The notes under the pieces were generated by a model, which was not told where the DNA came from, did no database searches, and saw nothing but the letters and a program-made list of their open reading frames with translations. Shown one piece after another: positions 1-64,000 of a stretch of DNA of 64,000 nt; the stretch's first letter is position 1, and every line of letters starts with the position of its first letter. The translations under genes and the position numbers were made by a program. Source of the stretch: Alloyangia mangrovi (GTDB lineage Bacteria; Pseudomonadota; Alphaproteobacteria; Rhodobacterales; Rhodobacteraceae); NCBI RefSeq assembly GCF_002300555.2, contig NZ_NTHN02000002.1, positions 62,001 to 126,000 of the forward strand, given 5' to 3'.

Positions 1-333
1 AAGGGCGTCGAGGGCCAGAAGGTCGGCGATATCGTCGAGTTCGACGGCGAGAAGGTGCCCGGCTTCCTGCTGAACAAGGGCCGCGTGCTGACCGAGCGCG
101 TCGCCGTGACCAACCCGGCCACCGGTGCTGTGCAGGAGTCGGCCCAAGAGCGTCAGGCGCTGCTGGCCGAGGCTGCCAAGGTGCTTGACGACGAGCACTT
201 CAGCGCCGAGGGCGTGCCGGACGTCCGCGAGATCAACGCTCTCCTCGACGAAGGCGTCGCCAAGTTCGCGGCCGCAGAGCGCGACCAGCTCTGGCCGGGC
301 ATCGCTGAGGCCGTGAAGGCGGATCGCGGCTGA
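1..333 (+). CDS. Phage structural protein, 3' part only
   Basis: The reading frame is open from base 1, so the gene begins left of the window; 110 residues are visible. The fragment is acidic and soluble, starts in the middle of a beta-rich stretch (KGVEGQKVGDIVEFDG) and ends in a helical segment rich in Ala and Glu. Its stop overlaps the ATG of the next gene (ATGA-type overlap), so the two are translationally coupled. Its place just before head-completion genes suggests a capsid or head-tail protein. I do not recognise the family, and the start is unknown. Confidence 0.7.
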   Translation, partial: KGVEGQKVGDIVEFDGEKVPGFLLNKGRVLTERVAVTNPATGAVQESAQERQALLAEAAKVLDDEHFSAEGVPDVREINALLDEGVAKFAAAERDQLWPGIAEAVKADRG

Positions 334-746
334 TGACTGCCACGGTTGAGGGATGGATCGCCTACGCCGCGGCGCGGGGCGACACGGTCGCGGATGACGC
401 CGACAGCGCCGCGGCGCTGGTGCGCGGGTCCGACTACGTCGCACGGTTCTACCTCAACCGGCTGACCTCCTCGGCGCCCGATCAGGTCGTCGACGAGGCC
501 ACCTACGAGGCGGCGAAGCTGGAGCTGACCAACCCGGGCTTCTTCTCGAAGACCTACACCGCCGACCAGCAGAAGGTGCTGACCAAGGTCGGGAGCATCC
601 AGTGGACCGTGCGCGGCGACGCGAGCGGGGCCGAGGCGGCCACCCCGATCAGCACCACGATCGAGGCGATGTTCTATCCCTACATGCTGGAGCGCGGGAA
701 GACCCCGGCTTTCCTGATGAGCATCGGCCGGAGCCCGGGCCTGTGA
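333..746 (+). CDS. DnaT-like / head-tail connector-type phage protein
   Basis: 137 residues. The protein resembles the small all-alpha phage proteins often annotated as DnaT-like ssDNA-binding but found at the head-completion position of siphovirus operons (pattern YAAARG...A...A..YV...Y, then repeated helices). It ends in SIGRSPGL. It sits between the partial upstream gene and a small neck-type gene, with 4-base overlaps on both sides. I read it as a head completion or connector (gp6-like) subunit. The DnaT label is family naming and not evidence of replication activity. Confidence 0.6.
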   Translation: MTATVEGWIAYAAARGDTVADDADSAAALVRGSDYVARFYLNRLTSSAPDQVVDEATYEAAKLELTNPGFFSKTYTADQQKVLTKVGSIQWTVRGDASGAEAATPISTTIEAMFYPYMLERGKTPAFLMSIGRSPGL

Positions 747-1126
747 GCGGGGCGGATATCGCCGCGGAAGTGGCTGCCGCGATCGCAGAGGCAGGGGCCG
801 AGACGGGCGGCGGGGTGCCGCTGGTGGGGACCATCACCCGTGTGACCGGCGCCGACGAGACCACCTATCCGCCGACGCCGGGCGGCGCGACCGACTATGC
901 CTGCACCGTGGTTCTCGACCAGTACAGCGCCCGGGACCGAGAGGGCACCCAGATCGCCGCTCAGGACGTCAAGGCGATGATCGCCCCCGACGCCGAGACC
1001 GACCCGCGCAACGGTGACGCCTTGACCGTGGCGGGCAAGACCTTCAGCATCGTGAACGTGGATGCGATCCAGCCGGGGGGCGTGGTCTTGTACTGGGAAT
1101 GCCAGGCACGAAAGGGCGAGGACTGA
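743..1126 (+). CDS. Phage head closure / neck protein candidate
   Basis: 127 residues from a GTG that overlaps the previous stop (GTGA). A longer open frame reaches upstream to 602, but it would lie inside the previous gene; the overlapping GTG is the natural coupled start. An Ala-rich N-terminal helix is followed by a beta-rich core (VPLVGTITRVTG; TVAGKTFSIVNVDAI), the shape of small phage head-closure barrels. The stop overlaps the ATG of the head morphogenesis gene (TGATG). The assignment rests on size, fold impression and position. Confidence 0.5.
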   Translation: MSGADIAAEVAAAIAEAGAETGGGVPLVGTITRVTGADETTYPPTPGGATDYACTVVLDQYSARDREGTQIAAQDVKAMIAPDAETDPRNGDALTVAGKTFSIVNVDAIQPGGVVLYWECQARKGED

Positions 1127-2197
1127 TGGCCGACACGCGCGCTGCCTTCCTCGCAGAACTCGACAAGGTCGCGCCCCAGCTGCGCGACGCCTTCGAGCGC
1201 GCCATCCAGGACATCCGCAGCACCGCGCAGGCCCGCGCCATCGACGAAGCCATCAAGCGCGCGATCGAGACCGGCGACATCGCTGGCGGGGTGCAGCAGG
1301 TGGTCGCAGCCATCCAGCTTGGCAGCGAGTTCTTCGCCCCGCTCGATCGTGCCATTTCCGAGGCGTTCTACCAGGGGGGAGTATGGCAATTGTCCAACCT
1401 CCCAAAGCGCGTCTCGATAGGCTCGCAGGGGCCGCTGATCATTCGCTTCGACGGGCGGCACCCGAACGCGGAGGCGTGGACGCGCAGGCACAGCGCGGCG
1501 CTGATCACCGAGATCACGGACGACACCGAGAAGCTGATCCGGGAGACGCTGACTGAGGCAGTCGAGCAGGCGCGGCCCTACCGCCGTGTGACGCGCGAGC
1601 TGCTCGGGCGTACCGATGGCAACCAGAAGACCGGCGCGCTGATCGGTCTCCATTCCCGGCAGGCGCGGGCAGTGCGCGGCGCCCGGCGCGAACTGGATGC
1701 GCTGGACGTCCGCTACTTCACACGCACGCTTCGCGACAAGCGGTTCGACAGCGTCGTGCGCAAGGCGATCGAGGCGGGCCAGCCGCTGAGCGTCGCCGAC
1801 ATCGAGCGCATCACCGGGCGCTACTCAGAGCGCCTCCTGCATGCCCGGGCGAAGACCATCAGCCGGTCCGAGGGAAACCGGGCCATGAACGCCGGGCGCG
1901 CCGAGGGCGTGGTCCAGATGATCGAGCGGGGGGGAAATCCTTCCCGAGCACGTCAGCAAGCGCTGGGAAGCAACGCCCGGCCCGCGCACGAGAGACAGCC
2001 ACCGCGCGCTCGGCGGGGCCGAGGTAAAGTGGGGTCAGCAATTCATCAGCCCCGTGACCGGCGCTGCGATGGACTGGCCGCATGACGAGGATGCACCAGC
2101 GGCGGAAACGATCAACTGCCGCTGTAGCTGCACTTTTAGGACGGACTGGCGGGCGGTGGCGCGCTGGCGCCGGGCCAAGGAAGGGCTCGCGGCCTAG
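1126..2197 (+). pseudogene. Mu gpF-like (SPP1 gp7 family) head morphogenesis protein, frameshifted
   Basis: Minor head protein family associated with portal and scaffold during capsid assembly. The main frame runs from ATG 1126 and would end at 2085 with a basic, low-complexity tail (ARPAHERQPPRARRGR) foreign to the family. Losing one G from the seven-G run at 1928-1934 restores the family C-terminus: EHVSKRWEATPGPRTRDSH, then GQQFISPVTGA, then the Cys-rich ETINCRCSC, ending at TAG 2195-2197. So either the gene is broken, or the G count is a base-calling error, or the ribosome slips here. The full product would be about 356 residues. Confidence 0.75.
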
Positions 2198-2202
2198 CCG
2201 GG

Positions 2203-2313
2203 CTACTCAGCCGGGTGGTGCTTAGAGGGCTTGTCGGTCACGCGCACGACGAAAACGACTGCGCCAGCAATGGCGAGAGCGGCGACCGGGACGATGATGT
2301 CAAACAGGGTCAC
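2203..2313 (-). CDS. 36-residue single-helix membrane protein (tentative)
   Basis: A very short reading frame downstream of higA on the reverse strand. GTG lies ten bases after the higA stop. It encodes one hydrophobic segment (DIIVPVAALAIAGAVVFVV) followed by a basic, His-containing tail. The close spacing suggests co-transcription with higBA. There is no strong ribosome binding site and I know no family, so this may be chance, although a clean transmembrane helix of this length is suggestive. Confidence 0.35.
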   Translation of the reverse strand: MTLFDIIVPVAALAIAGAVVFVVRVTDKPSKHHPAE

Positions 2314-2322
2314 GGAAAGCCA

Positions 2323-2694
2323 TCACGCGGCCACCAGATGATATGGTTTCACGAGGCAGCCAGCGGGAACCTGCCACTCGCTGTTGATCTTGTAGATCAT
2401 TTCCACGGTCAGCGCCCGTTTGCGGTTCAAAACCTCAGAAGCGCGAGGGCGAGAACCAAGAAGGTTGGCAAGATCGGCCTGGGTGCGGCCTGTAGCTTCC
2501 ATATGGGCCTTGAGAATCTCAACAGGATCGACCTCCGGCATGGGGAAGTGCTTGTCCTCATAGTGCTCCACGAGGTCCACAAGAATATCAAGTTCATCGC
2601 CGTCAGGAGTGCCGGGTTCGGCTCCCCAAAGAGCTTCGATCCGGCCAAGAGCGGCGCGGTGGTCTTCTTCGGTACGGATGGGGCGAATGCTCAT
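2323..2694 (-). CDS. higA: HigA-family antitoxin (XRE-type HTH)
   Basis: 123 residues. The C-terminal half holds a Cro/C1-type helix-turn-helix (RTQADLANLLGSRPRASEVL), as in HigA antitoxins that bind the HigB toxin and repress their own promoter. The ATG at 2694 is chosen over a TTG two codons upstream because AGAGGA stands seven bases ahead of it. It lies 11 bases downstream of the toxin gene, in the toxin-first order usual for higBA. The pair is inverted relative to the surrounding late phage genes. Confidence 0.85.
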   Translation of the reverse strand: MSIRPIRTEEDHRAALGRIEALWGAEPGTPDGDELDILVDLVEHYEDKHFPMPEVDPVEILKAHMEATGRTQADLANLLGSRPRASEVLNRKRALTVEMIYKINSEWQVPAGCLVKPYHLVAA

Positions 2695-2705
2695 ATCCAA
2701 TCCTC

Positions 2706-3008
2706 TCAGAACTGCGAAACCGTTAGGGCGTCGATGCGATCATACTCGGCGTGGGTGCCGACAAACTTGATAAACGCCACGCTGCGCCGGAAGTCGAACG
2801 CGCAGATCAGGCGGAAGTCACCACCGGCGATTTCGAAGCGGACACGTTCGGCGTTCAGAACTTTGGCCTTTGAGAAAGAGGCTTGCACGTCGCTCGTCGT
2901 CGCCCATTCGGCAGCGGCGGTAACACGATACCAGTGATCCAGCGAAGCACGCGCAGCCGGGTGCGTGTTCCCGAAAGCGACAATGGTGTTCCTTGCGATG
3001 ATCCGCAT
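2706..3008 (-). CDS. higB: HigB-family toxin (RelE-like mRNA interferase)
   Basis: 100 residues, the usual size for HigB. ATG 3008 gives MRIIARNTIVAFGNTHPAAR, the normal HigB N-terminus; the open frame runs 18 codons further up but has no family support. The features of the ribosome-dependent RNase family are visible: DHWYRVTAAAEW, a KVLN segment, RFEIAGGDFRLI and an AFIKFVGTHAEYD end. It should cut mRNA when not bound by HigA. A palindrome upstream is the likely operator. Confidence 0.85.
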   Translation of the reverse strand: MRIIARNTIVAFGNTHPAARASLDHWYRVTAAAEWATTSDVQASFSKAKVLNAERVRFEIAGGDFRLICAFDFRRSVAFIKFVGTHAEYDRIDALTVSQF

Positions 3009-3021
3009 GTCTGGCCTTGTG

Positions 3022-3036
3022 TTCCCGTATTGGGAA
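3022..3036. promoter_or_regulatory. Probable HigA operator upstream of higB
   Basis: A palindrome with five-base arms and a five-base spacer, TTCCCGTATTGGGAA, lies 14-28 bases upstream of the higB start. An AT-rich TATATT-like box is next to it on the reverse strand. Autorepression by HigA at such a site is typical of the family; binding here is inferred. Confidence 0.5.
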
Positions 3037-3200
3037 TATACGCCGGAGCGTGCGAGTTTCAAGTCAAATGTGACTGCCTAAGGTCTTATGCAGCTGAGTG
3101 CGGTATGGCCGGTACGAAAACAGAACAGGCCATACCAGTGGAGCAGGTGGAGGAGGGTGGGCGGCGTTAGGTGCGGGAATAGAGGCCGTTGCACGGGTCT

Positions 3201-3683
3201 TCAGAATGGCAGTTCATCCGGCACATCCAAGCGATGTCCAACAGGACGAGATGCATCGTAGGAGAGCTTGAGCGTCTGCGGATAGTGCCCATTTCCATGG
3301 GTGGTGATCTCAATGTCTTCGCTGCTTCGAACGTTGACGATTTGAACGTCTTTGTTTGGACTCTGAAATCGGAAGGCGATCCCGTCATCTTCGAAATCTA
3401 TCCCACGGACGAGTGGATGCCCGGATAGTACGACGCCGGCAGCCTCTCCAGGCTCAATGCCAGGTCCCAATGCGGACAGGTACCGTCCAACAAGAGATTC
3501 GATAGTGTCTCGGCTCTTGAGGGCCTGATCAAGCAGTCTCCTGGCAGCCTCAACTTCGGATGGAAGGCCTCTATCCTTCTGGAATTCAACGATTCTTTCG
3601 ACCAGTTCAGTTGGAAGTTCATACACTCTACGCCTGGTCGCCGGGCTCGTATCTTGGATGTTTTCTGGAGTGTCCGAAGTCAT
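3201..3683 (-). CDS. Hypothetical phage accessory protein
   Basis: 160 residues from ATG 3683, preceded by AAGAGG. The N-terminal third is charged and helical (RRRVYELPTELVERIVEFQ ... EVEAARRLLDQAL), which resembles the helical part of a ribbon-helix-helix or coiled dimerisation region. The C-terminal two thirds are predicted beta-rich. It is divergent from the ribbon-helix-helix gene at 3797, and both may respond to the same intergenic operator. The family is not recognised. GC content is lower than in the phage structural genes. Confidence 0.55.
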   Translation of the reverse strand: MTSDTPENIQDTSPATRRRVYELPTELVERIVEFQKDRGLPSEVEAARRLLDQALKSRDTIESLVGRYLSALGPGIEPGEAAGVVLSGHPLVRGIDFEDDGIAFRFQSPNKDVQIVNVRSSEDIEITTHGNGHYPQTLKLSYDASRPVGHRLDVPDELPF

Positions 3684-3730
3684 GTGTAAGCCTCTTGTAT
3701 ACTCGTGTGACATACGCCCGCACATTTCTG

Positions 3731-3763
3731 TTGACAATTGTAAGTCTAGTTAACAAATATAGT
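3731..3763 (+). promoter_or_regulatory. Possible promoter for the ribbon-helix-helix gene
   Basis: TTGACA at 3731-3736 is followed by the AT-rich box TATAGT at 3758-3763. The 21-base gap is longer than the 17 usual for sigma-70, so this is tentative; AATATA at 3756 would give 19. The -35 box is embedded in a palindrome, TTGACAATTGTAA, which could be an operator. Confidence 0.3.
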
Positions 3764-3796
3764 GACATGATGTGTGCAAGAGGAAAGGTAAGGCCG

Positions 3797-3988
3797 ATGA
3801 ACCCTTATACGCAGAACGCTGTGGAGCGCGGGGCAAGATCGCGCATCGTAGTCGATCTTGCGGACGAACTGATAGCGGAAGTGGACGCGTGGGGAGTGCC
3901 TGCTGGCATGAGATCCAGAGCCGACGCGATCCGCAATTTGCTGAGGAAGGGGCTTGATGGCGAGCAACAACCAACCACGCAAAAGTAA
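3797..3988 (+). CDS. Ribbon-helix-helix DNA-binding protein
   Basis: 63 residues from ATG 3797, which follows AAGG. The sequence RIVVDLADELIAEVDAW, then SRADAIRNLLRKGL, has the strand-helix-helix pattern of Arc/MetJ/CopG regulators: a short beta strand that would pair in the dimer, then two helices. A start ten codons upstream is possible but lacks a ribosome binding site. It probably represses its own or the divergent promoter. Its position in the accessory cassette suggests a lysogenic-control or moron regulator. Confidence 0.65.
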   Translation: MNPYTQNAVERGARSRIVVDLADELIAEVDAWGVPAGMRSRADAIRNLLRKGLDGEQQPTTQK

Positions 3989-4051
3989 AGGCCGGCGGAG
4001 CGGCAACTCCATCCGGCCTTGGTTGAAATCCACGTTCAAAGGGAATTCCAA

Positions 4052-4429
4052 GTGAAAGTACTAAATCGCCGCGGATTTATCAAGTCCGCACCAATCACCG
4101 CCTTGCTGGCGGCAACCCCGGCCGTCGCTTTCCAGGCGCCGATCACCGAAACGCCAGACCCTGATCCGATCCCCGACTGGCTCAACCAGTGGAAGGCAGC
4201 GCGTGCCCAGTGGGACGAAGCGCCCGAGGGCAGCGCGGACGACAAGGCGCTCTGGACCAAGGCCGAAGACCTCGCGCAGCGCATCCAAGAGGCCACGCCG
4301 CGCACGCATGACGGCGCCGTGGCGCAGCTCGAATGGGTTATCGCCGACAGCACCGAAGCCGACTTCCAGTACGGCCACCGCGAGGTGCTTGAGACGGCAG
4401 TCGCTTCCCTGCGGGGAGGTCTGGTCTGA
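4052..4429 (+). CDS. Exported hypothetical protein with Tat-like signal
   Basis: 125 residues from GTG 4052, chosen because AAAGGGA precedes it at good spacing. The N-terminus NRRGFIKSAPITALLAATPA has a twin-arginine followed by a hydrophobic stretch and an Ala-rich cleavage region, as in Tat signal peptides. The mature part is acidic and helical, with many Trp (DWLNQWKAARAQWDEAP). The stop overlaps the ATG of the antirepressor gene (TGATG), so the two are coupled. The family is not recognised. A Tat-like leader on a protein in this position may mark a lysogenic conversion gene. Confidence 0.5.
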   Translation: MKVLNRRGFIKSAPITALLAATPAVAFQAPITETPDPDPIPDWLNQWKAARAQWDEAPEGSADDKALWTKAEDLAQRIQEATPRTHDGAVAQLEWVIADSTEADFQYGHREVLETAVASLRGGLV

Positions 4430-5160
4430 TGGAGCGCCAGAGTATGCACCAGATCGCAGCAGTATCCCCGGCAATGTTCGGCGAAGCGCTGACCATGAGC
4501 AGCCGCGAGATCGCGGAGCTTTGCGAGAAGCGTCATGACCATGTGTTGCGCGATATTGAGAGGATGCTACGAGATATTGACGCCCCCAACTTTGGGGCGG
4601 TTGATTTCGAGGCGCAGTATCCAGACGCAAAGGGCGAATGGCGGCGTGAGTTCCGCCTTCCTAAAGACCTGACCGTAACTCTGATCACCGGCTATCGAGC
4701 GGACCTTCGGTTCCGGGTGATCAAGCGCCTTGAAGAACTCGAAGCGAAACCAGCGATGCTCTCCGGCCCGCAGTTGATGGCTGCGGCGCTCATCGAGGCA
4801 CAGGCCACGCTTTCGATGCAGAATGCCCAGATCGAAGAGATGCGCGAGGACGTGGCGGCGCACGAGCGGCTGACGAAGGCAGACGGCTCTCTCAGCATCA
4901 CCGAGGCGGCCAAGAACCTCGGGCTTCGCCCGAAGGACCTCTTCACCTGGCTCGCCTCGAATGGCTGGATCTACAAGCGCACCGGCGGTGCGAACTGGCT
5001 CGGATATCAGTCGAAAACGAACGTCGGCTACCTCGAGCACAAGAGCACAACGGTGCTGAGGGCAGACGGTTCGGAAAAGATCACCGAGCAGGTCCGCATC
5101 ACGGCCAAGGGGCTCGGGAAGCTGGCAAAGCTGATCCCCGGAGTGGCGCGCGAAGCCTGA
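4429..5160 (+). CDS. Phage antirepressor, Rha N-terminal plus KilAC C-terminal domain
   Basis: 243 residues. Residues about 10-95 form the Rha-type domain (MSSREIAELCEKRHDHVLRD ... FRLPKDLTVTLITGYRADLR). After a helical linker, residues about 145-240 form a KilAC/ANT domain (ITEAAKNLGLRPKDLFTWL, then GWIYKR). Such proteins act in the lysis-lysogeny decision by interfering with a repressor. Finding it among head and tail genes, and not near an immunity region, fits an accessory cassette that was inserted as a block with the TA pair. Confidence 0.8.
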   Translation: MERQSMHQIAAVSPAMFGEALTMSSREIAELCEKRHDHVLRDIERMLRDIDAPNFGAVDFEAQYPDAKGEWRREFRLPKDLTVTLITGYRADLRFRVIKRLEELEAKPAMLSGPQLMAAALIEAQATLSMQNAQIEEMREDVAAHERLTKADGSLSITEAAKNLGLRPKDLFTWLASNGWIYKRTGGANWLGYQSKTNVGYLEHKSTTVLRADGSEKITEQVRITAKGLGKLAKLIPGVAREA

Positions 5161-5230
5161 TCGGCTCAGAAGCACCAGCTAGACGCAGGGCGGTTCCTCC
5201 GGGAGCCGCCCAAGACGCGTGGAGGCAAGC

Positions 5231-5713
5231 ATGACGCAGAACTTCGCCGCCGACGTCCGCCGCATGACCGAAAAGGCCAAGGCTAACATGGAGTTCGTCT
5301 TCAAGGCCTCGGTGCAGGACGTGAGCGAGATGATGACCCGTCGCCAGCCCAGCGTGAAGGACACCGGCGGCACCTTCCAGGAGGGCTACGTGCCCGTCGA
5401 CGAGGGCGAGCTGATCAACAGCGTCGAGGTGAGCGTGAACGGCGCGATCACCGGGCAGGGCGGAAACGACGCGCCGCCCTACTTCGTTGCCTCGCTCGGC
5501 ACGCTGCAACTCGGCGGGGCGGCCGAGGTAGTCTTCACCGCGCCGCACGCGCGCCCAATGGAATACGGCTTCCGCACCCGCGACGACAACGGCGACGGCG
5601 ACAGCCAATACGCCGGGGGCGACGTCGACGTGCCCGGGCGCTTTTTCGTCCGCAACGCCGTCCAGAACTGGGGCGTCATCGTCGACCAGAACGCTCGGCT
5701 CTTCGAGGACTGA
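5231..5713 (+). CDS. HK97 gp10-like neck/tail-joining protein
   Basis: 160 residues from ATG 5231, preceded by GGAGG. The N-terminal helical part (NFAADVRRMTEKAKANMEFV) and the middle segment with GELINSVEVSVN and HARPMEYGF match the HK97-gp10-like family, whose members join head to tail. It is followed three bases later by the tail terminator candidate, the common order in siphoviruses. It resumes the structural operon after the accessory cassette. Confidence 0.65.
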   Translation: MTQNFAADVRRMTEKAKANMEFVFKASVQDVSEMMTRRQPSVKDTGGTFQEGYVPVDEGELINSVEVSVNGAITGQGGNDAPPYFVASLGTLQLGGAAEVVFTAPHARPMEYGFRTRDDNGDGDSQYAGGDVDVPGRFFVRNAVQNWGVIVDQNARLFED

Positions 5714-5715
5714 TC

Positions 5716-6105
5716 ATGAGCATCACCGCGGGCCATCAGGCCCTGATCCGCCGGGTGGTCACGATGACCGCCCCGCCCAACATCGCTTTGCCCAACGGGC
5801 CTGGTAAGGGCCTGCCGCGCTACGTGGTTCAGGCCGCCGGCGGCGCGCAGCAGCCCGCGACGATCTCGGGGAAGACCCGAGCCTTCCCGGAAATCGTCGT
5901 GCGCGTGGAGACCAAGGCATGGCCCGTCGGCCAATACGCGATCGAGAGCGACGCTCTGGTCGCGGCTCTCATCGCTCGCTTTCCGGTCGGCGTGAAATTC
6001 GACGGCGTCAAAATCGACCGCGCGCCCGAGGCGCGTACCGCGCTGCCGGTGACCGACGGCGTCTACTCTGTCCCGGTCATCATCCGGGGCACCTTCACCT
6101 TCTGA
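5716..6105 (+). CDS. Tail terminator-like protein (DUF4128 type)
   Basis: 129 residues. An N-terminal helix (ITAGHQALIRRVVTM) is followed by a beta-rich domain ending in YSVPVIIRGTFTF. This matches the small tail terminators that cap the tail tube and join it to the head. Size and position between the neck protein and the tube protein agree. The family call is from pattern memory and would be confirmed by a profile search. Confidence 0.6.
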   Translation: MSITAGHQALIRRVVTMTAPPNIALPNGPGKGLPRYVVQAAGGAQQPATISGKTRAFPEIVVRVETKAWPVGQYAIESDALVAALIARFPVGVKFDGVKIDRAPEARTALPVTDGVYSVPVIIRGTFTF

Positions 6106-6129
6106 CATCATGGCATAGGAGCTCAGACC

Positions 6130-6606
6130 ATGTCGGACAGCCACATCGGAGCCACGCTCTACATCTCCACCACGCTTCCCGCGACGAACAACGCTGCCGG
6201 GTTCGAGGCGCTCACTTGGGTGCAGGTCAACGGCCTGATTCAGGAGCCGCAACTCGGAAAAACCGATGCGATGATTGACGTGCCGAACCTGACCACCGGC
6301 TTCACCAAGGCAGTGAAGGGCGCGGGCACCGGCATGGATAGCCAGGCGCAGTTCGAAGACGTGGCCAGCGACGCCGGGCAGACCGCCCTCATCGCCGCCG
6401 CCCAGAGCTACCCCGGCGCCTGCGCGGTCAAGGTCGGCTATGGCACCGGCACGGACAACGCTCTGCAGTCCGGAGACCCTGTGGTCTACGCGCAGGGCAT
6501 TGCGCACAGCCACCAGCGTAACCAGGGCACCACGACCAGCTACAAGGGCTTCCAGGTGGGCTTCCGCCAGAACGCCACAGCTGTCGAAGCCACCGAGCCG
6601 GCATAA
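6130..6606 (+). CDS. Major tail tube protein
   Basis: 158 residues, the size of lambda gpV-like tube subunits. The pattern is a beta-rich domain opening with GATLYISTTLPATN, a central FTKAVKGAGTGMDSQAQF loop, and a C-terminal strand NQGTTTSYKGFQVGFRQN. It stands directly before the tail assembly chaperone, as in most siphoviruses. Ribosome binding site TAGGAG. Confidence 0.7.
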   Translation: MSDSHIGATLYISTTLPATNNAAGFEALTWVQVNGLIQEPQLGKTDAMIDVPNLTTGFTKAVKGAGTGMDSQAQFEDVASDAGQTALIAAAQSYPGACAVKVGYGTGTDNALQSGDPVVYAQGIAHSHQRNQGTTTSYKGFQVGFRQNATAVEATEPA

Positions 6607-6617
6607 GGAGAACGAGA

Positions 6618-7328
6618 ATGGACCTGACGAACCTTGACCTCCGCGCCGTCGTTTCCGAGGGCGCAGAATTCGAACTGAAGCATCCTGGCACGGGTGAGGG
6701 GCTTGGCGGTTTCCTGACCGTGCAGGGCTACGACTCCGAGGCCGTCGCGGATGCCGAGCGCGAGCTGCGCCGGCGCGCAATGCGCTCGAAGGACAAAGAG
6801 TCGGCGACCGCGCTGCTGGAGCGGATGCGCGTCGCCCGCGCCCAAGCGGCGCTCATCGGCATGCGTGGTGGTTCCGGCGAGACCGAGACAGTTGAGAAGG
6901 TGCGCGCGCTCATTGAGAAGCCCGGCTGGGTCTGGGTGGTCGAGCAGATTGAGGCCTTCGCGGGGGACCGGGGCAGTTTTTTTCGCGAGTGCCGGGACGA
7001 ACTGACCTTCTGGGCCAAGTGCCTCGGCTACCTCCATGGAAAGCCTCAGGGGTGGGAGGAGAACCGGATGCAGAAGAACGGAAGTCGGTTGCCGGAAATG
7101 CCAGGCGCCGCTTCCCTTTATCTGGAACTCTTCACCCGGGTCGGCCCCGCGCAAGCCACCGGCATGGGAATGGCGCGGGTGCCGTATACCGAGATCGCGA
7201 CGGCGGCCCCCTGGGCGTCAGAGGGCGAACGGCACCTCATCCGGGAAATGTCGGCTGCATACCTTGAAGGAATCAGCCTCGGGGAAGACCCGTTCGGTAT
7301 CCACCCGATGGCCCAAGACGGCGCCTGA
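6618..7328 (+). CDS. Tail assembly chaperone (G/T-like)
   Basis: 236 residues, good ribosome binding site (AAGGAG). The N-terminal part (ELKHPGTGEGLGGFLTVQGY ... ADAERELRRRAMRSKDKESA) resembles phage tail chaperone G; the C-terminal part (LPEMPGAASLYLELFTRVG) resembles the T-type half. Here both halves are in one frame. At 6976-6983 a T7 run sits in frame as AGT TTT TTT, a canonical slippery site. A -1 slip would give a shorter C-terminus ending at 7267. Chaperones of this kind hold the tape measure during tube assembly. Confidence 0.65.
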   Translation: MDLTNLDLRAVVSEGAEFELKHPGTGEGLGGFLTVQGYDSEAVADAERELRRRAMRSKDKESATALLERMRVARAQAALIGMRGGSGETETVEKVRALIEKPGWVWVVEQIEAFAGDRGSFFRECRDELTFWAKCLGYLHGKPQGWEENRMQKNGSRLPEMPGAASLYLELFTRVGPAQATGMGMARVPYTEIATAAPWASEGERHLIREMSAAYLEGISLGEDPFGIHPMAQDGA

Positions 7329-7330
7329 CA

Positions 7331-7630
7331 TCAGCTGCCGTGCCGCAACTTCGCGGCAGCGATGCGCTTGTCCAGCTCATCAGGATCGGGCGTTGCCACA
7401 GTGCGAGCCTCTGTAGATGCAAGCGGCGGCTGCGGTTGAGCGGCGGGCGCTGGCGTCGGTACCGGCGTCAGCAGCGTGACCACCCTGTCGAGCCCCGCGA
7501 TCAGGGAGCCGGCGATAAAGCCCTGCACTGCGTAGGTGAACGCGAATAGTTCTCCTTCAGCCACGGCCAACACGGCGCAGACGGCGGCCGCGAGAAACGC
7601 GATCGCATAGGAAATCTTCAGTAGAAGCAT
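7331..7630 (-). CDS. Two-helix membrane protein on the opposite strand
   Basis: 99 residues from ATG 7630. Two hydrophobic segments (ISYAIAFLAAAVCAVLAVA; FTYAVQGFIAGSLIAG) precede a Pro/Gln-rich linker and a charged C-terminal tail (DELDKRIAAAKL). It fills the gap between the chaperone and tape measure genes exactly, and its start codon lies 18 bases from the tape measure start. It runs against the late operon, so it is probably expressed in the lysogen. A role such as superinfection exclusion is a guess; no family is recognised. Confidence 0.55.
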   Translation of the reverse strand: MLLLKISYAIAFLAAAVCAVLAVAEGELFAFTYAVQGFIAGSLIAGLDRVVTLLTPVPTPAPAAQPQPPLASTEARTVATPDPDELDKRIAAAKLRHGS

Positions 7631-7648
7631 GTGAACTCCGAGGTCCAA

Positions 7649-9670
7649 ATGGTTGATATTGCACGTCTCGGCATTTCCGCCGACAGCCGCGGCGTCGTCA
7701 AGGCCACTACCGACCTCGACCGTCTCGGGGACAAGGCCGCCGACACCGAGAAAAGGGTGGTGTCGGCCGGTCGAAGCATGACCACGTCCATGGACGGGGT
7801 GAAAGACAGCGCCGTCGCGGCTGGCGACGGATTCAGCACCGCCGCTGCTCCGATGCGCCAGATGTTCCAGCAGGCTGGCGGCGGCCAGCACGTTATGCGG
7901 CAGATGTCGTTCCAGTTGAACCAGATGGCTCAGTCCGGCGCGGCCAACGGCATGTGGATGCAGGCGGTTATGGTGCAGATCCCGGACATGCTCGGGCTGT
8001 TTGGTAGCCTGCCGCTCGTCCTCGCCGGTGGCGCCGCGGCGCTTGCGGGCTCCTTCCTGCCTGCGCTGATCGGCGCTGGCGATGAGGCGAAGGAATTCAC
8101 CGACAACCTGGATGAACTCCGAGACGCGCTGAATTCATACGTAGGCGCCGCCGACCTCGCCATGATGTCGACCGACGAACTGCGCGATCGTTACGGGGCC
8201 GCGGCAGATGGCATGCGGTCCACGCTCGATGTTCTCGAGCAGATTTCCCGCACGCAGGCGCAGAGGAAGATTGACGCGATCAACCAGTCCATCGCCGACA
8301 TGATGGGGGCCGACTGGGGTGGCGGCGGTGACCTTCGCGGGGGCATTGCGGACTTCTTCGACGTCGACATCATGCTTGCGTTCACTGATGCACAGCGGGA
8401 CGCTCGCGCAGAGGCCCGCCAGCTCACAGGCGAGTTCCTGAACCAGCAAGCGGCCTTGGACAGCGCTGCGGGCGACCTCGACGCGCAGATCGCGGTCATG
8501 CAGAACATGGTCCAGACCGCGCAGACGCTGGCCGACCTCAGCGGGGACCGATCGGACGAGGAGCTGGCGCTGATCCAGCACCTCGCCGAGACGCTGCAGC
8601 TCATGCAGGAGCAGCGCGGGAAGGTGCAGGAAGTCGTCGACAGCACCTACACACTGTCCGATGCGGCCTTCGATGTGGTGGACGCGGTCAAGCAGATCGA
8701 TTTCTCGAACGCGATTGGCCAAGCAGAAACCTTCGCGGGAATCCTGCGCGAGGCGGCGGGCAACGCCTGGCGCATGGCACAGGCCAAAGCCAGCATCGAG
8801 AGCGGTCAGTTCGAACTCGGGATGGGCGCCGCGGCATACGGCGGCGCGCAGTCTTCGATGCGCTCGGCCACCGAAGAGTTCCTCAGCGAGGGCACTGTTC
8901 TGCCCGATCCGCCGAAGAAGCGCACCGGCCGGTCGGGCACGAGCGCCGCCGACAAGGCAAAGCGCGAGGCACAACAAGCCGCCGACGCCTTCGAGCGCCT
9001 GAAGCGCAGCCTCGACCCGCTGGCCGCGATCAACGGCGAGTATGCGGACAACCAGAAGATCCTCAACGACGCGCTGGCGGCAGGCAAGATCACCGCGGTC
9101 GACTTCGCTGTCGGCATGGCAATGGTGGACGAGGCGCACCAGAAGGCGATGGACGACCTCGAAGGCAGCACCGATCGCCTTCAGAACCTGCAGGACGGCG
9201 TGGCGGGCTTCACCGACGCGCTCTTCGACAACAGCACCTCGATCTCGGACTGGGCTGCGAACGCGCTCATCGAGTTTGCCAAGGTGCAAGCGCAACTCGC
9301 CCTCCTGAAGGCCTTCGGCATTTCGACCGACGGCGTTGACGCGAGCAGCACTTTCATCGGCTCAATCATCGACGGCTTCCGGGCCGGCGGCGGGCCGGTC
9401 AGCGCCAACCGGGCGTATGTCGTCGGCGAGAAGGGGCCCGAGCTGATGGTCCCGCAGACGTCGGGGGTTGTCGTTCCCAACCATCAGCTGGGCGGGCAGG
9501 GCGCACAGCCGCAGTTCACCAGCGGTGAGCTGTTCCTATCCGACAACGGCTCAATCATGGGCCGCGTACGCTACGAGCAGGCTCAGGGCCTCGCGGCGGC
9601 TGGTGCCGCGCAGAGAAGGCAGTTCGGCAGCACAGCGAACACATTCCGCGAGCGAGGCACGACCGGATGA
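7649..9670 (+). CDS. Tail tape measure protein
   Basis: 673 residues from ATG 7649, chosen because GAGGT is spaced six bases ahead; a GTG at 7631 has no site. The signs are the largest tail gene, long Ala/Gln/Asp-rich helices, a central hydrophobic segment (SLPLVLAGGAAALAGSFLPA) and the family C-terminus VGEKGPELMVPQTSG. It sets tail length and is ejected with DNA. At about 0.15 nm per residue the tail would be near 100 nm. The stop overlaps the next start. Confidence 0.85.
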   Translation: MVDIARLGISADSRGVVKATTDLDRLGDKAADTEKRVVSAGRSMTTSMDGVKDSAVAAGDGFSTAAAPMRQMFQQAGGGQHVMRQMSFQLNQMAQSGAANGMWMQAVMVQIPDMLGLFGSLPLVLAGGAAALAGSFLPALIGAGDEAKEFTDNLDELRDALNSYVGAADLAMMSTDELRDRYGAAADGMRSTLDVLEQISRTQAQRKIDAINQSIADMMGADWGGGGDLRGGIADFFDVDIMLAFTDAQRDARAEARQLTGEFLNQQAALDSAAGDLDAQIAVMQNMVQTAQTLADLSGDRSDEELALIQHLAETLQLMQEQRGKVQEVVDSTYTLSDAAFDVVDAVKQIDFSNAIGQAETFAGILREAAGNAWRMAQAKASIESGQFELGMGAAAYGGAQSSMRSATEEFLSEGTVLPDPPKKRTGRSGTSAADKAKREAQQAADAFERLKRSLDPLAAINGEYADNQKILNDALAAGKITAVDFAVGMAMVDEAHQKAMDDLEGSTDRLQNLQDGVAGFTDALFDNSTSISDWAANALIEFAKVQAQLALLKAFGISTDGVDASSTFIGSIIDGFRAGGGPVSANRAYVVGEKGPELMVPQTSGVVVPNHQLGGQGAQPQFTSGELFLSDNGSIMGRVRYEQAQGLAAAGAAQRRQFGSTANTFRERGTTG

Positions 9671-10341
9671 CACGACCCCTTGTGACAGTGCCACTCGACC
9701 TGCTCGAGACTTCTTCGATCGACTGGGACATCGACTGGCGCGGGCAGCCGGGCACAGAGAGCACCGCGGACACGACCCAGGTCGTCTTCAACCGCTTCCC
9801 GCGCTGGGTCGGCTCCCTTTCCCTCACCCACACTCGGGAGCTCATCGGCCGATGGCGGGCGCTGCGCTGGTCGGCTCAGGGCAGGGCGGGGATCTACCAG
9901 CTTCCGATGATCGATCCCGGCGTCTTCAACCCGCTCAAGATGCTCACCGATCAGCAGGCCGCGCTCGGCAACCAGCTCACATTGCCGAACAGTGCCGAAG
10001 CCTACATCGGCCCGGTCGCGGTTGCGGCAGAGGCCGCGGCGGCAGGTGCTTCGCAGATCCGCATCAGTATTCCGGTCATGGGGCTGGCGCCCGTGGTGGG
10101 ACAGATCATCAGCGCCGACGACTGGCCCATGGGCATCACCAGCGTGACGCCCGAAGGGATGGATACCTACCTGCTCGGGATTCAGATGCCCTTGCGAGCG
10201 GCCATCGCCTCCGGGGACACCATTCGCTTGGTCGGCACGGGGCGCTTTGAGGTAATCGACGACATGGCAGGGCGTGCTGGCTACGGTCAGCACTTGGTCA
10301 GCACCCCAAGCATCGAGTTCCGCGAGGTCCTGACCAGATGA
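9667..10341 (+). CDS. Phage tail tip-region protein, unknown family
   Basis: 224 residues, overlapping the tape measure stop (ATGA) and the next gene. The sequence is beta-rich with several Trp (DWDIDWRG; RFPRWVGSLSL; RWRALRWSAQG). It sits where distal tail proteins are encoded in lambda-like operons, so a structural role in the tip is likely. I do not recognise a named family. The overlaps on both sides show it is made together with its neighbours. Confidence 0.6.
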   Translation: MTRPLVTVPLDLLETSSIDWDIDWRGQPGTESTADTTQVVFNRFPRWVGSLSLTHTRELIGRWRALRWSAQGRAGIYQLPMIDPGVFNPLKMLTDQQAALGNQLTLPNSAEAYIGPVAVAAEAAAAGASQIRISIPVMGLAPVVGQIISADDWPMGITSVTPEGMDTYLLGIQMPLRAAIASGDTIRLVGTGRFEVIDDMAGRAGYGQHLVSTPSIEFREVLTR

Positions 10342-10925
10342 GATTCTTCCCGGAGAGCTTCAACCCGCGCGACCCTGTCGTGTGGGGTCTCGACCTCGTG
10401 GCGCTCGACACGCCCGACGGGATCGCGCGCTTCATGATCGGCACCGATGGTGTCTTCACCGATAGCCTCGGGCGGCCCTGGTACGGCTCGCAACTGCTGA
10501 CCCTCTCGGGGATGGAAAGCGCGATCAACGGCGTGGCGCCGGCGGGCAAGGTCGGCATGGCCTTCCTACAGGACCCGGACGGACCGAACGTGATCGAGAG
10601 CCTGAAGGAATATGGCGCGGCCTATCTCGACGGGCGGCCCATAGACTTCTTTGTCCAGCCGCTGGCCGGGCCGCACGAGTTCTCGGCTCCGAGGTTGGCG
10701 CCGCGGCAGTGGGCCCGCCGGACCATGCGCACCATGGGCAAGACGCTCACCGGGCCGCTGCAGCGTGAAATCTGGGTCGGCTTCGAGGCCTACAGCGAAA
10801 AGCGCCGTACCGCGCGCCGCATCGCGATGAATACCGAGGGGCATGCCGAGCTGATCGGCGAGAGCAACCCCTCGCTCGAGTTCCTTCCCACCAGCGAGTT
10901 CAAGGGGACCGTCTGGAATGACTGA
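10338..10925 (+). CDS. Phage tail tip-region protein, unknown family
   Basis: 195 residues. Early features are MRFFPESFNPRDPVVWGLDL and a beta-rich body (GIARFMIGTDGVFTDSLGR). It occupies the position of the lambda L-type tip protein, directly ahead of the peptidase-like gene, but the Cys cluster of gpL is absent. It overlaps the next gene by eight bases. Function is inferred from context only. Confidence 0.6.
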   Translation: MRFFPESFNPRDPVVWGLDLVALDTPDGIARFMIGTDGVFTDSLGRPWYGSQLLTLSGMESAINGVAPAGKVGMAFLQDPDGPNVIESLKEYGAAYLDGRPIDFFVQPLAGPHEFSAPRLAPRQWARRTMRTMGKTLTGPLQREIWVGFEAYSEKRRTARRIAMNTEGHAELIGESNPSLEFLPTSEFKGTVWND

Positions 10926-11361
10926 CATCATCCCCGCCGAGGTTCACGTGCCTGCCATCATGCAGGAGATGAACCGTTGGTCCCTGCGCGAGTTCCAGTG
11001 GGGCGAAATGGACTGCTGCACAACCGTTGCGGACTGGGTGTGGCGCCTGAAGGGCGCCGACCCGATGGCGCACCTGCGCGGGATGTACGACGATCCCGCG
11101 AGCTGCCAGCGGCTGACCAAGATCGTGACCGCGCCCGTGGTGGCCTTCGAGCGCTGCTTCGAGACCATTGGAGGCCTGCCGCGCGTCGGGGCGCCACGCC
11201 GCGGCGATATCGCCGTCTGCGAGCGCTACGGCGAGCGGTTTCCCATCGGGGCCATCTGGCTTGGCCGGCAGTGGATCAGCAAGGGCAAGGACTGTGTGAC
11301 CTATCTCGATCCGCGGATTGTCCGGCCTTATGCAATCTGGGGGGTCGGCTATGCGGAATAA
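10918..11361 (+). CDS. DUF6950 / NlpC-P60-like tail peptidase
   Basis: 147 residues. The motif EMDCCTTVADWVWRLKGADP near residue 30 has the Cys at the start of a helix, typical of papain-like NlpC/P60 relatives; RRGDIAVCERYG and IGAIWLG follow. It is encoded right before the gpJ-like gene, as lambda gpK is. It would cut peptidoglycan cross-links during tail tip assembly or DNA entry. The catalytic His is not obvious, so activity is uncertain. Confidence 0.6.
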   Translation: MTDIIPAEVHVPAIMQEMNRWSLREFQWGEMDCCTTVADWVWRLKGADPMAHLRGMYDDPASCQRLTKIVTAPVVAFERCFETIGGLPRVGAPRRGDIAVCERYGERFPIGAIWLGRQWISKGKDCVTYLDPRIVRPYAIWGVGYAE

Positions 11362-13438
11362 TCTGCACAGCTCGACCGCGCTCACCCTGCCGCAGCCGGT
11401 CCATGCGCCTCAGGCCGTGGGGTTCGTCCTCGGCGCGTTCGGGGCCAGCGCGGCCACGGCTGCCGCTGTCGGTGGTGCTGCCGCAGGCGCCGCTGCCACG
11501 GCAGGGGCGACCTTTGCGGCCTCGGCCATTGGCGGAGTCGTCATCAATGCAACGGTGGGCATCGGCCTTTCGGTTCTTGCGCAGGCTCTGTCTCCCGCGC
11601 CGACCGTTGCGAAGCCCTCCGTCCAGATGCGCAACCCTGCACAGCCGGTGACCTATGCGCAGTTCGCGCTCGGCAAGGTGCGCAACGGCGGCTTCCTCGG
11701 TTTCACCGAGAAGTCGGGCAAGTACCGCTACAACATTTGCGTGATCGCTGCGCATCCGATCAACGGCATCGTCACGCACTACATCGACGAGCGCCCGGTC
11801 ACCGAGATCAACGTCGGGGATGATAACAGCATCAGCCAGCCGGATGTCGGCGGCAAGGGCAAGCTCTGGCCCTTCCTCGGTTCGCCCGCCCAGCTCCTGC
11901 ACCCGGACGTCTACGCGAACTTCCCGCAGCTAACCGCGGCGCACGACTTCAAGGGGCTCTCGGGCTGCGTCGTGCGCGGCAAGGCGCCGGGCAACCCGGA
12001 GCACCTGACCGAGTATTACCCAGGCGAGATCATCTGGGCCTATGCGCCGGTCTTCGAGGGCTACACCGGGATCTACGATCCGCGCACCGACAGTACCGGC
12101 TACACCAACAACGCCGCGCTGATCCTCGCCTGGTGGCTCACCGAGGTGCAGGGCATCGAGGTGGACTGGGATGACGTGGCGATCGAGGCGGACGTCTGCG
12201 ACGAGGACGTCCTGCAGCGCGACGGCGTGACCACGCAAAAGCGTTGGACGATCAACACGGTGATCTCCGACGATCAGGACTTCGAGACGCAGCGCGCGCA
12301 GCTCTGCGCCGCGTGTGATGCCTTCCTCTACGAGCGACCGGACGGCAAGGCGGGCTTCTACGTGGGCCGCTACATCGCGCCGGATGTGACGCTGACCGAC
12401 ACCGACTTCTGGAGCCTGAGCCCGAGCGAGGGGCAGACCGGCAGCAGCGCACCGACCGAGATCGCGCCGGAGTACACCGAGCCCGACAACCACTACCGGG
12501 AGTTCCCGGGCGGGGCCTACGTCTTCTCCGAGGCTTCGCGACGGGTGCGTGAGACGCCTCAACTCTTCGCGATCGACAACCACAACCAGGCGCAGCGCGT
12601 GGCGAAGCGCATCGGCCTCATGAAGCGAGCCCGCTGGAAGCTCGAGGGTACTATCGGGATGATCGGCTACGAGCTGATCGGCAAGCGCTTCGTGAAGATC
12701 GAGCACGCCGAGGCCGGGATCGACGCCGTCTTCGAGATCGGCAAGCTGGCCCGCACCAGCATCGGCACCTTCGACATCACCGCGCAAACGGTCGAGGCCT
12801 CCGACTTCGACTTCGATGCGGTGACCGAGGAGCCGGATCGGCCCGAGATCACGGAAGTCACCGGCCTAGACGATGGTGTCGATGACGTGACCGGCGTTAC
12901 GGCAGTCAGCAGCGCGCAGGGGCAAATCACCGTTAGCTGGGATGCGCAGGACGAAATCTATCAGCAGCGCGCCCGGCTGACCGACATCAACGGCGACGAG
13001 ATCGTCCTGACGCAGACGCAGGACGATACCGCGCTGGTCTTCACCGGCCTGGTGCCGGGGGCCGACTATGTCGTCGAGGTCCGCAACCAGAGCGCCACGC
13101 GCAACGGCACGTGGATCGCGGCGACGCCCGATATCGTCACCGCCTCGGGTACCGCGCCCGGCGTGCTTACCGTCGACACCGCCACCGCCGACGTCGGCGA
13201 GGTGAACTTCACCGGCACCGCCGGCACCAACACGGCCGGCGTCATCATCTACCGCGCCACCGCCGATGACTTCGCTCTGGCGTCGTACATCTCCGGCGTG
13301 ATCCCGGTTGGGTCGTTCGCCGACTTCGACGTCACGGCCACTTCGGCCACCGGCGCCGCCTACTTCTGGGCCGTGCCGATCACCGGCTCGGGCGTCGAAG
13401 GCGTGCCGGTCGGCTCCTACTCCCTCACCGTCACCTAA
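11351..13438 (+). CDS. gpJ-like central tail tip / host specificity protein
   Basis: 695 residues from ATG 11351, which overlaps the peptidase gene. The N-terminal quarter is Ala/Gly-rich and hydrophobic (GGAAAGAAATAGATFAASA), as in the gpI/gpJ-type hub. The middle part has the phage tail-tip pattern (NNAALILAWWLTE). The C-terminus (about residue 510 on) looks like two fibronectin type III-like repeats (GQITVSWDAQDEI; GADYVVEVRNQSA). It would form the tip that contacts the receptor. Shorter than lambda J. Confidence 0.7.
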   Translation: MRNNLHSSTALTLPQPVHAPQAVGFVLGAFGASAATAAAVGGAAAGAAATAGATFAASAIGGVVINATVGIGLSVLAQALSPAPTVAKPSVQMRNPAQPVTYAQFALGKVRNGGFLGFTEKSGKYRYNICVIAAHPINGIVTHYIDERPVTEINVGDDNSISQPDVGGKGKLWPFLGSPAQLLHPDVYANFPQLTAAHDFKGLSGCVVRGKAPGNPEHLTEYYPGEIIWAYAPVFEGYTGIYDPRTDSTGYTNNAALILAWWLTEVQGIEVDWDDVAIEADVCDEDVLQRDGVTTQKRWTINTVISDDQDFETQRAQLCAACDAFLYERPDGKAGFYVGRYIAPDVTLTDTDFWSLSPSEGQTGSSAPTEIAPEYTEPDNHYREFPGGAYVFSEASRRVRETPQLFAIDNHNQAQRVAKRIGLMKRARWKLEGTIGMIGYELIGKRFVKIEHAEAGIDAVFEIGKLARTSIGTFDITAQTVEASDFDFDAVTEEPDRPEITEVTGLDDGVDDVTGVTAVSSAQGQITVSWDAQDEIYQQRARLTDINGDEIVLTQTQDDTALVFTGLVPGADYVVEVRNQSATRNGTWIAATPDIVTASGTAPGVLTVDTATADVGEVNFTGTAGTNTAGVIIYRATADDFALASYISGVIPVGSFADFDVTATSATGAAYFWAVPITGSGVEGVPVGSYSLTVT

Positions 13439-13447
13439 GAGGCACTC

Positions 13448-15544
13448 ATGGCATTTCTCCGCACGACCGTGACGGGCAGGATTTATCTGCCCGATGGCTC
13501 CGTGATGCCCGATGGCGCGAACATCATCTTCACCTTGCGATCCTGGGATAAGGACGCGGACTTGGATGCGGTCGCGCTCCCTGGGCCCATCGTGGCAACT
13601 GTCGAGGATGGCGCGATCTCGGTGCAGCTGATCCGCACTGCCTCGACCGACCTGCAGGTCACGTATGATGTCGGGTACCTCTATCGCAATCCATGGACCC
13701 AATTGCCCGTGCCGGGGCGTCTCGGTGTCATTGCGATCAGCGGTGCGGGGCCGGTCGACCTCGACGACATTCTTGCATTGCCTGCGCCCGTGCCGAACGT
13801 GCCGGATGCTCTGGCGCAGGCAGTCGCCGCGGCTGCGGATGCCATGGCTGCTGCACAATCGGCGAACGCCGCCGCGCTCATGGCCCTGGTCGGGACCGGA
13901 ACTGGCTTCGACAGCGTGCAGCAAGTGCAGGACAGCACAATCGGTTATGGCGAAAACAGCCTCACGCACAACGGCGAGACGGTGACGGTCAACGTCGCGG
14001 CGGGCGACCGCTGGGCGATTAAGGAGGGCGGAGCCTACGTCGTGCTGGATGCCGCGGCGACCTCATGGGTGCGGCAAACCGATGGCGGTGTGAAGTTGGG
14101 CCCTCCAGCAGGGCCGGCGACCATTACCAGTCCGCTGCGTCCGCAATGGTTCACCGGGTACACCTCTCTTGAGACAGGGGACTGCACGGCTGCGATTCAG
14201 GCCGCGATCCAATATGCTCAGGACCAGAACCGAACGCTGCTCCTTGATGAGAGCGTGACGGTCGAGTTTCTCGACCTTCTTCCGGGGACGCGTCTCGACA
14301 TGGGTGGGCGGCGCTATAATCCGGAAAGCGGTGACGGATCGCCGTTGCGTGCCAAATCTTCCATCGCGGACGATGGCGGCGATCTGTACCTCCTCCGCCT
14401 GTGGAATAAGACTGACGCATCGTGGATCAAGCGAGGCGTCCAGCTCTACAACATCGACATCTTCGGCAACCGCGGGAATCAGACCGAAGCGATTGGTGGC
14501 CTGATCCTTGACCACACGGGCTGGACGAACCCGACACGACCGGCGCCGGTCCATCATGTCGAGAATTTTCATGGTCGCGGGATCGCGGGTGTTGGCATCA
14601 AGCTCGGGCAGTTCATCAACGACAGCCGCCTCTCTCATGGTCGCCTGTACCAGATCAGCAAGAACGGCCTCGAGTACGGCAGCGCTGATTGTGAGATCAC
14701 CGACTACAACATCGGCAACACCTACGGTCACGCTTTCTATATCTCCGGATCGGAGCTCCGAATTTCGGACTGCAAGGGCTGGGGCGCTGGGGCCTATAAC
14801 ACCACGGACCCCGAGACCGATGAGAGCATCAACCCCACCGAAAGCGACAACTTCCACTTCTTCAAGGCCAGCGGCGTCTACGGCGTCAACCTCATGTCCC
14901 AGGAAGCAGCGCGGCGCGGGTTCACCTTCACTGGCTCCGGCACCTATTGCTCGGATATTGCACTTCTGAATGCCGACAGCGACGGCGACAACCGCGTTGG
15001 CGGGGCAACCACGCCGGCCTTCGAGATCGCGCAGGGTACCCGGATCAAGGTACGGGGCCACGTCGGGAAGCGGAACGCTGGTTTCACGAATGGTCCTGCC
15101 CGCGGTGCGCGGGTCACCTCTGGCAGCGTCGAATGCGACATCGAGATCACCACCGACGCAGAGCTCACCTCGACCGCGCTGGCCCCGACCTCAGAGGGCG
15201 GGAGCAATACCATCGTCGTGAACCGCAACGACAAGCGCCGGTATGATGCGGATGTGGTTTCCACCTACAAGCCTGACCCGCAGGTGGCACTTCACCACCG
15301 CATCCAGATGGAAGATAGCGCGCTCACCGTCAACAACCCGGACACTAAGATCGACGGCTGGGAACTGACCCTCGATTTCCGCCAGGCATCGACCAGCGGC
15401 GCGGCGCGCACCATCACCTTCGGCAGCGACTTCATTGTCCCGGCGACCTGGGTGCAGACCACATTGGCCACCGGGCGCGACCTCATCACGTTCCGCTCGG
15501 ACGGAACCTCGTGGTTCCCGATCAACGTGCTGAACGACTACTGA
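13448..15544 (+). CDS. Tailspike / tail fibre with beta-helix
   Basis: 698 residues. Residues 1-130 form a tip-attachment module with a Pro-rich segment. A coiled Ala-rich linker (DALAQAVAAAADAMAAAQ) follows, then a pectate-lyase-type opening (TAAIQAAIQYAQDQNRTLLL). The centre repeats short Gly/Asn turns as in right-handed beta-helices, and a trimerisation-like end follows. Such proteins bind and often cut surface polysaccharide. The substrate cannot be read from sequence. It is the last gene of the tail operon; a terminator follows. Confidence 0.7.
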   Translation: MAFLRTTVTGRIYLPDGSVMPDGANIIFTLRSWDKDADLDAVALPGPIVATVEDGAISVQLIRTASTDLQVTYDVGYLYRNPWTQLPVPGRLGVIAISGAGPVDLDDILALPAPVPNVPDALAQAVAAAADAMAAAQSANAAALMALVGTGTGFDSVQQVQDSTIGYGENSLTHNGETVTVNVAAGDRWAIKEGGAYVVLDAAATSWVRQTDGGVKLGPPAGPATITSPLRPQWFTGYTSLETGDCTAAIQAAIQYAQDQNRTLLLDESVTVEFLDLLPGTRLDMGGRRYNPESGDGSPLRAKSSIADDGGDLYLLRLWNKTDASWIKRGVQLYNIDIFGNRGNQTEAIGGLILDHTGWTNPTRPAPVHHVENFHGRGIAGVGIKLGQFINDSRLSHGRLYQISKNGLEYGSADCEITDYNIGNTYGHAFYISGSELRISDCKGWGAGAYNTTDPETDESINPTESDNFHFFKASGVYGVNLMSQEAARRGFTFTGSGTYCSDIALLNADSDGDNRVGGATTPAFEIAQGTRIKVRGHVGKRNAGFTNGPARGARVTSGSVECDIEITTDAELTSTALAPTSEGGSNTIVVNRNDKRRYDADVVSTYKPDPQVALHHRIQMEDSALTVNNPDTKIDGWELTLDFRQASTSGAARTITFGSDFIVPATWVQTTLATGRDLITFRSDGTSWFPINVLNDY

Positions 15545-15609
15545 TTGAAATCGCTGCCCGGCGAAGTTTCGATCCTTGGCTGGGAGGCGACCACGACACG
15601 ACAACTTGC

Positions 15610-15632
15610 GCCCGCTTCAGCGGGCTTTTCTT
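15610..15632 (+). terminator. Rho-independent terminator after the tailspike gene
   Basis: A perfect six-base stem GCCCGC/GCGGGC with loop TTCA is followed by TTTTCTT. It separates the tail operon from the lysis module. Confidence 0.7.
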
Positions 15633-15641
15633 GGGGGTAGC

Positions 15642-15920
15642 ATGCCGCAAGTGAAATTCGACAGCACGGTGAGCGCCGGCAATCTCCTCTCGATCCTCTC
15701 GATGGTGGTCGGCCTGACTGCGGGTTACGTCACCCTGCGCAATTCGCAGGAAGCACAGGCGCTGGCGATCGAGCGCCTGGAGAACGAAGGCCGCGCCCGC
15801 GAGGCGCGGCTGCGGGCGGCGGAGATGACGCAGGCCGGGCAGGCGTCCGACCTTCGCAGCATCTCCGCCACGCTGCAGAAGATCGACGGGAAGCTCGACA
15901 GGCTCTCGCTCGACCGCTGA
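15642..15920 (+). CDS. Small membrane-anchored coiled-coil protein, lysis module
   Basis: 92 residues from ATG 15642, preceded by a G-rich site. One hydrophobic segment (AGNLLSILSMVVGLTAGYV) near the N-terminus is followed by a charged heptad-rich helix (EAQALAIERLENEGRAREAR) that continues almost to the end. This is the layout of spanin-like or holin-associated proteins. It lies immediately before the endolysin. The exact role is not determined. Confidence 0.55.
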   Translation: MPQVKFDSTVSAGNLLSILSMVVGLTAGYVTLRNSQEAQALAIERLENEGRAREARLRAAEMTQAGQASDLRSISATLQKIDGKLDRLSLDR

Positions 15921-15945
15921 TCCAGTCCAACAACCTGAACCAGGA

Positions 15946-15970
15946 GCCCCGCCATCGTGCGGGGTCTTTG
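15946..15970 (+). terminator. Hairpin in front of the endolysin gene
   Basis: CCCCGC (15947-15952) pairs with GCGGGG (15959-15964) and is followed by TCTTT, which could stop or attenuate transcription just ahead of the endolysin start. The short T-run makes this moderate evidence. Confidence 0.45.
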
Positions 15971-15986
15971 CGCATGGGAGAATGCG

Positions 15987-16748
15987 ATGCGAGACGAAAT
16001 CCGTGCCCTGCAGATGGCGCTCAATGAGCTCGGCTTCGATGCTGGGCCCGAAGACGGGATCCTCGGCGACCGCACGCGCGGGGCATCGGGTGACTTCCTT
16101 GCCAGCCGGGATGTGCCCTCCACCATTGCGCCGCCGCGCTTCACCGGCGCTGCGAAGCCGCTCGAGGATATCGACCTGCCCAAAATCGGCGCGCAGATCG
16201 GGGTGGGTGAGGACGAGCTGCATGCGGTGATGGATGTCGAGGCGAAGGGCTCGGGCTTCGACAGCCTCGGTCGGGTCGCGATGCTCTTCGAGCCGCATGT
16301 CTTCTACCGCGAGCTGGGGCCCGGTGCCGCGCGCGACAAGGCCGTGGGGCAGGGGCTCGCCTACAAGAACTGGCGTTCCGGCGGCTATCCCTCCGACAGC
16401 TACCCGCGCCTCCTGGCTGCGATCCAGATCGACGAGGAGGCCGCTCTGCGCTCGGCGAGCTGGGGGCTGGGCCAGATGATGGGCTTCAACGCGCAGATGG
16501 TCGGGTTCAACACTGCCCGCGCCATGGTCGAAGCCTTTGCTGACGACGAGGAGGCGCAGCTTCAGGCCATGGTCGATTACATCGTCGCGGCCGGTCTCGA
16601 TGACGAGCTGCGGCGCCACGACTGGTCCGGGTTCGCTCGGGGCTATAACGGGCCGAGCTACGCGACTCACGGCTACCACACGAAGCTGCGCAGCGCCTTC
16701 CTCCGCTGGGACAAGATTGCGGACACCCCCTATCCGGAGGCGGCGTGA
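15987..16748 (+). CDS. Endolysin, peptidoglycan-binding plus N-acetylmuramidase domain
   Basis: 253 residues from ATG 15987, with GGGAGA ahead. Residues 1-40 are a short peptidoglycan-binding motif (EIRALQMALNELGFDAGPED GI... with TRGA). From about residue 75 the protein matches the DUF3380 muramidase family: VMDVEAKGSGFD with the likely catalytic Glu, VAMLFEPHVFYREL, SASWGLGQMMGFN. It would cut glycan strands at lysis. There is no signal sequence, so it depends on a holin. The stop overlaps the next start. Confidence 0.8.
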   Translation: MRDEIRALQMALNELGFDAGPEDGILGDRTRGASGDFLASRDVPSTIAPPRFTGAAKPLEDIDLPKIGAQIGVGEDELHAVMDVEAKGSGFDSLGRVAMLFEPHVFYRELGPGAARDKAVGQGLAYKNWRSGGYPSDSYPRLLAAIQIDEEAALRSASWGLGQMMGFNAQMVGFNTARAMVEAFADDEEAQLQAMVDYIVAAGLDDELRRHDWSGFARGYNGPSYATHGYHTKLRSAFLRWDKIADTPYPEAA

Positions 16749-17095
16749 TGGCGCGGCTTGGTCGTAAGCTCCGCTCGCTGCAGGACGGCATGGTCGCCTT
16801 CATGTGCCCCGGCTGCAGGATGATGCACCAGGTCGGAGTGGGGGAAGGCCCCGGCCCGCGGTGGGGCTACAACGGCAACCCGGACGCGCCGACCTTCTCG
16901 CCGTCGATCAAGGTCAAGGGAACCGAGCGGCTCGCTGATCAGCAGCACGCTGCCATCATGCGCGGCGAACCGTTCGAGTCGAAGCCGCTGCTCTGTCACA
17001 GCTTCGTGCGCGAGGGACGCATCCAGTTCCTGAACGACTGCAGCCATGCGCTGGCGGGGCAGACGGTCGATCTTCCTGCCCTCGATCTGCCCTGA
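16748..17095 (+). CDS. DUF6527-type phage protein
   Basis: 115 residues from ATG 16748, overlapping the endolysin stop (GTGATG). The pattern MCPGCRMMHQVGV has a zinc-knuckle-like CxxC; WGYNGNPDAPTFSPSI and LLCHSFVREGRIQFLNDCSH continue with more Cys and His, consistent with the DUF6527 family, which is common in lysis regions of phages. It may bind zinc. Function is unknown. Confidence 0.65.
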   Translation: MARLGRKLRSLQDGMVAFMCPGCRMMHQVGVGEGPGPRWGYNGNPDAPTFSPSIKVKGTERLADQQHAAIMRGEPFESKPLLCHSFVREGRIQFLNDCSHALAGQTVDLPALDLP

Positions 17096-17182
17096 TGCAC
17101 ATCCCCTTCATTCCGATCACCGACTGGCGCCTCGCGCTGGTCCTCTCTGCGGCTGCGTGCCGCCTACCGAAAGGACAAGACC

Positions 17183-17386
17183 ATGAAAGCTCTGAGCAAC
17201 GTCTACGTCAGGCTCGCCCTCTACATCCTCTCTCCGCTGCTGACGGCGCTGGTTGCCGCGTTCCCCGGCTGGGGCATCGGCTATACGGACGGGGTGCTGA
17301 CCATTGATCTCGCCACGCTAGTCGGGGCGATCGTCGTTGCGGTCGGCCTTTCCGGCAGCGTCTTCGCGAAATGGGGCGTGAAATAG
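17183..17386 (+). CDS. Holin candidate
   Basis: 67 residues with two hydrophobic helices (VYVRLALYILSPLLTALVAA; ATLVGAIVVAVGLSGSVFA) joined by a short turn, and a C-terminal Lys. Size, topology and place one gene after the endolysin suggest the holin that opens the inner membrane at lysis. Sequence alone does not separate it from other small phage membrane proteins. Confidence 0.55.
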   Translation: MKALSNVYVRLALYILSPLLTALVAAFPGWGIGYTDGVLTIDLATLVGAIVVAVGLSGSVFAKWGVK

Positions 17387-17780
17387 CGCCTCGATGAGAT
17401 CGAGCATATCGCCTGATGCGCGCCGGGCGCTTCCCGGTAGCGGCCTTCGGGCTGCAAAGCACAGCAGGAACTCTGTTGAGCTGTCATTGTTGGAACTCCC
17501 TGGCCTTCGGGCCGGGGCATTTTCTTTCAAGAGCCTCCCATCTTCTCCTCATGCCGCAGTGCGGGAAGAACAGTGATGCCAGGCCAGACGCTTGATGATG
17601 ATCGTGAGGTACTGAATGACTTGTGGCAGCTCTTGCTTTCAAGTGTGGGTCGAAAAGCACGCTAGGCGTGAGAAAATTTGTGGTCTGCTATGCGTCGGTA
17701 GAAGCTCCTTCTTGCGATCAGTAATCAAAGGGAAGTTTGGCTCAATCTCTGGGTCTCGGCGAATATTTGGGAGAGCTTTT
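17387..17780. other. Non-coding stretch after the lysis module
   Basis: About 390 bases without a supported gene. It holds the strong terminator at 17498-17527. The second half is AT-richer than the structural genes, marking the start of the accessory island. An open frame running through from 17616 is only the upstream extension of the gene at 17781. Confidence 0.6.
17498..17527 (+). terminator. Strong terminator with TTCG loop
   Basis: An eight-base stem CCCTGGCC/GGCCGGGG (one G-T pair) with the stable tetraloop TTCG is followed by CATTTTCTTT. It ends the lysis operon. Confidence 0.8.
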
Positions 17781-18285
17781 ATGGTTTCAGCTAGGTGCGC
17801 TGCATTTCTTCTTGGGATTTTTGCTTCTGGTTCGTCAGCATTGGCGGAGACGCGGGCTACCGTGATTGAGGTTCCTGATGCACCGATCGAACTAAAAAAC
17901 GTTTTCGGCAGAGTATACTCGCGGCGGTCAGTATTCTCGTGAGGGAATAGAGTACAATTTGACCATTGAGAGTAGCGCAGACTCTGACATCGTCGCATAT
18001 TCGGTGGGTTTCGTGGCTTTCGATGTGTTCAACGACTCGATGGGTCGCGGGCTAAATGGTGTTTCCGTTGAAGAATTGAGCCCTGGAGAATTCTCGAGAG
18101 CTTCGTGGACCCATAACGTGCTCAGTCCGTTTCTTTTTGAGAAGTGGGGGTCGGCATACGCATACCCAAGTGCCGTTAGATTCCGGGATGGTGAGGTTTG
18201 GAAGATCGACCAGAGCATCATTGTAGACAGAATGAGAGAAATTGAATCTAAATTCTCTCTGGAGGATCTTGGATCAGGTGAGTAA
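17781..18285 (+). pseudogene. Secreted hypothetical protein, frameshifted
   Basis: ATG 17781 starts a clear signal peptide (ARCAAFLLGIFASGSSALAE). The frame stops at 17942, shortly after ATVIEVPDAPIELK. Removing one A from the six-A run at 17894-17899 joins it to the frame ending at 18285 (EYTRGGQYSREGIEYNLTI and on), giving about 167 residues. The body is beta-rich, with Trp and Phe near the end. The family is not recognised. GC is clearly below the phage average. Either decayed or a base-calling error. Confidence 0.55.
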
Positions 18286-18390
18286 GTCTCCGCGCTCTTC
18301 GATATAAGGTAACATTCGGATGAGGTCCGGCCATAGCGCCGGGCTTCTTCGTTCCTTGATCCCACTTTGTTCTCTCCCTATCTCCGCCCC

Positions 18391-18627
18391 ATGTGGACGC
18401 GCAGACGAACGATGATCGCGGGCCGGGATGACGGCGAGAGCGACTGGGAGGTGCTCAGGGACGGGCACCAGGTCGGGCACATCTTCGCGAACTTGCTTCT
18501 AATCTTCCGAGGGCCCCAGAGTTGGTTTGCTTATGCGCCCTCGCAACGCCAGCGCAATGCGGAGAGCTTGGGAGGAGTGCTGGTTGCAGCGGGACAGCGC
18601 GCGGTTATTTCCAATGGAGCGCGGTGA
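18391..18627 (+). CDS. Small 'MWT...RT.IAG' family protein
   Basis: 78 residues from ATG 18391. The opening MWTRRRTMIAGRDDGESDWE resembles a family of small alphaproteobacterial proteins that start MW..RT and carry a V/I-GR motif near residue 30 (here HQVGHIF). A second, decayed member lies at 20613. The C-terminal half after residue 35 departs from the family, so it may itself be partly decayed. Function unknown. I saw no strong ribosome binding site. Confidence 0.4.
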   Translation: MWTRRRTMIAGRDDGESDWEVLRDGHQVGHIFANLLLIFRGPQSWFAYAPSQRQRNAESLGGVLVAAGQRAVISNGAR

Positions 18628-18641
18628 AATATTAGATATAA

Positions 18642-18908
18642 TTAGGATATGAGTTCGCCTAAAATTTGAATTACTCGCAGGAAAAGAGCTAAAGCAAGGA
18701 TCGCTAGCATCCAATTTGGCATGAGACGAGACATGTCTTGAAGAACGTGAGCGCGTTTTCTGAGCATCTGAGATTTTTCTCTCGTCGTTTCGTCCTTTTC
18801 GAGGTGGTCAGCCTTTATCTCCGAGAGACGGGAGATTCCTAAATGCGTGGTGGCCCAAATCGCTGGCAGCATCACCAGAAGAGTAATTAAGGCATCCCAT
18901 TTGCTCAT
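18642..18908 (-). CDS. Two-helix membrane protein downstream of an HTH gene
   Basis: 88 residues. Hydrophobic segments at both ends (ALITLLVMLPAIWATTHLG; NWMLAILALALFLRVIQIL) flank a charged central helix (IKADHLEKDETTREKSQML). The ATG overlaps the stop of the upstream HTH gene (ATGA), so the pair is one operon. A regulator followed by a small membrane protein in a prophage fits an exclusion or toxin role, but no family is recognised and this is inference. Confidence 0.6.
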   Translation of the reverse strand: MSKWDALITLLVMLPAIWATTHLGISRLSEIKADHLEKDETTREKSQMLRKRAHVLQDMSRLMPNWMLAILALALFLRVIQILGELIS

Positions 18909-19309
18909 ACTCTCTTAGAGACCTTCAGCTCGAGTTTGAAGCCTAATGCTGCAGCCAGCGCATAAAGGCGCCAAAGCGTTGGCCCGGACGGGGACTTTCC
19001 GTTCGCTGTGCGGGACAATGCTCCATGATCATAACCGAAACGAGCATCAATCTCGCGGCCACTCAGACCACTCTCACGCAACATCGAAGCAAGAGCGTGC
19101 GCGCCGGCGACGCGGGCAACATCTTTCCCGATCCCATCGAACAACACTTTGCGTTCGTGTGCTGGCAATGCCTTGAGAATGTCGTTGAACACTTGTCCGC
19201 CACCAGAACGTACCTGCGCCTCTGGTCTCGTACCGCCGACGGGTTCGACCAAGAACCTCTTGTCGACGTCCAAGATGATTACATCTTTATCTTTATCTGC
19301 ATCACTCAT
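18905..19309 (-). CDS. HTH-type regulator of the prophage accessory island
   Basis: 134 residues. After an acidic N-terminus (SDADKDKDVIILDVDKRF) and a Gly-rich linker, residues about 70-125 carry a helix-turn-helix (LASMLRESGLSGREIDARFG, YDHGALSRTANGKSPSGPTL) followed by a last helix (LWRLYALAAALGFKLEL). This resembles XRE-like regulators that act as antitoxin or local repressor. It is coupled to the membrane protein gene downstream. Confidence 0.6.
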   Translation of the reverse strand: MSDADKDKDVIILDVDKRFLVEPVGGTRPEAQVRSGGGQVFNDILKALPAHERKVLFDGIGKDVARVAGAHALASMLRESGLSGREIDARFGYDHGALSRTANGKSPSGPTLWRLYALAAALGFKLELKVSKRV

Positions 19310-19396
19310 CTGAACCCCTAGTCTTTGATGTGAGAGTTTTTAAGTGTTGCCTTGAGAGACAACATAAAGCGCTGTTGCTGCGCAAGTCAACGCACA

Positions 19397-19900
19397 TTAT
19401 CTTGTGTTGCGGGCGATCTCGATCGCGATACGTGCGACCTCAGCATCACGATGCGCCTCAAGCAGACCAGATACATGCGCCTCGTCGCCGATCTTGAAAA
19501 TCAGCAGGCGCGGGGAAGGCCTCAAAGTAAAGAGGATAGCGCAATGCAGACTGCTTAGGCGGGGATCATAGCGCGAAAAATAGCCATCTTCGTCCTCATC
19601 TGACAGGGCATCAATACTAGCGAACGGTATGCAGTCACCGGTCGCGCGATCTTGGTCGATGTCCCCTAAGAATGCACCAAATCCAAGTGGTGGAAATCCT
19701 GGTTTGTAGTGATCTAGTGAGAGGAGGTACCTAAGTGCAAGGCAATTTCCATTTGGACATGCTTCTCCAATATATATGAGGCTCGCGTATATTCGAAGAA
19801 AGGATTTATTAATTCTTGCCTTTCTTTCAGGTCCATACTCTTCAATCCCTGGGGGTCCCTGAATGAAGCCTTGGGTGAAGTAGACATTTAATCTCGGCAT
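19397..19900 (-). CDS. Hypothetical protein of the low-GC island
   Basis: 167 residues from ATG 19900, with GGGGAAA ahead. The sequence mixes aromatic-rich (FLRIYASLIYIGEA) and acidic parts (DALSDEDEDGYFSRYD), with no signal peptide and no transmembrane helix. It ends in a helical stretch EAHRDAEVARIAIEIAR. The family is not recognised. AT-rich codon use sets it apart from the structural genes and suggests recent acquisition by the phage. Confidence 0.5.
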   Translation of the reverse strand: MPRLNVYFTQGFIQGPPGIEEYGPERKARINKSFLRIYASLIYIGEACPNGNCLALRYLLSLDHYKPGFPPLGFGAFLGDIDQDRATGDCIPFASIDALSDEDEDGYFSRYDPRLSSLHCAILFTLRPSPRLLIFKIGDEAHVSGLLEAHRDAEVARIAIEIARNTR

Positions 19901-20612
19901 AAATTTCCCCTAAATGTTCAAATTATCTGTGAAGTTAGGGTTTAAATGGTACGGCTCTTCTTTGAGGGGCAGAATCTGTATAAGTTTTAAATTTCCACGC
20001 AGGTGAAGTCTTGGTGCGGCATATATTTAATAGGTCGCCTTGCGAGGTGACGTGGGATCATATTTGAAAGTTCCGAGCTATTCAAGGAATTAACCGCACC
20101 CGGTAACTTTTGGCAAGTGCTCGGTGCTCGCCGCGCAGCTGATCGCGGATTGTCGCCCTAGGTCACACCTTCCTTTTTCGCTATAAGTGTCTCCAAGGCA
20201 GATTCGTTCCTGTTACGTCGCAGTGAGTGAATAAGTTCTAAGCACCTGTAGTTGAATATTTTTATTCCATCTCGCAGTTCCCGTCATGAAGAGGCTACAG
20301 TGTAAGGGGTAAGCGGCACATCGATTAGCTCGACCGGTGAATTGGCTCGCGCGAAGTTTGACTTCCATAGAGGAAATTCACCTATCGTTCCGGCTCACTA
20401 AACCTGCTTGAGCTGGAGTTTGTTCGATAGGTGGCGAAAAGATCATTTAAGAAGAGCAGCTTGGGATTAGCATCGATAGCTTTGCCACGCCCTGCTTTAT
20501 TCACTTGAAAGCGATTCCCGATTTCCGGTTCCAGCGGCATGCGGGTGCGTGGCCAAGTGTCATAGGGATTCTTTTCCTTGAGCCTGTATTGTTCTCGGTC
20601 TCTCAGGGGCTC
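19901..20612. other. AT-rich stretch without a supported gene
   Basis: About 710 bases near the right prophage end. Open frames here are short, lack ribosome binding sites and have no recognisable motifs. No tRNA or clear structured RNA is seen. It could be a graveyard of decayed genes, or house unrecognised small RNAs. Confidence 0.5.
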
Positions 20613-20827
20613 ATGTGGACGCTGGAGAGAACGGTAATTGCGGGGATGATGCTCATCGACGACGTGAGGGTCTACGGGGATTGGAAGCCGGTTGGCCGTG
20701 TCTGCATCACGCAAATCAGCGACCTGGTGTTAACTGGATGTGGATCGTCTAGATCGGACCTGTCGCCCAGCGGTGTGCGAAGAGTCTCGAGGATGCGCTT
20801 GAGGAGGTAAGGCGTCGGCCAGCGTAA
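20613..20827 (+). pseudogene. Decayed second member of the 'MWT...RT.IAG' family
   Basis: The start MWTLERTVIAG and the downstream KPVGRVCI match the family at 18391. After residue 36 the frame must shift to recover the usual ending (NWMWIV, an amber stop TAG, then QRCAKSLEDALEEVRRR). With one frameshift and one internal stop it is most likely dead. Confidence 0.5.
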
Positions 20828-20832
20828 ACACG

Positions 20833-20854
20833 TGTGCCAATACTGTGCCAATAC
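20833..20854. repeat. Tandem 11-bp repeat beside the attachment site
   Basis: TGTGCCAATAC occurs twice in direct succession (20833-20843, 20844-20854), about 80 bases inside the prophage from the tRNA-derived site. Tyrosine integrases bind short direct repeats (arm sites) at such distances. The function is inferred. Confidence 0.45.
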
Positions 20855-20931
20855 GCGAGCCCTGAAGGGTCTCAAATGAGGTCAAAAGGCGTTCAAACCG
20901 GGAACAAATGCCTGACATTGTCTCCAAAAGA

Positions 20932-20979
20932 GCCCTCCGAAGGCAGAGGCCACAGGTTCGAATCCTGTCGGGTGCGCCA
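20932..20979 (+). other. Prophage attachment site: 3' half of tRNA-Arg(CCG)
   Basis: 48 bases match the 3' half of a tRNA: part of the anticodon stem and loop (GCC CTCCGAA GGC, anticodon CCG), the variable loop, the T arm (CAGGTTCGAATCCTG) and the acceptor 3' strand ending GGTGCGCCA. No D arm or 5' acceptor strand precedes it, so it is not a complete gene. This is the signature of integration into a tRNA gene; the intact copy should be at the other prophage end, outside the window. Chromosomal genes begin to the right. Confidence 0.85.
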
Positions 20980-21191
20980 TTTTCCCTTAGATTTCCGAGC
21001 CTCCGCCAAGCTCAGAATGCGGAAGGTTGCATAGGCGCTTCGGCAGGCTGGTTCCGGCGTTGGTTTAAGCCCTGCACAGCGTCGACCAACATGCGCAACT
21101 TATGCGGACCAGGTCTGCTGTCCACCCTGGTCAGCGGCTCGCCCAGCACCACGCCACCCGGAAGTCTCTTGAAGGAACCCAGAGATCGGGC

Positions 21192-21953
21192 TCAGCTGCG
21201 CAGGCGCCAGCCGGTGCGGAAGATCCACCAGATCACCGCAAGGCAGAGCCCTGTGAAGCCGGCGATGGCCAGAAGGCTCAGCCCTACCGGCACGTCGGCC
21301 ATTCCGAAGAAGGCCCAGCGGAAGCCCGATATCAGGTAGACCACCGGGTTGAAGAGGGTGATCGTCTGCCAGACCGGCGGCAGCATGGAGATCGAGTAGA
21401 AACTGCCGCCAAGGAAAATCAGCGGCGTGACCACCAGCAGCGGAACCAGCTGCAACTGCTCGAAATTTCCGGCCCAGATGCCGAGGATGAACCCCAGCAG
21501 CGAGAAGCTGATGCAGGTCAGCAGCAGGAAGGCCACCATGGCGAAGGGATGCGCCACGTGCAGCTCGACGAAAAGCGTCGCCGTGAGGAGGATCACCGTG
21601 CCGATGAACAGCGCCTTGGTTGCCGCCGCGCCGACGTAGCCGATGACGATCTCGAGGAAGTTCACCGGCGCCGAGAGCAGCTCGTAGATGGTGCCGATGA
21701 ACTTCGGGAAGTAGATGGCAAAGCTGGCGTTGGCGATGGCCTGCGAGATCACCGAGAGCATCACCAGCCCCGGCACGATGAAGGCACCGTAGCTGACCCC
21801 CTCGACCTCGTCGATGCGCGAGCCGATGGCGGCGCCGAAGACCACGAAATAGAGCGAGGTCGAGATCACCGGCGACAGGAAGCTTTGCATGAGCGTGCGG
21901 AAGAAGCGGCTCATCTCGTAGCGGTAGATGGCCCAGATTGCCCGGGGGTTCAT
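21192..21953 (-). CDS. ABC-2 type permease
   Basis: 253 residues with six hydrophobic segments; the typical ABC-2 pattern is [20 protein letters not shown] near the N-terminus and [32 protein letters not shown] near the end. It pairs with the ATPase upstream (start overlaps its stop, ATGA). This resembles the YadH/YadG-type exporter. The substrate is unknown. Confidence 0.85.
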
Positions 21954-22882
21954 GCTGCGTCCTCCGAGCCGTGCACCATGCTGACGAAGATCTCCTCGAG
22001 CGAGCTCTGCCGGGTCGAGACGTCGCGCACGGCGATGCCCTCGGCTGCGAGATCGGCCATAAGCCGGGCGATGCCGCTGCGCTCGGCGGTGCTGTCGTAG
22101 CTGTGCACCAGCATGTGTCCGTCCTCTTCCAGTTCGAGCCCGCGGCCCTGAAGCACGGCGGGCAGGGCGCTCAGGGGTGCATCGAGCGAGATGCGCAACT
22201 CCTTGCGGCCGAGCCGGGTCATCAGGCTCTGCTTCTCCTCGACCAGCAGGATGCGGCCGTGGTTGATCACCCCGATGCGGTCGGCGATGGCCTCGGCTTC
22301 CTCGATGTAGTGAGTGGTCAGGATGATCGTCGTGCCGCGCGCCTTGAGGTCAGCCACGATCTCCCACATGTCGCGGCGCAGCTCTACGTCGACCCCGGCG
22401 GTGGGCTCGTCGAGGAAGAGCACCCGCGGCTCGTGCGACAGCGCCTTCGCGATCAGCACGCGGCGCTTCATCCCGCCCGACAGCTCCCGGATCGGCGTGT
22501 TGCGCTTGTCCCAGAGAGAGAGCCGCCGCAGCACGTCCTCGATCAGCGCGTCATCGCGCTTGAGCCCGAAGAGCCCGCGCGAGAAGCGTACGGTGTTGAG
22601 CACCTTCTCGAAGGGCTCGAGGTTGATCTCCTGCGGCACCAGCCCGACGAGGCGTCGGCTCTCGCGGTAGCCGGTAATCACGTCGTGCCCGCCGACGCGG
22701 ATGTCCCCGCCCGAGGGGGTCACCAGCCCGCAGATGATCGAGATCAGCGTCGTCTTGCCCGCGCCGTTGGGGCCAAGGAGCGCGAGGATCTCGCCCTCCT
22801 CGATGGCCAGGTCGACGCCCTTCAGGGCCTCGAAACCGCCGTCGTACTTCTTTGTGACCTGCGCCACTTCGACCATGGGCAT
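21950..22882 (-). CDS. ABC transporter ATP-binding protein (ABC-2 exporter)
   Basis: 310 residues from ATG 22882, chosen because GGAGG stands seven bases ahead. Walker [10 protein letters not shown], signature LSGGMKRR, Walker [13 protein letters not shown] and a His switch (TTHYIEEAE) are all present. The C-terminal 80 residues are the extra domain usual in this type, ending in a helix with [11 protein letters not shown]. It drives the permease encoded directly downstream. It resembles E. coli YadG. Confidence 0.9.
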
Positions 22883-23080
22883 GGGATGACCTCCGCGTCC
22901 TGTGAGCGCCAACCTAGGCCCGCCGGGGCAAAGCGCAACGTGCGATCCCGCAGGGAAGACTGTGCGGCGCTCCCTTGCTGCCAGTTTCCGGCAGGAGGAG
23001 AGCTGCGGCCTCCTCGAAAGGAGGTTGAGCGCGCGCGTTTGGATATGGCGCTTGCCTGCGGGCCGGGCTAGAGCCGGGGC

Positions 23081-24085
23081 ATGACACTCGCCGCAGCGCC
23101 CACCCATCTTCACCGTCCCGGCCTCGGAATCGCGCTGATCTGCGCGGGGGTAGCGGGGATTTCAATCAACGACATGCTGATCAAGTTGCTCTCGGGCGGC
23201 TATCCGCTGCACCAGATTGTCGCGACACGCGCGGCGGTCGGCCTGTGCATCATTCTCGTCATGCTCAAGCTCGAGGGCGGATGGAAGCTCCTGCGCAGCG
23301 ACACGCCGCTGCTGCACCTGGCGCGCGGGGTGCTGGTGGTGCTGGCCAACATGAGCTTCTACGCCTCGGTGGCGATCATCCCGCTGGGGCAGGCGACAGC
23401 GCTCTTCTTCGTGGCACCGCTCTTCATCACCCTCCTTTCGGTGCCGATCCTCGGCGAGAAGGTGGGGCCATGGCGGCTCGGCGCGGTGTTTGTCGGCTTC
23501 CTCGGAGTGGTGGTCATGCAGCAGCCCTGGGCGGAGGCGCCGGAGGGGGCCGAGGCCTCGAGGCTGGTGCTTTTGCTGCCGGTGATCTCGGCGCTGCTCT
23601 ACGCGCTTCTGCAGGTGCTCACGCGCAAGCTTGGCGTCACCACCCGGGCCTCGGCGCTGGCGGTGCACTTGCAGGTGATGTTCCTTGTGGTCTCGGCCGG
23701 CTTCTACCTCGTGGCGGGCGACGGGCGCTACATGGACTCCTTCGAGAGCGAGGCCGCCCGATTCCTGCTGCGCCCCTGGGTGCTTCCGAGCCCAGGCGAC
23801 GCGCTGGTCTTCCTGGCCCTGGGCTGCATCTCGGGCTGCGTCGGCTACGCGATGAGCGCCTCCTACCGGATGTCCGATGCGGCAGTGATCGCGCCCTTCG
23901 AATATGTCGGGCTGCCCCTGGCAATTTTCTGGGGCTGGCTGATGTTCGGGGAATGGCCGATCCCCGCTACCTGGATCGGCTGCGCGCTGATCGTCGGGGC
24001 GGGGCTGGTGGTCTTCCTGCGCGAACGGTCGCGGGCAGCGCCGCAGCCGGGACGGCGGCGCGGGAGCACCGCCGTCAGGCGCTGA
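23081..24085 (+). CDS. EamA/DMT-family transporter
   Basis: 334 residues with ten hydrophobic helices in two repeats of five, the EamA duplication. The first repeat carries SINDMLIKLLSGGYPLHQI and ATRAAVGLCI, the second EYVGLPLAIFWGWLMFGEWP. Proteins of this subgroup export or import small metabolites. The substrate is not readable. It faces hemE convergently with no gap, the two stop codons abutting at 24085/24086. Confidence 0.85.
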   Translation: MTLAAAPTHLHRPGLGIALICAGVAGISINDMLIKLLSGGYPLHQIVATRAAVGLCIILVMLKLEGGWKLLRSDTPLLHLARGVLVVLANMSFYASVAIIPLGQATALFFVAPLFITLLSVPILGEKVGPWRLGAVFVGFLGVVVMQQPWAEAPEGAEASRLVLLLPVISALLYALLQVLTRKLGVTTRASALAVHLQVMFLVVSAGFYLVAGDGRYMDSFESEAARFLLRPWVLPSPGDALVFLALGCISGCVGYAMSASYRMSDAAVIAPFEYVGLPLAIFWGWLMFGEWPIPATWIGCALIVGAGLVVFLRERSRAAPQPGRRRGSTAVRR

Positions 24086-25123
24086 TCAGGCGGTGACCGT
24101 ACTGCGCACGGTGTCGATCATCAGCTGAACGTTCTCGGGATCGGCGTCGGGCGTGATGCCGTGGCCGAGGTTGAAGATATGCGGCCCCTTCGAGAAGGCC
24201 TTCACCACCCGCTGCGTCTCGCGCACCAGCGCGTCGCCGCCGGTCACCATGTGCGAGGACGCCAGGTTGCCCTGCACACAGCCGCCGGTCTGCACGTGCT
24301 CGGCGGCCCATTCCGGCGTCACGCTGTCATCGACCGCGACGCAGTCTGCGCCGGTGGCCGCGTGGAAACCGATGTAGCCCTCACCCGCCTGACGCGGGAA
24401 GGCGATGACCGGTAGGCCGGGGAAGCGGGTCTTCATCTCCTGGGTAATGATGCGGGCGGGCTCCAGCGCGTACTTGCGGAAATCGTCACCCTCGAGCGAG
24501 CCGGCCCAGCTGTCGAAGAGCTTGACCACCTCGGCCCCAGCTTCGACCTGCTTGGTCAGATACTCGATGGTGCCCTGCGTCAGCACGTCGAGGATGCCCT
24601 CGAAGAGCTTGCGGTTCTCGGCCTTCAGCGCGTGTGCCGGGCCCTGATCCTTGGTGCCGCGCCCGGCGATCATGTAGGTCGCCACGGTCCAGGGCGCGCC
24701 GGCGAAACCGATCAACGTGGTTTCGGACGGCAGCTCGCGCGAAAGGATCTTCACCGTCTCGTAGACCGGGTTCAGCGTGTCGTGGATCGCCGCAACCGGC
24801 TTCAGCGCGGCCAGATCCGCGTCGGTCTGGATGGTCGAGAGGCGCGGCCCCTCGCCGGTGACGAACCACAGGTCGAGTCCCAGAGCCTGCGGCAGCAGCA
24901 GGATGTCGGCAAAGAGGATCGCCGCGTCGAAGCCGTAGCGGCGGATCGGCTGCAGCGTCACCTCGGCGGCGAGCTCGGGGTTGTAGCACAGCGACAGGAA
25001 GTCCCCGGCCTTTTCGCGCGTGGCGCGGTACTCGGGAAGGTAGCGCCCGGCCTGGCGCATCATCCAGATCGGCGGGGTGGGCAGGGTCTCGCCGGCCAGC
25101 GCGCGCAGGATCGTCTTGGTCAT
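24086..25123 (-). CDS. hemE: Uroporphyrinogen decarboxylase
   Basis: 345 residues, the usual length. Catalyses decarboxylation of the four acetate side chains of uroporphyrinogen III to coproporphyrinogen III in heme synthesis. The family signatures are present: [16 protein letters not shown] near residue 20, [30 protein letters not shown], and [15 protein letters not shown] near the end. Divergent from hemC, as in related Rhodobacterales. Cytoplasmic. Confidence 0.95.
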
Positions 25124-25232
25124 GGGAACCCCCGTCTTTCTCTTGGGTCTTGCAGGTCAATCTCTTGGCGGCGGCAATATGTCAAAACGGCCCCCATTGC
25201 CACAGCTTCTCCCGCGACATAAAGCTCTGGCC

Positions 25233-26195
25233 ATGACACGCGAATTGCCCTCTCCCGACCAACCCCTGAAGATCGGCACCCGCGGCTCGCCGCTGGCGCT
25301 GGCCCAGGCGCATGAGACCCGCGACCGGCTGGCCGCGCATTTCGACCTTCCCGCCGAGGCCTTCGAGGTGGTTGTGATCAAGACCACCGGCGACGACCGC
25401 GCGATGATCGCAGCGGACCGGCCGCTGAAGGAAATCGGCAACAAGGGGCTCTTCACCAAGGAGATCGAGGAGCAGCTGCTGTCGGGCGGCATCGACATCG
25501 CCGTGCACTCGATGAAGGACATGCCGACCGAGCAGCCCGAGGGATTGATCCTCGACTGCTACCTGCCGCGCGAGGACGTGCGCGACTGCTTCATCTCGCC
25601 GTCGCATTCCGCCATCGCCGAGCTGCCCGAAGGCACGGTGGTCGGCACCTCCTCGCTGCGCCGCCGGGCGCAGCTGCTGCACCGCCGCCCCGATCTGCAG
25701 GTCGTCGAGTTCCGCGGCAACGTGCAGACACGGCTGAAGAAGCTCGAGGACGGCGTCGCTGCCTGCAGCTTCCTCGCCATGGCGGGTCTCAACCGGATGA
25801 ACATGGCCGGAGAGCACATGACGGCCATTGATCCCGAGGACATGCTGCCCGCCGTGGCGCAGGGGGCGATCGGCATCGAGCGCCGTACGGATGATGCGCG
25901 CGTCGCCGAGATGCTGAATGCCATCCACGACCGCCCGACGCAGTTCCGGCTGGATGCCGAGCGGTCCTTCCTGCGCACCCTCGACGGCAGCTGCGAGACG
26001 CCCATCGCCGGGCTGGCGCTGCTCGAGGGCGACGCGCTCTGGCTGCGCGGCGAGATCCTGCGCCCCGACGGGAGCGAGGCGCTCTCGGGCGAGCGTCGCG
26101 GTCCGGTCACCGAGGGCGCGCGGATGGGCGCCGATCTGGCGCGCGAACTGCTGGACCGGGCAGGCGACGGATTTTTCGACTGGAAGAAGAGCTGA
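25233..26195 (+). CDS. hemC: Hydroxymethylbilane synthase
   Basis: 320 residues from ATG 25233; longer in-frame starts upstream lie in the hemE promoter region. Joins four porphobilinogens into hydroxymethylbilane. The family motifs are IGTRGSPLALAQAHE at the N-terminus, GIDIAVHSMKDMPTEQP, GTSSLRRRAQLL and RPDLQVVEFRGNVQTRL, and the dipyrromethane-cofactor Cys in LDGSCETPIAG. Divergent from hemE, an arrangement that allows common control of the two heme steps. Confidence 0.95.
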   Translation: MTRELPSPDQPLKIGTRGSPLALAQAHETRDRLAAHFDLPAEAFEVVVIKTTGDDRAMIAADRPLKEIGNKGLFTKEIEEQLLSGGIDIAVHSMKDMPTEQPEGLILDCYLPREDVRDCFISPSHSAIAELPEGTVVGTSSLRRRAQLLHRRPDLQVVEFRGNVQTRLKKLEDGVAACSFLAMAGLNRMNMAGEHMTAIDPEDMLPAVAQGAIGIERRTDDARVAEMLNAIHDRPTQFRLDAERSFLRTLDGSCETPIAGLALLEGDALWLRGEILRPDGSEALSGERRGPVTEGARMGADLARELLDRAGDGFFDWKKS

Positions 26196-26241
26196 CAGGT
26201 TCAGCCGGGGCGCGGGCCGGAGATGGCCTGCGCCCTGCCGC

Positions 26242-26754
26242 TCACCTCTCTGGGCAATCCTCTCCGAGCGGCGTGCCGTCATAGGCCTTGTCGCCGCATT
26301 CGTTGATCTCTTCCCAGATGTAGCCGTGCCCGTCCTCGGTGACCGCCACGACCCGGTCGATGCCAAACTCGATGTTGCGCTGCGAGGTGTAGACATGCGC
26401 TGTGCCGGCAGCGATCTGCGCGCCGATGGCGTCGGAGTCGAAGCAGCCGAACCATGTGGGCGCATTGCGCGGCTCGGCGCCTTCGTAGCGCTCGAACACC
26501 GGGTCGAGCGTGTCGGGACGCTCCGAGGTGGTGAAGCAGGCGCGGTATCGGATCGGCGAGGAGGAGGCGTCGATCCCCTCGAAGTCGCGGAACGGGATGT
26601 CGCGCGGCGCGCCCCGATCCTGCGGGGTCAGCACGACACGGGCCTCGGCCTCGGGCAGGGGCTCGTAAAAGTAGTAGACCTGCGCGTAGTAGACGACCGC
26701 GCCAAAGATCAGCGCGGCCGCAACGATGAAGATCGCGAGGATCTTGCCGCTCAC
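26242..26754 (-). CDS. DUF6446 family membrane-anchored protein
   Basis: 170 residues from GTG 26754, which overlaps the glyQ stop (GTGA). One N-terminal transmembrane helix ([20 protein letters not shown]) is followed by a periplasmic domain with conserved Cys residues ([29 protein letters not shown]). The gene follows glyQ in many Rhodobacterales, but its function is unknown. It is coupled translationally to glyQ. Confidence 0.75.
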
Positions 26755-27710
26755 GCGGCGTTCTCCGCCGCCTCGGCGGTCCAGCCGCCCGCCTCGGTGC
26801 TGACGAAGGCGTCGGCGCATTTCTTCGCCAGCGTCCGTACCCGACCGATATAGGCCTGGCGCTCGGTGACCGAGATCACCCCGCGCGCGTCGAGCAGGTT
26901 GAACAGGTGCGAGGCCTTGATGCACTGATCGTAGGCCGGGTGGGCCATGACGATGCGCTTGCCGGTCTTGGGGTCGTCATGCGTGCGCGCGAGGATCGCC
27001 TCGCACTCGGCCTCGGCTTCCTCGAAGTGGCGCAGCAGCACCTCGGTGTTGGCGACGTCGAAGTTCCAGCGCGAGTATTCCTCCTCGGTTTGCCGGAAGA
27101 CGTCGCCGTATTTCAGCGCGATCGGCGAGTCGGGATCGTTGAAAGGCATGTCCATCACGTGGTCGATGCCGAGCACGTACATGGCCAGCCGCTCGAGCCC
27201 GTAGGTCAGCTCGCCCGAGACCGGGTGGCAGTCATGGCCGCCGACCTGCTGGAAATAGGTGAACTGCGAGACTTCCATGCCGTCGCACCAAACTTCCCAG
27301 CCAAGCCCCCAGGCGCCCAGCGTCGGGCTTTCCCAGTCGTCCTCGACGAAGCGGATGTCGTGCAGGCTCATGTCGATGCCGATGGCCTCGAGCGAGCCGA
27401 GATAGAGCGCCTGCAGGTCCGGCGGGCTCGGTTTGATCAGCACCTGGTACTGGTAATAGTGCTGCAGCCGGTTCGGGTTCTCGCCGTAGCGCCCGTCGGT
27501 CGGGCGGCGCGAGGGCTGCACGTAGGCGGCGGCCCAGGGCTTCGAGCCGAGCGCGCGCAGCGTGGTGGCCGGGTGGAAGGTGCCCGCACCCACTTCCATG
27601 TCGTAGGGCTGCAGCACGGCGCAGCCCTTGGCGGCCCAATAGGTCTGCAGCCGCAGGATGATCTCCTGGAAACTGCGCGGCTTGCTGCTCTCGCTGCGGA
27701 TCTCGCTCAT
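26751..27710 (-). CDS. glyQ: Glycyl-tRNA synthetase alpha subunit
   Basis: 319 residues from ATG 27710. The alpha subunit of the bacterial alpha2-beta2 enzyme, which activates glycine. Family motifs: [75 protein letters not shown] and [14 protein letters not shown]. The beta subunit gene glyS is not in the window; downstream comes only the DUF6446 gene and then convergent hemC. Confidence 0.95.
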
Positions 27711-27910
27711 GGCATCTTTCCCCTTGCGCGCCGCCTGTGCGGGCGCCCGTCGTCCAATGGTCGGCTGCCTGATTATGCGTGCAACGGTCAAGGGTCAATG
27801 CGCCAGCCTGACCATCTTTTGAGATGACGCGAGCGGGGGGGTCTGTTACAGAGTCCTTTCAGAAAACAAGAGACGATCACAAGACCGGGGCCCGAGGAGC
27901 GAGTGAAGCC

Positions 27911-29758
27911 ATGTTCAGATCCATACTATTAGCAGGCACTGCGGCCGTCATGCTGGCGCAGGGCGTGGCAGCGCAACAGGGCGAGGTGGTCTATATCCAG
28001 ATCGAGGCCCAGCCCAGCCTGAACGAGGCCGAGGCGCGTCTGCGCGACTACGCGGGCGGGTTGCGCGACGTGAACGGTTTCTCGTTGGGCGGAGGCTGGT
28101 ACGGCATCGCGCTCGGCCCCTATGATCCCGAGGTCGCCGCCGAGCAACTGCGGAGCCTGCGGGCCGCGGGCCGCATCCCGCGCGATTCCTATCTCGCCGC
28201 CGCCGGCGAATACGGACGGCAGTTCTGGCCGGTGGGTGCGGGCATTGCCGGCACTGCCAGCCAACCGGCCGTCACCGCGGCGCCGCTCGACCCGAGGCCC
28301 GATGAAGAGCGCGCGGAGCCCAGCAGCGAGCAGACCGCCGCGCTCGCGCAGGACCTTGGGCAGGACCCTGGCGAGGCGCCGCAGGAGGCTGCCGCCGCCC
28401 CCGCCGCCGCGCCCGTCACGACCCCCGAGATCCCCGAGGAGACCGTCTCGGAGGCCCGCCGCAGCGAGGCGCAGCTCAGCGCCGCCGAACGCCAGCAGTT
28501 GCAGGTCGCCCTGCGCTGGTCGGGACATTACGACAGCGCCATCGACGGCGCCTTCGGCAATGGCACCCGCATGGCCATGGGCGCCTGGCAGCGCGACAAC
28601 GGCTACGAGGTCACCGGCATCCTCACCACCCGCCAGCGCGCCGACTTGCTGGGCAAGTACAACGCCGTGCTCGAGGGCACCGGCATGCAGGAGGTGAACG
28701 ACGCCCGCGCCGGGATCGCCATCGAGCTGCCGATGGGCTTGCTGGAGTTCGATCGCCACGAGGCGCCCTTCGCGATCTACAAGGGCAATGGCACGCTCGA
28801 GGGGGCACAGGCGCTGCTGATCAGCCAGCCGGGCGACCGCAAGGCGCTGAACGGGCTCTACGAGATCCTGCAGACGCTGGCGATCGTGCCGGTGAACGGC
28901 GCCCGCAACCTGCGCCGTGACGGCTTTACCCTCGCCGGCGAGAACGCGCGGATCACCAGCCACACCGAGGCGGTGCTGCAGGGCGGGCAGATCAAGGGCT
29001 GGACGCTGGTCTGGCCGGCCGGCGACGAGGCTCGCTTCGAGCGCGTCGTGAACATGATGAAGACCAGCTTCCGCGTCACGCCCGGCGTGCTCGACCCGGC
29101 CTCGGTCAGCGATGACGGCCAGTCGCTTGACCTGGTCTCCGGCCTGCCGATCCGCAAGCCGCGCGAGACCGTGGCGGGCTTTTTCGTCGACGCGCGCGGC
29201 ACGGTGCTGACCTCTGCCGCCGCCGTGGCGGGCTGCGGGCGGCTCACCCTCGATGGCAGCTACGACGCAGAGCTCCTGCAAAGCGATGCGGAACTCGGGG
29301 TGGCGCTGCTGCGCCCGACTGCGGCGCTGGCACCGCGTGGCGTGGCGCGGCTGCGCACCGACATGCCGCGGATCAACTCCGAGGTGGCCGTTGCGGGCTT
29401 CCCCTACGGCGGCGTGCTGAGCGCGCCTACATTGACCTTCGGCGCGCTCGAAGACGCGAAGGGTCTCGGCGGCGAGGAGACTCTGGCGCGGCTGGCGGTC
29501 GAGGCGACGCCGGGCGACGCGGGCGGGCCGGTGCTCGATGCCGGCGGCGCGGTGGTCGGCGTGCTGATGCCGCGCGATGCAGGCGCCAAGCAACTGCCGG
29601 AGAACGTGGCCTTCGCCACCGACGCCTCGGCGCTGCTTGCCTTCCTGCAGGGCGCCGGCATCCCCGGCAACGCCTCGCGGGGCGAGGGTGTCATGGCCCC
29701 CGAAGACCTCACCGCCGCCGCCCGCGACATGACCGTGGCGGTCAACTGCTGGGAATGA
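27911..29758 (+). CDS. Envelope protein: SPOR-like, peptidoglycan-binding and inactive trypsin-like domains
   Basis: 615 residues from ATG 27911. A signal peptide (about residues 1-21, ending GVAAQ) is followed by a SPOR-like segment (VVYIQIEAQPSLNEAEARL). An Ala/Pro/Glu-rich linker leads to a peptidoglycan-binding domain at about 190-255 (LQVALRWSGHYDSAIDGAFG). The C-terminal part, about 435-600, has a trypsin-like fold pattern, but the Ser motif reads GDAGGP at 535-540 (Ala for Ser) and the His segment reads LTSAAAVAGC. It is therefore probably a binding protein and not a protease. A strong terminator follows. Confidence 0.7.
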   Translation: MFRSILLAGTAAVMLAQGVAAQQGEVVYIQIEAQPSLNEAEARLRDYAGGLRDVNGFSLGGGWYGIALGPYDPEVAAEQLRSLRAAGRIPRDSYLAAAGEYGRQFWPVGAGIAGTASQPAVTAAPLDPRPDEERAEPSSEQTAALAQDLGQDPGEAPQEAAAAPAAAPVTTPEIPEETVSEARRSEAQLSAAERQQLQVALRWSGHYDSAIDGAFGNGTRMAMGAWQRDNGYEVTGILTTRQRADLLGKYNAVLEGTGMQEVNDARAGIAIELPMGLLEFDRHEAPFAIYKGNGTLEGAQALLISQPGDRKALNGLYEILQTLAIVPVNGARNLRRDGFTLAGENARITSHTEAVLQGGQIKGWTLVWPAGDEARFERVVNMMKTSFRVTPGVLDPASVSDDGQSLDLVSGLPIRKPRETVAGFFVDARGTVLTSAAAVAGCGRLTLDGSYDAELLQSDAELGVALLRPTAALAPRGVARLRTDMPRINSEVAVAGFPYGGVLSAPTLTFGALEDAKGLGGEETLARLAVEATPGDAGGPVLDAGGAVVGVLMPRDAGAKQLPENVAFATDASALLAFLQGAGIPGNASRGEGVMAPEDLTAAARDMTVAVNCWE

Positions 29759-29840
29759 GCCTCGCAAGGGGCCTGGGCACAGACCTCGGCCCTTCTTCTA
29801 GGCGGAAGTATCCCGGGGGGTGAATTCGCCGCAAGGCGAA

Positions 29841-29871
29841 GAGGGGGGCAGCGCCCCCCCTCTCTCTTTTT
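29841..29871 (+). terminator. Terminator after the envelope protein gene
   Basis: A GC-rich stem GAGGGGGGC paired with GCCCCCCCTC around a three-base loop is followed by TCTCTTTTTC. A smaller hairpin TTCGCC-GCAA-GGCGAA stands directly before it (29825-29840). Confidence 0.7.
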
Positions 29872-29891
29872 CCGATCTGTACTGACGGGCT

Positions 29892-31181
29892 TCAGGCCCC
29901 GGTCACCCGCCAGATGATGTCGCCCACGTCATCGGCCATCAGCAGCGACTTGCCGTCCGGCCCGATGCAGACCCCGACCGGCCGCCCGTAGGAGACGCTC
30001 TCGTCCTCGGCGAGGAAGCCCGACAGGATATCGCGCGCCGGCCCCGAGGGTTTGCCGTTCTCGAAGGGCACGAAGACCAGCTTGTAGCCGCTCAGCGTCG
30101 AGCGGTTCCACGAGCCGTGCTGGCCGATCACCATGCCGTCCGGGAAGCCGGGCAGGGTGCCTTCGGGCATCCAGCACAGACCCAGCGAGGCGGTGTGCCC
30201 GCCAAGCGCGTAGTCGGGCTGGATCGCGCGCGCGACCAGCGCCGCGTCCTGCGGCACGCGGTCGTCGACGATCTGCCCCCAGTAGCAGAAGGGCCATCCG
30301 TAGAAGCCGCCATCCTGCACCGAGGTGAGATAGTCGGGCGGGGTCTCGTCGCCGAGCCCGTCGCGCTCGTTGACCACGGTCCAGAGCGCGCCCGTCGTCG
30401 GCTCCCAGGCCATGCCCACCGGGTTGCGCAGGCCCGAGGCGAAGACGCGGGACTCGCCGGTGGCCAGGTCCAGCTCCCAGATCGCGGCGCGGCCTTCCTC
30501 GGCCTCCATGCCCTCGTCGGCGATGTTGCTGAGCGAGCCGACCCCGGCGTAGATCTTGCTGCGGTCGGGAGAGACGATCAGGCTGCGGGTCCAGTGGCCA
30601 TGCGGCTTGAACTCGACCAGCTTCCGGCCCTCGCCGGTGAGCGAAGTTGCGCCCTCCTCGTAGGGGAAGGCGACGATGCCGTCGGTGTTGCCGACGTAGA
30701 AGGTGCCATCCACAAGCGCCATGCCAAAGGGTTGGTTCTGGTTTTCGAGGAAGATCTCGCGCCGCTCGGCGACGCCGTCGCCATCCTCGTCGCGCCAGAG
30801 GGTGATCCGGTTGGCACTGGTGCCGAGCGCCCGCGCCCGGCGCATGGTGGCATGCATGGCGCGGTCGAAGAGGGTCTTCGGCGGACGGCCCTGCTGCATC
30901 GCCTCGGCGACCAGAACGTCGCCGTTCGGCAGCACCTCGATCCAGCGCGGGTGCAGCAGCTCCGAGGCAAAGGCGTTGACCTTCAGCCCCGGCGCGGCGG
31001 TCGGTGTGTGGCCCGGCTCCCAACCCTTCGCGGTCGGCATCTTCAGGGTCATGATCCCCTGTTTCTTGGCCTCCGGTATGCTAGGATTTGCACCGAACGC
31101 CTGTGTGCCCGGCGCGCTTGCGCGCCGAAGTAGAACCATTGTGCCGCCGATCATCGCGGTCACGCGTGCCATGAAGTCCAT
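29892..31181 (-). CDS. Sorbosone dehydrogenase family protein (PQQ-type beta-propeller)
   Basis: 429 residues. Six-bladed propeller pattern of soluble PQQ-dependent sugar or aldehyde dehydrogenases: LHPRWIEVLPNGDVLVAEA, GVGSLSNIADEGMEAEEGRA, ASGLRNPVGMAWEPTTGALW, VNERDGLGDETPPDYL, GQHGSWNRS and YGRPVGVCIGPDGKSLL. The N-terminus has a hydrophobic stretch (RVTAMIGGTMVLL) that could serve for export. The substrate is uncertain. ATG at 31181 is preferred over an upstream TTG; the exact base is uncertain by one. Confidence 0.75.
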   Translation of the reverse strand: MDFMARVTAMIGGTMVLLRRASAPGTQAFGANPSIPEAKKQGIMTLKMPTAKGWEPGHTPTAAPGLKVNAFASELLHPRWIEVLPNGDVLVAEAMQQGRPPKTLFDRAMHATMRRARALGTSANRITLWRDEDGDGVAERREIFLENQNQPFGMALVDGTFYVGNTDGIVAFPYEEGATSLTGEGRKLVEFKPHGHWTRSLIVSPDRSKIYAGVGSLSNIADEGMEAEEGRAAIWELDLATGESRVFASGLRNPVGMAWEPTTGALWTVVNERDGLGDETPPDYLTSVQDGGFYGWPFCYWGQIVDDRVPQDAALVARAIQPDYALGGHTASLGLCWMPEGTLPGFPDGMVIGQHGSWNRSTLSGYKLVFVPFENGKPSGPARDILSGFLAEDESVSYGRPVGVCIGPDGKSLLMADDVGDIIWRVTGA

Positions 31182-31366
31182 GTCAGCCCCCAGCCAGTGT
31201 TTGCGCGAACCTATCGCAGGCGAGGCGAAGGGCAAAGGGGTAGCGCGACGTTTGCACGCACCCGCACCCGGCGATTGCTCCCTGAGGTCAAGCGCTTGCG
31301 GGCATTGAATACGCCGGGCATTTTGCTATCGAGCGCCCCCGTGATCGGCCGAGAGGAGAGACGCCA

Positions 31367-32380
31367 ATGACCATCCGCATTCGTACCGCCCTACTGGGCG
31401 CCGCGCTCGCCGGGACCGCCGCAACCTCGGCGGTCGCCGAAGAGTGGCGTCTCAACAACTTCCTGCCGGAGACCCGGCCGGAGACCGCACAGATCGAGCA
31501 GTTCGCCGAGGACGTGAACGCGGCGCTCGCCGACAAGGATTTCAAGCTGACCGTCTACAGCGGCGGCTCGCTGGGGCTTAAGAACACCGACCTGCTGCGC
31601 GTGCTGCCGCGCGGCGCGGTCGAGATGAGCCTGATGTGGTCGAACTACCTCGGCCGCGACGCGCCGGCGCTGAGCTCGGTCTTCGTGCAGGGCGCGATCA
31701 GCACCGTCGACGAGCTGAAGGCGGTGCTGCCGGTGGCGCAGGAGATCTACGAGGAAGAGTACACGGACTGGGGGGTGACCACCGTTGGCTTCGTGGCGAT
31801 CCCGACGCTCTCGGTCTCGGTCTTCTGCCGCGACGAGCCGATCCACACGCTCGAGGACCTCAAGGGCGTGAAGCTGCGGGTCTGGGCGCGCGAGCAGGTG
31901 GAGACCTTCACCAAGCTTGGCGTCGCCGCGCAGATCATCCCGCAGGAAGAGACCTACGTGGCGCTGAAGACCGGCGTGGTGGATTGCGCGCTCTACCCGG
32001 CACTTTACGCCAGCACGATCTCGCTGCAGGAGGTGACGAAATACGCCTCCTTCCTCTACCCGATGGCCTCGGCGCCCTACACGCTGGGCGTCGCCACGGA
32101 CAAGTGGGAGTCCACCGATCCCGAGATCCGGACGGCGATCACCACGGCGGCGGATGCGCTCTGGGAGCGCACCAACCAGTACGACAAGGACGCCGAGGCC
32201 GAGATGGCCGCGCGCGAGAAGCTGGGCGAGATGGGCGTGACCTGGGGCGAGGACTTCCCCGAGGCCGACCGGGCGCAGTTCATGGAGGCCGTGTCCGAGA
32301 CCTGGCAGATGCTCGCCGAGGAAGCCGGTGGCAATGCAATGGACTACCGCGCGCGCGTGCTCGAAGCGCTTGGCCGCTGA
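31367..32380 (+). CDS. TRAP transporter solute-binding protein (DctP type)
   Basis: 337 residues. Signal peptide (RTALLGAALAGTAATSAVA, cleavage near residue 24). DctP-family motifs: YSGGSLGLKNTDLLRVLPRG, LEDLKGVKLRVWAREQVET with the conserved Arg that binds the carboxylate, and LKTGVVDCALYPALYA. Works in the periplasm with the two permeases downstream. The substrate is probably an organic acid but cannot be named. Confidence 0.85.
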   Translation: MTIRIRTALLGAALAGTAATSAVAEEWRLNNFLPETRPETAQIEQFAEDVNAALADKDFKLTVYSGGSLGLKNTDLLRVLPRGAVEMSLMWSNYLGRDAPALSSVFVQGAISTVDELKAVLPVAQEIYEEEYTDWGVTTVGFVAIPTLSVSVFCRDEPIHTLEDLKGVKLRVWAREQVETFTKLGVAAQIIPQEETYVALKTGVVDCALYPALYASTISLQEVTKYASFLYPMASAPYTLGVATDKWESTDPEIRTAITTAADALWERTNQYDKDAEAEMAAREKLGEMGVTWGEDFPEADRAQFMEAVSETWQMLAEEAGGNAMDYRARVLEALGR

Positions 32381-32389
32381 TCCGCTGCG

Positions 32390-32908
32390 ATGAGGGCGCT
32401 GAGACACATGCTGTCGCGGGGGCTGGAGCTTCTGGCCCTCGCCATGGCGCTGCTGGCCGCATTTGCCATGGTGGGGATCGTTGGGATCATCACCACCAGC
32501 GTGATCATGCGCCGCTTCTTCAACGCACCGTTGCATGTCACCGAGGACATGGTCGGGCTGATGCTGAGCGCCATGCTCTTCCTGGCCCTGCCGCTGGTGA
32601 CCCTGCGAGCCGAGCACGTGAGGGTGTCGATCGTCGCCGACGCCTTGCAGAGCCGGATCCCGCGCCTATTGCGCATCGCCGCGATGCTGGTCGGCGTGCT
32701 CTTCTTCGGCTGGATCCTGCTGGAGTCCATCCCCTGGTTCGAATTCGCCTGGAAGCGGAACCTGAAGTCCGAGACCGCCCGCGTGCTGCTCTATCCCTGG
32801 ATGGCGGCTTTGCCGCTCTCGGTGGCGGTGACCTGGGTGATCTTCGCCGGGCGGCTGCTCGGGCTGCTGGCGCCGGAGCGGCCGCACGCGCCCGAAGAGC
32901 TGCAATGA
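32390..32908 (+). CDS. TRAP transporter small permease (DctQ type)
   Basis: 172 residues with four hydrophobic helices and the DctQ pattern TTSVIMRRFFNAPLHVTEDM, FLALPLVTLRAEHVRVSIV. It starts ten bases after the binding-protein gene and is followed by the large permease gene, which is the standard dctPQM order. Confidence 0.85.
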   Translation: MRALRHMLSRGLELLALAMALLAAFAMVGIVGIITTSVIMRRFFNAPLHVTEDMVGLMLSAMLFLALPLVTLRAEHVRVSIVADALQSRIPRLLRIAAMLVGVLFFGWILLESIPWFEFAWKRNLKSETARVLLYPWMAALPLSVAVTWVIFAGRLLGLLAPERPHAPEELQ

Positions 32909-32937
32909 CCATGACCCCCTCAAAGGACAGGTAGCCC

Positions 32938-34227
32938 ATGTTCTGGACCACGTTGATCGGTGTCATGGTGTTCTGCGCCTCGACAGGCGTCGCGCTTGGC
33001 GCGGCGCTTGGCCTCACGGGGCTGGTGCTGCTGCACGTCTATTCCAATGGCGCGACCTCGCTGGCGGTGGATGCGATCTGGAACGTCTTCAACTCTTTCA
33101 CCCTCAGCGCGGTGCCGCTGTTCATCCTGCTGGGGGAAATCCTGCTGCACAGCGGGGTGAGCAACCGCGCCTATTCCGCCTTCGCACCGCTCTTCCGCCG
33201 CGTGCCGGGCGGCTTGCTGCACACCAATATCGCAGTCTGCACGCTCTTCGGTGCGGTCAGCGGCTCGAGCATGTCGACCGCCGCCGCCGTGGGCGCGGTC
33301 GCGTACCCCGAGATGGTCCGGCGCGGCTATGACAAGGACGTCATCGTCGGCAGCCTCGCGGGCGGCGGCACATTGGGCCTGCTGATCCCGCCGAGCCTGT
33401 CGTTCCTGATCTACGGCGCGCTCACCGAGACCTCGATCGGGCGGCTCTTCATGGCGGGGATCCTCCCGGGGCTGATGATCGGGCTCATGTTCATGGGCTA
33501 CATCCTCGTCAAGGCGCTGCGCCACCCCGAGATCGCCCCGCGCGACGAGAGCGGCCTGCCGCTGCGCGACATCCTGCGCGGCTTCAGCCAGGTCTGGCCG
33601 CTGCTGATGCTGATCGTTGCGGTGATCGGCAGCATCATCGGCGGCATCGCGACCCCCACCGAGGCCGCGGGGCTCGGCGTCGTGCTGGCAACCGTCATCT
33701 CCTTCCTTTGGGGAGACCTCACATTGCGCAAGCTGCTCGACGCGGTCTTCCATTCGACGCTGCTCTTTGCGGCGATCGGCTTCGTGGTGCTGGGCGCGAC
33801 GATCCTCGCGCAGTCGGTGAGCATCCTCGGCATCCCGCAGCAGATCCTGAACGCCGTCGCGACAAGCGGGCTGGGGCAATACACCATCCTCATGATCGTG
33901 GTGCTGATCTACCTGCTGCTCGGCTGCTTCTTCGACGGGCTGTCGCTGATGATCATGACCCTGCCAGTGGTCTTCCCGCTGCTGACCGGGCTCGGCTATG
34001 ATCCGATCTGGGTCGGCGTGCTGATCACCATCGTCATCGAGATCGGCCAGGTGACGCCACCGGTGGGGCTCAATCTCTCGGTGCTGTCGAGCCTGACCAA
34101 GAACGAGATCAGCCTCGGCCGGGTGGCAACGGCGACGGTGCCTTACTGGCTCATCCATCTTTTCGCGCTGGTGGTGCTGACGATTTTCCCGGTGATCGCG
34201 CTCTACCTGCCCAACCTGTTGTTCTGA
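32938..34227 (+). CDS. TRAP transporter large permease (DctM type)
   Basis: 429 residues with about twelve hydrophobic segments. Typical DctM motifs: VPLFILLGEILLHSGVS, LFGAVSGSSMSTAAAVGAV, GLLIPPSLSFLIYGALTE, IATPTEAAGLGVVLATVI and GLSLMIMTLPVVFPLL, and the C-terminal GQVTPPVGLNLSVLSSL. Forms the sodium-driven transport channel with the DctQ subunit. Confidence 0.9.
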   Translation: MFWTTLIGVMVFCASTGVALGAALGLTGLVLLHVYSNGATSLAVDAIWNVFNSFTLSAVPLFILLGEILLHSGVSNRAYSAFAPLFRRVPGGLLHTNIAVCTLFGAVSGSSMSTAAAVGAVAYPEMVRRGYDKDVIVGSLAGGGTLGLLIPPSLSFLIYGALTETSIGRLFMAGILPGLMIGLMFMGYILVKALRHPEIAPRDESGLPLRDILRGFSQVWPLLMLIVAVIGSIIGGIATPTEAAGLGVVLATVISFLWGDLTLRKLLDAVFHSTLLFAAIGFVVLGATILAQSVSILGIPQQILNAVATSGLGQYTILMIVVLIYLLLGCFFDGLSLMIMTLPVVFPLLTGLGYDPIWVGVLITIVIEIGQVTPPVGLNLSVLSSLTKNEISLGRVATATVPYWLIHLFALVVLTIFPVIALYLPNLLF

Positions 34228-34243
34228 GGAAAGGTTTTCTCTC

Positions 34244-34618
34244 ATGGCCCTGAAACTCCGTCCCAAGCGCTTCGGTCCGGTCTCGGTGCTCTTCAACCCC
34301 GAAGGCCCGGTGCGCTTCGTCTCGGGCGAGGGCGGCGAGCCGCTGCCCCATCCGCCCTATGACAAGCCGGTACTGACGCTGATGGCGTCGGTGGCGCATT
34401 GCCTTGTGGAATCGCTGCGCATCGTCGCCAAGCGTGACGAGGTGGCATTGCCGGCCTATGCGATCACCGTGACCGCCGAGAAGGCCATCGACGAGCCGGG
34501 GCGCCTGCAGTCCATGGTCTGCCGCATCGAGGGCTATCTGCCCGAGGAGATGCTGCGCGAGGCCAAGTCAATGTGCACCGTCAGCAACACGCTGAACTGC
34601 AAGATCACCCTGGAATGA
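34244..34618 (+). CDS. OsmC-like protein
   Basis: 124 residues. It has the shape of a short OsmC/Ohr-like domain (LTLMASVAHCLVESLRIVAK with one Cys in the central helix; YAITVTAEKAI; CRIEGYLPEE). Members of the superfamily with two Cys reduce organic peroxides; a second Cys is in SMCTVSNTLNC, so activity is possible but untested. It follows the TRAP genes by 16 bases and may be co-transcribed. Confidence 0.6.
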   Translation: MALKLRPKRFGPVSVLFNPEGPVRFVSGEGGEPLPHPPYDKPVLTLMASVAHCLVESLRIVAKRDEVALPAYAITVTAEKAIDEPGRLQSMVCRIEGYLPEEMLREAKSMCTVSNTLNCKITLE

Positions 34619-34705
34619 GGCCGCCATGCCCATGCGCGCGGCTTGTGAAGCCGTGCCGGATGGGGCATGTGACATCATCTTCGTGGCAACGGAAAGGATC
34701 GTGTC

Positions 34706-34870
34706 ATGGACTATAGCAAGATGGGCGGTGGACGCCCGGGCTCGAACAAGCCGAAGTTCAGTGCGGAAGACATCAAGCGCGAGGGAAAGGCCGGCACCGG
34801 CGGCAAGGCCAGCAAGGAAGAGCTCCTGGCGCGCATGAAGGCGCAGAACGAGGCGAAGAAGAAGGACTGA
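34706..34870 (+). CDS. Small conserved basic protein, 54 residues
   Basis: ATG 34706 after GGAAAGGATC encodes a hydrophilic, Lys/Gly-rich protein: GGGRPGSNKPKFSAEDIKRE, then a Gly-rich bend and a helix KEELLARMKAQNEAKKK. Such short proteins recur upstream of housekeeping genes in Rhodobacterales. Low complexity and charge suggest nucleic-acid or ribosome contact. The function is unknown. Confidence 0.55.
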   Translation: MDYSKMGGGRPGSNKPKFSAEDIKREGKAGTGGKASKEELLARMKAQNEAKKKD

Positions 34871-34950
34871 CCCTCGGGTCGGACCAAGGCGGCGTCTCTC
34901 GGCCCGGCATCAATGCGGCGTCGCCGGGCTGCCTGGAAAGGCCGCAAAAG

Positions 34951-34980
34951 CAAAAGGCGCGGGAAACCCCGCGCCTTTCG
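34951..34980. terminator. Bidirectional terminator between the small gene and ilvC
   Basis: Ten-base stem AAGGCGCGGG/CCCGCGCCTT with loop AAAC; T-rich on one side (TTTCG) and, on the opposite strand, TTTTGCTTTTG. It serves the converging gene at 34706 and ilvC. Confidence 0.8.
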
Positions 34981-34999
34981 TCTGTCCGGGAAGTCCCGA

Positions 35000-36652
<1,653 letters not shown>

Positions 36653-36656
<4 letters not shown>

Positions 36657-37108
36657 TCGACCTCGATGACATTGACCGTGCACTGGTGCTGGCGCTGGCC
36701 AAGGACGCGGGCGCCAGCGCGGGGGCCCTGGGGCGGCGGTTCGGCCTTTCGCAGCCGGCCTGCTGGCGGCGCATCCAGCGGCTGCGCGAGGCCGGAGTGT
36801 TTCGCAAGCCCCGGCTGGATCTCGACCTCGAGGCGCTGGGGTTCGGCGTGACGGTGTTCCTCGGCGTGAAACTCGCGACCAAAGGTCGGGTCAGCCTAGA
36901 GGACTTCGAGCGCGCCGTTTCGGCCATTCCCGAAGTGCAGATCGTCGAGCACGTGCTCGGCGCCTTCGACTACCGGCTTCGGGTGGTGGCGCGCGACATT
37001 CCCGATTTCGAGCGGGTGCTGCGGCGGCGGATCATGACGCTGCCCGGCGTGGGCCGGGTCGAGGCCAACGTGGTGCTGACCGAGGAGCGCCGACCCGGGC
37101 CGCTCTGA
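36653..37108 (+). CDS. Lrp/AsnC family regulator (second of two)
   Basis: 151 residues, the same layout as its neighbour: helix-turn-helix (GRRFGLSQPACWRRIQRLRE) then RAM domain (VQIVEHVLGAFDYRLRVVAR). The two proteins are homologous but diverged, and overlapping frames mean they are made together, so they could form mixed oligomers. The aminotransferase downstream is a possible target. Confidence 0.9.
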
Positions 37109-37194
37109 GCCCGCTCTGCGGCCCGCGACCATCGGAGGTTTTGCCAATCCGCGCGATCCGCGCTAACCCCTTCGCAACAACAAAGGAGGTAGCC

Positions 37195-38319
37195 ATGGCG
37201 CTGCGCAAGGATGTGGACCCGACGGGTCTCGACGAATTTTCGGTGGTCTTCACGGATCGCTCGCTCAACCACATGTCCGCCGCGTTCCAGGAGGTCATGC
37301 GCGACATCTCTGCGGGGCTGCGCGAGGTCTACGGCGCGGCGGGAATCGCCGTGGTTCCAGGCGGCGGCACCTACGGGATGGAGGCGGTGGCCCGCCAGTT
37401 CGGTCGCGGCGCCAAGGCGCTGGTGGTGCGCAACGGCTGGTTCTCCTTCCGCTGGAGCCAGATCTTCGAGGCCGGCGGCTTCGGTGGCGAGGTCACGGTG
37501 ATGAAGGCGCGCGCCACCGGCAACGGCGCGCAGGCGCCCTTCGCCCCGGCGCCGATCGAGGAGGTCACCGCCAAGATCCGCGAAGAGCAGCCCGACATCG
37601 TCTTCGCCCCGCATGTCGAGACCGCCGCCGGGATCATCCTGCCCGACGACTACGTGACCGCGCTCGCTGCCGCCGCGCATGAGGTCGGCGCGCTGATGGT
37701 GCTCGACTGCATCGCCTCGGGCTGCGCCTGGGTCGACATGAAGGCGACGGGCGTCGACGTGCTGCTGTCCGCGCCGCAGAAGGGCTGGAGTTCGACACCC
37801 TGCGCGGGGCTCGTCATGATGTCCGAGCGCGCTCTGGCGCGTCTGGACGAGACCACCTCGGACAGCTTCGCGCTGGACCTGAAGAAGTGGCGCCAGATCA
37901 CAGCGGCCTATGAGGCGGGCGGCCATGCCTATCACGCCACCATGCCGACCGATGGCCTGCGCATGTTCCGCGACGCGATGAACGAGACCCGCGAGTTCGG
38001 CTTTGCCGAAGCCAAGGCGGCGCAGTTCGAACTGGGCCGCAGGGTGCGTGAGCTGCTCGCGTCCAAAGGGGCCGTTTCGGTCGCCGCCGAGGGCTTCGGT
38101 GCCCCGGGCGTGGTGGTCAGCTACACCTCCGACCCCGAGGTGCAGTCGGGCCGCGCCTTTGCCGCCAAGGGTGCGCAGATCGCCGCAGGTGTACCGCTGC
38201 AGGTGGATGAACCCGCGGGCTTCTCGACCTTCCGTCTCGGCCTCTTCGGCCTCGACAAGCTCAAGGACGTGGACGCCACCGTGGCCCGTCTGGACAAGGT
38301 GCTGGGCGAGGTTCTCTGA
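37195..38319 (+). CDS. Class V aminotransferase (serine/alanine-glyoxylate type)
   Basis: 374 residues from ATG 37195, with the perfect site AAAGGAGGT. The PLP fold is clear: VVPGGGTYGMEAVARQFGRG, VFAPHVETAAGIILPDDYV, MVLDCIASGCAWVDMKATG with the Asp that holds the ring nitrogen, and SAPQKGWSSTPCAG with the Schiff-base Lys. The amino donor cannot be fixed. It lies downstream of two Lrp regulators. Confidence 0.8.
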   Translation: MALRKDVDPTGLDEFSVVFTDRSLNHMSAAFQEVMRDISAGLREVYGAAGIAVVPGGGTYGMEAVARQFGRGAKALVVRNGWFSFRWSQIFEAGGFGGEVTVMKARATGNGAQAPFAPAPIEEVTAKIREEQPDIVFAPHVETAAGIILPDDYVTALAAAAHEVGALMVLDCIASGCAWVDMKATGVDVLLSAPQKGWSSTPCAGLVMMSERALARLDETTSDSFALDLKKWRQITAAYEAGGHAYHATMPTDGLRMFRDAMNETREFGFAEAKAAQFELGRRVRELLASKGAVSVAAEGFGAPGVVVSYTSDPEVQSGRAFAAKGAQIAAGVPLQVDEPAGFSTFRLGLFGLDKLKDVDATVARLDKVLGEVL

Positions 38320-38336
38320 GCCTGCCGCAAGACCCC

Positions 38337-38361
38337 GGGGCGCGCCGAACGGCGCGTCCCC
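38337..38361 (+). terminator. Hairpin after the aminotransferase gene
   Basis: GGGGCGCGCC and GGCGCG-T-CCCC form a ten-base stem with loop GAAC and one bulged T. A weak T-tract (TCTATG) follows, so termination efficiency is uncertain. Confidence 0.45.
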
Positions 38362-38540
38362 TCTATGAAAAAGCCTGTGCTGCGCGGTCGGGCCCCGTAC
38401 CCGGACGTTCCCGCGAGATTGGCCATGGTGGCGGCCAGCAGGATGCCCGACGCCTTTGCCACACGCGCCCGGGCCGCAGCCGCTTGTGCGGGCGCTGCCC
38501 GCATCGTCAGGCAGGAGGGCGGAGCGTGCTGGTAAAGACG

Positions 38541-38586
38541 GTCTGCCCGGCTCGGAACCCCGGAAGCAGGTTCGGACCGGGCAGAC
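38541..38586. other. Long imperfect hairpin of unknown function
   Basis: GTCTGCCCGG at the left pairs perfectly with CCGGGCAGAC at the right; inside, CGGAACC pairs with GGTTCGG around a nine-base loop. There is no T-run, so it is not an ordinary terminator. It could be the core of a small RNA or a protein-binding palindrome. Confidence 0.4.
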
Positions 38587-38756
38587 CTCTGAACCGGGAG
38601 CACGGCGGGACCAAGGAGGCCGTGCTTCGGATCTTGCTCGGAGCTTTGCGGGACGGAAGCTACCCTATGCTCCGGCTGTGAGGATGCATCGAGATTCTCG
38701 ACCAATTGTTGCAGAATGCGAAATTCTGACGCCAAGCAGCGGCAGGGGCGTCCTGG

Positions 38757-40412
38757 TCAACCGAGCTGTGCCATGACCGCCGGATATCGCGCGACGACCT
38801 CTTCCGGGACGGCCTCGGTGCCGAAGCGGCGGCAGACCAGCGCCAGCGGGCTGAGAATCGCGTTGTTGCGGTGCTCTTCGCGGGAAAACAGCCGGGCCGA
38901 GACGTAGTTGGTGTGCATCAGGGTGCCCAGGGCCATGCGGCGAGACATGGCCATGGCGGCAAGGCGGCCGCGCAGCGACGGGCTATAGGGATCGCCGAAC
39001 ATCGGCTCGAAGAAGAGCGGTGCCAGGACGGACACGCTGTAGAGCTGCCGCTTGGCCTCGTCGAGGCCGTCGCGGTTGCCCGAGGCGACGAGGATCTGGC
39101 ATTTGATGGTGAGCGCGTAGAGATGCGATTTGGTCCCGGGCTCGATGAGGTTCAGCGCCTGATCGATACAGGGCAACGCGTCGGGGATCCGGCCCATGTA
39201 GGCTCGGATCTGGGCGATCAGCGGCAAAGAGGCCACCAGAGACAGGCTGGCGCGATGTGCCTCTTCGGCGACCTCGAGGGCAAGTTCGGCGTAGCCGCGA
39301 TCGAGAAAGTGCAGCAGCTTGGCGGCCACGATCGCCTGGTCGGGCCTTTCCTGCACGTAGGGCAGGGCGTCCAGAACCAGGGCCTCGATCTGATCCTCGT
39401 CCTCCCTGCGGTGGTCCACCCCGTCGGCAAAGAGCCTGTGGCCCAGCATGATGTATTTCGTGTGGAGATGCGCAGCATGCATGATCCGGAGGCTCGCGTC
39501 GTCGGGAGAGGCCTCGCGCAATTCGACGATACGGCGCTCTGACTGCCGCCACTCGAGCAGGTAACGGCGGTCGTTCGCATCCGATTTTGCGCTCAGCTTG
39601 GCGATGCTCTCGGTTGGCGAGGCCTCGGCTTTCCATTGCCAGAAACCGGCGGTATACATCGCCACGGGCAGCGGCCCGTCGGCCTCCGTGGCGCTCGCCT
39701 TCGCGTGCCAGGCGTCGTTGAGCAGTCGCCGCACGAAGCGGGGCAGGGCCCCCGTGTCCCCCTGCAGGTCGCTCTGGTCGGTTTCGAGCGTCAGGCGGTT
39801 CATCGCGAGGATGCGGCCGGAACCGCAGAGCTTGACCGCGGCCACGCAGTTAATCTGCCCCGCCTCGGATAAGAAGGTCAGCTCGATCATCTGGCTGGGT
39901 CCGGTTCCGGAGGCACCGGTGCGCACCTGGGCGTCGGGCATGAAGATGACGCTCGGCCCCTCGAGCAGTTCGCCCTTTACGACCTCGTGCAATCGTCGCG
40001 CGAAGCTCTCCGCGCGGGGTCGGAGCGGGCCGAGCAACTCGAGCCCGTTCAGCGGCCCCACGAGCAGGTCGGCGCGGACCGGCTCGCGCAGCATCGCAGG
40101 GGGGCCGGCGACCCAGACGTAGCCCTCGCCGTAGCGGGTGGCGATAAAGCGGGGGCTGCGGGCATTGTCGGACAGCTTGCGGCGCAGGCGGTTGATGACG
40201 AAATCGATGTTGCGCTCGCTGCGGTCGGAGCCGACTTCGGTCAGCGCGTCGAGCAGCATTTCCCGGGTGGCGATGCGGTCCGGATGCCGAGTGAGCAGCG
40301 CGAGCGCGCGGGCCTCGGACCGGGTGAATCGCAGGGTTTCTCCGTCGCCGGTCTGCGCGGATGCGAAATCTTCAGCGAAAGTGAGCGGGCTAAATTGTTC
40401 GGCGTTTGAAAT
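38757..40412 (-). CDS. Winged-helix regulator with helical sensor region, non-AUG start
   Basis: The first ATG (40259) would cut off half of the OmpR-type DNA-binding domain. The same frame stays open to 40460 and restores that domain (LRFTRSEARALALLTRHPDR, then SERNIDFVINRLRRKLSDNA, then RFIATRYGEGYVW), but contains no ATG, GTG or TTG. ATT at 40412, six bases after GGAG, is the best candidate and gives 551 residues; CTG at 40334 is an alternative. Residues about 300-520 look like repeated helices of the TPR kind. Divergent from the barrel gene. Confidence 0.65.
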   Translation of the reverse strand: MSNAEQFSPLTFAEDFASAQTGDGETLRFTRSEARALALLTRHPDRIATREMLLDALTEVGSDRSERNIDFVINRLRRKLSDNARSPRFIATRYGEGYVWVAGPPAMLREPVRADLLVGPLNGLELLGPLRPRAESFARRLHEVVKGELLEGPSVIFMPDAQVRTGASGTGPSQMIELTFLSEAGQINCVAAVKLCGSGRILAMNRLTLETDQSDLQGDTGALPRFVRRLLNDAWHAKASATEADGPLPVAMYTAGFWQWKAEASPTESIAKLSAKSDANDRRYLLEWRQSERRIVELREASPDDASLRIMHAAHLHTKYIMLGHRLFADGVDHRREDEDQIEALVLDALPYVQERPDQAIVAAKLLHFLDRGYAELALEVAEEAHRASLSLVASLPLIAQIRAYMGRIPDALPCIDQALNLIEPGTKSHLYALTIKCQILVASGNRDGLDEAKRQLYSVSVLAPLFFEPMFGDPYSPSLRGRLAAMAMSRRMALGTLMHTNYVSARLFSREEHRNNAILSPLALVCRRFGTEAVPEEVVARYPAVMAQLG

Positions 40413-40583
40413 GGGGCGCTCCGCGATTTCACGAGATTGGTCACATATTCCTGTAGAAATTTACGATTTCTTGGCAATTGCCTTTATGGTAGCACAATCT
40501 ATCGCATTTCTCGTCTTCTTGAACCTGTCGATTTCTGTCCTCGGAATAATAGCGCTTGTTGCCGCAAAGAGAGAGTGCCAAGT

Positions 40584-41790
40584 ATGCCCGCTTCATTCGC
40601 TTTTAGGTTGAATATCATAGCAGTTTTCGTTATATTTTTCATAACGTTAGAACCGCATAGGGCCGCGGCGCAGTCTTTTTTTTGCTGATTTTGTCGTGGA
40701 TCCGGTGACTGGAGTGGATCGCGGCTCGACCTCTCAGGTGCGCAAGGTCGATGAATTCACCGCCGTCGCCACGATTTCGTCCACCGGCTCGGAGCCGATC
40801 GGACGCTACATCGGGTCTCTGGGCATGTCCGTACCATTTTCTACAGAATACGGTAGCCAGATCGATGTTCTCGGGGTGATCGGTGGGCCGGATGTCGACG
40901 GCGGGCTGGAGCTGCGCGCGGGTGGGCTCGGGTATCGGCTTGGACTCGGCATCGGCACGACGGTCTACGTGAACTATGACCACGGCGATTACCAGCTCGG
41001 CACCAACGAGCTGATGCCGCTGGAGGTGAAGGGCGTGCACGAGACGCTGGCACTCGGGCTGCGCCATGTCTGGTTGCTTGGGCAGGACAGGCTGACCGCT
41101 TCGGTCGAGCTGGCGGCAAAGCAGCGTACCGACGAGATGTTGGGGTTCGACGTGACCGACGAGGACCTGCGGCTTCTGCGGATCGGGCTGATGCATGAAA
41201 CCGGCAAGCCCTTTGCCTTCCGCCGCCGACTTGCGCTGTCGGTGACCAAGGGGCTGTCGGGCTTCGGCGCCTCGCTCGCCGGAAACCCGCTGCCGAGTGC
41301 GCGCGGCGTCACGCCGGACTTCCTGCGCGTGGCCTTCAGCGCCGAGGTCTCAATTCCGCTCCCGGGCGCCACCTACGTGAATGGCGGGGTGATTGGTCAG
41401 TTCACCGAGGACAGCCTGCCGGTCACGCAGCGCTGCGGCTATGGCACCAACGCCTATTCGCGCGGCTTTGACCGAAGCTATGTCTTGGCGGACCGCTGCT
41501 TCGGCGGGCGGATCGAGCTTGCGCATGACTTCCAGCCGCCAAGCATGGCCACCGGTGCGCTGCGCCGGACGCAGGGCTTCGTCGGGCTCGACGGCGGACG
41601 GCTGCGCAATATGGGCAGCCCGGTGTTCACCGGTGAGCGAGACGGTTGGTCAAGCGCCAGCTGGGGCGTGCGCACCCTGCAGGGCAACTTCCTCGGAGAG
41701 CTCGCGCTGACGCATGTCACATCCGAGCCCGAGGGTGTCACGCCGCAGGATGAGACACGCCTCTGGTTTCAGGCAGCCTACCAGTTCTGA
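40584..41790 (+). pseudogene. Outer-membrane beta-barrel protein (ShlB/FhaC barrel-like), frameshifted at T8
   Basis: ATG 40584 begins a signal peptide (LNIIAVFVIFFITLEPHRAAAQ). At the eight-T run 40676-40683 the frame runs into a stop; with seven Ts it continues as FADFVVDPVTGVDRGSTSQV into the long frame ending at 41790, about 402 residues. The body alternates beta strands and carries the two-partner-secretion barrel motif (AYSRGFDRSYVLADRCFGGR), ending in Phe (WFQAAYQF). No POTRA domains fit before the barrel, so it is not a complete TpsB. Phase variation or sequencing error are both possible. Confidence 0.6.
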
Positions 41791-41802
41791 CGGCTGCGGG
41801 GA

Positions 41803-43072
41803 TCACCCGACCGCGAAGTCGCGGCGGGTGGCCTCCTTGATCTCGATTGAGAAGCCCGGAGCGGAGCGCCCTGTAGGCCCCGTTCCGCACCACGCAGGGA
41901 GCGGTGAAATGCTCGTGCAGGTGGTCGACGTATTCGGTGCGGCGGTCGTCCTTGGCGCCGCAGACGGCCACATAGTCGATCATGCTCAGGTGCTGGACAT
42001 ACTCGCAAAGCCCGACACCGCCGGCGTGTGGCCAGACCGGCAGCCCGGCCTTCGCGGCCATCAGCTGCACCGCGAAGACCTCGTTGAGCCCGCCGAGGCG
42101 ACAGGCGTCGATTTGCACCACGTCGATGGCGCCGGCGGCGATGAACTGTTTGAACATCACCCGGTTCTGGCACATCTCGCCGGTCGCCACCTTGATCGGG
42201 GCGACCCCCTCGCGGATTGCCTTGTGGCCAAGGATGTCATCGGGGCAAGTCGGCTCTTCGATGAACCAGGGCTTGGCAAAGGACAGGCGGTTCACCCAGT
42301 CGATCGCCTGGGGCACCTCCCAGACCTGGTTGGCGTCGATCATGAGCGTGACCTCGGGCCCCAGCTCCTCGCGGAAGATGGTCAGGCGGCGGATGTCGTC
42401 CTCGACGTCGCGGCCGACCTTCATCTTCACATGGGTAAAGCCCTGTGCCCCCGCCTCGCGGCAGAGTCGCCGCAGCTTGTCATCGGGATAGCCGAGCCAG
42501 CCGGCCGAGGTGGTGTAGCAGGGATACCCTTCCTCGAGCAGGGTGGCGATGCGGGCGGGTTTTCCGCGCGCGGCCTCCTGCAGCAACTCCAGCGCCTGCG
42601 CGCTGTCGAGGAAGTCGGTCATGTAGCGGTAATCGGGAATGCGGGCGAGCTCTTCGGGGCTCATCTCGGACACGAAGCGCCAGACCGGCAGACCGGCCTC
42701 GCGCGCCATCAGGTCCCAGACCGCGTTGACCAGCGCCCCGGTTGCGAGGTGGATGACGCCCTTTTCAGGCCCCACCCAGCGCAGCTGGCTGTCGCCGGTG
42801 ATTTCGCGCCAGAAGGCACCGGGGTTGGCGCGGATATCGTCGGTGTCGCGGCCGATCACCTGTCCCTTCAGCGCTTCGATGGCGGCGACGCAAAGCTCGT
42901 TGCCGCGCCCGATGGTGAAGGTCAGCCCGTGGCCCTCGTGTCCGCCGTCCGTCTCCAAGGTGACATAGGCGGCCGAGTAGACCGGATCGGGGTTCATCGC
43001 GTCGGAGCCGTCAAGCCCGCCTTCCGAGGGGAAGCGCAGGTCCCATGTCCGCAGGCCGGTGATCCGGGTCAT
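41803..43072 (-). pseudogene. L-fuconate dehydratase-like enolase superfamily protein, frameshifted near its end
   Basis: About 422 residues. Dehydrates a sugar acid to its 2-keto-3-deoxy form. Active-site pattern: KxK in HVKMKVGRDVEDD, metal ligands in MIDANQVW and FIEEPTCP, the His in WPHAGGVGLCEYVQH. After NGAY the main frame becomes unrelated and runs on to 41738, into the convergent barrel gene. Dropping one base near 41869-41882 restores the family ending SAPGFSIEIKEATRRDFAVG with a stop at 41803, just past the convergent gene. The start overlaps the MaoC stop. Confidence 0.75.
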
Positions 43073-43524
43073 GCCGCAGCAACCTCTTTCTTTTGCACTA
43101 CGTAGATATGCTCGCAGGCCAGCACCACCTCGCCCTTCTGGTTCAGCACCTGCACCGTCTCGAAGAGCTTGCCGGACTGCGGGCGCTTGGGGTCGTCCTC
43201 CTTGCGGGCGGCTGTGATGCGGGTGCGGATGGTGTCGCCGATGAACACCGGCTTCACGAAGCGCAGCCGGTCGTAGCCGTAGGAGAAGGCCAGCGGGTTG
43301 ATCTCGGTCGCGGTGAGCCCGACCCCGATGGCGAAGATCATCGTGCCATGGGCGATGCGCCCGCCGAACTCGGACTTGGCCATGAACTCGGCGTCCATGT
43401 GGTGCGGGAAGAAATCGCCGGTGTGCCCGGCGTGGACGACGAAATCGGTCTCGGTGATGGTGCGGCCGTAGGTCTCGCGGACCTCGCCGATCTCGATCTC
43501 TTCAAGGTAGCGGGGGCGTTCCAT
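43069..43524 (-). CDS. MaoC-family dehydratase (enoyl-CoA hydratase 2 fold)
   Basis: 151 residues, hot-dog fold. The hydratase motif is TGDFFPHHMDAEFMAKSEFG, with the catalytic Asp and His; IAHGTMIFAIGVGLTATEIN follows. Such enzymes hydrate or dehydrate acyl-CoA thioesters. Being in one operon with a sugar-acid dehydratase, and near a CoA-transferase, points to a CoA-linked step in this pathway. Starts at ATG 43524 and overlaps both neighbours. Confidence 0.8.
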   Translation of the reverse strand: MERPRYLEEIEIGEVRETYGRTITETDFVVHAGHTGDFFPHHMDAEFMAKSEFGGRIAHGTMIFAIGVGLTATEINPLAFSYGYDRLRFVKPVFIGDTIRTRITAARKEDDPKRPQSGKLFETVQVLNQKGEVVLACEHIYVVQKKEVAAA

Positions 43525-44567
43525 CACGGGGTCTCCTGAATGGCGGTCAGCGGCGCGGCGGAGGCGGCATAGCAGGCCTCGACCAGTGCCATGGTGCGCC
43601 AACCGTCGGAGACGGGGGCAATCAGCGCCTCCTCGCCCGCGGCGGCGCGCTGCAGGTTGTGCATGCGGCCGGTGAAGCTCTCGGTGAACCACGAGCCGGT
43701 GAGCGGGATCGTCCGCCAGCCGCTGCCATCGTTGATCTCGAGCACGTCAGGCTCGCCCTTCGGATAGTCGAGGTTGACCCCCAGCTTCATGAAGGCCGCG
43801 CCCTTGGTGCCCGCGACGCGCAGCTCGCAGGCCTGGTGCGGGCGGCCGAAGTCCCAGTCGTGGTTGACCGACAGAAGGCAGCGCAGGTCGGGACCATAGT
43901 CGAGGATCGCCGCGGTGCGAGTCTGGGCGACGGCGTGGCTCGGATGGCCGAGGGTGCGGGCCGAGACTCCCCGCGGCTCGCCGACGAGGTGGCGGATGAG
44001 GTCGAGGTAGTGGATCGAATGCATGGCTATCTCGATCCGCGGCAGTCCCTCGAGGAAGGTCCAGAGGCCCCAGGGCGTGGCCAGAACGCCGTGCATCTCG
44101 ATATCGACCACCTGGCCCAGCAGGCCCTTGTCGATGGCATCCTTCAGCGCGACCGCCATGGGGGCAAATCGCAGCTGGAAGTTCATCGCAGCCAAGAGGT
44201 TTCGCTCGCGGCAGATCCGCAGTACCTCGGTGGCGCCCTCAAGAGTGCTGCCCATGGGCTTCTGGATCAGCACCGCTGCGCCTTCGGGCAGCGTCTCGAG
44301 GATGCCGGCATGAGCATCGGGCGGGGTGGCGAGGTCGAAGACCGCGCCCGGCATCGCAAGCGCCTCGGAGACGGTGAGCGCTCGGGTGCCGTGCTCGGCG
44401 GCCAGCGCCTCGGCCTTGGCACGGTCGGGATCGGTGATGCCCGCCACCTCGTAGCCACCCGCCGCCCAGGCGGGAAGGTGGGCGTCACGCACGATGGAGC
44501 CCGCGCCGAAGATGACGATGGGGCGGCGGACACTCGGCGTGTGCCAGTCCTGTTTGAGTGTGGTCAT
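43524..44567 (-). CDS. Gfo/Idh/MocA family oxidoreductase
   Basis: 347 residues. Rossmann motif IVIFGAGSIVRDAHLPAW, the usual catalytic Lys in IQKPMGSTLEGA (QKP in place of the common EKP), and the second domain with MHSIHYLDLIRHLVG. Would oxidise the sugar with NAD(P), typically to a lactone. Member of the reverse-strand catabolic operon. The exact substrate cannot be fixed. Confidence 0.8.
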   Translation of the reverse strand: MTTLKQDWHTPSVRRPIVIFGAGSIVRDAHLPAWAAGGYEVAGITDPDRAKAEALAAEHGTRALTVSEALAMPGAVFDLATPPDAHAGILETLPEGAAVLIQKPMGSTLEGATEVLRICRERNLLAAMNFQLRFAPMAVALKDAIDKGLLGQVVDIEMHGVLATPWGLWTFLEGLPRIEIAMHSIHYLDLIRHLVGEPRGVSARTLGHPSHAVAQTRTAAILDYGPDLRCLLSVNHDWDFGRPHQACELRVAGTKGAAFMKLGVNLDYPKGEPDVLEINDGSGWRTIPLTGSWFTESFTGRMHNLQRAAAGEEALIAPVSDGWRTMALVEACYAASAAPLTAIQETP

Positions 44568-44576
44568 GGGGCGTCC

Positions 44577-45671
44577 TCAGTCGCGCAGGGTTAGGCCGGT
44601 CTCGGCGTCGAAGAGATGCGCGCGAGAGAGATCAAGATGGAAGCGCAGCAGCTCGCCGCGCTTCACGGAGCGCGGGTTCAGCATCCGCGCGGTCCAGCTC
44701 TGCCCACCGAGCTCGGTGAACAGCAGCGTCTCGTTGCCGAGGGGCTCGGACAGCATCACCGGCAGTTCGCGGCTTTCCACCGCGTGGCCGCTCTCGCTGT
44801 GGATGCCGTGCCCCTCGGGGTAGATGTCATCGGGGCGCAGACCGAGCACAACGCGGCGCCCTTCGGCGACGTGGAAGGCGGTCGGCAGGGGCAGTTCGGT
44901 GCCATCCTCGAGCCGCAGCGCGCGCCCAGCCGTCACCACCGCCTCGGCCATGTTCATCGGCGGCGAGCCGATGAAGCTCGCGACGAAACGCGAGGCGGGT
45001 CGGTTGAACACCTCGTCGGGCGTCCCGACCTGCTCGATCACCCCGCCGCGCATGATGACGATGCGATCCGCAAGGGTCATCGCCTCGATCTGGTCGTGGG
45101 TGACATAGACCACCGTCGAGCCGAGCCGGGCGTGCAGCCGCTTGATCTCGGTGCGCATCTGGCCGCGCAGCTTGGCGTCGAGGTTGGACAGCGGCTCGTC
45201 AAACAGGAACACGTCCGGGTCGCGCACGATGGCGCGCCCCATGGCGACACGCTGGCGCTGGCCGCCCGAAAGCTGCGCCGGGCGGCGCTCCAGCAGAGGC
45301 TCGATCTCGAGGATGCGCGCGGCCTCCTTCACTGCCGTGTCGATGGTCCCGGCGTCGCGCCCGGCGATCTTCAGCGAGAAGCCCATGTTCTCGGCCACCG
45401 TCATGTGCGGGAAGAGCGCATAGCTCTGGAACACCATCGAGATGTTCCGGTCGCGCGGCGGCAGGTCGTTGACCACCCGGTCGCCGATGCGCAGCTGGCC
45501 GCCCGAGATGTCCTCGAGCCCGGCGATCATCCGCAGCGTCGTGGACTTGCCGCAGCCCGAGGGGCCGACCAGCGCGACGAATTCGCCATCGGCGACGTCG
45601 AGGTCGATCCCCTTCACCGCGTGGAAGCCGCCGTATTTCTTGTCGAGGGAGGAAAGTGTCAGCGTGGCCAT
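44577..45671 (-). CDS. Sugar ABC transporter ATP-binding protein (UgpC/MalK type)
   Basis: 364 residues. Walker A GPSGCGKST, Q-loop VFQSYALFPHMT, signature LSGGQRQRVAMGRAIV, Walker B VFLFDEPLSNLD and a His switch THDQIEAM. The C-terminal 120 residues are the MalK-type regulatory TOBE region (VVLGLRPDDIYPEG). It powers import through the two permeases upstream. A cytoplasmic subunit. Confidence 0.9.
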   Translation of the reverse strand: MATLTLSSLDKKYGGFHAVKGIDLDVADGEFVALVGPSGCGKSTTLRMIAGLEDISGGQLRIGDRVVNDLPPRDRNISMVFQSYALFPHMTVAENMGFSLKIAGRDAGTIDTAVKEAARILEIEPLLERRPAQLSGGQRQRVAMGRAIVRDPDVFLFDEPLSNLDAKLRGQMRTEIKRLHARLGSTVVYVTHDQIEAMTLADRIVIMRGGVIEQVGTPDEVFNRPASRFVASFIGSPPMNMAEAVVTAGRALRLEDGTELPLPTAFHVAEGRRVVLGLRPDDIYPEGHGIHSESGHAVESRELPVMLSEPLGNETLLFTELGGQSWTARMLNPRSVKRGELLRFHLDLSRAHLFDAETGLTLRD

Positions 45672-45674
45672 GTC

Positions 45675-46544
45675 TTATCCCTTGATCGCGCCCGAGGTCA
45701 GGCCCGAGACGAGGTGCTTCTGCACCGCGTAAGTCAGAAGAAGCGCCGGGATGATCATCACCACGGCGAGCGCGCACATGCCGCGCCAGTCGATGGTGAA
45801 CTCGGCGGTGTAATCGAGCAGACCCACGGGAAGGGTCTTGCTGTCGGTGGAGCGGGTGAGCTGGCTGGCCAGCGCGAACTCGTTCCACGAGGTGAGGAAG
45901 GCGAAGATGCCGGCGCTGGCGATGCCGGGGCGGGCGAGCGGGAACTCGACCTGCCAGAAGGCCTGCCAGCGGGTGCAGCCGTCGATCTGCGCCGCCTCGG
46001 CCAGATCGCGCGGAACCTGCCGGAAGAAGCCGTCGATCAGCCAGATGGTGAAGGGCACGTTGAGCGCGGTATAGGCGATGATCATGCCCGCGTGGGTGTC
46101 GATGAGCCCGGTCTTGGCGTAGAGGAAGAACAGCGGCAGCGACAGCGCGATGCCGGGCACCGTGCGGGTCAGCATGAGCCCGAGGAACCAGGCCGACTTG
46201 CCCTTGAAGCGGTAGCGCGCGAAGGCGTAGCCGCCGGACATGCCGATCGCCAGCGAGATGATCGTCGAGGTCACCGCGATGATCACCGAGTTGCGGAAAT
46301 ACGAGATCACCGGGATCCCGCCCTGTCCAACGCCCGAGAACATGTCGACATAGGCATCGAAAGACAGCTCGCGCGGGATCCAGACCGGCGGCTTGGCCAT
46401 GATCTCGACCGTTGGCCGCAGCGAGTTGAGCACGATCCAGAGCCCGGGCAGGCAGATGATCAGCATCGAAATGAAGAGCGCCACGTTCAGCGCCCAGGCG
46501 GAGCCGCGCTTCTTCAGCCGTGCGGAGGCATTCGCGTCCATCAC
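45675..46544 (-). CDS. Sugar ABC transporter permease (MalG type)
   Basis: 289 residues with six helices (ALNVALFISMLIICLPGLWI at the N-terminus). The EAA loop that docks to the ATPase is visible as EAAQIDGCTRWQAFWQVEFP followed by LARPGI. Three bases from the ATPase gene; the start overlaps the MalF-type gene. Confidence 0.9.
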   Translation of the reverse strand: MMDANASARLKKRGSAWALNVALFISMLIICLPGLWIVLNSLRPTVEIMAKPPVWIPRELSFDAYVDMFSGVGQGGIPVISYFRNSVIIAVTSTIISLAIGMSGGYAFARYRFKGKSAWFLGLMLTRTVPGIALSLPLFFLYAKTGLIDTHAGMIIAYTALNVPFTIWLIDGFFRQVPRDLAEAAQIDGCTRWQAFWQVEFPLARPGIASAGIFAFLTSWNEFALASQLTRSTDSKTLPVGLLDYTAEFTIDWRGMCALAVVMIIPALLLTYAVQKHLVSGLTSGAIKG

Positions 46545-47438
46545 CAGTCCCCCGCGACCTGCGCCCGGGCCTTGCCGAGCTTGGAGAAGAAATATGCCGT
46601 GAAGGCGACCGAGAGCAGGATCGCGACATAGGACATGGCATTGGCCATCCCCATGCGCGCGTCCGAATAGGCGGTGCGGGCGATCAGCGTCCAGAGCACC
46701 TCGGTCCGGCCCGCGGGGCCACCGTCGGTCATGATCTTGATGATGTCATAGGCCCGCGCAACGTCGAGGCTGCGGATGGTCATCGCGATGAAGGCGAAGG
46801 GCATCAGGAACGGCCAGGTGACATAGCGGAAGGTCTGCCAGGGCGTGCAGCCGTCGACCCGGGCCGCCTCCTGCGGCTCGCGCGGCATGGCCATGAGACC
46901 GGCAAGGATGAAGATCGCGAAGACCGCGGTCGAGGACCAGATCTCGGCGGCGGCAATCGCGAGGAAGGCCAGCTTGCCGTCGATCAGCCAGGGGATCGCC
47001 TTGTCGGTGAAGCCCAGCGACTGCAGGGCGTTGTTCACCAGCCCGACGTTGTCGTTGAACATGAACTTGAACTGGAAGCCGACGAGGATGGGAGAGAACA
47101 TCATCGGGAACATCAGGATGGTGCGCAACAGTCGTTGCCCGCGGGTCTGCCGGTCGACCAGCAGTGCGAGCCCGAGCCCGATCAGCATCTCGAGGTTCAG
47201 CGCCACGGTCAGCAGCAGCACGGTGCGGCCGAAGGCGATCCAGAAGTCGAGGTCACCGAAGATGCGCTGGTAATTGCGAATGCCGATGAACTGGTAGACC
47301 GTCTCGGGCTTGGTCAGGCGGAAGGGGGTGAAGCTCGACCACAGCGACAGCAGCAGCGGCACCACCACCACGGCGGAGAGCACGATCACCGCAGGCAGCA
47401 GCAGCACGATGTGGGGGGGGGAGGCGCGAGGCCTTCAT
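46541..47438 (-). pseudogene. Sugar ABC transporter permease (MalF type), frameshifted at G9
   Basis: Six-helix permease; the EAA loop reads EAARVDGCTPWQTFRYVTWP. ATG 47438 begins KASRLPPP, then nine Cs on the coding strand (G9 at 47413-47421) throw the frame. With eight, the sequence continues as HIVLLLLPAVIVLSAVVVV, a normal first membrane helix, and the product has 298 residues. The long intact frame to 46541 shows no other damage. A base-calling error is the simplest explanation. Confidence 0.8.
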
Positions 47439-47497
47439 CTTGGTCTCCTGTCAGGGGAGTCGGGCCGCGCGGACGCGGCCCGGTCTTGGGATGCGGC

Positions 47498-48802
47498 TCA
47501 GAGTTCGCCGGCGTCCTCTAGGATGGCGGTTGCTTCCTTGGCGGCCGTGTCGAGCGCGTCCTGCGGGCTCTTGTCGCCAAGGATGGCGGCCTGCAGTTCC
47601 GGGTAAAGCACGTTGGTGATCTCGATCCAGCTCGGCGTCTGCGGCACCGGGAAGGCGGTCTCGGCAGCGGTCTGGAAGGCCTTCAGCACCTCGGTGCGGT
47701 AGGCATCACCTTCGGCGGCGGAGATCACATGTTCCCAGACAGACTGGCGCGAGGGCAGCGGCCCGGCCGAGCTTTCCAGCTTCTGGCTGTCCTCGTTGGT
47801 CAGGAACCAGACCAGCGAAGCGGCGGCCTCGGGGTTTTCGCAGTCCTGCGTGACGGAGAAGCCGTGGAAGCCCGACCAGCCCGAGCGGATGCCCGCAGAG
47901 CCCTTCGGCGGCGGCGCGACGCCGACATTGCCCGCGACCTTGGAAGCCGAGGGGTCGTTGAAGAACCCGGCCCAGCCCGGCCAGTCGAGGTTCAGCGCGA
48001 CGGTGCCCGAGGCGAACCCCTGTCCCAGATCGTCCCAGAGGTAGTTCGGCACGCCCGCGGGCACGGCCTTGGCCTGATAGAGATCGACGAACCAGTTCAG
48101 CGCCTCGACACCCGCTTCCGAGTTGAAGGCGGGGCGGCCATCGGCGTCAAGGAACTCGCCGCCGTCGGCCACGAGGATCTCGTAGAAGCGCCCGGCGATG
48201 GCCTCTTCCTTGCCGGCGTATTGCGTGCCGTAGAAGTTCGGTGCATCGGCGAAGAACTTGGCCTGATCGGCAACCTGGTCCCAGGTCTCGGGCACCGCCA
48301 GCGGATAGCCGTATTCCGCCTCGAAGGCGGCGGCATCGGCCTTCTCGTAGAGGTCCTTCTGGTAGTAGAGCGCCGAAACGTCGAACTGCGCGCGCGGCAG
48401 CATCACCAGCTTGCCGTCGAGCGTCGCCGACTGGATGTTGCCCGGCACGAAGTCGGCCAGCGCCTCCTCGGGCAGGTACTCGCGCAGATCGACGTAGATG
48501 CCCGGGTACTGCGGCGCAAAGGACGAGTGGTTCGAGCCGACGCACCAGCCAAGCTGGCCGGTGGCGATGTCGGACTTGATCTCGCGGTCGAGCTCGAAGT
48601 GGTTCTTCTTCGAGATCACCTCGACCTTGGCGCCGGTCGCCGCCTCCCATTCGGCGATGCGCGCGTAGAGCGGTTCGTATTGCTGTCCGCCGATGAGCTT
48701 GGCCTGAATGGTCACGCCCTCGAAGCTGCCCGGCAGATCCTGCGCAGAGGCGGCGGTCGCCAAGGCAAGCACTGCCGCCGAAGCGGTCGTCAGATATTTC
48801 AT
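47498..48802 (-). CDS. Sugar ABC transporter solute-binding protein
   Basis: 434 residues. Signal peptide YLTTASAAVLALATAASA with cleavage near residue 20. Family 1 extracellular binding protein: TIQAKLIGGQQYEPLYARIA, DGKLVMLPRAQFDVSALYYQ, WPGWAGFFNDPSASKVAGNV, FSVTQDCENPEAAASLVWFL. Delivers the substrate to the MalF/MalG-type permeases. First gene of the reverse-strand operon. An IclR-type motif lies about 50 bases upstream. Confidence 0.9.
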   Translation of the reverse strand: MKYLTTASAAVLALATAASAQDLPGSFEGVTIQAKLIGGQQYEPLYARIAEWEAATGAKVEVISKKNHFELDREIKSDIATGQLGWCVGSNHSSFAPQYPGIYVDLREYLPEEALADFVPGNIQSATLDGKLVMLPRAQFDVSALYYQKDLYEKADAAAFEAEYGYPLAVPETWDQVADQAKFFADAPNFYGTQYAGKEEAIAGRFYEILVADGGEFLDADGRPAFNSEAGVEALNWFVDLYQAKAVPAGVPNYLWDDLGQGFASGTVALNLDWPGWAGFFNDPSASKVAGNVGVAPPPKGSAGIRSGWSGFHGFSVTQDCENPEAAASLVWFLTNEDSQKLESSAGPLPSRQSVWEHVISAAEGDAYRTEVLKAFQTAAETAFPVPQTPSWIEITNVLYPELQAAILGDKSPQDALDTAAKEATAILEDAGEL

Positions 48803-48854
48803 GGTTCTCCTCCCTGAAAATCCGCGAGGGGTATCCCCTCACTTATGGATAATC

Positions 48855-48870
48855 TATTCATATGCAAATA
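48855..48870. promoter_or_regulatory. IclR-type operator motif, transporter operon
   Basis: TATTC-ATATGC-AAATA, 16 bases, sits upstream of the solute-binding protein gene. It is the weakest of four similar sites in the cluster (consensus YATTC-N6-RAATR). Binding by the IclR protein encoded next door is inferred. Confidence 0.45.
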
Positions 48871-48915
48871 CAATGGAGGCCGCCTGTCAAGGAATTCCGC
48901 TGGAGGCGCAGAGCG

Positions 48916-48931
48916 TATTCTTATATGAATG
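48916..48931. promoter_or_regulatory. IclR-type operator motif, iclR gene
   Basis: TATTC-TTATAT-GAATG is a near-perfect palindrome 22 bases upstream of the regulator's start codon, so autoregulation is likely. Confidence 0.55.
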
Positions 48932-48952
48932 ATGCAATTCACAGAGAGCAGC

Positions 48953-49750
48953 ATGACCGACACCAATGACCGCTACCGCGCGCCGGCGCTGGACAAGGGG
49001 CTCGACATTCTCGAGCTGCTTGCCGGGATCGAGGGCGGGCTCACCCAAGCCGAGATCGCCAAGGCGCTCGGCCGCTCCCCCAACGAGTTTTACCGGATGC
49101 TCGAACGACTCGCCCGGCGCGGTTACGTCGCCCGGGTCGAGGGTGACCGCTACGCGCTGACGCTGAAGATGTTCGGCATGGCGCAGTTCCACGCGCCGAC
49201 GCGGCGGCTGGCCTCGCTGGCGACGCCGCTGCTGCGCGATCTGGCTGCGCGCACCCGGCAGGCGAACCAATTGGTGGTCTTCGACCGCGGCAACGCGGTG
49301 GTCATCGCGCAGCAGGAGGCGCCGGGCTACTGGGGCATCTCGATCCGCGTCGGCAGCCACATCAACCTCTTCGACACAGGCTCTGGCAACGTCCTGCTGG
49401 CCTTTGCCAGCCCCGAGCGGCGGCGGGCCATGGTGGCCGAGAACAGCGACACCGGCGCCCCGGCACGGGAAATCCCCGCCGAGCTGGAGGCCCGCTTCGA
49501 GATCGTCCGCGCGCGCGGCTACGAGGTGAAGCCCTCGGCGCAGACGCTGGGCGTCACCAACCTCTCGGCTCCGGTGCTGGCGCCGAGCGGCGAGGCCATC
49601 GCCGCGGTCACCATTCCCTACCTGCCGCTGGTCGACCGCGAATCCGCGCCCAGCCCCGAGGAGGCGACGCAAGCGTTGGTCGAGACCACCGCGGAACTGT
49701 CGCGATTTGCCGGATATGGTGCTGAGGGGGAGACATTCGCATCTGAATGA
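48953..49750 (+). CDS. IclR family transcriptional regulator
   Basis: 265 residues from ATG 48953, preceded by AGAGAG; an in-frame ATG at 48929 lies inside the operator. The winged helix is at residues about 15-75 (KGLDILELLAGIEGGLTQAE, then GRSPNEFYRMLERLARRGYV). The effector domain follows (GVTNLSAPVLAPSGEAIAAV). IclR proteins sense small carboxylates or sugars. Divergent from the ABC operon and followed by the amidohydrolase gene. Confidence 0.9.
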   Translation: MTDTNDRYRAPALDKGLDILELLAGIEGGLTQAEIAKALGRSPNEFYRMLERLARRGYVARVEGDRYALTLKMFGMAQFHAPTRRLASLATPLLRDLAARTRQANQLVVFDRGNAVVIAQQEAPGYWGISIRVGSHINLFDTGSGNVLLAFASPERRRAMVAENSDTGAPAREIPAELEARFEIVRARGYEVKPSAQTLGVTNLSAPVLAPSGEAIAAVTIPYLPLVDRESAPSPEEATQALVETTAELSRFAGYGAEGETFASE

Positions 49751-49752
49751 TC

Positions 49753-49768
49753 CATTCTTGGGTGAATG
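49753..49768. promoter_or_regulatory. IclR-type operator motif, amidohydrolase gene
   Basis: CATTC-TTGGGT-GAATG is a perfect five-base inverted repeat with a six-base spacer, 21 bases upstream of the amidohydrolase ATG. The best-conserved of the four sites. Confidence 0.55.
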
Positions 49769-49788
49769 ACTTGCTCAGGGAGGAGCAC

Positions 49789-50634
49789 ATGCAAGAGCCC
49801 GCCATTCTGGACAGCCACCTTCACCTGGTGCGTCGCGACCGGCTTGATTACCCGTGGCTGTCCGGCGCCCCGGCGCTCGACCAGGACTGGCTGCTGGAGA
49901 CCTACGCCGAGGAGGCCCGCCGCATCGGCATCGGCGGCGCGATCCACATGGAGGTGGATGTCGCCGACGCGCGGATGGAGGACGAGACCGCCTGGATCGA
50001 GGAACTGGCCGCCAGCGGCACCTTCCCGATCCGCGGCGCGATTGCCGCCTGCCGCCCCGAGGCAGTCGACTTTCCGGGCTTTCTCGAACGCTCTGCCGCA
50101 CGTGCGCTGGTGGTCGGCTTCCGGCGCGTGTTGCACGTGGTCCCGGATGAAGTCTCGCAGGGCGATCTCTTCCGGCAGAACATCCGCCTTCTCTCCGGTC
50201 CCGACCTGCCCTTCGACCTCTGCGTGCTCGCCCGGCAACTGCCGCTGGCGATCGAGCTCGTCGACTCGGCGCCCAACACCCGCTTCGTGCTCGACCACTG
50301 CGGTGTGCCGGATATCGCGGGCGGGCAGTGGGATGCCTGGGCGCGCGATCTGGCCGAGATCGCCAAGCGCCCGAACGTCAGCGCCAAGATCTCCGGGGTC
50401 GTCGCCTATGGCGGCGCGGGCTGGACGCTGGACGAGCTGACCCGCTGGGTCACCTACACAGCCGAGACCTTCGGGCCCGATCGCATCTGCTGGGGCGGCG
50501 ACTGGCCGGTGAACACGCTGGGTGGCGGGCTCTCCACCTGGGTTGCGGCCACCCGCGCGATCTTTGCCGGCTGTAGCGCCGAGGAGCGCGCCGCGCTCTA
50601 TGCAGGGAACGCGGCGCGCATCTGGTCGCTCTGA
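49789..50634 (+). CDS. Amidohydrolase 2 family protein, probable sugar lactonase
   Basis: 281 residues from ATG 49789, with AGGAG ahead. TIM-barrel metal hydrolase: DSHLHLVRRDRLDYPWL with the HxH motif near residue 9, FVLDHCGVPD, NVSAKISGVVAYGG, and CWGGDWPVN with the metal Asp. Relatives hydrolyse L-fucono- or L-rhamnono-lactones. It would act between the dehydrogenase and the dehydratase of the cluster. Confidence 0.75.
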   Translation: MQEPAILDSHLHLVRRDRLDYPWLSGAPALDQDWLLETYAEEARRIGIGGAIHMEVDVADARMEDETAWIEELAASGTFPIRGAIAACRPEAVDFPGFLERSAARALVVGFRRVLHVVPDEVSQGDLFRQNIRLLSGPDLPFDLCVLARQLPLAIELVDSAPNTRFVLDHCGVPDIAGGQWDAWARDLAEIAKRPNVSAKISGVVAYGGAGWTLDELTRWVTYTAETFGPDRICWGGDWPVNTLGGGLSTWVAATRAIFAGCSAEERAALYAGNAARIWSL

Positions 50635-50637
50635 GCC

Positions 50638-51742
50638 TCAGAAAGTCGCGGCGAAAAGCCTGTCGAGGTCGTCCATGGCGGCCTCGAACGCGCCGTTCTT
50701 CAGCGCGGCGTTGATCCGCTCCGAGGCCTCCTGCTGGAACGGCATGTAGCCATCGTGTCGGGGGCGCATCCAGGCAGTATCCAGCGTCGCCAGCGTGCCC
50801 GAGTAGAAGCCGCCCGCGCCGGCATCCACCACCGGCGAAATCCACGCATCGCGGTGCCCGGCCTGTCCGCCCGCCGAGGCCCAGAGCCCGGCCTGCGCCC
50901 CGGGCGCTGCGGCGTGGCGGGCAAAGGCGATGGCTTCCTCGGGGTGCCTGCAGAATGCCGAGACGGCCAGCCCCGTGCCGCCGAGCGCGCTGCCCTTCGG
51001 TCCGGCGCCGGGTGCGGCCTCGGGGATGTCGTGGAAGGTCACGCGGTGCGGCAGCGCATCAGGCAGCGAATAGCTGATGTAGCCGTAGATCAGTGGAGCG
51101 CAGGCGACGCGGCCCCCCTGCGCCATTGCCCCCAGCACGGCGATCGGGTCCATGCCGAAGCAGGCGGGGTCGACTTTCTCAGCCAGCGCCTGCAGCAGCT
51201 CGAGCGCGTGCAGGCCGCCGGCGCGGTCAACAAAGGGCGCGCTGCCGTCCACCCGGCAGGGATGCCCGAGGTTGGCGCAAAGCGTGTAGAAGCTCATCAG
51301 CACGTGCGGGGGGGCGCAGCGGGATCATCACGCGGCCATCCTCGGCGAGACGCATCACCTCGTCCCATGTGGTCACCGGCGTCGTCAGGTCGGGGCGGAC
51401 CGCCTGCACCTGCGCGGCGGCATCCACTGGGTAGGCCCATTGGCTACCTTGCCAGGTATAGCTCTCGTACGACCGGCCAAGCGATCCGGCGGCGATCTCC
51501 GGCGCGTCGGGCAGGGGGATCAGGCAAGCCTCGCCGGTGATCTGCCCGACGTGCGGATGGTCGATGATGACGAGGTCGTAGGCCTTGGCGAGATCGAGCA
51601 CCGGGTAGCTCTCGAAATCCTGCAGCGAGCGTCGGTCCCAGCAAATGGAGACGCCGTGCTCGGCTTCCCACTCGCGCGACAGGGCGGCGAGCGGATCGTA
51701 GCCGCGCGGGTGGTCCCAGGTCATGCCCTTGAAAGAGATCAT
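50638..51742 (-). pseudogene. Solute-binding-like protein without signal peptide, frameshifted at G7
   Basis: The frame starts MISFKGMTWDHPRGYDPL with no signal sequence and runs through DLVIIDHPHVGQITGEACLI to MIPLRPP; there a seven-base G run (51308-51314) breaks it. With six it continues as HVLMSFYTLCANLGHPCRVD to the stop at 50638, about 367 residues. The fold pattern is that of family 1 extracellular binding proteins. Without export it would be cytosolic, perhaps tied to the CoA-transferase whose stop it overlaps. Function unknown. Confidence 0.65.
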
Positions 51743-52932
51743 AGTCCGAACTCCTTGCGGATCGTGTCCGAGTGCTCGCCGACGCGCGGCGCGGCGCGGT
51801 GGCCCGCCGGACGGCGGCCGTCGATGGTGAGTGGCGCGCGGGTGGTGTCGATGCTGACCCCGTCGTCGCGGGTCACGGTCTGCAGGAGGTCAAGCCGGGT
51901 GAAGGCCTCGGCCTGCATCAGCTCGGACCAGTTGAGCACCTCCGAGCACCAGATGTCGGCGGGCTGCAGGATGGCGAGCCAGTCGGCCACGGTCTTCTCG
52001 GCGATGCGCTCGGCCAGCCGCGCCTTGATCGCGTCGCGGGCGCTGAAGGCGTCGCTCGCCGGGCGCCCGGCCAGTTCGGGCAGCTCCAGCAGCTCGGCCA
52101 GCCGGTCGAGCGGAGTCATCGCCAGCGCGAGATAGCCGTCCCGTGCCGCGTAGACGCCGTAGGGGGCGCCGAGATAGGCGTGGGCGCCATTGGTCTGCGA
52201 GCGGGTGGGCAGGCGGCGGCCGTCGTTGAGCCAGGTGGTCAGCACCTCGAATTGCAAGTCGACCAGCGCCTCGAGCAGGCTGGTCTCGATGTGCCGCCCG
52301 ATCCCGTCGATGCTGCGCCGCACCAGCGCGGCGAGAATGCCTTGCGAGAGCGCCACCCCGGCGAACATGTCGCCCACCGCGAGCCCCATGGGCACCGGCC
52401 CCTGCGCCGCGTCGCCGGTCAGCCACATCAGCCCCGAGCGCGCTTGCGCCAGCAGATCCTGCCCGGGGAATTTCACCCAGGGGCCGTCATCGCCGTAGCC
52501 CGAAATCGAGCCGTAGACGAGCCGCGGGTTGAGCTTGTGCATGTCCTCCCAGCCGACGCCGATGCGGTCCGCCACGCCCGGCCGGAAGTTCTGGATCATC
52601 ACGTCGGCCTGTCCCACCAGCCGCTTCAGCGCGGCGAGATCGGCGGGATCCTTGAGGTCGAGCGCGAGGCTCTCCTTGCCGCGGTTGATGGCGTGGAAAA
52701 TCGTCGAGTCGCCGCCGATCTCGGTGTCCGACAGGTAAAGCTGCCGCGACAAGTCCCCGGCACCGGCGCGCTCGATCTTGATCACCCGTGCGCCGAGATC
52801 GGCCAGCCGCAGCGAGCAATAGGGGCCGGAGAGGAACTGGCTGAGGTCGACCACCAGCAGCCCCTCGAGGGGGCGCTCGGGCAGGGCCGCTGCCGGGCTG
52901 TGGGCGGTCTCGGTCGGGGGGCTCGCGGTCAT
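51739..52932 (-). CDS. CaiB/BaiF family CoA-transferase (class III)
   Basis: 397 residues. Motifs: GLLVVDLSQFLSGPYCSLRL, LADLGARVIKIERAGAGDLS, NRGKESLALDLKDPADLAAL, and the catalytic Asp in LAVGDMFAGVALSQGILAAL. Such enzymes move CoA between carboxylic acids. In a sugar-acid cluster this implies a CoA ester intermediate. Overlaps the binding-like gene; an IclR-type site stands just upstream. Confidence 0.9.
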   Translation of the reverse strand: MTASPPTETAHSPAAALPERPLEGLLVVDLSQFLSGPYCSLRLADLGARVIKIERAGAGDLSRQLYLSDTEIGGDSTIFHAINRGKESLALDLKDPADLAALKRLVGQADVMIQNFRPGVADRIGVGWEDMHKLNPRLVYGSISGYGDDGPWVKFPGQDLLAQARSGLMWLTGDAAQGPVPMGLAVGDMFAGVALSQGILAALVRRSIDGIGRHIETSLLEALVDLQFEVLTTWLNDGRRLPTRSQTNGAHAYLGAPYGVYAARDGYLALAMTPLDRLAELLELPELAGRPASDAFSARDAIKARLAERIAEKTVADWLAILQPADIWCSEVLNWSELMQAEAFTRLDLLQTVTRDDGVSIDTTRAPLTIDGRRPAGHRAAPRVGEHSDTIRKEFGL

Positions 52933-52940
52933 CTGGCGCT

Positions 52941-52956
52941 CATTCTTCTGTGAAAT
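52941..52956. promoter_or_regulatory. IclR-type operator motif, CoA-transferase gene
   Basis: CATTC-TTCTGT-GAAAT lies 9-24 bases upstream of the CoA-transferase start. Another half-site CATATGAATGA follows at about 52966. Fourth member of the motif family. Confidence 0.5.
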
Positions 52957-53021
52957 GTCTGCTCACATATGAATGACCGCTTCACCCATGGTGCGTCAAG
53001 CCCGATGCCGCGGCACCGATA

Positions 53022-53058
53022 CAAAAGCACGCGGGCCCTGTCTTCGGGACCCGCGTGC
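53022..53058 (-). terminator. Terminator after the DUF1330 gene
   Basis: On the reverse strand GCACGCGGG pairs perfectly with CCCGCGTGC around a 14-base loop, followed by TTTTGT. Confidence 0.75.
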
Positions 53059-53081
53059 GGAATGCTCTCGGAACGGCTTGC

Positions 53082-53375
53082 TCAGCCCAGATTGCCCTCG
53101 AAGATCGCCAACTCGCGCGTTGCCGCCTGCTTGGCAAAGGCGCGGGCGGCCTGGTAGTCGGGGTCGTCGTAGCAGGCCCGTGCTACGTCGAGGCTCTCGA
53201 ATTCAACCAGCAGGATGCGCGACTTGTCCCCGGCCTCGACCAGTTCGGGCGCCTCGTTGCCGCGCCGCACCCTGGCGCCGTATTTCGCCGCGATGGGCGC
53301 CCAGAGCCGCCCATATTCCGCCTGCGCCTCGGGGTCGGTCACATCGGTGCCGAGCACCAGCCAATAGCCTTTCAT
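53082..53375 (-). CDS. DUF1330 domain protein
   Basis: 97 residues from ATG 53375. A dimeric alpha-beta barrel type small protein: GYWLVLGTDVTDPEAQAEYG, YGARVRRGNEAPELVE, RILLVEFESLDVARACYDDP, DYQAARAFAK. This is the DUF1330 pattern. Function unknown. It has its own terminator. Confidence 0.8.
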   Translation of the reverse strand: MKGYWLVLGTDVTDPEAQAEYGRLWAPIAAKYGARVRRGNEAPELVEAGDKSRILLVEFESLDVARACYDDPDYQAARAFAKQAATRELAIFEGNLG

Positions 53376-53512
53376 CCGGGTTGTCCTTCCCTTTTCGGAT
53401 CGTGTCGCGGCAGGTCTAACGCGGTGGGTCCGGCGCGGGAAGGGCCGGGAGGCGGGCACGCGAAACCCTCCCGCAGCGATCTGCCGCGGGAGGGCGAAGG
53501 GCGCGGGAGGGA

Positions 53513-53878
53513 TCAGCGCTCGGTCGGATGGCCGGCGTCGATCCAGCCCTGCGTGCCTGTCTCGACGAAGGCAACCCGCGCGACGCCCGCCTTCACCAGC
53601 GTATGGGCGGCGAGCGCGCCCATCGGGCCGGCCTGGCAGGCGGTGATGACTTCGCCCTTGTGGTAGGTGATCTGAGGCGGGATCTCCCCTGCCTCGAGCC
53701 GCTCCAGCGGTGCGAGGATCGCGCCGGGAATGCGCCCGGTGGTCCTGGCGATCGCCTCGGCGGGGCGGGGGTCGACGAAGAGCGCGCCCCCGGCGTGGCG
53801 GGTTGCGGCCTCTTCGGCGGTGATCGAACGGACGGCCGCACGGGCCTCTTCGACGTGGGTGTTGAAGCAGTTTGCCAT
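53513..53878 (-). CDS. Rhodanese-like protein
   Basis: 121 residues. Single rhodanese domain: LFVDPRPAEAIARTTGRIPG and the catalytic loop TACQAGPMGALAAHTLVKAG with Cys in the place that carries persulfide. Expected to transfer sulfane sulfur to a thiol or to cyanide. It is downstream of the YgjV-like gene, possibly one transcript from the promoter at about 54.5 kb. Nearby OsmC and cysteine synthase genes suggest a sulfur theme. Confidence 0.75.
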   Translation of the reverse strand: MANCFNTHVEEARAAVRSITAEEAATRHAGGALFVDPRPAEAIARTTGRIPGAILAPLERLEAGEIPPQITYHKGEVITACQAGPMGALAAHTLVKAGVARVAFVETGTQGWIDAGHPTER

Positions 53879-53943
53879 TGGAGGGGTCCTTTGTGGGTGG
53901 TGAAGATGCGGCGGCGCCGCAGGGTGAAATCAGAGGGGAAAAC

Positions 53944-54492
53944 TCAGGCGGCGGCGGGCAGCGCGGCTTGCCGCACCCGCCATTCCCGGTGCAGCGCAGC
54001 GGCGCCGATGCAGGCCGAGAGCAGCGCACCCATGAGTCCGGGCAGGGCGCCGACCACGAGGTCGTAGCCGATGCCGAAGGGCGCGGCGCAGAGCAGGATC
54101 GTGCGCATCCGCAGCGTGTCGCCCTGCATCCGGCCGATCATCACCAGGCAGCAGGCGGTCATCGCAAGGCCCGAGGCGAGCCCGCACCAGGTCAGCGCCG
54201 TCACCAGCCAGACCAGCGGCAGGAATACGAGCCCCATGTGGCGCAGCCAGGGGCGGTCCCCGGCGGCGAGGGCGATGAGCGTCTGGGTCGCGCCGATGGC
54301 GCAGACGCCGGTGCCGCTCCACTGGCCCAGCAGCGCGTATTGCGCGGCGTAGCAGCCGGCGATGCAGGCCTGCGCCGAGAGCATATGGCGGCGCTGCCGG
54401 AAAAGCGGCTAGACCAGTTGTCCGGCCAGTCCCGCCGATCCGAAAAGGGCCGCCGGGGAAGCTGCGGGGATCAGGGGAAGAATGTCGGGCAT
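53944..54492 (-). pseudogene. YgjV-family membrane protein interrupted by an in-frame TAG
   Basis: From ATG 54492 (GGAGG five bases ahead) the frame reads PDILPLIPAASPAALFGSAG to LAGQLV, meets TAG at codon 28 (54411-54409), and continues in the same frame as PLFRQRRHMLSAQACIAGCY to 53944. The body has about five hydrophobic helices as in E. coli YgjV. A one-base change TGG to TAG explains it. An internal ATG after the stop could still yield a shorter protein. Confidence 0.6.
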
Positions 54493-54509
54493 CGTGGCCT
54501 CCATGAAAA

Positions 54510-54525
54510 CAGACTATTTGGTCTG
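54510..54525. promoter_or_regulatory. TetR-type operator, YgjV/rhodanese promoter
   Basis: CAGAC-TATTTG-GTCTG is a perfect five-base inverted repeat. A second copy with one conserved half (TTTGGTCTG, 54540-54548) stands next to it. The same layout recurs in front of the tetR gene, which points to the adjacent TetR protein as the binder. Confidence 0.6.
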
Positions 54526-54570
54526 CATTGAGCGTACCGTTTGGTCTGTTTCCTGGGGAGGCGCTTCCGG

Positions 54571-54605
54571 GTTTCGGTTGTTTCACCTGCGTTTCAGCGC
54601 GTTTC
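54571..54605 (-). promoter_or_regulatory. GAAAC repeat array, set a (reverse orientation)
   Basis: On the reverse strand GAAAC occurs four times with starts 10, 11 and 9 bases apart (forward-strand positions 54601, 54591, 54580, 54571), then again at 54548-54552, 23 bases further. It faces the YgjV/rhodanese genes. Member of the five-site set described under the findings. Confidence 0.55.
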
Positions 54606-54660
54606 AGCCGTATTTTTCGGTATTTCTTGCAGCGCAGGCCGCGAGCGCATAACCTGAATA

Positions 54661-54676
54661 CAAACTGAATGGTTTG
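54661..54676. promoter_or_regulatory. TetR-type operator overlapping the tetR leader
   Basis: CAAAC-TGAATG-GTTTG has the same 5-6-5 layout as the site at 54510. It overlaps the region just upstream of the ribosome binding site of the tetR gene, so autorepression is likely. Confidence 0.55.
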
Positions 54677-54686
54677 GAGATGCCTC

Positions 54687-55319
54687 ATGTCCCGCAAAGG
54701 CGCGCAGTCCCGCGAACACATCCTCGGAACCTCCCGCGAGCTCGTCATGGAGAAGGGTTTCGCCGGCACGTCGATCGACGACATCCTGCGCAAGGCGGGG
54801 GTGTCAAAGGGCGCCTTCTTCCACCACTTCGGCTCCAAGGCCGAGCTCGCGCGCGAGCTCGTGCGCTGGCACGCCGGGCAGGACATCGAGATGTTCCGCA
54901 CCCTCGCCGCCCGTGCCGAGGCGACCCATGACGACCCCTACGACCAGCTGATGATGTTCCTGCAGGGGTTCGAGACCTATATCTCCAATCCCGAACAGCC
55001 CTCGCGCGGGTGCATGTACGCGGTCTACACCTACGAGAACGCCCAGTTCGACGAGCAGGTGCGCGGCATCGTCTCGGAGGTGCTGCGCGAGTGGACGGCG
55101 ATCTACATCCGCAAGTTCCAGGAGGTTCTCGACGTGCACCCGCCGCGCATGGAGGTCTCGGCCCGGCAGCTCGCCGAGATGATCGTGTCGATCATCGAGG
55201 GCGCGCTGGTGCTGCAGCGCGCCTATGGAAAGACCGACATGACCGCCCGCCAGTCGCGACATTTCCGTGACTATCTCGCGCTGCTCTTCGACAAGCCGGC
55301 GCAGGCCGCCGCGGCCTGA
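54687..55319 (+). CDS. TetR/AcrR family regulator
   Basis: 210 residues from ATG 54687. N-terminal helix-turn-helix REHILGTSRELVMEKGFAGT, then SIDDILRKAGVSKGAFFHHF. The C-terminal ligand domain carries SRGCMYAVYTYENAQFDEQV with one Cys, perhaps reactive. Divergent from the YgjV/rhodanese genes; palindromes in the gap fit repression of both directions. Closest in feel to electrophile-sensing regulators, but this is impression only. Confidence 0.85.
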   Translation: MSRKGAQSREHILGTSRELVMEKGFAGTSIDDILRKAGVSKGAFFHHFGSKAELARELVRWHAGQDIEMFRTLAARAEATHDDPYDQLMMFLQGFETYISNPEQPSRGCMYAVYTYENAQFDEQVRGIVSEVLREWTAIYIRKFQEVLDVHPPRMEVSARQLAEMIVSIIEGALVLQRAYGKTDMTARQSRHFRDYLALLFDKPAQAAAA

Positions 55320-55340
55320 GCCGCCCAGAAATCCCCGCGT

Positions 55341-55391
55341 GAAACGAATGAAACAGCCCGCGCAATCGGCCTGAAACGCGCGGCCGTCAGA
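55341..55391 (+). promoter_or_regulatory. GAAAC repeats and GTCAG element, set b (OsmC operon)
   Basis: GAAAC at 55341 and 55350 (9 apart), then at 55373 (23 from the second). Eight bases after the last comes GTCAGA (55386-55391). The start codon of the OsmC gene is 70 bases further. Confidence 0.55.
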
Positions 55392-55460
55392 ACTTCTGTC
55401 CATCGGAAGGGCGCAGCGCCCGACGAGTTCACCAGACCCCAAATGGACAGGAGTTAAGAC

Positions 55461-56039
55461 ATGACGACCCAGACCCTCGAGAAGCCCGCCAAGACCGCCA
55501 TGAACGGCGTCGACGTGCCCACCTTCCTCGCCACGCTCGGCGTGGTCGGAGAGACCCCGCAGATTGCCCAGTTCACCTTCCGCGCTGACGGAGAGTGGCT
55601 CTCGGGCACCCACAGCCGCACCGCCTTCACCGGCTTCCACGGCGCCATGCAGGAGATGCAGCACCGCCGCGACTACGCCGTCGAATGCGACCACCCGCAG
55701 GTGCTCTGCGGTGCCGACAACGGCGTGACCCCGGTCGAGCTGCTGCTGGCGGCGCTGGCCTCCTGCATCACCGCGGGTATCGGCAACATCGCCTCGATCC
55801 GCCAGGTGAAGCTGCATGCGGTCGAGACCAAGGTCGAGGGCGACATCAACCTGAACGGCATCCTCGGCCTCGACAAGTCCGCTCGCAACGGTTTCACCGG
55901 CGTCCGCATGGCGGTGAAGATCCGCGGCGACGCCCCGCAGGAAAAGCTGCGCGAGATCGTCGAGCAATCGGTCGCCCGCTCCGCCGTCTTCGATGTGCTG
56001 AGCAACGGTGTGCCGGTCTCGGTCGAGATGGCCGGCTGA
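55461..56039 (+). CDS. OsmC family protein
   Basis: 192 residues. OsmC fold with RDYAVECDHPQVLCGADN and the central helix VTPVELLLAALASCITAG; that last Cys is at the position used by OsmC/Ohr for redox chemistry. The family reduces hydroperoxides and can act on persulfides. Ribosome binding site AGGAG. First gene of a two-gene unit with a 56-residue protein. GAAAC elements upstream. Confidence 0.8.
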   Translation: MTTQTLEKPAKTAMNGVDVPTFLATLGVVGETPQIAQFTFRADGEWLSGTHSRTAFTGFHGAMQEMQHRRDYAVECDHPQVLCGADNGVTPVELLLAALASCITAGIGNIASIRQVKLHAVETKVEGDINLNGILGLDKSARNGFTGVRMAVKIRGDAPQEKLREIVEQSVARSAVFDVLSNGVPVSVEMAG

Positions 56040-56116
56040 GCCGACCCCCTGACAGACCGCCCGCGCCGACCGGGCGCGGGCCAACCCCTTCATCCCTGCC
56101 CCCAAAGGAGAAACCC

Positions 56117-56287
56117 ATGCCCCGTTTCAACGCGCACGCCGCCAAGCCCAGCTACGGCTCCGGCTTCGACAATGTCGCCCTGCGTGACACCTTCGCCGAC
56201 TTCCGCGCCTGGTGGGACCGCAACACCCTGCTGGCTGACGCGCCGATGACACAGCAAAAGGATACCTCGCTGCCGATGGCCGCCTGA
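56117..56287 (+). CDS. 56-residue hypothetical protein
   Basis: ATG 56117 after the good site AAAGGAG. The product is soluble: RFNAHAAKPSYGSGFDNVAL, then FADFRAWWDRNTLLAD. Two Trp and two Phe in a helix suggest a small adaptor. It follows the OsmC gene within one transcript; a terminator stands right after. The family is not recognised. Confidence 0.6.
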   Translation: MPRFNAHAAKPSYGSGFDNVALRDTFADFRAWWDRNTLLADAPMTQQKDTSLPMAA

Positions 56288-56321
56288 GCCCCGCAGACCT
56301 CCCTTCCTCCCTTCCTCCCTG

Positions 56322-56358
56322 ACGGCCCGTCGCTCCTGCGCTGCGGGCCGTTCGCTTT
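56322..56358 (+). terminator. Terminator of the OsmC unit
   Basis: ACGGCCCG pairs with CGGGCCGT around a 14-base loop, followed by TCGCTTT. Confidence 0.6.
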
Positions 56359-56378
56359 GCGGCTCGCAGCGCGGCTCT

Positions 56379-56439
56379 GAAACAGTCGAAACGCGAAACC
56401 GCCTTTCGCGAGGCAGGGCCGAAACGCGGCGCGGTCAGT
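56379..56439 (+). promoter_or_regulatory. GAAAC repeats and GTCAG element, set c (flavoprotein operon)
   Basis: GAAAC at 56379, 56388 (9 apart) and 56395, then at 56421, 33 bases from the second. Eight bases after it comes GTCAGT (56434-56439). The flavoprotein start is 29 bases further. Confidence 0.55.
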
Positions 56440-56467
56440 CTTGGGGAAACCGCAACGGAGAGACCCC

Positions 56468-57715
56468 ATGAGCACCGCAACCAGCGTCCTGATCCTCGGA
56501 GCCGGCCAGGCCGGCCTCGCCCTAAGCTGGTCCCTGTCGCAGCGCGGCATCGACCACATCCTGCTCGAGCGCGGCCGGGTGGGCGAGCGCTGGCACGCCG
56601 AGCGCTGGCCGGGGCTGCACCTGCTGACTCCCAACTGGATGAACCGCCTGCCGGGCCCCTGGTCCGAGGCGGAGCCAGAGGGCTTCATGTCAGCCGCCGG
56701 GTTTGCCGCCCGGCTCAAGAACTACCGCGAGGCCATTTCGGCGCCCGTGATCACCGGCTGCGAGGTGCAATCGGTCGAGCGCGAGAATGGCCGGTTCCGG
56801 GTCGTTGCGGGCGGGCGGCAATGGTTTGCCCGCGCGGTGGTCATCGCCACCGGCGCCTGCGACCTGCCCGCGGTGCCGGCCTGGGCCAAGGCCTTGCCAA
56901 AGGAAATCATTCAGGTCGTGCCGACCCGCTACCGTGGCGCCGAAGCGCTGCCCGAGGGCGGCGTGCTGGTCGTCGGCGCCTCGGCTACAGGCGTGCAGCT
57001 GGCCGCCGAGATACAGGCCTCCGGGCGACCGGTGACGCTGGCGGTGGGTCGCCACGTACGCGCGCCGCGCCGCTACCGGGGGCGCGAGATTTTCGAGCTG
57101 CTTTCGCAGAGCGGCTTTCTGGATGCCTCGCGCCCCGAGGATGCCGACCCGGCGCATCTGATGGCGCTGCCCTCGCTGCAACTCACCGGCTCGGCCGGTG
57201 GCGCGGCGCTTGGCCTCGACCGGCTGCAGGCCATGGGCGTGCGGCTGGTGGGGCGGGCGCTTGGGGCGGAGGGTGGCACGCTGCACTTCGAGCCTGCGCT
57301 CGGTGCCGAGATCGACGCGGGCGAGCGGCGGCGGCGCAAGCTGCTGACCCAGCTCGAAACGCACCTTGCCGAGACCGGGAGCATGCTGCCCGCCGATCCC
57401 GAGGCCTGGCGCGCGCCGGACCTGCCGCGCGTCGGCCCGGAGAGGCTCCACCTGCCGGCGCAGGGCATCCGTACCGTCGTCTGGGCCACCGGCTTCCGCC
57501 GCGCCTACCCCTGGCTGCACCTGCCGGTGCTGAACTCCGCGGGCGAGCTGGAAACCGACCGCGGGACGACCGCCGTGCCGGGGCTTTATGCGCTTGGCCT
57601 GCCGTTCCTGCGCCACCGGGCCTCGGCCTTCATCCACGGGGTCGGGCGCGATGCCGAAGACCTTGCCCCGCTCATTGCCGCCGGTCTGCGCCGGGGCATC
57701 CAACTCGCCGCCTGA
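56468..57715 (+). CDS. FAD-dependent monooxygenase-like protein
   Basis: 415 residues from ATG 56468. FAD motif LILGAGQAGLALSWSLSQRG near the N-terminus, ARAVVIATGACDLPAVP, then the NADPH motif VLVVGASATGVQLAAEIQAS and the late ATG motif TVVWATGFRRAYPW. The layout is of flavin-containing monooxygenases of the TrkA/YhiN side. The substrate is unknown. Likely co-transcribed with the next flavoprotein. Confidence 0.8.
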   Translation: MSTATSVLILGAGQAGLALSWSLSQRGIDHILLERGRVGERWHAERWPGLHLLTPNWMNRLPGPWSEAEPEGFMSAAGFAARLKNYREAISAPVITGCEVQSVERENGRFRVVAGGRQWFARAVVIATGACDLPAVPAWAKALPKEIIQVVPTRYRGAEALPEGGVLVVGASATGVQLAAEIQASGRPVTLAVGRHVRAPRRYRGREIFELLSQSGFLDASRPEDADPAHLMALPSLQLTGSAGGAALGLDRLQAMGVRLVGRALGAEGGTLHFEPALGAEIDAGERRRRKLLTQLETHLAETGSMLPADPEAWRAPDLPRVGPERLHLPAQGIRTVVWATGFRRAYPWLHLPVLNSAGELETDRGTTAVPGLYALGLPFLRHRASAFIHGVGRDAEDLAPLIAAGLRRGIQLAA

Positions 57716-57755
57716 CAGATTTCAACCCGCCACAGATCCAAAAGGGAAGTTCGAC

Positions 57756-58892
57756 ATGACCAGAGAGACTTACGACGCACTCATCGTTGGGGCCCGCTGT
57801 GCCGGCGCCGCCACCGCCCTGCAACTGGCCCGCAGCGGGGCAAAGGTCCTGCTGATCGACAGCGCCCGCGCCGGCACCGACACCATGTCCACCCATGCGC
57901 TGATGCGCGGGGCGGTGATGCTGCTCGAGCGCTGGGGCCTCGCCGAACCGCTGCGCGCCGCCGGGACCCCCCGGATCACGCGCACCAGCTTCATCTACGG
58001 CTCCGAAGCCATCGACATCGCGCTCCGCCCCGAGCACGGCGTCGAGACCCTGATGGCGCCGCGCCGCCACCTCTTGGACCGGATGCTGGCCGAGGCCGCG
58101 GCCGAGGCGGGGGCAGAACTGCGCTTCGAGACGAGCTGTGCGGCGCTGATCCAGGACCCGCAGGGCCGGGTCCGCGGCGCGCGCCTGTCGCTGCCGGATG
58201 GCAGCACGCGGGAGGTCTCTGCAGGGCTGGTCATCGGCGCCGACGGCAAGCGCTCGCGCGTCGCGCGGCTGGTCGGGGCCGCGGTCACGCGGCAGGCAAA
58301 CCACACGGTGGCCTGCGCCTACCAATACGTCTCGGGCCTGCCCAACCGCGGTTTCCGCTGGCACTTCGCCGATGGGGCGGCGGGCGGGATTATCCCGACC
58401 AATGACGGCGGCAGCTGTGCATTCGTCGCGCTGCCGGAAAACTCCGCCGCCGAGCTGCGCAGCGCTTCGGTGCGGGCGCTGGCGGCGCGTCACATGCCGG
58501 CGATGGCCGAGGATATGGCCGGAGCGGAGCCCGCCGAGGCGCGGGTGATCTTCGCCGGACACAAGGGCTACATGCGCCGCTGCACCGGCCCCGGCTGGGC
58601 GCTGGTGGGCGACGCCAGCTGGTTCCGCGACCCGATCACCGCCCATGGCATCACCGACGCCTTCCGGGATTCCGCGCTGCTGGCCGAGGCCGTGAAATCG
58701 GGCACCCTGAGCAGCTACGAGGCGCAGCGGGACCAGCTCTCGCTGCCGATCTTCGAGCTTTCCGACCGCATCGCCAGCTTCGACTGGTCGCTGGCCGAGC
58801 TGGCCGGTCTGCACAAGCAGCTGAACCGCGCGATGAAGGCGAACCAGGCGTGGATCGCCGGAGACGGGGACGAGCTGCGCCGGGTGGCCTGA
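57756..58892 (+). CDS. FAD-dependent oxidoreductase (PHBH/geranylgeranyl reductase-like)
   Basis: 378 residues from ATG 57756, with AAGGGAAG ahead. Single FAD domain: ALIVGARCAGAATALQLARS with a Cys in the dinucleotide loop, VSAGLVIGADGKRSRVARLV, and the GD motif ALVGDASWFRDPITAHGITD. This is the pattern of aromatic hydroxylase relatives. Follows the monooxygenase-like gene by 40 bases. The substrate is unknown. Confidence 0.8.
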   Translation: MTRETYDALIVGARCAGAATALQLARSGAKVLLIDSARAGTDTMSTHALMRGAVMLLERWGLAEPLRAAGTPRITRTSFIYGSEAIDIALRPEHGVETLMAPRRHLLDRMLAEAAAEAGAELRFETSCAALIQDPQGRVRGARLSLPDGSTREVSAGLVIGADGKRSRVARLVGAAVTRQANHTVACAYQYVSGLPNRGFRWHFADGAAGGIIPTNDGGSCAFVALPENSAAELRSASVRALAARHMPAMAEDMAGAEPAEARVIFAGHKGYMRRCTGPGWALVGDASWFRDPITAHGITDAFRDSALLAEAVKSGTLSSYEAQRDQLSLPIFELSDRIASFDWSLAELAGLHKQLNRAMKANQAWIAGDGDELRRVA

Positions 58893-58965
58893 GCGGGAGC
58901 GAAAGCCCGGACAGGCCGTGCTGTTGCCGGGCGGGGGGGAGGCTCCGCCCGATCTCAGGAGTGCT

Positions 58966-59026
58966 GAAACAATCGAAACAAAGCGGCCGCCACCTCGACA
59001 CGCGGCTGAAACAGGGCGTGCCTAGG
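58966..59026 (+). promoter_or_regulatory. GAAAC repeats and GTCAG-like element, set d (hemoglobin-kinase operon)
   Basis: GAAAC at 58966 and 58975 (9 apart), then 59008, 33 from the second. Eight bases after that comes CCTAGG (59021-59026), where the other sets have GTCAG or GACAG. The hemoglobin start codon is 122 bases further. Confidence 0.55.
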
Positions 59027-59147
59027 CTGGTTTTTCCCCTTCGGACGAAATCCTTGCCACAGAGGTGCAAGATCCCGCATGTTTGTAGAGCATTACAGAT
59101 CAGTAGATTTTTACGTCAAAATGCCGCGCGCTCCGGGGGAGGTGGCC

Positions 59148-59504
59148 ATGGAGAAGTCCCTGTTCGACAAGTACGGCGGCTTTTCCGTCGTCAGCAAGAT
59201 CGTCCTCGACCTCTACGACCGGCTGCTCGACGACGATGACGTCGGCCCGTTCTTCGACGAGATCGACATGGCCCGCATCGTCGATCACCAGACCAAGTTC
59301 GTCTCCTCGCTGATGGGCGGTCCGGCCTCCTATACCGACGAGCAGATCCGCAAGATGCACGCGCATCTGACGATCCATCAGCTGCATTTCGACAAGCTGC
59401 AGGGCTTGCTGCGCGCGACGCTGGCCGACCACGGCGTCGTCCCCGAGGACCAGGACGCGATCCTTGCCGCCTTCGAGGCGCGGCGCACCCTTGTAACCGA
59501 ATAG
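59148..59504 (+). CDS. Truncated hemoglobin, group I type
   Basis: 118 residues from ATG 59148, with GGGGGAGG ahead. Two-over-two globin pattern: LFDKYGGFSVVSKIVLDLYD, VDHQTKFVSSLMGG on the distal side, and MHAHLTIHQLHFDKL with the probable proximal His. Binds heme and O2 or NO. First gene of a unit that goes on with a cyclase-like protein, hybrid kinase and response regulator, so it may supply or buffer the gas they sense. Confidence 0.85.
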   Translation: MEKSLFDKYGGFSVVSKIVLDLYDRLLDDDDVGPFFDEIDMARIVDHQTKFVSSLMGGPASYTDEQIRKMHAHLTIHQLHFDKLQGLLRATLADHGVVPEDQDAILAAFEARRTLVTE

Positions 59505-59514
59505 GAGAGGCGCC

Positions 59515-60564
59515 ATGACCATCGCCGCGATCAACGAGCAGCTGCTGAGGGCGATCGGGGTCGGGGTGGCGCTGCTCGACCTGCAGAGCCTTCGCTTGCG
59601 CTTCTGCAACGATACCTTCCGCGGCTGGTTCGGCGAGATAGAGGTGGGCTCCAACCTGCTTGAGCAGTTCCAGGATTTCGACACCGAGGCGCTGCGTGCC
59701 GCCCTCGCCGGCGAGGGGCGCTACACCACCGAGACAACCTTTCGGCTGCGCCGCCGCACGATGACCGTTGCGATGGATTTCAACCGCGCGCTCGACGAGG
59801 ACGAGCCGATCGCGGTGCTGGTGTGCCAGAACATCTCGCGCATCAAGGAACTGGAGTCGATGATCGACAGCTACTCGATGATGGTCGAGCGCAACACCCG
59901 CGAGATCAAGCGCGAGAAGGAGCAGGTCGAGAAGCTGCTGCTCAATATGATGCCGCGCTCGGTCTACGAGGAATACAAGACCTTCGGCATCGTCACGCCC
60001 CGGCTCTACGATCCGGTCTCGGTGGTCTGCATCGACTTCATCGGCTTTTCCGAGATGGTCAGCACGCATGAGCCGGCGGTGATCGTCTCGGAGCTCAACG
60101 ACATCTACACCGCCTTCGACCGCATCGGCGAGCAGTTCGGCTGTGCCCGGATCCGGGCGGTGGGCGATCTCTACATCGGCGTCGCCGGGCTGCCCGATCC
60201 CACCGACGATCACGCGCAGGCCGCCGCCAATGCCGCGATCCGCTTCATGCGCTATCTCAACCAGCGCAACGGCAGCCATCCAATCCAGTGGCGCTGCCGG
60301 GTCGGCATCGCCTCGGGGGCGGTCGTCGGCTCGGTGGTCGGCGTGCAGAAATACATCTACGACGTCTTCGGCCCGGCGGTGATCGCCGCCAGCCAGCTCC
60401 GCTACAAGGCCGAGCCGATGACCATTTCCGGCAACCGCGCGGTGGTCGAGCGGCTCGGGGATGAGTTCACCGCCACCGAGGCGGGCAGCATCACACTCTC
60501 GGACGGCAGCGAGGAGACGGTCTTCCGCATTGCCGCCGAGATGCGCGCGCAGCAGGAGCGCTGA
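59515..60564 (+). CDS. PAS domain plus class III nucleotide cyclase-like domain
   Basis: 349 residues. N-terminal PAS-type domain (GVGVALLDLQSLRLRFCNDT), a signalling helix (ESMIDSYSMMVERNTREIKR), then a cyclase domain. Metal Asp residues are kept at D174 (VVCIDFIGFSEM) and D218 (RAVGDLYIGVAG), and D283 at the base-recognition position (YDVFG). The transition-state Asn and Arg of active cyclases are replaced (I290 and Q294 in GPAVIAASQL). It may be inactive or act by another chemistry. Starts ten bases after the hemoglobin gene. Confidence 0.75.
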   Translation: MTIAAINEQLLRAIGVGVALLDLQSLRLRFCNDTFRGWFGEIEVGSNLLEQFQDFDTEALRAALAGEGRYTTETTFRLRRRTMTVAMDFNRALDEDEPIAVLVCQNISRIKELESMIDSYSMMVERNTREIKREKEQVEKLLLNMMPRSVYEEYKTFGIVTPRLYDPVSVVCIDFIGFSEMVSTHEPAVIVSELNDIYTAFDRIGEQFGCARIRAVGDLYIGVAGLPDPTDDHAQAAANAAIRFMRYLNQRNGSHPIQWRCRVGIASGAVVGSVVGVQKYIYDVFGPAVIAASQLRYKAEPMTISGNRAVVERLGDEFTATEAGSITLSDGSEETVFRIAAEMRAQQER

Positions 60565-60565
60565 G

Positions 60566-62473
60566 ATGGCGGTGCGTTTCGACTCTTCGGTGCCGGAATC
60601 GGCGGAGGGCGCGGCGCGGCGCCCCGCCGACATGCTGGCCGAGGTGATCGACGCGCTGTCCGAAGGGCTCGCGATCTTCGACGAGAACGCCGTTCTGCTC
60701 CGCTTCAACCGCGGCTTTGCCGAGATGAACCCGGCGGTGGGGGACCTGCTGGCCGAGGGGCTGGGCTGGCCGATCCTGCTGCGCGAATGGGTGGTGCGCG
60801 GCGGGCTGAACGCCGGGGACGCCGAGCGGCTCAGCTTCATGGAGGCGCGGCTGGCGGGCGGCGACTGGATGGTCACCCCGCTCGAGATCGAGGGCGGCGA
60901 CCGGGTGACCGAGATCCTGCTGCGCAGCACCGCCGCGGGCGGCTTCGTGCTGGTGCAGACCGATATCACCGAGCGCCGCGCCTTCGAGGAGACCGAGCGC
61001 GCCGCCGACCAGCTGGTGCGCAAGGTGCTCGAAAGCTGCCCGGCCAACATCATCATGTCCCGCGTCGGCGACGGCGAGGTGATCTACCGCTCGCCCGCCG
61101 CCACCGAGCTGCTTGGCAGCTCCGAACACACCCACGCGCATTTCGCCTCGCGCGCCGAACGCGCCGATTTCATCACCGCCGTGCTGCCCGACGGGCGGGT
61201 CGACGACATGCCAGTGACCGGCATTCGTGCCGACGGCGCGCGCTTCCCGAGCCTCGTCTCGGCGCGGCTGATCCAGTACCGGGGCGAGGATGTGCTGGTC
61301 TCGGCGACGGTGGATGTCTCCAAGGAGGTTGACCTGCGCCGCCGCCTCGCCGCGCAGCGCGAGCAGATCTTCCAGGCCGAGAAGATGTCCGCCCTCGGCG
61401 AGCTTCTGGCCGGGGTGGCACACGAGCTGAACAACCCGCTTTCGGTGGTGGTCGGCCACGCGCTGATGCTGCGCGACGAGGAGATCTCGGACGAGGTGCT
61501 GCGCCGGGTCGAGAAGATCTCGGATGCCGCCGAACGCTGCGCCCGGATTGTGAAGTCCTTCCTTGCCATGGCCCGCCAGCAGCCCGCGCGGCTGGTGCCC
61601 ATGGACATTGCCGAAACCGTCGAGACCGCGGTGGGCGCGCTCTCGCAAAGCGCCGAGGGGCTGGGGGCGGAGGTGTCGCTGACCATCGCGCCGGAGCTGC
61701 CGCCGGTGCGCGGCGACGCCCACCAGATCGCGCAGGTGGTGATCAACCTCGTGACCAACGCCGATCAGGCCATCGGCGAGAGCGGCATCGGCGGCCGGAT
61801 CGACATCTCGCTCAGCCACGACCCCGCGGCGCAGATGGTCGAGCTGCGCGTCGCAGACGACGGGCCGGGCATCCCGAAGGACATCCGCAGCCGCATCTTC
61901 GACCCGCTCTTTACCACCAAGCCCGTCGGCTCGGGCACCGGCATAGGTCTGGCCCTCTGTCACCGCATCGTCACCGCCCATTCCGGTGCCATCGCGGTGG
62001 CCGAAGGCGGGCCGGGTGCGACGCTGGTGGTGCGCCTGCCGACCACCGAGGCGGACGCCGCGAATGACCCCGCCAAAACCACCTCCGAAGGGGCGGCCGG
62101 GCGCGGAGCGGTACTGGTGGTGGATGACGAGGAGGACGTCTCGGACCTCATTCGCGAGATCCTCCTGCGCGACGGCTTCGAGGTGAGTGTGGCAAATTCC
62201 GCGGAGGCCGCGCTCGAGCTGCTTGCGACGCGGGACTTCGCGCTGATCCTCACCGACCTCAACATGCCCGGCCTCGGCGGGCGCGGCTTCTACGAGCGGC
62301 TCCTGCGCGACCGCCCGGCGGTGGCCCGCCGCATGGGCTTTGTCACCGGCGACACCATGAGCCCGCAGGCCCGGGGCTTTCTCGACGGCGCCGGTCGGCC
62401 CTTCCTCGAAAAGCCCATTGCGCCTGACGACCTGCGCCGCCTCGCCCGCGCCATGCTGGAGGGCGGCGCATGA
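60566..62473 (+). CDS. Hybrid sensor histidine kinase (two PAS, HisKA, HATPase, REC)
   Basis: 635 residues from ATG 60566, one base after the cyclase stop. PAS 1 at about 20-135 (IDALSEGLAIFDENAVLLRF), PAS 2 at about 150-260, H-box with H286 in LAGVAHELNNPLSVVVGHAL, ATP-binding N and G boxes (INLVTNADQAIGESG; ADDGPGIP; GSGTGIGLALC), and a C-terminal receiver with D564 (LTDLNMPGLG). No membrane helix, so it is a cytosolic sensor. It should feed the regulator encoded next. Confidence 0.9.
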   Translation: MAVRFDSSVPESAEGAARRPADMLAEVIDALSEGLAIFDENAVLLRFNRGFAEMNPAVGDLLAEGLGWPILLREWVVRGGLNAGDAERLSFMEARLAGGDWMVTPLEIEGGDRVTEILLRSTAAGGFVLVQTDITERRAFEETERAADQLVRKVLESCPANIIMSRVGDGEVIYRSPAATELLGSSEHTHAHFASRAERADFITAVLPDGRVDDMPVTGIRADGARFPSLVSARLIQYRGEDVLVSATVDVSKEVDLRRRLAAQREQIFQAEKMSALGELLAGVAHELNNPLSVVVGHALMLRDEEISDEVLRRVEKISDAAERCARIVKSFLAMARQQPARLVPMDIAETVETAVGALSQSAEGLGAEVSLTIAPELPPVRGDAHQIAQVVINLVTNADQAIGESGIGGRIDISLSHDPAAQMVELRVADDGPGIPKDIRSRIFDPLFTTKPVGSGTGIGLALCHRIVTAHSGAIAVAEGGPGATLVVRLPTTEADAANDPAKTTSEGAAGRGAVLVVDDEEDVSDLIREILLRDGFEVSVANSAEAALELLATRDFALILTDLNMPGLGGRGFYERLLRDRPAVARRMGFVTGDTMSPQARGFLDGAGRPFLEKPIAPDDLRRLARAMLEGGA

Positions 62474-63168
62474 GCGACCATGTCCTCATCTGCGACGACG
62501 AGCAGGACCTGCGCGAGATGGTCGGCGAATACCTCGGCAAGCGCGGCTATCGCACGACACTGGCGGGCGGCGCAGACGAGCTGCGCGAGAAGCTGGCGCA
62601 GGAGCGGCCCGATCTGATTCTGCTCGACATCAACATGCCCGGCGAGGACGGGCTCTCGGTGCTGCGCAGCCTGCAGGGACCGGAGGCGCCGATGGTCATC
62701 ATGCTGACTGCCGCAGGCGAGGTGATCGACCGGGTGGTCGGCCTCGAGATGGGGGCGGACGACTACCTTGCCAAACCCGTGGACCTGCGCGAACTCGCCT
62801 CGCGGATAAAAGCGGTGCTGCGCCGCCAGACCTCGGTCCCGGAAGAGGCGCCGCGCGAGCGCACGCGCTTCCGTTTCGGCAAGACATGGCTCGACCTCGA
62901 CGCGGCCAAGCTCTTCGACGAGGAGGGCGTCGAGCTGCCGCTCACCGCCATGGAGTTCAACCTGCTCAAGCTCTTCGCCCGCAACCGGGGGCGGGTGCTC
63001 AACCGCGACCAGATCCTCGAAGGGGCGCACGACCGGGCGTGGGATCCCTTCGACCGGTCGATCGACATCCGCATCTCGCGCATCCGCAAGAAGATCGAGG
63101 TGAACCCGGCCAAGCCCGAGGTGATCCGCACCGTGCGCGGCGTAGGTTACATCTACGATCCGGGCTGA
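62470..63168 (+). CDS. OmpR-family response regulator
   Basis: 232 residues, start overlapping the kinase stop (ATGA). Receiver domain with D53 (LILLDINMPGEDG) and the Lys of YLAKPVD; winged-helix domain at about 130-230 (LPLTAMEFNLLKLFARNRGR, then DRSIDIRISRIRKKIEVNPA). OmpR-type proteins bind direct repeats, which fits the tandem GAAAC boxes of the region. Autoregulation through set d is likely but inferred. Confidence 0.9.
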   Translation: MSDHVLICDDEQDLREMVGEYLGKRGYRTTLAGGADELREKLAQERPDLILLDINMPGEDGLSVLRSLQGPEAPMVIMLTAAGEVIDRVVGLEMGADDYLAKPVDLRELASRIKAVLRRQTSVPEEAPRERTRFRFGKTWLDLDAAKLFDEEGVELPLTAMEFNLLKLFARNRGRVLNRDQILEGAHDRAWDPFDRSIDIRISRIRKKIEVNPAKPEVIRTVRGVGYIYDPG

Positions 63169-63175
63169 TAGAATT

Positions 63176-63227
63176 GAAACACGCGCGCCGCTTTGCGGAC
63201 ACGCGCGCGAAACACCGAACGGACAGA
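63176..63227 (+). promoter_or_regulatory. GAAAC repeats and GACAG element, set e (globin unit)
   Basis: GAAAC at 63176 and 63209, 33 apart, with GACAGA (63222-63227) eight bases after the second. The globin start is 33 bases further. There is no 9-base partner to the first box. Confidence 0.5.
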
Positions 63228-63260
63228 CTGGCTGCATCATCCGACCCATAGGAGAGCGCC

Positions 63261-63698
63261 ATGACCCTGACCCCGCAACATATCACCGACATCCGCCGCA
63301 GCTGGCAGGTGCTGGCCACCGAGGCTGACGCCTTCGCATCCGGCTTCTACGACCAGCTTTTCCGCAGCGACCCCGGCCTCCGGTCGCTCTTTGCCCGCAC
63401 CGATCTGCCCGCGCAGCGCCGCAAGCTGATCGCGGCGATCGGGCTTGTGGTGCGCCATGCCGACGATCTGTCGCCGGTGATCGGCCCGCTCACGGAGCTC
63501 GGCGCCCGGCACCTGGGCTACGGCGTGAAGGACAGCGACTATACCACGGTCGGCGGCGCGCTGATCGAGACCATGGAGGCGCACCTGCAGGAGGCCTTCA
63601 CCCCCGAGGTCCGCGACGCCTGGCTCACTGCTTACGGGGCGGTCGCGGGCACGATGATGGCGGGCGCGCAGGCCGCCGCACCGCGCAAGAGCGCCTGA
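63261..63698 (+). CDS. Single-domain globin
   Basis: 145 residues. Three-over-three globin similar to Vitreoscilla-type domains: ITDIRRSWQVLATEADAFAS, FYDQLFRSDPGLRSLFARTD, the distal-side Gln in PAQRRKLIAAIGLVV, and the proximal His in LGARHLGYGVKDSDY. No reductase domain follows, so it relies on another protein for electrons. Second hemoglobin in the region, with its own GAAAC element. Confidence 0.85.
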   Translation: MTLTPQHITDIRRSWQVLATEADAFASGFYDQLFRSDPGLRSLFARTDLPAQRRKLIAAIGLVVRHADDLSPVIGPLTELGARHLGYGVKDSDYTTVGGALIETMEAHLQEAFTPEVRDAWLTAYGAVAGTMMAGAQAAAPRKSA

Positions 63699-63708
63699 GG
63701 GGGCCGCC

Positions 63709-63840
63709 ATGTCCAACGCTCCCTCCCCCTCGATCCCACTCGCCGCAGTCAAGGTGGCGGGCCTGCGCAGGCTCCTCGCTGCCGCGGTGCTCGCCTCGGC
63801 CTTTGGGGTCTTCGCCCATTGCCTGCTTCCGCTCCTCTGA
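63709..63840 (+). CDS. 43-residue membrane protein
   Basis: ATG 63709, ten bases after the globin stop, with GGGGG ahead. A basic segment (VKVAGLRRLL) is followed by one hydrophobic helix with a Cys and His (LAAAVLASAFGVFAHCLLPL). It ends 26 bases before the cysteine synthase gene. A small anchor or regulator is possible; no family is recognised. Confidence 0.5.
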   Translation: MSNAPSPSIPLAAVKVAGLRRLLAAAVLASAFGVFAHCLLPLL

Positions 63841-63866
63841 GCGCCTTTCGAACAAGGAGTTTCCCG

Positions 63867-64000
63867 ATGACCAGAGCGTTTCAGAACATCCTCGAGGCCG
63901 TCGGCAACACGCCCATCGTCCGGATCACCAAGCTCGCGCCCGAGGGCGTCGAGCTCTACGTCAAGCTCGAGGCTTTCAACCCCATGGGCTCGGTCAAGGA
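63867..64000 (+). CDS. Cysteine synthase / cystathionine beta-synthase family, 5' part
   Basis: 44 residues before the window ends. FQNILEAVGNTPIVRITKLA and VKLEAFNPMGSVK are the N-terminal signature of the PLP-dependent O-acetylserine sulfhydrylase family; the last Lys is the Schiff-base residue. It would make cysteine from sulfide. The AAGGAG site is present. Whether a regulatory CBS domain follows is outside the window. Confidence 0.85.
   Translation, partial: MTRAFQNILEAVGNTPIVRITKLAPEGVELYVKLEAFNPMGSVK

Follow-up and report, generated by a model that had tools for sequence, protein, structure and literature searches.

A four-repeat GAAAC element as a candidate operator of one OmpR-type response regulator clade in Alphaproteobacteria

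The window analysed here, 64,000 nucleotides of Alloyangia mangrovi DNA, holds a globin and two-component gene cluster whose transcription units are preceded by elements built from GAAAC repeats. Comparison across genomes resolves the motif into four direct repeats (D1 to D4) and a −10 box, TGAAACAATTGAAACA - gap - GACATCNNNCTGAAAC - N10 - YA(G/A). We propose that these elements are operators, PhoB-like and activating, of the hybrid histidine kinase (60566–62473, plus strand) and the response regulator (62470–63168, plus strand) encoded in the same cluster, a reading that we hold, on sequence comparison, with a probability of about 0.8. The titles and opening lines of abstracts in the open-licence PMC literature yielded no description of the motif, the regulator or the cluster, which is not proof of absence.

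All four elements are variants of one GAAAC word and lie on the same strand. D1 and D2 form an upstream pair, GAAAC-N4-GAAAC (9 bp), and D3 and D4 a downstream pair, GACAT-N6-GAAAC (11 bp), at relative positions 0/9/31/42 and with the −10 box at a fixed distance. The D2–D4 distance is 33, 32 or 23 bp, the 23 class being one helix turn shorter. Three GAAAC repeats had been described in an earlier note on this DNA and were borne out together with their coordinates and spacings, but a fourth had been overlooked: D3, GA(C/A)A, lies 11 bp ahead of the last GAAAC and starts with GA in 21/21 aligned sites. The same note had placed an NNYAG element exactly eight bases past the last GAAAC, and GTCAG (sites b and c), CCTAG (d) and GACAG (e) are indeed found there; we reread this element as a likely −10 box. 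The conserved YA 10 bp past D4 has its A in 19/21 training sites and in 30/31 out-of-sample sites; neither D3 nor this A played any part in choosing the 21 training sites. The arrangement has the spacing of a PhoB-type (class II) promoter, with the last pair 11 bp apart and the −10 box ∼10 bp further on. A CT(T)GG tail is alike among congeners but weak in the wider alignment, and was not retained as a general fifth element. At five loci the kinase gene is predicted to start 27 bases downstream of where D4 begins, which is compatible with a very short leader.

Five such elements do front units of the cluster, and four of them, sites b to e, lie on the plus strand. Site b (23 class, 55341–55393) lies upstream of an OsmC-family gene (55461–56039, plus strand), its proposed target, and consists of D1 at 55341–55345, D2 at 55350–55354, D3 (GCAAT) at 55362–55366, D4 at 55373–55377 and a −10 box (CAGAAC) at 55388–55393; D1, D2, D3 and D4 are identical in 7/7 aligned rows (the window and six congeners). 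Site c (33 class, 56379–56441) has D1 at 56379–56383, D2 at 56388–56392, D3 (GAGGC) at 56410–56414, D4 at 56421–56425 and CAGTCT at 56436–56441, and D1, D2, D4 and the GA of D3 are kept in 7/7 rows. Its proposed target is a flavoprotein gene (Pyr_redox_3, 56468–57715, plus strand; TIGR04046-related, under the cutoff), with which the FAD-binding monooxygenase-like gene at 57756–58892 (plus strand) is probably cotranscribed from this site, given the 40-base gap between them. Site d (33 class, 58966–59028) comprises D1 at 58966–58970, D2 at 58975–58979, D3 (GACAC) at 58997–59001, D4 at 59008–59012 and TAGGCT at 59023–59028, with D1, D2 and the GA of D3 conserved in 8/8 rows and D4 in 7/8. It is followed on the plus strand by genes for a truncated haemoglobin (trHb; Bac_globin, 59148–59504, with a possible start at 59079, where the sequence round the ATG is conserved in congeners), a class III nucleotide cyclase with a weak PAS match at its N-terminus (59515–60564), the kinase and the regulator. 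Site e (33 class, 63167–63229) precedes a globin gene (63261–63698, plus strand; PF00042, 2.7e-15), homologues of which adjoin the clade kinase and regulator genes in genomes G231 and G586. Its D1 is degenerate (GATAG, 63167–63171; GAAAC in 4/7 congeners) and overlaps the stop codon of the regulator gene; D2 (63176–63180), D4 (63209–63213) and the GA of D3 (GACAC, 63198–63202) are found in 8/8 full rows, and the −10 box is CAGACT at 63224–63229. The elements and the distances between them persist among the congeners as the spacer DNA drifts.

Site a (54531–54605, minus strand) is weak and atypical. It has GAAACs at 54605–54601, 54595–54591, 54584–54580 (D1), 54575–54571 (D2) and 54552–54548 (D4, +23), no D3, and a possible −10 box (TACGCT, 54536–54531) one base off the usual place. 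D1 and D2 are kept in both of the two congeners in which the region could be aligned and D4 in one of them. Its possible targets, both on the minus strand, encode a YgjV-type membrane protein (3′ part of the frame, 53944–54384) and a rhodanese-domain protein (53513–53878).

The motif is far more frequent in the window than expected by chance. Single GAAACs are not enriched (80 found, 73 expected), whereas GAAAC-N4-GAAAC occurs four times against 0.02 expected, a count reached in 0/100 shuffles, and each copy stands upstream of a cluster gene; the fuller pattern GAAACN{4,6}GAAACN{18,28}GAAAC occurs four times against 0.00 expected. In the 5.53 Mb of the organism's own genome there are 13 copies of the pair, compared with five for a reversed-pattern control, and a GAAAC 22–34 bp further on follows none of the nine that lie outside the window. 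A whole-genome search with R1, a sequence model of the motif built in part from the window sites, returned sites d, e and c (E 5.8e-11, 1.9e-10 and 4.5e-10; 6e-11 to 4.5e-10 overall), the next, unrelated matches standing at 0.095; site b scored 0.022, and site a gave only a partial match (E 5.5 in its own genome), which is not significant genome-wide. The pair counts, the shuffles and this search together exclude that the motif is equally common at random positions, which had been set beforehand as grounds for rejecting it.

The PWM and R1 were both trained on the 21 sites, from the window and eight relatives, and only out-of-sample figures are independent. Among 44 loci outside training, selected by an upstream pair with any GAAAC 12–60 bp on, 31/33 repeat pairs showed a D2–D4-type distance of 22–23 or 32–34 bp, which upholds the one-helix-turn difference noted earlier; this tally includes two doubtful finds at 22 bp (L278, a shifted reading of another site, and L284, without D3) and an L132 site entered twice, at 23 and at 32. 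D3 starts with G in 29 of the 31 sites at the favoured distances and with GA in 24. The 1.37 Mb round 79 non-clade regulators gave a single find, at 14 bp.

The regulator at 62470 has the OmpR/PhoB-family domain order, a receiver (Response_reg, PF00072, 1.5e-27) followed by a winged helix (Trans_reg_C, PF00486, 3.2e-23). It falls under the cutoff in all 25 NCBIfam families shown of the 94 matched, which include the OmpR, VirG, TorR and PhoB equivalogs; the best equivalog is OmpR, which reaches 215.5 bits where the cutoff is 331. When 125 regulator loci were examined, all 32 that carry the motif fell in one 46-member OmpR-type clade (support 100/97), to which the 62470 regulator belongs, and the motif was found in none of the 79 loci outside it. 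This set is not random (the best 80 of 589 contig matches, family and class matches, and six plasmid records, with identical and short sequences removed ahead of the count), some of its loci are shortened by contig ends (L115, L287, L295), and its rows are related, so that the Fisher value of the tree serves as a guide only. A class-wide draw of 385 genomes contains 12 with the motif at E≤1e-4 (own genome excluded); the regulator is present at E≤1e-75 in 8/12 of these and in 24/384 overall (Fisher 3e-8), and in those eight the motif always lies within about 6 kb of the regulator gene. Related regulators in other orders are accompanied by the same pattern, with independent loci on Novosphingobium pentaromativorans pLA3, Aminobacter aminovorans pAA01 and a Rhizobium plasmid, where the site stands just before a globin gene.

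Retention of the motif in relatives that keep the kinase–regulator pair was likewise seen for the most part. On the stretch round the cyclase it is present in 8/9 family relatives whose genomes encode both the cyclase and a clade regulator, the exception, G240, having none there or genome-wide, and in 0/11 stretches fetched from family relatives with the trHb and cyclase and no clade regulator, defined as no match at E≤1e-60, a limit that a diverged regulator could escape; two of the 11 (G263 and G092) have regulators placed outside the clade. In several relatives a site lies just upstream of the kinase gene itself. The regulator of G244 has no receiver (Pfam: Trans_reg_C only) and keeps a DNA-binding domain that is 77% identical, and sites are retained in that genome before the cysK, OsmC and flavoprotein genes. 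The clade-confined co-occurrence thus supports the idea, raised in the earlier note, that the local OmpR-type regulator is the binder, but in a sub-branch round Ruegeria TM1040 a recognisable motif is mostly missing.

In the mechanism that we envisage, the downstream pair, whose last repeat ends 10 bp ahead of a weak −10 box (YAGNCT, TANNNT-like), would take the place of a −35 box. The phosphorylated regulator would bind there in the manner of PhoB, assisted by a further dimer seated on the upstream pair at the same helix face, and would recruit RNA polymerase. Because site d precedes the trHb, cyclase, kinase and regulator genes, the circuit would activate itself, and the globin, trHb–cyclase, OsmC, flavoprotein and cysK–glutaredoxin genes would be switched on jointly. 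The hybrid kinase of the cluster combines PAS domains, HisKA, HATPase and a receiver. In an alignment of 17 kinases neither Cys nor His is conserved within the N-terminal 260 residues, and a haem or thiol ligand in this region was dropped as a clue to the signal.

Repeats in OmpR-family operators are usually spaced 10–11 bp apart, and since the upstream pair, at 9 bp, is shorter, another protein could bind it. Two proteins would then share the operator, the response regulator on D3–D4 and an unrelated factor on the GAAACAATTGAAAC pair, which differs from the downstream pair in sequence as well as spacing (9 versus 11 bp), is well conserved and holds the palindrome CAATTG. We consider this unlikely: all four elements can be read as variants of one word in one orientation, the helical phase of both pairs is fixed, both accompany a single regulator clade, and an informal look noticed no recurring second DNA-binding gene. 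Still less probable is descent of the sites from shared or duplicated promoter DNA without regulatory meaning, which their lying within 8 kb (b to e) might suggest; the drift of the spacers round constant elements and distances, and recurrence in other orders, leave this next to no weight.

TetR proteins bind palindromes, not direct repeats. A TetR-type gene at 54687 lies inside the region and adjoins site a, but a perfect palindrome beside that site, CAGACTATTTGGTCTG (54510–54525), suits a TetR operator and is likely this protein's own, separate target; 20 family stretches, eight of which carry the motif, gave no tetR match above 60 bits, and TetR as the binder of sites b–e, a very improbable reading, was dropped. 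An alternative sigma factor such as EcfG, whose −35 word GGAAC resembles GAAAC, is equally improbable. EcfG-type promoters in Sphingomonas have the form GGAAC-N17-20-GTT (PMC6599016), but a GTT follows the last GAAAC by 15–20 bp in just 4/76 sites, a set that includes near-identical loci (L137/L154/L286 and L271/L272), and such promoters would leave the four fixed-spacing repeats and the link to one response-regulator clade unexplained; this candidate was also dropped. An Rfam search of 54000–64000 gave no match up to E 0.1, and an RNA element or riboswitch was set aside.

The closest known systems share parts of the proposed operator. At the pho box of enterobacteria, PhoB binds direct repeats 11 bp apart that replace the −35 box about 10 bp before the −10. 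The likeness here extends to 11-bp direct repeats at the −35 place, ∼10 bp before a −10, and a winged-helix response regulator as the proposed reader; the word is GAAAC/GACAT as opposed to TGTCA, there is an extra 9-bp pair at a fixed upstream distance, and no phosphate genes were seen among the targets inspected. RegA falls outside the OmpR class. RegB/RegA of Rhodobacter is comparable as an alphaproteobacterial two-component system of redox control, and both GAAAC occurrences in the paper on it sit in primers (PMC5359404). GlnR of actinomycetes, an OmpR-type regulator, has half-sites gTnAc and GaAAc n6 apart (11 bp), so that a GAAAC half-site has precedent (PMC5826061). GlnR boxes are a-n6-b-n6 units that vary between promoters (PMC5826061), unlike the 0/9/31/42 arrangement with a fixed −10 described here; the sites do not fit the gTnAc-n6-GaAAc-n6 box, with D1–D2 at 9 bp and D3 mostly GACAT/GAAAT-like, not GTNAC. 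GlnR also belongs to another phylum, and the present regulator gene has a hybrid kinase gene beside it. EcfG offers a GGAAC-like word in alphaproteobacterial promoters, but within a two-part sigma promoter (PMC6599016) whose form is not found here.

The association has exceptions on both sides. Fourteen of the 46 clade loci have no site at PWM≥26, a looser pattern revealing a weaker form in two of them (L138, L265), and a whole-record search at E≤0.01 came back empty for 10/16 genomes or replicons (G210, G240, G548, G474, G388, the genomes of L134, L138 and L139, the Ruegeria TM1040 megaplasmid and pCO-6). In the class draw 16/24 regulator genomes lack the motif at 1e-4: in nine the regulator is placed elsewhere than in the clade, and among the remaining seven G586 and G651 have 23-bp-class sites by PWM. 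G441, G409 and G638 have the motif at 1e-4 without a regulator clearly of the clade. In the family draw the ten genomes with the motif at 1e-4 are the own genome, the eight training relatives and G244; 122/295 genomes have a match at E≤0.1, and these weaker matches look like chance. Ten non-core target genes examined by Pfam include hydrolase, VTT, ammonium transporter, glutaminase, Mo-co oxidoreductase and LCCL domains, one Omp85 match just under the cutoff and three without a family above it; with no clear theme, a common function outside the core cluster was dropped.

On a bolder reading, one response-regulator clade would read a composite four-repeat operator of non-canonical 9-bp plus 11-bp form whose two halves may lie exactly one helix turn closer or further apart, and the system in its core form, coupled to the truncated-haemoglobin/cyclase pair, would constitute a haem-informed circuit in which globins, thiol enzymes and flavoproteins are set against haem-binding or sulfur stress. 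The clade reaches several orders of Alphaproteobacteria, and a MAG labelled Gammaproteobacteria at the least. That an undescribed, widespread regulatory code across several alphaproteobacterial orders and a haem-informed core circuit both exist is, as a joint claim, tentative. The motif provides a sequence test that pairs the clade with its candidate DNA sites in many genomes, and target genes can therefore be listed by computer. The four-part operator with its one-turn variant is a clean natural case of how two OmpR-type dimers may co-operate, and as one proposed switch would govern globins, thiol enzymes and the truncated-haemoglobin/cyclase pair, a signalling role of bacterial globins becomes testable.

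The GAAAC coordinates that the earlier note had given for five elements in the window, lying before ygjV/rhodanese (site a), OsmC (site b), the flavoproteins (site c), truncated haemoglobin (trHb)–cyclase–kinase–regulator (site d) and globin (site e), were correct when re-checked. GAAAC by itself shows no enrichment in the window (80 versus 73 expected); the pair GAAACN4GAAAC is (4 versus 0.02), and the pair with a third GAAAC likewise occurs four times (0.00 expected). The whole genome (5.53 Mb) contains 13 copies of the pair, versus 5 for a reversed-pattern control, and none of the nine copies outside the window is followed by GAAAC 22–34 bp beyond. The genome-wide motif search gives no significance to site a.

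Twenty-one sites from the window and eight relatives, for which the upstream pair and the last GAAAC were the sole selection criteria, were aligned and used to train the motif models (R1 and PWM). Their consensus reads TGAAACAATTGAAACA, about 16 bases, GACATCNNNCTGAAAC, 10 bases and YA(G/A). Although neither feature was part of the selection rule, an extra element 11 bp 5′ of the last GAAAC starts with GA in all 21 sites and the A of a putative −10 box is present in 19; the motif therefore has four repeats (D1–D4). In a long class D2 lies at +9, D3 at +31 (or +30) and D4 at +42 (or +41) relative to D1 at 0; in a short class D3 is at +21 and D4 at +32. The GTCAG, GACAG or CCTAG element described in the earlier note would, together with the CT that follows it, form the −10 hexamer (CAGTCT, TAGGCT, CAGACT; CAGAAC at site b). 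Among 76 sites from 40 loci, selected with the PWM, which penalizes distances other than 33 by 1–6 bits, the D2–D4 distance is 33 bp in 56, 32 in 13, 23 in six and 34 in one. Bradyrhizobium loci have the 23-bp form.

The spacing was tested outside the training set at 44 loci, 37 from the regulator clade described below and seven stretches from genomes G244, G004 and G476, with a rule that asked for nothing more than the upstream pair followed by any GAAAC 12–60 bp beyond it. Of 33 finds, 31 fell at 22–23 or 32–34 bp; in these 31, D3 starts with G in 29 and with GA in 24, and 30 carry the −10 A. In 1.37 Mb surrounding the 79 non-clade regulators the identical rule yielded a single find, with a distance of 14 bp, and 313 kb of Markov control sequence contained no PWM match at 14 or more.

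Nine of 20 genomes of the genus, the organism's own included, contain the regulator at E≤1e-60, and the eight others were fetched for comparison. All seven aligned rows retain D1, D2 and D4 at sites b and c, together with D3 (GCAAT) at site b and the GA of D3 at site c. At site d, all eight rows retain D1, D2 and the GA of D3, and seven retain D4 (the stretch L348 deviates); at site e, all eight retain D2, D4 and the GA of D3, and D1, which is degenerate in the window, reads GAAAC in four of seven congeners. Spacer sequence between D1 and D4 drifts, with its length unchanged. Site a was aligned in only two congeners, both retaining D1 and D2 and one D4. In L350, whose regulator is 55% identical, the match extends over only a few bases.

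The surroundings of site a have features of their own. The ygjV frame (53944–54492, minus strand) seemingly starts near 54490 and is interrupted after 27 codons by one in-frame stop, ahead of the ORF start at 54384; either the gene is broken or the stop is an error of sequencing. A perfect palindrome, CAGACTATTTGGTCTG, at 54510–54525 between site a and ygjV is kept in two congeners with one change each and is likely the operator of the adjacent TetR-type regulator. A sequence similar to this palindrome overlaps the last GAAAC of site a.

Regulators were collected from 295 family genomes, 385 class genomes, genome_contigs (best 80 of 589) and plasmids, the stretches surrounding 125 distinct regulators were scored, and the regulators were placed in a tree. 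A site at PWM≥26 occurs at 32 loci, every one of them in a single clade of 46 (support 100/97), and at none of the 79 loci outside it. Arranged by identity to the regulator of the window, 30 of 46 loci at ≥49% have a site versus 2 of 79 below (Fisher 5e-15, a guide only, as the rows are related). In the class draw without the organism's own genome, the motif occurs at E≤1e-4 in 12 genomes, eight of which have a regulator at E≤1e-75 versus 24 of 384 overall (Fisher 3e-8), and in all eight a site lies within ∼6 kb of the regulator gene. G384, also with the motif at 1e-4, has two regulators most similar to those of the clade (E 2e-70 and 3e-64), encoded on a contig other than that of the motif matches; in G441, G409 and G638, which pass the same motif threshold, no regulator clearly belongs to the clade. 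The family draw provides no independent test, because nine of its ten genomes with the motif at 1e-4 supplied training sites; weaker matches in other genomes of that draw look like chance.

Several results count against this link. Fourteen of the 46 clade loci lack a site at the threshold, and a looser pattern applied to 15 loci with no or weak sites recovered a form in L138 and, 5′ of the kinase, in L265, with none in the other 13. The motif was not found at E≤0.01 in 10 of 16 whole genomes or plasmid records (G210, G240, G548, G474, G388, the genomes behind L134, L138 and L139, the TM1040 megaplasmid and pCO-6). In some branches, therefore, the operator has diverged or else the regulator works through different sites. 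Sixteen of the 24 regulator genomes in the class draw lack the motif at 1e-4; the regulators of nine lie outside the clade, and two of the remaining seven (G586 and G651) have 23-bp-class sites by PWM.

Cyclase orthologues at E≤1e-30 occur in 23 of 295 family genomes, the organism's own included, and stretches around 20 were fetched. Eight (L042–L048 and L056) carry strong copies of the pattern before OsmC, trHb, kinase or other genes. Among the family relatives examined, nine have both cyclase and clade regulator in the genome; eight have sites on the stretch around the cyclase, and the ninth, G240, has none on its short stretch (L061) or genome-wide. Eleven relatives with trHb–cyclase (L049–L055 and L057–L060) and no clade regulator at E≤1e-60 have no site at PWM≥28 on the fetched stretch (best 17.5); in L059 and L060 OsmC and flavoprotein are present, yet there is no site or clade regulator at the same thresholds.

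G244 has sites before OsmC (73%), flavoproteins (56%) and cysK (78%), adjoining a regulator (L118 12953–13609) of 218 residues whose last 110 are 77% identical to the DNA-binding domain of the window's regulator. Pfam finds no receiver in it, another N-terminus being in place, and no kinase was seen in the stretch. Retention of sites and DNA-binding domain without a receiver points to this domain as the putative reader of the motif.

Plasmids supply independent cases. In Novosphingobium pentaromativorans US6-1, whose regulator is 75% identical to that of the window, pLA3 has four sites and the order OsmC, two flavoproteins, truncated haemoglobin, cyclase, kinase, regulator, PLP enzyme and decarboxylase. 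Close to its kinase–regulator pair, Aminobacter aminovorans pAA01 carries three sites at PWM≥26, Skermanella mucosa pSM-3 has one site, and in Rhizobium sp. RCAM05350 the D4 of a site starts 54 bases 5′ of a globin gene adjoining the pair. Two of six plasmid stretches examined (Ruegeria TM1040 and Chelatococcus CO-6) lack a site at 18 or more.

Several neighbouring genes deserve mention. The gene from window position 63867 to position 1366 of stretch L041 joins a cysK-like part with a glutaredoxin domain (PALP and Glutaredoxin), and pLA3 has its counterpart followed by a pyridoxal-dependent decarboxylase. The flavoprotein at 56468–57715 is related to TIGR04046 (the MSMEG_0569 family; 300 bits versus a cutoff of 498), which is linked to nitrilase clusters. 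Small DUF1127 proteins recur directly 3′ of operator sites, assigned by Pfam (L123 9637–9867, L291 825–1094), by annotation (L266 7895–8134) or from sequence only (L125, L126 and L127). The trHb and class III cyclase genes (59148–60564) are adjacent in many genera, even where the clade regulator was not found (L049–L055 and L057–L060), and this suggests a haem-sensing cyclase module; PDB matches of the cyclase are adenylate cyclases and soluble and particulate guanylate cyclases.

The regulator of the window (62470–63168) is of the OmpR/PhoB type, with receiver and winged helix, and scores below the cutoff of all 25 NCBIfam families among the matches listed. D3 and D4, 11 bp apart, would end 10 bp 5′ of the putative −10 box, in the place of a −35 box. 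PhoB promoters are alike in spacing and placement, with repeats 11 bp apart occupying the −35 place about 10 bp before the −10 box. For GlnR, GAAAC half-sites with an n6 gap, like that of D3–D4, are described (PMC5826061). D1, D3 and D4 lie on one helix face (0, 31 and 42 bp, or 0, 21 and 32 bp in the short class), which makes a second dimer upstream likely, judging from repeat geometry. In five loci (L125, L270, L132, L047 and L127) the predicted kinase start is 27 bases after the start of D4, and the kinase transcripts there may thus be nearly leaderless. The hybrid histidine kinase of the window (60566–62473) has PAS domains, for which an alignment of 17 kinases shows no conserved Cys or His.

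OmpR-family regulons with direct-repeat operators are already known as a kind. Searches of open papers turned up no description of this operator, regulator clade or regulon.
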